DNA from: a virus
Strand: one strand, 5' to 3'
Virus record (IMG/VR): IMGVR_UViG_3300030110_005272
Span: 22,297 to 42,298 of that record
DNA: 20,002 nucleotides
Below are positions 1-20,002 of this stretch, piece after piece (the stretch's first letter is position 1; every line of letters begins with the position of its first letter). Below the pieces are notes generated by a model. The model saw nothing but the letters and a program-made list of their open reading frames with translations. It was not told the origin of the DNA and searched no databases. A program made the translations under genes and the position numbers.

Positions 1-1
1 A

Positions 2-796
2 GATAGATTAACCAGTGGCCTTGGTAGTTTTTTTGGTGGCGGTGGCAGTCAATACTCAGCAGTATCTGGCGATACCTTAAGTCAAATAGCTGCTAAAAAT
101 AATGTGACCTTAGCTCAATTAAAAGCAGCAAATCCTAACTTAGCTAGTGTTTTTGCAAATCCAAAAACTTTACAAATTGGACAAAATTTAACAATACCCG
201 GTGCCGGCGGCGGTCTTGGTAGTATGTTTCCCGGAGGATTATTTGGAGAAGACAGTTTCGCAGATAAAATACTTAACATTGATCCTAATAAAGGCACAGG
301 TCCTTTAAGTTTTCTTGGCGGCTCAGGTGGTGCTTCAAGCGGCGGTTTTGGCGGCGGTGGTATCTTAGACACAGTTCTTAAAGGTATTGTTGCTAAAAGA
401 TTACTAGACCAAGATTCTCCTAACCCAGCTGATCTTGTACCAATGGGTTTAAATGCTTTTGGTTACACACCGGCTATGACTGAAGCTTTAAAAAATGACA
501 ACTATCGTATTGCTAATTTACAGCCTGCTTTAATACAAGGACAACAATATGCAAACCTAGACCCTGAAAAAATGCCTGCCGGTACACCAATTGCTACGGC
601 TGAAGCTGGGGGAATTATGGGCCTACAAGAAGGTGGTATGATGATGAATCCTAATAGAATGGACAACAATGGTCCTGGAGATATCACCCCAGCATTTTTA
701 GAGCCGGGTGAATTTGTTATGACCAGACCAGCAACACAAGTTTTAGGCGCTAGAAATTTATATAAATTAATGAAAGACGCAGAAGGAATGGCGTAA
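2..796 (+). CDS. LysM-domain virion protein, 5' partial
   Basis: The frame is open from the left edge, so the gene starts outside the window; 264 residues are visible. A GTG at 104 lies inside the LysM domain and cannot be the true start. Bases 53-202 encode a typical LysM fold: Y-x-V-x-x-GDTLSQIA, then L-x-x-x-N-P, ending IGQNLTIPG. LysM domains bind peptidoglycan or related glycans, which suits a tail or virion protein that contacts the cell wall. A Gly/Ser-rich linker follows, then a helical segment. The C-terminus reads LQEGGMMM and later EPGEFVMTRPA, a motif style I recall from phage tail-associated proteins. No catalytic lysozyme or amidase motif is seen. The stop overlaps the next start by one base (TAATG), so translation is probably coupled. 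The LysM call is firm; the virion role is inferred from the motifs and neighbours. Confidence 0.85.
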   Translation, partial: DRLTSGLGSFFGGGGSQYSAVSGDTLSQIAAKNNVTLAQLKAANPNLASVFANPKTLQIGQNLTIPGAGGGLGSMFPGGLFGEDSFADKILNIDPNKGTGPLSFLGGSGGASSGGFGGGGILDTVLKGIVAKRLLDQDSPNPADLVPMGLNAFGYTPAMTEALKNDNYRIANLQPALIQGQQYANLDPEKMPAGTPIATAEAGGIMGLQEGGMMMNPNRMDNNGPGDITPAFLEPGEFVMTRPATQVLGARNLYKLMKDAEGMA

Positions 797-1701
797 TGGC
801 AAGTTATTTAGATCCAGTAAGTACCGTAGCTGGTTTAGAAGATCCACGTGCAGCAAAAATGCGTGGAGGGTTTTTAGAATCCGCTTTTGATTTAGCCGCA
901 CAACCAACACCTATACCAGTTCAACAAGTAGCTGGATTTGATCCACTAGAGCAAGAAGCTAGAACTTTGTCTAGTGGCCTTGGTGGGTTTCAACCTTTTA
1001 TACAAACTGGTTCTAATATGGCTCAACAAGGTTTTAACACTTTAGGTTTAGGCAGAGGCGCCTTAGCAGGAGCTTCACAATTTTTTAGGCCCGGCGCAGC
1101 TAGAGCTTTTTATAATCCTTTTGAACAAGATGTTGTGCAACAAACAATTAGAGATTTAACTGAACAATCTGATATAGCTGGTATTGGTGATAGATTTAAT
1201 GCTGTGCGTTCTGGTGCATTTGGCGGCTCGCGTGGTAGATTAATGGAGTCTGAAAGAAACAGAGCTTTAGGTAGAGGCTTGGGTGAAGCTATTGGCGGCA
1301 TTAGATCAAAAGGATTTTTAGGCGCACAAAATTTAGCACAGAGTGCTGGGCAAGGTTTAGGTCAATTAGGTTTAGGTTTTGGTCAATTAGGACAAGCTAT
1401 GGGTGGTGCTGGTCAACAATTTGCTGGTTTAGGTAGCACTAATTTAGCTAACTTAACCTCACAAATAAATACTTTAGGTAGTTTAGGTGGACTTGGTAGA
1501 AACCTAGATCAAGCTGGTTTTGACGCTAGATTTAATGCTGCACAGAAACTTGCTGTTGAACCTAGAAACAGATTACAAACCTTACAAAGTATGCTTGGTA
1601 TGTTGCCAAGCGCTAGAGCTTCAACAACTTTTCGAGCTAATGCTGGAGTTGATCCTATTGCCGGCTTAATTAGTTTATTGCGTGGCGGGAGTATAATTTA
1701 A
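796..1701 (+). CDS. Conserved phage virion-associated protein, GAFGGSR family
   Basis: A 301-residue protein with ATG in a TAATG overlap with the gene before it. An AGAAGGA site at 781-787 gives 8-base spacing. Residues about 105-155 carry the recognisable pattern: Y-N-P-F-E-x-x-V-V, a helix with R-D-L-x-x-x, then SGAFGGSRGRLMESE. I recall this pattern from structural-region proteins of many podoviruses and marine phages, with no established biochemical role. The middle, about 180-235, is a Gly/Gln/Leu-rich low-complexity helix-turn stretch, and the C-terminus ends in a short hydrophobic segment. No signal peptide or enzyme motif is seen. Its place between the LysM protein and two large proteins in the late block points to a tail, internal-core or adhesin-linked role. 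Family recognition rests on memory of the motif, not on a search. Confidence 0.75.
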   Translation: MASYLDPVSTVAGLEDPRAAKMRGGFLESAFDLAAQPTPIPVQQVAGFDPLEQEARTLSSGLGGFQPFIQTGSNMAQQGFNTLGLGRGALAGASQFFRPGAARAFYNPFEQDVVQQTIRDLTEQSDIAGIGDRFNAVRSGAFGGSRGRLMESERNRALGRGLGEAIGGIRSKGFLGAQNLAQSAGQGLGQLGLGFGQLGQAMGGAGQQFAGLGSTNLANLTSQINTLGSLGGLGRNLDQAGFDARFNAAQKLAVEPRNRLQTLQSMLGMLPSARASTTFRANAGVDPIAGLISLLRGGSII

Positions 1702-3236
1702 TGAGTTGGAAAAACAGAAAATTATTTAATAACTTACCACAGGGCATAGTCTCTGGGCTCGAACCTATCCCACGTTATCAAATGGGTGGTATGGTCCAAG
1801 GTTATGAAACAGGTGGTTCTTTTCCAAACAAAGGACTTGCAGCCTTAAATAAAGTAGCTCCAGACGTTGTTGAAAAAATGGGCTATGAAGACGGTGGTTT
1901 TGTTAATCCAAGAAACTATGTTGGTGGTGGCACAGTTGAATATCCAATTGGTATGGAAGCTGGTGCTTTAGTACCAGAAGTATTTGAGTCTGGCGATCAA
2001 CAAATAAATGAGGCTTTAAATACTATGCTCGCTACTACAATGCCAACTGGTGACGCAACTACTAGTGTGGCTATGGAAGAACCTACTGGCGATGTTGCAG
2101 ACATTTTACCTGAAGCTACAACTGGAGACAGTTCTAGTAAAGAAAGTCTATTTGTTTCAGAAGTAAACCAACAAAAGAAAATTTTACAAGACACTATTGA
2201 AAAAGTTATTGCTGAAAAAACTCAAGAAGACATAGACCCAATAACTTTAAAAACACAAATAACTGATTTTGTAACTAAAGCAGATAGTTTATTTAAAAGA
2301 AAAGTAACTGACATAGCCAACAAATTAAATGTTGAAGTTATGCCAGAGCAAGTAACTTTATTAACAGACGACTTTTCTACTAAACTAGAAACTATGTTCC
2401 CAAGTGTGGCTGCTTTAGAGTCCGATGAAGAAGACATGCAAGTAGCCATGACAGGAGACAATAGTTCAATAGCTATGATGGAAGAAGGAGGTCTTGTAGA
2501 AACAGCAATAAAAAATCAAGAAGAATTAGTAAAAAGATTAGAAGAAGAATTAAATAACCAAATAACTAGAGGCGATAGAGGTAGACTAGGCGGTGGCACA
2601 AGTTACATAGAACAAGCTAGAAAAAGATTAGAGACGGCTCAAGAGAGATTGGCAGAGTTTAAAAAAGAAGGAGCTACTTCAGCTAGCATTAGATCAACTG
2701 TTTTTACAAAAACGCCTCCTATTGTTGAAGAAAAAGAAAAAGAAAAAGAAAAAGAAAAAACACCGCCTCCTTCTTTAGATACTTCTTTAAACAGTAACCT
2801 GACTAGCCCCAATCTTTCTGATTTATTAAAACAAAATGCTGACGCTGTAAAAAACGCTGCTTTAATGACAGGTAAAACTAAACAAGGTGGTATCTCAGGA
2901 TTTATGGATGTAGTAGGTCAAGCAAACTTATTAAGCGCTAAAGCCGAGCGAGAAAATCTTTTAAATCAACTTAAAGTAGAAGCTGAAACAACTGCATTAG
3001 GAGATAAATACGAGGAGGCAGCTTTTGCCTCGGCTGTTGATCAGTTAGACGAAACAGGAGCTGTAGAGTTTTATATATTAAACGGCAGACCCTTACCGAA
3101 ATCTAGACAAAATATAATTCCAGCCGGTGAATTAGATAATAGAAATTTTGCTGCGCATCTTAAATTTATTAGATCATCAGATAAAACCACTCCTTTTGAA
3201 ACAATTGTAGCCGATTTTAGAGCTAAAGCAGCTTAA
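1701..3236 (+). CDS. Virion-region coiled-coil protein with Glu-Lys repeat
   Basis: A 511-residue protein starting in a TAATG overlap, with a CGGGAG site at 1686-1691 and 9-base spacing. The first 90 residues are rich in Gly, Met and Tyr and repeat a short turn motif: YQMGGM, YETGG, YEDGG and GGGTVEYP; MEEGG recurs near residue 255. Residues about 100-250 are acidic and Thr/Ser-rich, with repeats of the form TGD-(x)n-S-x-A-M-x-E. Residues about 260-325 form a charged, heptad-like coiled coil. An (EK)5 run and three prolines follow near residues 344-356, then a helical C-terminal domain. No enzyme motif is seen. The GG motif also occurs in the C-terminus of the LysM protein upstream, suggesting related assembly roles. 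It is probably a tail or internal virion protein, but the family is not recognised and the function is unknown. Confidence 0.7.
   Translation: MSWKNRKLFNNLPQGIVSGLEPIPRYQMGGMVQGYETGGSFPNKGLAALNKVAPDVVEKMGYEDGGFVNPRNYVGGGTVEYPIGMEAGALVPEVFESGDQQINEALNTMLATTMPTGDATTSVAMEEPTGDVADILPEATTGDSSSKESLFVSEVNQQKKILQDTIEKVIAEKTQEDIDPITLKTQITDFVTKADSLFKRKVTDIANKLNVEVMPEQVTLLTDDFSTKLETMFPSVAALESDEEDMQVAMTGDNSSIAMMEEGGLVETAIKNQEELVKRLEEELNNQITRGDRGRLGGGTSYIEQARKRLETAQERLAEFKKEGATSASIRSTVFTKTPPIVEEKEKEKEKEKTPPPSLDTSLNSNLTSPNLSDLLKQNADAVKNAALMTGKTKQGGISGFMDVVGQANLLSAKAERENLLNQLKVEAETTALGDKYEEAAFASAVDQLDETGAVEFYILNGRPLPKSRQNIIPAGELDNRNFAAHLKFIRSSDKTTPFETIVADFRAKAA
2730..2759 (+). repeat. Hexanucleotide microsatellite (GAAAAA)x5
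   Basis: Five perfect tandem copies of GAAAAA lie inside the 511-aa gene and encode alternating Glu and Lys. The unit is six bases, so slippage would add or remove Glu-Lys pairs without shifting the frame. The tract sits between the coiled coil and a Pro-rich break, like a flexible charged linker. Confidence 0.9.
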
Positions 3237-3250
3237 CTTAAAAGCGCGTC

Positions 3251-6200
3251 ATGGCCACTAAATATGAACAATACATGGCTGGAGAAATTACGGAAGATGA
3301 ATTTCTTTCTGCAGGAACTACTGAGGACTTAGATAGTCCTGATTTCCTTGAAGTTTTTCAACAGAGTCTAGATCAAATTCAAGCCACTGGTTATGCTGGA
3401 GTACGTGTTCTGGGAGAGACGTTTGGTAATGAAGCTTTACAAAGAATAGGTACTGAAGGAGTTATTCGTAACGAACAATCTGCGGCTAGATACGGCCGAC
3501 CAATGACTGTAGAAGATATTGAAGGTGTAGGCGATGCAGCAGACTGGCTATTTACTAATGCTATACCACAAGTTATACCTAGTATATTAGTTGGTTTACC
3601 TTTAGCTGTAGTTGGAGGTGTTGCTGGTGGCGCTGTTTTACCAGCAGCTTTAGGTACAGCTGCAACTAGAGTTGCTGTTGGTGGAGCTATTGGTTCGTTT
3701 TTACCTTCAGCTTTTTTAGGCGCTGGTGAGATAGATCGAGAAATGAAGGGAAGACTAGATGATGGTTTTCAAGACCCATTGGCAGCGTTAGGTGGCGGAG
3801 CTATTATTGGAGCTTTAGATACAGCAGCTTTAGCTTTTGGTTTGAAAGGTGTTATACCTCAACTAGCCAAGAAGATAGGGGTTGGTGATAAGTTTGGACT
3901 ACAAGCTTTTAACGATACTGTTAACTCGTTGGTAGAACGAGGTGTAACTCCAAAGGTAGCTCAAAGAGCAGTTGCTCAGGGATTAGTCGCAGCTGTTGCC
4001 GAAGGCTCAACTGAAACTACACAAGAATTTTTAACCGATCGCATAGCAGAAGCTAACACTGGGGTCTCTTCGGATGAACAAGAATTAGCTAGCACTTTAA
4101 TGAACTCTTTCTTTTTAGGAGCAGTTGGTGGCTCACCAATTGGTTTAGTGGCCGGTGGTGTACGCGCTAGAAGTTTAAAAGAAAACGTTGAAGCACAACG
4201 ACAATACAATCAAAAAGTAGAAGAAGTAGAAGCAGAAATAGACCAGTTTTCAAGGGACGAAGAATTAGAAAATTTATCGGAACAAGACCTACGAAAACTT
4301 GCTCGCACAGAGTTTGAAAATCAAAAAGATTGGTCGAAGCTATCAAAAACAGAACTTATTACTGAAATAAAAAATTCTAAAAAATCTGCCTTAATGACAG
4401 AATTTGCTAAAAATTTAGTTGAACAACAAATAGGTACAGAACAAACTAGAACAGCTTTAGAACAAGAAGAAGCAAATAGATTATTAAATGAAGTAGATGG
4501 CGCAGAAATAATACGACAAGCCGAGGCTCTTGTTGGCGGTAAAACTTATTTAGGCAAAACTGGTGGAGTTAAACAAGCTGCTCAAGACTTAGCGCAATAC
4601 AACGTTAAAAACAATTATATTTCTACTGGGCGAAGTAAGCTATTATTGTCGCCGTTAGGTTTTAGAAGAGAACTTGCTGTATTAGGAACGTTGTCTGATG
4701 ATGTATTATCGCAAACAGCTATGGATCTTTTTCCAGAAAAGTACAACGCTACTAGCGCTCCTACTGCTTTGTTAGAAGATAAACCAGGCTTAATAAAAGA
4801 GATTGCTGAAAAAAAATACAACATCGAACAGAATCAAGAACAGTTGTCTATTAATGAAAAAACTACACCAATTCGTGTTGCTGTTGGTGACAGCGGACAA
4901 CAGCAAGGCAAAGCTTCTGAACAAATAAATACTAGAAACCCTGAAAAAAGTTTAATACAAGAATTTAAAACTCTTATTAACGGCGAAAAATTTACTTTTG
5001 TAAAAGAAGCTATTGAAAGCGCTGCTGGTGATGTAGTAGGTTTTCAGTACGTTGATAAATCATCTGGTAAATCTTACGAACAAATTCAAAACGAACAAGG
5101 CCAACCGACCATAGACTTTATTGCTGGAGAAACAGAAACCGATAGCAACCCAACAATTTTTACAAGCTACACTGTGTTTAGAGGCGACATGCCTATGCTG
5201 CAAAATGATGTGCTTGGTAGTATTAAAAATATTTGGAAACGTTTCTTTTTTGCTGATGGTAATTTAGGTCAAACTGTTTTTGAATTAGATCGACAAAGAA
5301 TTGGTCGTCAAAGAGGTTTAAATAAGCTAGGCCAACAAATAGCAGAAGCGTATGAACGCGCAGCTGACACTGCTGTTTTAGAAGGCAGTGTTAAAGATAG
5401 AGCAGAAATAGATCAACTAGTAAATGATTTTTTAACTAAAGCGTATGAACCAACACCATTAAACGAAGAAGAAAGAGCAGCAAAAATTTTAGAAATAAAT
5501 GCTTTGCAAGAAGACTCTAATCGAACAATTGACGAAATTAAAAAAGGTCGATTAGCTAGAAGAATTGATATTTTACAAAATGAATTAGATGAAGGAGCTC
5601 GTATTGATGCAGTAACTTTAGAAGACTTACCTGAAAATGTTAGAAGTGTTGCTGCACAAATGCGTGAAGCCATAGACTCACTTAGTAATAGAATTTTAAA
5701 TGAACTCCCTGCAACTGTTTTAGATCAAGAAGTAAAAGTTGAGAGAGGTGGTGTAAAAGTTACTGAATTAAAAAGCGATATTATAAAAGCACAACTAGGC
5801 GCATATTTAACTAGAAGCTATAAATTATTTGATCCAAGTTTTGGTTGGAACCCTTCTAGTTTTTTTGGCAAGTTAAATAAAGATCAACAAAAAGCTTTTG
5901 ATGTAGCTGTTGAATACATGATGAAAGATAAAGATGTATCTAAAGAAGAAGCTAAAATTATGGTGGACGATATTTTAAAAAATTCGTTAGCTGAAGACAC
6001 AATAGATCCTAGTGTTGTACAAACTATAACAGGTGAACCAGTAGCTAAAGGTAAAGTATCACCAATAAATCAATTTTTAAAACAACGAGAAAAATTACCG
6101 GAAGAATTACGTGGTTTGTTTGGTGAGATAACTAATCCTTCGCAGTTAGTTGCAACTACAGTTAATCGACTAACTAGTTATGTAGAAAATTTTAATTTTT

Positions 6201-8281
6201 ATCAAAAACTTTTAGAGGCAGATAATGTGCCTGGGCAAAAATTATTTGCTACTAGTCCAACTAGAGAATTTAATACAGAGGTACCTTTACAAGATTCACC
6301 TATAGATGGTTTATTCACAACTAAAGAATTAGCTGAAGCCTTAGCTTTAAATAAACAAGATAAAAGTGGCCTCACTAAATTTTATGACATGTTCTTTTTA
6401 GTGCCTAAAGCAATAGCACAATCATTTAAAACTGTTTACAGTATCACGGCTCAAACTCGTAACGCTATAACTGCTAGCATGTTTTACTTAGGCAATGGGC
6501 ACTTAAATACTTCAGATTTTTCTGAAGCTATGAAAACTATTTACTATGAACTTTCTGGCACTGGCTTTGATAGTTCTGGGCAAAAACTTTCGCCTCGCAT
6601 ACACAGAGAAAAAATTTATAAACTGATGCAAGATTTAGGTATTGTCAACACTAGTGTACGTCTGCAAGATGTTATAGCTGTTTTTAACGAAGCAGGTTCT
6701 GGAGCTTATAGAACTTTAAATGATTTTCAAGCTTTTCTAAATAGCAAACATATCCCAGGAGTAAATAAATTTATTAAAGGCGTAACTAAAATAGGTAAAA
6801 AACCAGCAGATGTTTACCAAGCTTCGGATGATTTTTTTAAAATTGCATCTTTCTTTTCTGAAAAAAATAAACTAGCTAAAGCTTACGACAACTCAGAAGC
6901 TAGTATGCAAAGTTTAGAAAATTTTGCTAAAAGTTTAGGCAACCTAAGAATAGAAAATTTATCGCATGAAGATATGCTTAATCATATAGCTGCTTACAAA
7001 GTAAGACACACTATACCTAACTATGATTATGTTGGTAATTTTGTAAAACGGTTACGAAGGACTCCGTTTGGTAATTTTGTTGCTTTTCCAACAGAAATTA
7101 TTAGAACTTCTTTTAATATGGCTTGGTTAGCCGGCAAAGAAATTTCTTCTGGAAATCAACAACAAATGATTCAAGGTTATCGTAGATTATTGGGTTTAGG
7201 CACCATGACTGTTGGACTACCGGCTATGGCTTTAGCTTATGGTAAAGCTGAATCAGGTGTAGATGATGAAGATTTAGAAGCAGCCAGAAGAATTTTGCCT
7301 GAGTATGCTAGAAATAATTTTATTATTCCAGTTAGTAAACGTAGTGCCGAAGAAGGTGGCGGCTTTAACTTTATTGATGGTAGTCATTTATTTGTTTACG
7401 ACACCATATCTCGTATACCTTTTACAGTTTTTAACGCAATTAGAGAAGGAGAAAATATTGGTAGAGGCACACCAAGCAGTGTACTTACTGGTATAGGAGA
7501 AGCTGCTGTAGATTTAAGTTCAGCTTATTTAAGTCTTTCTATAGCTCCACAAATTTTTTTAGACATAACTCAAAATAGAAAAGAAAGCGGTGGAGCAATT
7601 TCTGTAGAAGGAGATACTTGGGGCAACCAAATAAAAGACCGATTTAATTATGCTTTTGAAAAAGCTCAACCAGGCTTTATGCAGCAATTAGGTAGAATCG
7701 CGCAAGGTGGAGAAGTAGGTGAGTTTGCTTTCGATAAGTATGGTAATAGACAAGAGTTTGACGATGCTATTTTAGGTTTAATGGGTTTAAAAGTATCAAA
7801 AGTAAACCCAACACAGTCTTTACCATTTCTTATAAGTGAGTTTAAAAAAGCGGAAGCTAATTCAAAACGATTGTTTACTAGAATTACTTATCAATCTGGA
7901 CCTGTTTCAGCGCAAGATATATTAAACGCTTACGAAAACTCACAGCGAGCGAGTTATAACGCACAACAAAATTTTTATAAAGATTATTTAGCATTACAAA
8001 AATTAGGTGTAAATAAAAGAGAGTTACGTAAACAAATAAAACAAAGAATAGGTGATAAAAAAATGAAAAATAATATTAGAAGAGGTGTGTTTACGCCATA
8101 CAAACCGCCTAAGTCTGCTAGAAGAAATTTTGAATTAGCTACTAAAAGAATGTTAAATGCAGGAGCTTCGGTGTCTCCAGATAGATACTATCCTAATAGA
8201 GAAATAATTAATTTACTTAATTTTTATAGAAGAAACAGATTAAATTTAAGTTTAGAGTTCTTTACCCCCGACGATATTTAA
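3251..8281 (+). CDS. Giant polyvalent-type internal/ejected virion protein
   Basis: A 1676-residue protein 14 bases after the previous stop, with only a weak AAAAG upstream of its ATG. Residues 106-157, 179-203 and 285-303 are Gly/Ala-rich hydrophobic stretches that could insert into a membrane. They flank an EGSTETTQE helix at 251-259. Residues 310-345 are a charged coiled coil and long helical regions follow. Around residues 1180-1340 is a segment with IPNYDYVGNF, RRTPFGNFVAFPTEIIR and a hydrophobic LGTMTVGLPAMALAYG helix, the style of the C-terminal LPD modules of phage large polyvalent proteins. The last 150 residues are basic. I see no lysozyme, protease or RNA polymerase motif. Size, hydrophobic blocks and late-gene position suggest an internal core protein ejected with the DNA, analogous in role to T7 gp15/gp16 though not recognisably homologous. 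The end overlaps the convergent nuclease gene by 30 bases. Confidence 0.8.
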   Translation: MATKYEQYMAGEITEDEFLSAGTTEDLDSPDFLEVFQQSLDQIQATGYAGVRVLGETFGNEALQRIGTEGVIRNEQSAARYGRPMTVEDIEGVGDAADWLFTNAIPQVIPSILVGLPLAVVGGVAGGAVLPAALGTAATRVAVGGAIGSFLPSAFLGAGEIDREMKGRLDDGFQDPLAALGGGAIIGALDTAALAFGLKGVIPQLAKKIGVGDKFGLQAFNDTVNSLVERGVTPKVAQRAVAQGLVAAVAEGSTETTQEFLTDRIAEANTGVSSDEQELASTLMNSFFLGAVGGSPIGLVAGGVRARSLKENVEAQRQYNQKVEEVEAEIDQFSRDEELENLSEQDLRKLARTEFENQKDWSKLSKTELITEIKNSKKSALMTEFAKNLVEQQIGTEQTRTALEQEEANRLLNEVDGAEIIRQAEALVGGKTYLGKTGGVKQAAQDLAQYNVKNNYISTGRSKLLLSPLGFRRELAVLGTLSDDVLSQTAMDLFPEKYNATSAPTALLEDKPGLIKEIAEKKYNIEQNQEQLSINEKTTPIRVAVGDSGQQQGKASEQINTRNPEKSLIQEFKTLINGEKFTFVKEAIESAAGDVVGFQYVDKSSGKSYEQIQNEQGQPTIDFIAGETETDSNPTIFTSYTVFRGDMPMLQNDVLGSIKNIWKRFFFADGNLGQTVFELDRQRIGRQRGLNKLGQQIAEAYERAADTAVLEGSVKDRAEIDQLVNDFLTKAYEPTPLNEEERAAKILEINALQEDSNRTIDEIKKGRLARRIDILQNELDEGARIDAVTLEDLPENVRSVAAQMREAIDSLSNRILNELPATVLDQEVKVERGGVKVTELKSDIIKAQLGAYLTRSYKLFDPSFGWNPSSFFGKLNKDQQKAFDVAVEYMMKDKDVSKEEAKIMVDDILKNSLAEDTIDPSVVQTITGEPVAKGKVSPINQFLKQREKLPEELRGLFGEITNPSQLVATTVNRLTSYVENFNFYQKLLEADNVPGQKLFATSPTREFNTEVPLQDSPIDGLFTTKELAEALALNKQDKSGLTKFYDMFFLVPKAIAQSFKTVYSITAQTRNAITASMFYLGNGHLNTSDFSEAMKTIYYELSGTGFDSSGQKLSPRIHREKIYKLMQDLGIVNTSVRLQDVIAVFNEAGSGAYRTLNDFQAFLNSKHIPGVNKFIKGVTKIGKKPADVYQASDDFFKIASFFSEKNKLAKAYDNSEASMQSLENFAKSLGNLRIENLSHEDMLNHIAAYKVRHTIPNYDYVGNFVKRLRRTPFGNFVAFPTEIIRTSFNMAWLAGKEISSGNQQQMIQGYRRLLGLGTMTVGLPAMALAYGKAESGVDDEDLEAARRILPEYARNNFIIPVSKRSAEEGGGFNFIDGSHLFVYDTISRIPFTVFNAIREGENIGRGTPSSVLTGIGEAAVDLSSAYLSLSIAPQIFLDITQNRKESGGAISVEGDTWGNQIKDRFNYAFEKAQPGFMQQLGRIAQGGEVGEFAFDKYGNRQEFDDAILGLMGLKVSKVNPTQSLPFLISEFKKAEANSKRLFTRITYQSGPVSAQDILNAYENSQRASYNAQQNFYKDYLALQKLGVNKRELRKQIKQRIGDKKMKNNIRRGVFTPYKPPKSARRNFELATKRMLNAGASVSPDRYYPNREIINLLNFYRRNRLNLSLEFFTPDDI

Positions 8282-8968
8282 AACTTCTTTTTGATATTCT
8301 GCTACTCGCTCTAACCACAGATCAGCACAACGTTTAAACTCATCACCTTGAATAACAAACTCTTGGTAAATTAAGTCTACCGAACACATCAGGATCACAC
8401 CTTTTTGTATGTTTGTATCATACAGCTCATTGTGGGCCAAAGCATAAGCAGCCAACTGACAAAAGTAATCTTCAATCCACTCACGCTTTTTAGGTTTGTT
8501 AGTTTGTTTAAAATCCATGATAGCTGGTTCACCTTCAAAGACACCAACGACATCGGCTCGACCAGCATATTTATCAGGGTTGTACAAAGACACTTCACAA
8601 CCATAGACTTGTGAGATTCTAGGAAACCCTTCATCCATAATTTTACAAGCCATCTTGTAGGCACGTTTCTCTTCACCACTATCAGGACGATAGTCCCAAA
8701 GGTCGCCGTGCACAATTTGTTTTTCTAAAATGTGATGCACATGCGAACCTCTAGCTGCAGCTTCATCGCGAATACGGTTGGCCTCTTCTTCGCCAACGCG
8801 TTCAACCCACCGAGTCAGCGCTTCTTTGTCTTTTTTAGTAGCAGAAAGTATGGTGGTTACCGATGGCAACTTTGTTCCGTGACAGTCGTAAAATCTACCT
8901 TCTTTACGATCTTCACTAGAAAAGTTGCCATACTCGTAAGGCGACTCATATTTTATTATGTGCTTCAT
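8252..8968 (-). CDS. PD-(D/E)XK nuclease, RecB/Cas4-like
   Basis: A 238-residue nuclease. The core is complete: RGSHVH at 73-78, a candidate first acidic residue E125 (GCEVSLY), G-R-A-D with D139, then D152-x-K154 in MDFKQ, and the Q171-L-A-A-Y175 helix motif of RecB-type nucleases. The FKQTNK extension after the catalytic lysine is common in phage exonucleases of this superfamily. It probably trims or resects DNA ends during replication, recombination or genome maturation. No Cys cluster suggesting an Fe-S cluster, as in Cas4, is evident. The start shares ATGA with the stop of the ribbon-helix-helix gene, so translation is likely coupled; no strong ribosome site precedes it. It is the last gene of the minus-strand replication block and its 3' end runs 30 bases into the end of the giant virion gene. 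Confidence 0.88.
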   Translation of the reverse strand: MKHIIKYESPYEYGNFSSEDRKEGRFYDCHGTKLPSVTTILSATKKDKEALTRWVERVGEEEANRIRDEAAARGSHVHHILEKQIVHGDLWDYRPDSGEEKRAYKMACKIMDEGFPRISQVYGCEVSLYNPDKYAGRADVVGVFEGEPAIMDFKQTNKPKKREWIEDYFCQLAAYALAHNELYDTNIQKGVILMCSVDLIYQEFVIQGDEFKRCADLWLERVAEYQKEVLNIVGGKEL

Positions 8969-9135
8969 GCTTTCGGTACTTCATTTAGTTTGCCTTTCTC
9001 GATGTCTTCAGCAAGACGCTTCACCGCAAAAGCAAAAACATTACTAGTAGGTCGCTCTGTCTTCTTGCCAATCTCGGCAGCCAGCTCGACTATTTCTTTA
9101 CGTATTGCTACGCTTTTCCATTTATTGATGTCCAT
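8965..9135 (-). CDS. Small ribbon-helix-helix-like DNA-binding protein
   Basis: A 56-residue protein. The pattern W-K-S-V-A-I-R (strand), E-I-V-E-L-A-A-E-I-G (helix), P-T-S-N-V (turn) and A-F-A-V-K-R-L (helix) fits an Arc/MetJ/CopG-type ribbon-helix-helix, in which a dimer binds operator DNA through the paired N-terminal strands. An upstream TTG at 9147 would add four residues, but it overlaps the GGAG site that serves ATG at 9135, so 9135 is chosen. It sits 12 bases after the polymerase stop and shares ATGA with the nuclease start. It could repress phage promoters or act as a nuclease accessory factor; no target is visible. The fold call comes from the pattern alone, and a plain helical hairpin remains possible. 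Confidence 0.6.
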   Translation of the reverse strand: MDINKWKSVAIRKEIVELAAEIGKKTERPTSNVFAFAVKRLAEDIEKGKLNEVPKA

Positions 9136-9141
9136 AAGGAT

Positions 9142-9145
9142 CTCC
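9142..9145 (-). promoter_or_regulatory. Ribosome binding site that sets the RHH-gene start
   Basis: GGAG on the minus strand lies six bases before ATG at 9135. The competing in-frame TTG at 9147-9145 overlaps this site by one base, so it cannot use it. This makes the 56-residue form the likely product. Confidence 0.7.
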
Positions 9146-9147
9146 AA

Positions 9148-11019
9148 TTATAAGTTATTATCTGATGACTCCATGGAGTCACCCCAATTGTCGCCAAGCT
9201 CTGCGTCTACCTTGTTAGGTATGCACAGTAGCACAGCTTCTTCCATAATTTTAGTTATGTTATCTACGTCTTCTTGCGAAGCTACGGAGAAAACCAACTC
9301 ATCATGAACCTGTAAAAGTGGCGTATAGCCAGCTTTGTAGCACTCGACCATGGCTTTCTTAGTCATGTCTGCGGCCGAGCCTTGAATTAATTTATTTAGC
9401 GCTTTATAAACAAAAGCTCTTTTTACTTCGCCGTTATACTCATGCACGGCTTCTTTGTATTTAAGTGGTCGACCGGTGCCATATTTAACTGGCTCCCACA
9501 TGTCGAAGTGACAACGCCTACCTAATAAAGTTTTGATGTAGCCTTTTTGATTTGCACTACGCATAACTGAGTCAGCCAACTGACGCACAAACGGCGCATA
9601 GGTATTAAATTTAGCTAATATATCTGCGGCTTCTTCTAAAGTAACACCAAGCTGATCAGCTAATTTACCTTTGCCCATGCCATACATAATGCCTAGACCA
9701 ATAGTCTTAGCAGTCTTTCTATCAATGTCTACTAGGTTAGCTACCTCTTGATGAAAGTCAGCATCCCCATCACGATACGCTTCAGCAATAACCTCCGCGC
9801 CATCATACTTAGATAGATCAGAGTAGTGCGTAAGTATTCTAGGTTCTTGTTGACTAAAGTCTGCTGAACACCAAAGCTCACCTTCTTCCGGTAGGAACAA
9901 AGAACGAATCAACGGGCCAATGTTTTTATTACGCGCTGGTACTTGTTGTAAGTTTGGATTGCTCATGGACAACCGACCAGTGACTGTGCCACCAGACTCA
10001 CCTTTGAGCTGTCTAATCTCAGCATGTATTCTGCCGTTGTATTCGTGTTTTAAAATAGAATCAATAAAGGTGCTGTGTGATTTATTTAATTCTCTAGCTT
10101 CACGAATCATACTAGCAACTGGATGCGTATGGTTTTCTAAAAAGGCTTTAGTAAAACTAGGTTGACCAGTTGGTGTTTGTAAATAGCTTAACTTCAAAGC
10201 ATCAAATACTTTTGCTAAAGAACGCGCCGCCCAGAGTTGTATCTCCTCTACACCAGATTCTTTTTGTATTTGTTTGATAAGCTTTTTCTCTTTACTAATT
10301 AGCTCTTTCTTAATACGTTCTGCTTTCTTCAAATCAACTCGAACACCTTTGCGTTTCATTTCTAAAATTAAAGGTAGCACTTCCATTTCTAACTCAAACA
10401 CATTCCATAAGTTTTGGTTCTCTAGTTCTACTTTAAAATAGTTCCAAAGTTTTAAAGTTAGCGCAGCATCTTGTGTAGCATACGTACCAACATAGGCCGA
10501 AGGTAAACGCCACATTTCAGCTTTGGGGTCTAAACCCCACTCGGCTGCTGCTTGGTTTAAATCTGCTTCGGTCTTACCTTCATTTAAATACATACGACCT
10601 AACGCATTGAGTGAGTAAGAGTAATGGTTTTCATCAACCAGTGGCGCAACAATCATGGTGTCAATTATTCTGCCGTTTACTTTTATACCTAAGTTTTCTA
10701 GCCAACCGACATCATACGTCGCATTGTGAAATATTTTATCGTTGTCACTAGCGCAAACCTTTTTGAAAAAGTTAACCACTTTATTTTTAGGAAAGTTAAA
10801 ACCAGACTCATGACCAAACGGAAAGTAACCTTCAAAGCCATCGCAAGCAACTGAAATACCGACGACCTCGCCATCGTTTCTAATGTAGCCAGGACCAACA
10901 CCAATTAAGTTTGGGTCTCTGGTTTCTGTGTCAATCGCTATCTCCTTTGCGTTTACCAATAGCTCTGTTGGAAATACATCCGGAGCTATCCATTCCGTTG
11001 CTGGTTTAAAAACACTCAT
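9148..11019 (-). CDS. polA: Family A DNA polymerase with 3'-5' exonuclease
   Basis: A 623-residue replicative polymerase. The 3'-5' proofreading domain (about 1-195) has Exo I D30-T-E32, Exo II N99 and D103 in HNATYDVGWL, and Exo III Y180/D184. The polymerase domain has motif A D387 in SADFSQQEPRIL, motif B R434-x3-K438-x7-Y446-G447, and motif C H572-D573-E574. All catalytic residues are present. There is no 5'-3' exonuclease domain, as in other phage family A enzymes. The residue matching E. coli Pol I Phe762 is Leu442, a variant reported as common in virioplankton and proposed there to accompany slower or temperate replication. The start is ATG in an ATGA overlap with the helicase stop; the local ribosome site is weak, so coupling is likely. 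The neighbouring primase and helicase place it at the centre of the phage replisome. Confidence 0.96.
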   Translation of the reverse strand: MSVFKPATEWIAPDVFPTELLVNAKEIAIDTETRDPNLIGVGPGYIRNDGEVVGISVACDGFEGYFPFGHESGFNFPKNKVVNFFKKVCASDNDKIFHNATYDVGWLENLGIKVNGRIIDTMIVAPLVDENHYSYSLNALGRMYLNEGKTEADLNQAAAEWGLDPKAEMWRLPSAYVGTYATQDAALTLKLWNYFKVELENQNLWNVFELEMEVLPLILEMKRKGVRVDLKKAERIKKELISKEKKLIKQIQKESGVEEIQLWAARSLAKVFDALKLSYLQTPTGQPSFTKAFLENHTHPVASMIREARELNKSHSTFIDSILKHEYNGRIHAEIRQLKGESGGTVTGRLSMSNPNLQQVPARNKNIGPLIRSLFLPEEGELWCSADFSQQEPRILTHYSDLSKYDGAEVIAEAYRDGDADFHQEVANLVDIDRKTAKTIGLGIMYGMGKGKLADQLGVTLEEAADILAKFNTYAPFVRQLADSVMRSANQKGYIKTLLGRRCHFDMWEPVKYGTGRPLKYKEAVHEYNGEVKRAFVYKALNKLIQGSAADMTKKAMVECYKAGYTPLLQVHDELVFSVASQEDVDNITKIMEEAVLLCIPNKVDAELGDNWGDSMESSDNNL

Positions 11020-12566
11020 ATTAAATACCTATAGTTTTCGCTTTTAGCTTTTACCAAATATAAATTTTGTAGCGCTCTCGTTACTGCTACATAAAACTGT
11101 CGGTGTAAGCCATCTGGTTTTAAAATAAAATCTTGCTGTTGTGCTGGAGATAAATCCAACAACACAGCAACATTCTCCGCTTCTCCGCCCTTGGCTTGAT
11201 GAATAGTTGAAATAGCTATTCTTGGTTCGCCAAAAAGATCCTCGCCATTTGCCAGAGCTTTCTCAATAAAAGCTCGACGCTTAACGTCAATAGTTTTACT
11301 AAAGACTTCTTTCCATTCTTCCTCTAAACATTCTTCTTTTAGTCCGTACATATTTATTATTTGTTCTTTGTTCACTGTTTGGTTTTTGTTTTCTTCGTTT
11401 AAAACTTTGGTAATAAAACCACGCTTAACATAAGTCTTACCTAAATAATTGTAAAGATCACCTAACTGAGCAACTGTAATCTCGCCTTCAGTATTTAGTT
11501 TTTCCCAAGCTGACATTGCCGCCATCATCTTATGTGGTATGTAACGATAGTGGTTATGTGAAAAAGGAAAGCCGTTATCAATTAAAAACTTTCTGATGTC
11601 GTAGCCCTTGGCTGCATCAGATAACATGTAGTCGCAAGAAGCTAGAACTAGCCAACTACCTTGCTCTAATGGTAATAAATTAACCGAAGATATTTCTGTT
11701 ACTGCGCCTTCTTCTACTCTAGGTTTGTATTCCTTCTCTTCGCGTACTTTAATTCGTTTAGATATTGTCTCAGCTATTTTGTGTACCTTTTTAGGTATGC
11801 GAAAAGATTGATCTAAGATAATTTTCTCGCCCATATAATCGACAAAACGTTGTGGTTTAGCCCCATTCCATTCATATATTGCTTGGTCATCATCACCAGC
11901 AATATAAGTAATATCAACTACTTCTGTTAGCTTATCAACCAGTTGCCAGTTTAGTTCAGCTAAGTCTTGAGCTTCATCAACAATTAGTACCTTTAGTGGC
12001 GGTGCTGTACCTTTATCTATAAAACTTTGAATCATGTCAGCAAACGAATAAATCATTGGTACACTTTTTTTACGGTACTCTTGCCAAGCTTCGTCAATAT
12101 TAGTTAGAAGCATGGGTGAAACATTTTTACGTAGCGATAAAATAGTAGACAAACGCTCTTGCTCAATAGACTGACAATTAGTTTTGGCATTTTCTATGAT
12201 CTGGAAGTAAGGATCTTCGACCAAGGACTGCACACTGCGACGATTATCTAGCTTGTAGTTTTTAGTTAAATTAAAACTGTACTCGTCTAAAAATTCTTTA
12301 ACGTCTTCACCAGCCATAACTCTACCTATGCCCATAACTCTTTTACAAAAAGCATGGCTAGTACAGAAGTAAGGCATTTCATCGAAGCCCAAACCTAAAC
12401 TAGCATTAGCTCTATTCTTAGCTTCAGTTGCTGCTTTGACCGAGAAAGATATAAAAGCCATTTGATCTGGTTGCACACCTTCTTCTAAATGTTTTTCGAC
12501 TAAGCCCAACAGCTTAGTAGTTTTACCAGTGCCAGGTGGACCAAAGTATTTTTTAACGTTCAGCAC
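11016..12566 (-). CDS. UvrD/Rep-like superfamily 1 DNA helicase
   Basis: A 516-residue SF1 helicase. Counting from the chosen GTG start, it has Walker A GPPGTGKT (9-16), motif Ia FISFSVKAATEAK, motif II D197-EAQD, motif III AGDDDQAIYEWNGA, motif IV QSFR, motif V ISTIHQAKGGEAENV and motif VI YVAVTRA. All ATPase and DNA-coupling motifs are intact. At about 520 residues it is shorter than UvrD, Rep or PcrA (about 670-720), so the 1B/2B insertions must be reduced. It probably unwinds duplex DNA 3'-5' ahead of or behind the phage fork. GTG at 12566 is chosen over GTG at 12575 because AAGGAG (12580-12575) then has 8-base spacing and the gene forms a TAGTG overlap with the primase stop. The 3' end shares ATGA with the polymerase start. 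Confidence 0.93.
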   Translation of the reverse strand: MLNVKKYFGPPGTGKTTKLLGLVEKHLEEGVQPDQMAFISFSVKAATEAKNRANASLGLGFDEMPYFCTSHAFCKRVMGIGRVMAGEDVKEFLDEYSFNLTKNYKLDNRRSVQSLVEDPYFQIIENAKTNCQSIEQERLSTILSLRKNVSPMLLTNIDEAWQEYRKKSVPMIYSFADMIQSFIDKGTAPPLKVLIVDEAQDLAELNWQLVDKLTEVVDITYIAGDDDQAIYEWNGAKPQRFVDYMGEKIILDQSFRIPKKVHKIAETISKRIKVREEKEYKPRVEEGAVTEISSVNLLPLEQGSWLVLASCDYMLSDAAKGYDIRKFLIDNGFPFSHNHYRYIPHKMMAAMSAWEKLNTEGEITVAQLGDLYNYLGKTYVKRGFITKVLNEENKNQTVNKEQIINMYGLKEECLEEEWKEVFSKTIDVKRRAFIEKALANGEDLFGEPRIAISTIHQAKGGEAENVAVLLDLSPAQQQDFILKPDGLHRQFYVAVTRALQNLYLVKAKSENYRYLI

Positions 12567-14164
12567 TATTCCCACTCCTTATCAATAACTGGTTTCTTAA
12601 AATCTTCGGCAGTGACATGACTGTTATCTATTTCAATAACATCAAGCACCCAAATGTTTTTGTTGCCAACACTTTTATCTATCCACTTAGCTGAGTTGTT
12701 GGCACCCATCTTTTTTAGTTCATCAAATATTTCTGCTTCTCTAACTGTTTTCATACCTTTGTATTCATGTATATATTTCACTACATCACGACCTCTAAAC
12801 CACCACTGAGGCTTCTCTGCGGCCTCCTCAAAGCGAAAAGCTCCGCCCGACATGATAGCCAGCCTAGAGATAGATTCGGTGCTGACACAGAACTCCATGA
12901 TGCCTTCTTCCAACAGACCACTTTTAGTCATATCAGATGGCATATCTACTTCTTGTACGTCTTGCAGTAAAGTATTTAATCTAGCTACCCACTCTATTTT
13001 TTTAACATCTGGTGGACACGCGTTTAAAACTTCCATACATCTTTGTTGAAACATAGAAAAGTTATGTAGTTGTTTTGTTTCTAAAACAATAGTTTGTCCG
13101 TCCATATCAAGATGCCAGAGCGGTGGGTCTGTAAGGTATTTTCTCAGGCCACCAAACACGGGATCTCTTTCAGACGCATCAATCCCAAAGCGCTTAGTGA
13201 CACAGATACCACTCTGACAAAAATCTACCAACGGTGGTTGACTGCATTGATAACGATAGTCTGATTTCTCAATACTTAAAATTAATGCGGTCATTTCGCT
13301 GTGTGAAATTGGTTTAGAACAAACTTGCTTATTGACTTCGTAAAGCTTATCTTTCCATTCTTCTGTTTCTGGATATGCTTTTCTAAAGAACACACCATAA
13401 GAAAACAGTGCAGTATTACGACAACCTTCTGGGACTCCGTTTAGTTTCATGTGGACTAAACAAGGTGGGGCTTCATTCCAAATACTGTCTGTATCTTTAG
13501 CAATTAATTTTCTTCTGGATTTTTTAACTGGGACTAACTCATCTAATTTTTTTTCGCTAATAGATTTCTTTTTTACAAAGTCAATAAACTCTTCTAACGA
13601 CAAAGCATCACCACTAGCGTTTAAACCATACCGAGTAGTGTCTTCACCAGAGAAATACGGCATGTTTAACCAGTTACCGGTTTGTCTTTCTTTAGGTAGT
13701 TGTGTAGACCATTGGTATTGTTTTGGAAATATCTCATCGCCAGTGCGACCCAAAGCTGCGGCAATCTCTTCTAGTTTATTTCTAAACTTAATTGCTGGCA
13801 CAGGTTCTTCAGTGAACAAAAACAAATGCACACCGCCAGATTTTGTTGAACATGGGACCACGGGCAGACTCATATCAGCCACTGACTTAATAATCTTCTT
13901 AACATCTATTGGGTACTCGTCTATATCTATACATCCCCATTTACAGGTTTCATCATCTTTTAATGGAATCACGCCGATTGAAACTTCGCCGGCAATATGT
14001 TGCTTCCATAAATCTAAAGTTAACGGTTCTTGTAGAGTTTTACCCCGACCGTCTTTTTTAATTCCTTTGGCAGTATTTTTCTGTCCTGTTATTTCGTATA
14101 TACCATACGCTCTATCTAAGCCCGAAAATATCTCCATGAATTTTTCTTCTGTTGTTTGCGTCAT
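12566..14164 (-). CDS. Archaeo-eukaryotic-type primase (Prim-Pol)
   Basis: A 532-residue primase of the AEP superfamily. The catalytic core (about 60-190) has D80-I-D82 in WGCIDIDEYPID, S-G-G-V-H113 in STKSGGVHLFLF, the DEIFPKQ stretch at 143-149, and GNWLNMPYFSG at 163-173, which matches the G-N-x-x-x-x-P pattern of TOTE-type and phage AEPs. Residues about 235-330 resemble the C-terminal helical domain of such primases (EGCRNTALFSYGVFFR). They end in a Cys cluster, C307, C316 and C321, before TKRFGI, a likely metal site. The last 200 residues are unassigned and may contain a winged helix. There is no fused Walker-type helicase. It should make primers for the phage polymerase, perhaps with DNA-polymerase activity. 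ATG has only a weak AAAG upstream and follows a structured 105-base gap. The 3' end overlaps the helicase start by one base. Confidence 0.87.
   Translation of the reverse strand: MTQTTEEKFMEIFSGLDRAYGIYEITGQKNTAKGIKKDGRGKTLQEPLTLDLWKQHIAGEVSIGVIPLKDDETCKWGCIDIDEYPIDVKKIIKSVADMSLPVVPCSTKSGGVHLFLFTEEPVPAIKFRNKLEEIAAALGRTGDEIFPKQYQWSTQLPKERQTGNWLNMPYFSGEDTTRYGLNASGDALSLEEFIDFVKKKSISEKKLDELVPVKKSRRKLIAKDTDSIWNEAPPCLVHMKLNGVPEGCRNTALFSYGVFFRKAYPETEEWKDKLYEVNKQVCSKPISHSEMTALILSIEKSDYRYQCSQPPLVDFCQSGICVTKRFGIDASERDPVFGGLRKYLTDPPLWHLDMDGQTIVLETKQLHNFSMFQQRCMEVLNACPPDVKKIEWVARLNTLLQDVQEVDMPSDMTKSGLLEEGIMEFCVSTESISRLAIMSGGAFRFEEAAEKPQWWFRGRDVVKYIHEYKGMKTVREAEIFDELKKMGANNSAKWIDKSVGNKNIWVLDVIEIDNSHVTAEDFKKPVIDKEWE
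12575..12580 (-). promoter_or_regulatory. Ribosome binding site that sets the helicase start
   Basis: AAGGAG on the minus strand ends eight bases before GTG at 12566. The upstream in-frame GTG at 12575-12573 overlaps it and so cannot be the start it serves. The site lies within the last codons of the primase gene. Confidence 0.75.
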
Positions 14165-14183
14165 TACTTTAATTTGTTAAGGT

Positions 14184-14218
14184 GAGTGGTGACCTCGCCA
14201 TAAAAAAGACCACCACTC
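14184..14218 (-). other. Stem-loop II upstream of primase gene
   Basis: A perfect 8-base inverted repeat (GAGTGGTG/CACCACTC) on the minus strand. In RNA it extends to 11 pairs through G-U, U-G and C-G, leaving a 13-base U-rich loop. The plus-strand transcript cannot form the two wobble pairs, which favours function in the minus-strand mRNA. It ends 19 bases before the primase ATG. No U-tract follows, so it is not a standard terminator. Confidence 0.6.
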
Positions 14219-14223
14219 GGTTG

Positions 14224-14266
14224 TTTTACAAAGGCTGAAAAAAATATTAAAAAGACCTTTGTAAAA
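14224..14266 (-). other. Stem-loop I after the 259-aa gene
   Basis: A perfect 11-base inverted repeat (TTTTACAAAGG/CCTTTGTAAAA) with a 21-base U-rich loop, starting four bases after the stop codon of the 259-aa gene. On the minus strand the loop begins TCTTTTT, as does the sequence after the left arm of the neighbouring stem-loop. It has no trailing U-tract on either strand. It could protect an mRNA 3' end, weaken read-through into the primase, or bind protein. Confidence 0.6.
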
Positions 14267-14269
14267 AAT

Positions 14270-15049
14270 TTAATACAGTGCTTTCGAGTTGTCCTCTATT
14301 GCTTCTGTACTAGCACTTTTGTTTGGTAGTTGATTCATACCACCGCCTGCGCAGAATTCTGAGAAATCTTTTGCTTCGGTAAACAAGTCCGCCTCCTTAG
14401 TATTAAGTGAGCGTTCTTGTGATATTGAATACGAATACCAAGAACCACGGTCATTGGACTCTGTTTGAGTTTTGATCGTGTACCAGTGCGAGTATGAAGG
14501 TGGGGTGAAGCTGCCTTTTTCACCATCCATCTTCGTACCTTGTATCAAGGTGTTAAAGTAACGTGAGTGCTTCAATTGTGAACCAGTCATACTGATCACG
14601 CATTTCTGCGGTGTGTCATCAATCAAAACATACCCATAGTGATTAGCAGTAGTTGTTAACTGAGTTTCACCAGACGGCGTTAGCAATCTGTTTTGTGAAT
14701 CTCTGCTACAACGATTTAGTAAGTCACTATCCGCTGGATGTACCTTAACTAAACCACCACCTTTCTCACGTAATTTCCATTCCACCAAAGTTTTTTCGTA
14801 CCAGACTGGTAAGAATAATAAACCTTCTTCGCCCGACAAGACTGCGTTGGTTCCTGAAAAATAAAGATCCCCTTCCTCAGCATCTGCATTGTAATCAGGC
14901 GAGGCTTTTTGTCGCTGAGGCGACAGTGCCTGTACAATGGAGATACGCGGAGTTCGCAGATCATCTGATGTTACTTCGCCGAAGCCTTTTTCTTCGACAC
15001 CTTCAAAGAGAGCGACTAAACTCTCACCGTTTGCTTTCTTCGTTGCCAT
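14270..15049 (-). CDS. Conserved phage protein, candidate ssDNA-binding
   Basis: A 259-residue protein with ATG preceded by AGAGGAA at about 9-base spacing. The N-terminal half has a pattern I recall from proteins beside phage polymerases: D-L-R-T-P-R-I-S-I-V-Q-A-L-S-P, then D-A-E-E-G-D-L-Y, then LFLPVWYEKTLVEW and GGGLV. The middle is beta-rich (HYGYVLIDD, CVISMTGSQLKHSRYFN), which would suit an OB-like fold. The tail is acidic-polar and ends in an aromatic residue (IEDNSKALY), loosely like phage ssDNA-binding proteins whose C-terminus recruits the replisome. No enzyme motif is seen. Its place just upstream of primase, helicase and polymerase supports a replication accessory role. Two stem-loops separate it from the primase gene, which would allow higher expression of this gene. 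The ssDNA-binding role is inference; the CDS itself is firm. Confidence 0.85.
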   Translation of the reverse strand: MATKKANGESLVALFEGVEEKGFGEVTSDDLRTPRISIVQALSPQRQKASPDYNADAEEGDLYFSGTNAVLSGEEGLLFLPVWYEKTLVEWKLREKGGGLVKVHPADSDLLNRCSRDSQNRLLTPSGETQLTTTANHYGYVLIDDTPQKCVISMTGSQLKHSRYFNTLIQGTKMDGEKGSFTPPSYSHWYTIKTQTESNDRGSWYSYSISQERSLNTKEADLFTEAKDFSEFCAGGGMNQLPNKSASTEAIEDNSKALY

Positions 15050-15070
15050 ATATTCGTTCCTCTTTATTTG

Positions 15071-15640
15071 TTATTTGACAATTTTTGTTCGCTTGCCCTC
15101 GTAGACAGAGAAAAGTTCTCTAGCTTCTTGGTCAAACACCTGATTGTTCGACTCAACTTGTTCGCGTACGAACGCCTTGAGTGAACTAGGATGAACACTT
15201 TCTTTCTGGTCAGGTAATAACCCTTCCTTAATTAAAGTATTTATCACTTCTTTAGCACGCTCATCCTCGCCACGGCCAAACTGCACACTCACGACGTTCT
15301 TAATAAGATCGCCGTGACCGTTCTCTCTTAGCCAATGGTGAGCCGCATCTAATTTTTCTTTAGAGATACGGGCGCCATAATAAGGTTCTGCTGAAATACG
15401 TGAGCCATCACTTAGACGAATGTCTTGTATGCCTAGCTCTTGTAAACGCAGGGGAATAACTTCTTCTGATAAATTCTTTTCGGTTTCTTTCAACCTTTGC
15501 AAGCGGTCCTCAGCATTTCCTATCGTGCCTTGTACTCGCAATAATTTGTCACACAGTTCAGATAAACTTTTTAAATCAGTTTCTTTTAGGGACTCTACTT
15601 TTCTTTTGGTTTCTTGTTCGAATAATATTTCAATCGACAT
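15071..15640 (-). CDS. Conserved phage protein of unknown function
   Basis: A 189-residue protein with a strong GAGGAGAAG ribosome site just before ATG at 15640. Residues about 1-65 form a charged coiled coil. A compact domain follows with LRLQELGIQDIRLSDGSR, then HHWLRENGHGDLIKNVVSV, FGRGEDERA and VHPSSLKAFVREQVE, closing with a short VYEGKRTKI strand. I recall this W-L-R-x-N-G-H-G-D-L-I-K and V-x-P-x-x-L-K-A-x-V-R-E signature from many tailed phages, where it lies in early or replication clusters, but I know of no proven activity. Position between small early genes and the candidate ssDNA-binding protein, 21 bases away, suggests a DNA-metabolism role. It starts immediately after the stop of the 36-aa ORF (TAA then ATG). 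Confidence 0.83.
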   Translation of the reverse strand: MSIEILFEQETKRKVESLKETDLKSLSELCDKLLRVQGTIGNAEDRLQRLKETEKNLSEEVIPLRLQELGIQDIRLSDGSRISAEPYYGARISKEKLDAAHHWLRENGHGDLIKNVVSVQFGRGEDERAKEVINTLIKEGLLPDQKESVHPSSLKAFVREQVESNNQVFDQEARELFSVYEGKRTKIVK

Positions 15641-15751
15641 TTACTTCTCCTCTTTTTTCTTTCTTGTTTTCTTTAGTTTTTTTTGTTTTTCTTGAGCATC
15701 TAACTCCGCTTGTATTCTCCTCATCATCGCTTGGTGTTCTTTTATGTTCAC
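15641..15751 (-). CDS. Small basic helical peptide, 36 aa
   Basis: This short frame fills the gap between two genes. Its GTG shares GTGA with the stop of the 100-aa gene and its TAA directly precedes the ATG of the 189-aa gene. The product (VNIKEHQAMMRRIQAELD, then a Lys/Arg-rich tail with KKTRKKKEEK) is strongly basic in its second half and reads as one helix. The ribosome site of the next gene lies in its last codons, so it may serve mainly to keep ribosomes moving through the operon, or bind nucleic acid. A start at the ATG pair near 15727 is possible. The exact overlaps support translation, but composition alone could mislead in an A-rich stretch. Confidence 0.5.
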   Translation of the reverse strand: MNIKEHQAMMRRIQAELDAQEKQKKLKKTRKKKEEK

Positions 15752-16050
15752 GTCTTGTCTTTCGGTTTGAAAGTGATGACGTTATCTTTGTAAGTGGGTT
15801 TCTCGGCTTGACCATCAAGGTCAAAGTCTAGTTCAAAATCAATAATCTTTTCTAAAGTATCGTCGCCTTCGCAAGCAACAATATTGATTTCTTGTTTTCT
15901 GCCCAAGTCATAAAATAAATAACACAAAGTTTCATTTAAAGAAGTAAAACTTATTTCAAAACCAAGTTCATCGCGTGGCACAACATTATTGATAAGAATA
16001 CTGTAGCCAAGATCGGTCTGATATATTTTTATTTCTAGCGGTTTACTCAT
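15748..16050 (-). CDS. First gene of replication operon, unknown acidic protein
   Basis: A 100-residue protein that I do not recognise. It looks like a small alpha-beta domain: strands at LEIKIYQTDLGYSILINN, a short helix near SLNETLCYLFYDLG, another strand at EINIVACEG, then an acidic stretch (DFELDFDLDG) and a basic end. It has no signal peptide or transmembrane helix. The ATG is the first minus-strand start after the divergent region; the upstream ribosome site is weak (AAAAAG). Being promoter-proximal, it is probably expressed early and could be a host-takeover or regulatory protein, but the sequence does not show this. Confidence 0.75.
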   Translation of the reverse strand: MSKPLEIKIYQTDLGYSILINNVVPRDELGFEISFTSLNETLCYLFYDLGRKQEINIVACEGDDTLEKIIDFELDFDLDGQAEKPTYKDNVITFKPKDKT

Positions 16051-16070
16051 TACTTTTTATATCTTATACT
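16042..16070 (+). promoter_or_regulatory. Candidate sigma70-like promoter for SNF2 gene
   Basis: TTTACT (16042-16047) and TATACT (16065-16070) are separated by 17 bases, predicting a start near 16077 and a 55-base leader before the SNF2 gene. The -35 box overlaps the first codons of the minus-strand 100-aa gene. Confidence 0.45.
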
Positions 16071-16090
16071 ATGCTTAATGCACATTGCAA
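16063..16090 (-). promoter_or_regulatory. Candidate minus-strand promoter for replication operon
   Basis: On the minus strand, TTGCAA (16090-16085) and TATAAG (16068-16063) are 16 bases apart. The -10 boxes of this and the plus-strand candidate overlap, so the two promoters could exclude one another. The predicted start leaves only about six bases before ATG at 16050, which is unusual and lowers confidence. Confidence 0.35.
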
Positions 16091-16117
16091 GAAATATTTT
16101 AATAAATAACGAATAAT

Positions 16118-16123
16118 AAAGGA
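16118..16123 (+). promoter_or_regulatory. Ribosome binding site of SNF2 gene
   Basis: AAAGGA lies eight bases before ATG at 16132 and fixes the start. The surrounding 16092-16119 is almost purely A/T with repeated AATAA units. Confidence 0.7.
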
Positions 16124-16131
16124 CGAATCTT

Positions 16132-17580
16132 ATGAAGCTTGAGACATATCAGTTTAAAACAAAACCCTACGATCATCAATACAAAACTTTAGAGCAGAGT
16201 TATAACAAGGATAATTATGCTTTGTTTTTAGAAATGGGACTGGGTAAATCTAAAATTTTAATCGACAACATTGGGATTTTATTCCAAGCTAAAAAAATAT
16301 CCGGCGTGGTTATTGTTGCACCCAAGGGAGTTTTAGATAACTGGTCAATCAATGAAATAGAACGTCACTTACCAGACGACATAGCTCGAGAGGTATTAGT
16401 CTGGCAACCAAATCATACGCAACGTTGGACCAAGGACTTCCGCAAAATGGTTGACGAGGACAGCACTGGCACCTTAAATGTTTTTTTAGTAAACGTTGAA
16501 GCTTTTGCGACAGCCAAAGGTTGCAAATTTGTTGAAGAGTTTTTAAATACGCACGACTGTATGCTCGCAGTAGATGAATCAACTACCATTAAGAATCCAA
16601 AAGCCAAGCGCACAAAAAATCTTACTGCCTTGGCACCACTAGCAAACTATCGTCGTATCTTGACCGGTTTTCCAATTACCAAGGCACCGTTGGATTTGTA
16701 CTCACAGTGTTATTTTTTGCATCCAAATCTCTTGGGCTATAGTAGTTACTATGCTTTCAGGGCGCGCTATGCAATCATGAAGCGTCAACAAATGGGCGCT
16801 CGAGGTTTTGATCAGATCGTTGGGTTCCAGCGCTTAGATGAGCTACAAGAAGCAATTAAAAATTTTTCAATTCGTTACACCAAAGATGAGTGTTTAGATT
16901 TACCAGCCAAAACTTATAGCAAACGTTATGTTGAACTTACTAAAGAACAAAAGATAGCTTATGAACAGATGAAACAAGAAGCGGTAATGATTTTAGAAGA
17001 TGAAACTTTCTCGACCATGAACGTCTTGACTCAATTGATGCGCTTACAACAAGTAGTAGCTGGCAGTTTACGTAACGAGGCAGGAGAAACTATTTACTTA
17101 GAAAACAACAGACTACAGGCGGTATTGGATGTGCTGGCAGAGACGGATGGTAAGGTTGTGTTATTTGCTGTGTTCCGTACAGACATAGAGAGGTTAGCAG
17201 AAATGCTCCGAGAAAAATATGGAAAAAATTCGGTGGCCACATATTACGGCGAAACTCCTCAAAATGAACGTCAAAATATAATTACTCGCTTTCAGGACCC
17301 AGATAACGAGTTAAAGTATTTTATCTCAAATCCGCAGACGGGTGGTAGAGGAATCACGTTAACAGAAGCAAACGTTATAATATATTACTCAAACAGCTAT
17401 GACTTAGAGCTTAGAATTCAATCAGAAGATCGTATTCACCGTATTGGGCAAAACGATAAATGCACTTACATAGACTTAGTAGCCAAAGATACAGTGGACG
17501 AAAAGATTTTAAAGACCTTGCTAAACAAAGTGAAAATAAGTAATGAGGTATTGGGGGAAGTTAGACAATGGTTTGATTAG
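16132..17580 (+). CDS. SNF2-like superfamily 2 helicase/ATPase
   Basis: A 482-residue SF2 ATPase of the SNF2/RapA type. Motifs in order: Q-like YDHQ (13-16), Walker A EMGLGKS (34-40), motif Ia VIVAPKGVLDNW, motif II D148-E-S-T in place of DEAH or DEGH, motif III LTGFPITKAPLDLYSQ, motif IV-like VVLFAVFRTDIERL, motif V NPQTGGRGITLTEAN and motif VI QSEDRIHRIGQ (430-440). Both RecA-like lobes are complete and no extra domain is fused. Such small phage proteins are common in replication clusters. They may translocate on duplex DNA, strip bound proteins or restart forks; strand separation is not assured. The start is set by AAAGGA at 8-base spacing. It is divergent from the replication operon and is followed 15 bases later by a plus-strand ATG, though a later ATG is preferred for the next gene. 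Confidence 0.95.
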   Translation: MKLETYQFKTKPYDHQYKTLEQSYNKDNYALFLEMGLGKSKILIDNIGILFQAKKISGVVIVAPKGVLDNWSINEIERHLPDDIAREVLVWQPNHTQRWTKDFRKMVDEDSTGTLNVFLVNVEAFATAKGCKFVEEFLNTHDCMLAVDESTTIKNPKAKRTKNLTALAPLANYRRILTGFPITKAPLDLYSQCYFLHPNLLGYSSYYAFRARYAIMKRQQMGARGFDQIVGFQRLDELQEAIKNFSIRYTKDECLDLPAKTYSKRYVELTKEQKIAYEQMKQEAVMILEDETFSTMNVLTQLMRLQQVVAGSLRNEAGETIYLENNRLQAVLDVLAETDGKVVLFAVFRTDIERLAEMLREKYGKNSVATYYGETPQNERQNIITRFQDPDNELKYFISNPQTGGRGITLTEANVIIYYSNSYDLELRIQSEDRIHRIGQNDKCTYIDLVAKDTVDEKILKTLLNKVKISNEVLGEVRQWFD

Positions 17581-17589
17581 CAGTATAAT
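17562..17589 (+). promoter_or_regulatory. Candidate promoter inside SNF2 3' end
   Basis: TAGACA (17562-17567; 5 of 6 to consensus) and a perfect TATAAT (17584-17589) are 16 bases apart, over the last codons and stop of the SNF2 gene. The predicted start is near 17596. It would give the small acidic gene and the giant gene their own transcript. Confidence 0.55.
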
Positions 17590-17631
17590 CAAAGGATGAA
17601 ACTATTTGTTAATTTAAAAGAAGATTTTGCT

Positions 17632-17856
17632 ATGAACGAAGGTATCGCAGAAGTTTTAGAAGAACTTAATCCAGTTTTAGAAAAAGCTTTATTAGAAAAA
17701 AGTGACACTTGGGATTTAATTACCGCTAGCATGATTCAAATTGCTACGTTGGTAGGGCGTAAAAACTTAGACAAAGACATAGTAATTACCATGCTGTGTT
17801 ACATGCTGGCTCAAACTGACGGCGTATTTGTTGATGAAGATGAAACTAGACATTAG
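17632..17856 (+). CDS. Small acidic helical protein, unknown
   Basis: A 74-residue, mostly helical protein (EGIAEVLEELNPVLEKALL, then a hydrophobic ITASMIQIATLV and IVITMLCYMLAQ), ending acidic (FVDEDE). I do not recognise the family. ATG at 17596 would give 86 residues, but its AAAGG touches the start codon and the strong TATAAT just upstream predicts transcription starting there. ATG at 17632 has AGAAG at 8-base spacing and a leader of about 36 bases, so it is preferred. Its stop lies two bases before the giant gene's start, so the two are probably co-translated. That spacing could suit a chaperone or partner of the giant protein, as for small proteins paired with ejected ones, but this is inference. 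Confidence 0.65.
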   Translation: MNEGIAEVLEELNPVLEKALLEKSDTWDLITASMIQIATLVGRKNLDKDIVITMLCYMLAQTDGVFVDEDETRH

Positions 17857-17858
17857 CT

Positions 17859-20002
17859 ATGGCCACACCAGAAGAACAAGAAAAAGATACCTCTTTCCTT
17901 AGTGCATTTTCTTATGCACTAGACCAGCCTTTAGAAAATATTGGCACAACTTTAGATGCTATGGGCTTTGAAGATGCCGGTAAGTATTTAAAAGATTTAA
18001 CTGAAGCGCCAGAAAATTATGAATCCGCGACCGAAGGTTTTTTAAACAAAAATGGTTTTTTATTTGATGTAGGGTTTTTACCTAGAGCTGTGGTAGAACA
18101 AGCCGGACAGTTAGCTGGGTCAATTGCTACTCGAGCAGGTGGAGCTTTCCTTGGTGGAGCTCTTGGTTCTGTTGGTGGACCTGGAGGTAGCGCAATCGGT
18201 GCAGTTACTGGTGCTATATTAGGACCAACTTTATTTGAATCTGCACAAATCGCTGGTCCGGTTGCTTTAGCTAGAGCCAAAGCCAATGGGCGTGACGAAC
18301 CGAACTGGGAAGATTGGTCAGGTGCTGGCGGTACCGCATTAGGCAGTGGTTTGTTAAACGCTTTTGGCGTTTATGGTATTGGTAAATTAAACAGCACGAT
18401 CTATGGTTCTGCTATACGTGAAGGTGTTACCGAAGGCTTACAAGGTTTGGGCGAACAAATAGGTAGCACGCTTTTAACTGACGCAGGTCTACAAATAGAT
18501 CCAAAAGCTGCTATTGGAGAGGCTTTAATTGGTGGTACGGTTGGTGGTATAGCGCAAACGCCGAGCAGTATTTATGCTAACACTAGACAAGAAATAGAAG
18601 CAGAAGAAGTTGGCGAAACACCGTTGTTGCCTGCACCAGTAGCCGAAGAACCAATCGTAGAAGAGCCAGTGGTAGCGGAACAACCGACCACGGACGAAGG
18701 ACCAATCATACTGCCGCCACCGCCAACTGATTACGGAAGAATGAGTGTTCGAGACGTTTTTGCTAACGCTCAAGATAAAGCATTGGAAAGCAATAGAGAT
18801 ATATTTATAGCGGGGCGTTCTGTGCCTCGTTTAGAAGAAGAATTTTTGGCTTTAGACTCTGGTCTTAATATTTATCCATACGCTGATGTCATGGAAACTA
18901 TAACTAAAAACTTAGACCAATATGGGTATTCGGAAGATATGAATTTAAAAGAGCTTGCTGACTTTACTAAATTAAAATTGCAAGATACATACGATGCTAA
19001 GTTTATGGAAAGTTTTGATGCGTACGTTAATGAACCAGAAAAAATAGAAGAATACATAGAAAATTTAAGAAATCGTTTTTCACCAGAAGAAGAGTTTGAT
19101 GTTGAAGATTTAACTCCCAATGAAATAGCTGAAGTCAGAGAAAACTTTCGAATGTATTTCGATGACCACCGAGGTGAAGTTGAAGATGTTATAAAAAAAT
19201 CAGGACTTCGTGATGAAGATGGAAATTTTGTAAACATAGATACTTATATTAATACACGAATAGAAGACGAATTAGAAAGCGCGTTACGAGACAAACAAAC
19301 AAGATTACAAGGTGAGTTAAAGTTTGTGAAAGCTGACAAAAGATTTTTAAACCCAGACTATAGAAAATTAAATTACACTCCAGGCATTACACCATCTATT
19401 TTATTAGCTAACGAAGAGGCCATACGTTTACAAGACAACATAGAAACTTTAGGTGGAGGCGATTTACTGGCGGATCTACAAATTGATCCTAACTTTGCTA
19501 GTGTCAGTGTGGTGCGTAATGCTATTAAAAATATGCCTGCAGAAGACAAAGCTATTAATTACTACAACGAACTTACTACTGGTAATGCTAAAGAAGATAA
19601 ATTAGCTCAACAAGAAATGGAAGACTCTGAGTTGGACAAATTTTTAAAATTAAAAGGCGAAGAAAAAATTTCTGTGTCTGAAATAGATAGCTTTATGGAA
19701 GGCTACATGGCAGGCACAGTAGTCGAGTCTGTGCCTATAGCGCATGGTAGCATAGGTTTAAACCACGACGCTAAAAACAAAGGCTTTGAATTAAATCATA
19801 CTTACCTACCTAGACTAAACCCTAAACAAGAAGAAAAAATAAAAAATGTTCAAGAAAGTATAGAAGGAGTAGGAATACTTGATCGAATGGAGCAAGAGGA
19901 CATACTCAGCGACATTAGTCGTTCTACTTACGCTAATGCAGAAAGTCACTTTACCAGTAAATATGGTGAACCTTTATTTTGGGTGCGTGGGTCAAGCGGA
20001 AC
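17859..20002 (+). CDS. Second giant polyvalent-type protein, 3' partial
   Basis: The frame is open from ATG at 17859 to the right edge: 714 residues and no stop. The N-terminus parallels the 1676-aa protein. A short helix (SAFSYALDQPLENIG) is followed by a Gly/Ala-rich hydrophobic block at 80-135, an EGVTEGLQGLGEQ helix at 188-200 and a second Gly-rich hydrophobic stretch at 216-232. An acidic, Pro-rich linker lies at 245-290, then long charged helices. Residues about 549-620 (NMP at 558-560, then a D-S-E-L-D-K-F-L and K-I-S-V-S-E-I-D-S-F pattern) match a helical module I recall from phage large polyvalent proteins. The visible end, GEPLFWVRG at 703-711, looks like the start of the following module. 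It is probably packaged and ejected, or acts early; it lies beside an SNF2 ATPase rather than in the structural block. The ribosome site is weak. Confidence 0.82.
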   Translation, partial: MATPEEQEKDTSFLSAFSYALDQPLENIGTTLDAMGFEDAGKYLKDLTEAPENYESATEGFLNKNGFLFDVGFLPRAVVEQAGQLAGSIATRAGGAFLGGALGSVGGPGGSAIGAVTGAILGPTLFESAQIAGPVALARAKANGRDEPNWEDWSGAGGTALGSGLLNAFGVYGIGKLNSTIYGSAIREGVTEGLQGLGEQIGSTLLTDAGLQIDPKAAIGEALIGGTVGGIAQTPSSIYANTRQEIEAEEVGETPLLPAPVAEEPIVEEPVVAEQPTTDEGPIILPPPPTDYGRMSVRDVFANAQDKALESNRDIFIAGRSVPRLEEEFLALDSGLNIYPYADVMETITKNLDQYGYSEDMNLKELADFTKLKLQDTYDAKFMESFDAYVNEPEKIEEYIENLRNRFSPEEEFDVEDLTPNEIAEVRENFRMYFDDHRGEVEDVIKKSGLRDEDGNFVNIDTYINTRIEDELESALRDKQTRLQGELKFVKADKRFLNPDYRKLNYTPGITPSILLANEEAIRLQDNIETLGGGDLLADLQIDPNFASVSVVRNAIKNMPAEDKAINYYNELTTGNAKEDKLAQQEMEDSELDKFLKLKGEEKISVSEIDSFMEGYMAGTVVESVPIAHGSIGLNHDAKNKGFELNHTYLPRLNPKQEEKIKNVQESIEGVGILDRMEQEDILSDISRSTYANAESHFTSKYGEPLFWVRGSSG

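What the first reader, a model, noticed from the sequence alone, without database searches (positions are those of the whole stretch)
17859..20002. Second giant polyvalent protein beside an SNF2 ATPase; what follows the right edge can be predicted
The 714+ residue frame repeats the N-terminal plan of the 1676-aa protein and then shows a helical module (549-620) that I recall from phage large polyvalent proteins. In those proteins a segment like SHFxxxxGEPLFWVRG is followed by a motif of the form E-E-I-Q-S-D-x-x-Q. If that parsing is right, the same motif should appear within about 40 residues after base 20002. A competing reading is the first strand of an ADP-ribosyltransferase-like domain (F-W-V-R-G).
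Basis: partly seen in the sequence, partly recalled or inferred. Interest (0 to 1): 0.6.

Follow-up and report, generated by a model that had tools for sequence, protein, structure and literature searches.

The report
Ejected phage protein with EIQSD domain

Summary
The frame is real: 714 codons from 17859, open at the contig end. The window's own continuation is not held. In relatives about 85-88% (L004, L005, L006) and 50-60% (L008, L135) identical it runs on (1283-1399 aa in full), and the predicted motif appears 18-27 residues past the edge: HEIQNDYVQ or AEIQSDYHQ, far above shuffles. The helical module at 550-612 is also real: a profile built from other EIQSD proteins finds it in the window (0 of 500 shuffles). 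EIQSD marks a large phage domain for which my Pfam and NCBIfam searches found no model. It sits in giant proteins beside ART-PolyVal, LPD38, LPD39, ddrB-ParB and helicases. A confident AlphaFold model of the canonical domain (pLDDT 89) matches GNAT acetyltransferases almost exclusively, though weakly. Gene contexts place such proteins among packaging and internal-virion genes. The window's family is a divergent member with about 400 extra residues; its second half is not proven by sequence and its own model is poor. The ADP-ribosyltransferase reading is not supported; the shared N-terminal plan is weak.

The parts
17859..20000 (+). EIQSD-family giant protein, first 714 residues (full length 1283-1399 aa in relatives); open at the contig end
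17859..18596 (+). N-terminal part (residues 1-246) with Gly/Ala-rich hydrophobic segments; order of features similar to the 1676-aa protein, homology not established
19506..19694 (+). Helical module (residues 550-612) that precedes the EIQSD domain in other phage proteins
   Evidence: 11.3 bits, 0 of 500 shuffles
19944..20000 (+). SHFTSKYGEPLFWVRGSSG (residues 696-714): segment just before the EIQSD motif; the motif itself lies 18-27 codons beyond the edge in relatives
16132..17580 (+). SNF2 ATPase upstream in the same rightward cluster
17596..17856 (+). 86-aa protein between SNF2 and the giant gene; its stop lies 2 bases before the giant gene's ATG; function unknown

Best explanation
The gene encodes a large internal virion protein of the polyvalent type, packaged in the head and ejected with the DNA. 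An N-terminal Gly/Ala-rich hydrophobic part probably serves packaging or membrane passage. It is followed by low-complexity and helical linkers, the helical module (550-612) and a C-terminal EIQSD domain that begins near the window's edge. The canonical EIQSD domain most likely has a GNAT-like acyltransferase fold, with the EIQSD strand in the place of GNAT beta-4, so the simplest mechanism is acylation of a host (or phage) target just after entry. Shown: the frame, the motif beyond the edge in relatives, the helical module, and the similarity of the motif region to the widespread EIQSD domain. Inferred with good support: a virion or ejection role. Inferred with moderate support: a GNAT-like fold. 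Inferred with weak support: catalytic activity and its target.
For: Motif at the predicted place in all relatives that reach it. hhalign of the motif region against canonical EIQSD 91%, against a marine EIQSDY family 93%; that family is firmly homologous to the canonical one (98.6% and 96.6%). Helical module in the window, 0/500 shuffles. The same module and EIQSD domain in the same order in cultured Pelagibacter phage HTVC028P gp34 (72 and 145 bits), whose gene lies between 'internal protein A' with gp35 on one side and 'internal virion protein' and tail fibre on the other. Marine EIQSDY genes lie between terminase large subunit and portal. In L004 a terminase small subunit lies downstream on the same strand. 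Canonical domains sit in giant proteins with ART-PolyVal, LPD38, LPD39, ddrB-ParB and helicases. AlphaFold model pLDDT 88.9; nearly all 50 listed PDB matches are GNATs, and in BFVD the best matches after other giant phage proteins are acyltransferases. In the poor L004 model the final ~130 residues still show helix-strand-helix-strand-strand-helix, the order of the canonical second half.
Against: The window's own sequence stops before the motif. The second half of the domain is not significant by sequence in the window's family (hhalign 1-13%; block scores not above shuffles). The AlphaFold model of L004 616-1283 is poor (pLDDT 39.9). Foldseek E-values to GNATs are only about 1e-3 with low TM-scores. 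The GNAT pyrophosphate loop is not obvious (by eye). No virion proteomics was available, and the gene stands beside SNF2, apart from the main tail genes of its own contig.
Confidence: 0.55

Rival explanations
1. A packaged or ejected structural protein in which the EIQSD domain is a catalytically dead, GNAT-derived binding or assembly domain, for example a portal- or DNA-associated head protein.
For: EIQSDY genes lie between terminase and portal. The window's group has S to N in the motif and an insertion of about 400 residues. The pyrophosphate loop is not recognisable by eye.
Against: Residues conserved outside the selected motif (E15, H79, W136, Y255 of the canonical alignment) look like an active site. 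The domain travels with effector domains such as ART-PolyVal.
Confidence: 0.25
2. The segment FWVRG is the first strand of an ADP-ribosyltransferase-like domain.
For: Only the letters F-W-V-R-G; ART domains are common in polyvalent proteins (PMC5512222).
Against: No ART-PolyVal match at E up to 5 in four relatives, while the same library finds ART-PolyVal as a separate stretch in other EIQSD proteins. Fold search of the canonical domain lists GNATs, no ARTs.
Confidence: 0.04
3. The motif is shared but the rest of the C-terminus of the window's family is a different fold (local convergence or a fragment), so no full EIQSD domain is present.
For: Second-half profile comparisons are weak and MAFFT places the second half in another register.
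Against: The helical module occurs in the expected order upstream. SHF, EIQ(S/N)D, PF..Y..G..VAV and GG.YD elements occur in the canonical order. Secondary structure of the last ~130 residues agrees.
Confidence: 0.15

Closest known systems
Polyvalent proteins of phages (Iyer et al. 2017, PMC5512222)
   Same: Giant multidomain phage protein; its domain occurs fused to ART-PolyVal, LPD38, LPD39, ddrB-ParB and helicases in other phages; packaging and virion gene context
   Different: In this gene itself no catalogued enzymatic domain is recognised, so 'disparate activities in one chain' is not shown
Pelagibacter phage HTVC028P gp34 (hypothetical protein, 954 aa)
   Same: Helical module followed by EIQSD domain; large marine podovirus-type protein
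   Different: No detectable overall similarity by tblastn; gp34 has a compact domain, the window's relatives have about 400 extra residues after the motif; gp34 lies in the internal-virion block, the window's gene beside SNF2
Marine EIQSDY family (~750 aa, L143-L262)
   Same: Motif EIQSDY followed by R-N/D-P-like residues; packaging-gene context
   Different: Shorter; no helical-module hit established; second half aligned to ours only weakly
GNAT acetyltransferases (NatD, SSAT, AtaT, KacT, GCN5)
   Same: Fold of the canonical EIQSD domain by Foldseek
   Different: Low TM-scores, long insertions, no clear CoA pyrophosphate loop, activity untested

Membership tests
EIQSD-domain superfamily (uncatalogued) | E-I/M-Q-S-D-(W/Y)-x-Q motif at the end of a hydrophobic strand, after an SH(F/W/Y)...P...R segment | tested here: met
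   Met in all relatives that reach the region, S to N in the 1283-aa group. In the window itself only the SHF...EP...R half can be read.
EIQSD-domain superfamily (uncatalogued) | Helical module upstream of the domain | tested here: met
   Window residues 550-612, 0 of 500 shuffles
EIQSD-domain superfamily (uncatalogued) | Second half of the domain (PF..W..L..K...G.D.IA block, FYD helix, last strands) | tested here: inconclusive
   Elements occur in order, but profile scores are weak; secondary structure agrees in a poor model
Phage polyvalent proteins | Two or more domains of unrelated activity in one chain | tested here: inconclusive
   Only the module and EIQSD domain recognised in this family; other EIQSD proteins meet it
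Phage polyvalent proteins | Packaged in the virion and injected | not testable with these tools
   Gene context only
ART-PolyVal | Match to PF18760 | tested here: not met
   No hit at E up to 5 in four relatives
GNAT superfamily | GNAT fold | tested here: inconclusive
   Canonical domain only: nearly all of the 50 listed PDB matches are GNATs, but E about 1e-3 and TM-scores low
GNAT superfamily | Acyl-CoA binding and acyl transfer | not testable with these tools
   Needs biochemistry

The most novel reading that the evidence does not exclude
EIQSD is a previously unnamed, very widespread family of GNAT-like acyltransferases that phages carry in their capsids and inject: a protein-acylating counterpart of injected ADP-ribosyltransferases such as T4 Alt.
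Probability: 0.3. Interest if true: 0.8.

Novelty: new variant of a known kind. Interest (0 to 1): 0.55.

Why it matters
A fold, gene contexts and a cultured representative (HTVC028P gp34) make its function testable, and would help annotate many giant 'hypothetical' phage proteins, some now labelled 'lysin' or 'endolysin'.

Tried and rejected
Pfam, PHROGs and NCBIfam on the window protein and/or its relatives: no domain assignment. tblastn of the window protein and of full-length L004 against 50,697 phages: only chance-level hits to one phage. Profile search of the canonical domain against PDB sequences: nothing meaningful. Mixed alignment of the window's family with the marine EIQSDY family: MAFFT placed the second half in a different register, so it was not used for structure prediction. 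AlphaFold of L004 616-1283 with seven rows: pLDDT 39.9, so no fold search was made with it. A weak hit to packaging protein FI in relatives (residues about 1003-1026 of L004, PHROG E 3e-4 to 1e-3) covers only 24 residues and was not pursued. Literature search for the motif letters found nothing relevant. The alignments of Iyer et al. (40 LPDs, FTP files) could not be read, so I cannot exclude that EIQSD is one of the LPDs not taken into Pfam.

Full report
What is there. The window is the right end (22297-42298) of a 42,298-bp linear IMG/VR virus contig. Frame 17859-20000 is open at the contig end. It is the third gene of a tight rightward cluster after an SNF2 ATPase (16132-17580) and an 86-aa protein whose stop lies 2 bases before its ATG. 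The replication genes to the left run leftward.

The prediction beyond the edge. The window's own continuation is not held, but five loci encoding relatives were found at once and a sixth, L135, later. L004 (1283 aa), L005 (1291 aa), L006 and L007 (partial at the 5' side; L007 is identical to L004 over the shared part), L008 (1399 aa) and L135 read through. In all of them SHF...GxPLFWVRGxSG is followed by I(H/A)EIQ(N/S)DY(V/A/H)Q. The motif begins 18 residues after the residue aligned with the window's last glycine in L004 and L008, and 27 in L005 and L006 (positions). A PSSM of the canonical 16-residue block scores 14-22 bits there, against a mean shuffled maximum of about -4; 0 of 300 shuffles reach it for four relatives and about 1 of 300 for L006. 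The window protein itself, which ends before the motif, and the 1676-aa protein have no such site.

What the motif belongs to. A scan for EIQSDYxQ returned mostly a marine family of about 750 aa with the same plan. Profile comparison shows that this marine family and the canonical one are homologous (98.6% and 96.6% for the two halves). The window's family matches both around the motif (91-94%). Its second half gives only 1-13%, although the unconstrained best matches fall on the corresponding FYD-helix/strand region. In ours PF and the glycine of the PF block keep the canonical spacing without gaps (PFTESYVRKGVLSTIIDALKKGDRYVAVP), but that block does not beat shuffles.

The helical module. 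A 72-column profile grown from canonical EIQSD proteins is found upstream of the motif in most of them (112 domain hits) and hits the window protein at 550-612 with 11.3 bits. None of 500 shuffles reaches this, the best shuffle is 6.3, and the reversed sequence gives -1.2. The 1676-aa protein lacks it.

Library status and company. Pfam and NCBIfam hold no model that recognised the canonical EIQSD domain in the proteins tested; PHROG 7348, labelled endolysin, does. Whole giant EIQSD proteins contain ART-PolyVal (four stretches), ddrB-ParB and LPD38 (L085), AAA_34/Helicase_C_4 and LPD38 (L094), LPD39 (L048), ART-PolyVal (L050) and ResIII/helicase (L112); the best stretches lie away from the EIQSD motif. 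These are companions described for polyvalent proteins by Iyer et al. (PMC5512222). One genome-collection scan placed 65 loci in contigs assigned to many bacterial phyla and two archaea; most are metagenome bins and some may be contaminants.

Fold. AlphaFold2 on the 325-aa L094 domain with 63 rows gave pLDDT 88.9 and pTM 0.78. Of the 50 PDB matches listed by Foldseek nearly all are GNAT-fold entries (NatD, SSAT, AtaT, KacT, GCN5 and others; that the ICL2 entries carry a GNAT-like C-terminal domain is from my own knowledge), with probability up to 0.92 but E only about 1e-3 and TM-scores up to about 0.35. In BFVD the best matches are other giant phage proteins, several named for LPD, ART-PolyVal, LT_GEWL or gp88 domains, then viral acyltransferases. 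The window's family alone (L004 616-1283, seven rows) gives a poor model (39.9), but its last ~130 residues show helix, strand, helix, strand, strand, helix with local pLDDT of about 60-75 in the better blocks, the order seen in the canonical second half.

Context and delivery. Cultured Pelagibacter phage HTVC028P gp34, whose motif reads EMQSDLLQ and so was not selected by the exact pattern, has the module (72 bits) and the domain (145 bits) in the same order. Its gene lies between 'putative internal protein A' with gp35 on one side and 'putative internal virion protein' and tail fibre on the other. Marine EIQSDY genes lie between terminase large subunit and portal. In L004 a terminase small subunit lies downstream of the window-type gene on the same strand. 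This supports packaging and ejection, but no proteomics was available.

N-terminal plan. Both proteins have Gly/Ala-rich hydrophobic segments and an EG(V/S)TE..Q stretch in the same order. Shuffled Smith-Waterman gives z 2.0-4.3, BLASTP nothing, hhalign 5%, and phrog_6958 ('virion structural protein') matches the 1676-aa protein at 6e-24 and L004 at 0.0038. I call this suggestive only.

Mechanism. Most likely the protein is packaged, ejected with the DNA, and uses its C-terminal domain on a target in the newly infected cell; if the GNAT-like fold is right, by acyl transfer. The fold is moderately supported, activity and target are not shown, and a dead GNAT-derived binding domain is the main rival.

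Noticed in passing
L003:~2287-2298 (at the left edge of the window): A short run of unknown bases (XXXX in translation) lies between a 164-aa frame and the LysM-like 264-aa frame at window 2-796; they may be one gene across an assembly gap.
   Followed up: no
L002:12842-13756 and 13737-15764: Two adjacent proteins with signal-peptide-like starts in the tail-gene block: one with a long Asn/Thr low-complexity stretch (304 aa), one acidic (675 aa); unusual for a phage.
   Followed up: no
window 3251-8281: The 1676-aa protein's middle and C-terminal part (about 843-1653) is related to annotated structural proteins of Pelagibacter phage HTVC027P and Cellulophaga phages, to a hypothetical protein of phage 023Pt_psg01, and to a Pseudoalteromonas phage protein annotated ADP-ribosyltransferase.
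   Followed up: partly
L003:1088-1777: 229-aa protein resembling 2OG-Fe(II) oxygenases (by eye, not tested with a profile); HTVC027P, 023Pt_psg01 and DSL-LC04 have annotated 2OG-Fe(II) oxygenases near their tail genes.
   Followed up: no
PHROG 7348; 'lysin' genes of Nostoc phage Nsp-JY18 and Microcystis phage Mel-JY33: EIQSD domains lie in giant genes labelled endolysin or lysin; the label may be misleading for the EIQSD part.
   Followed up: partly
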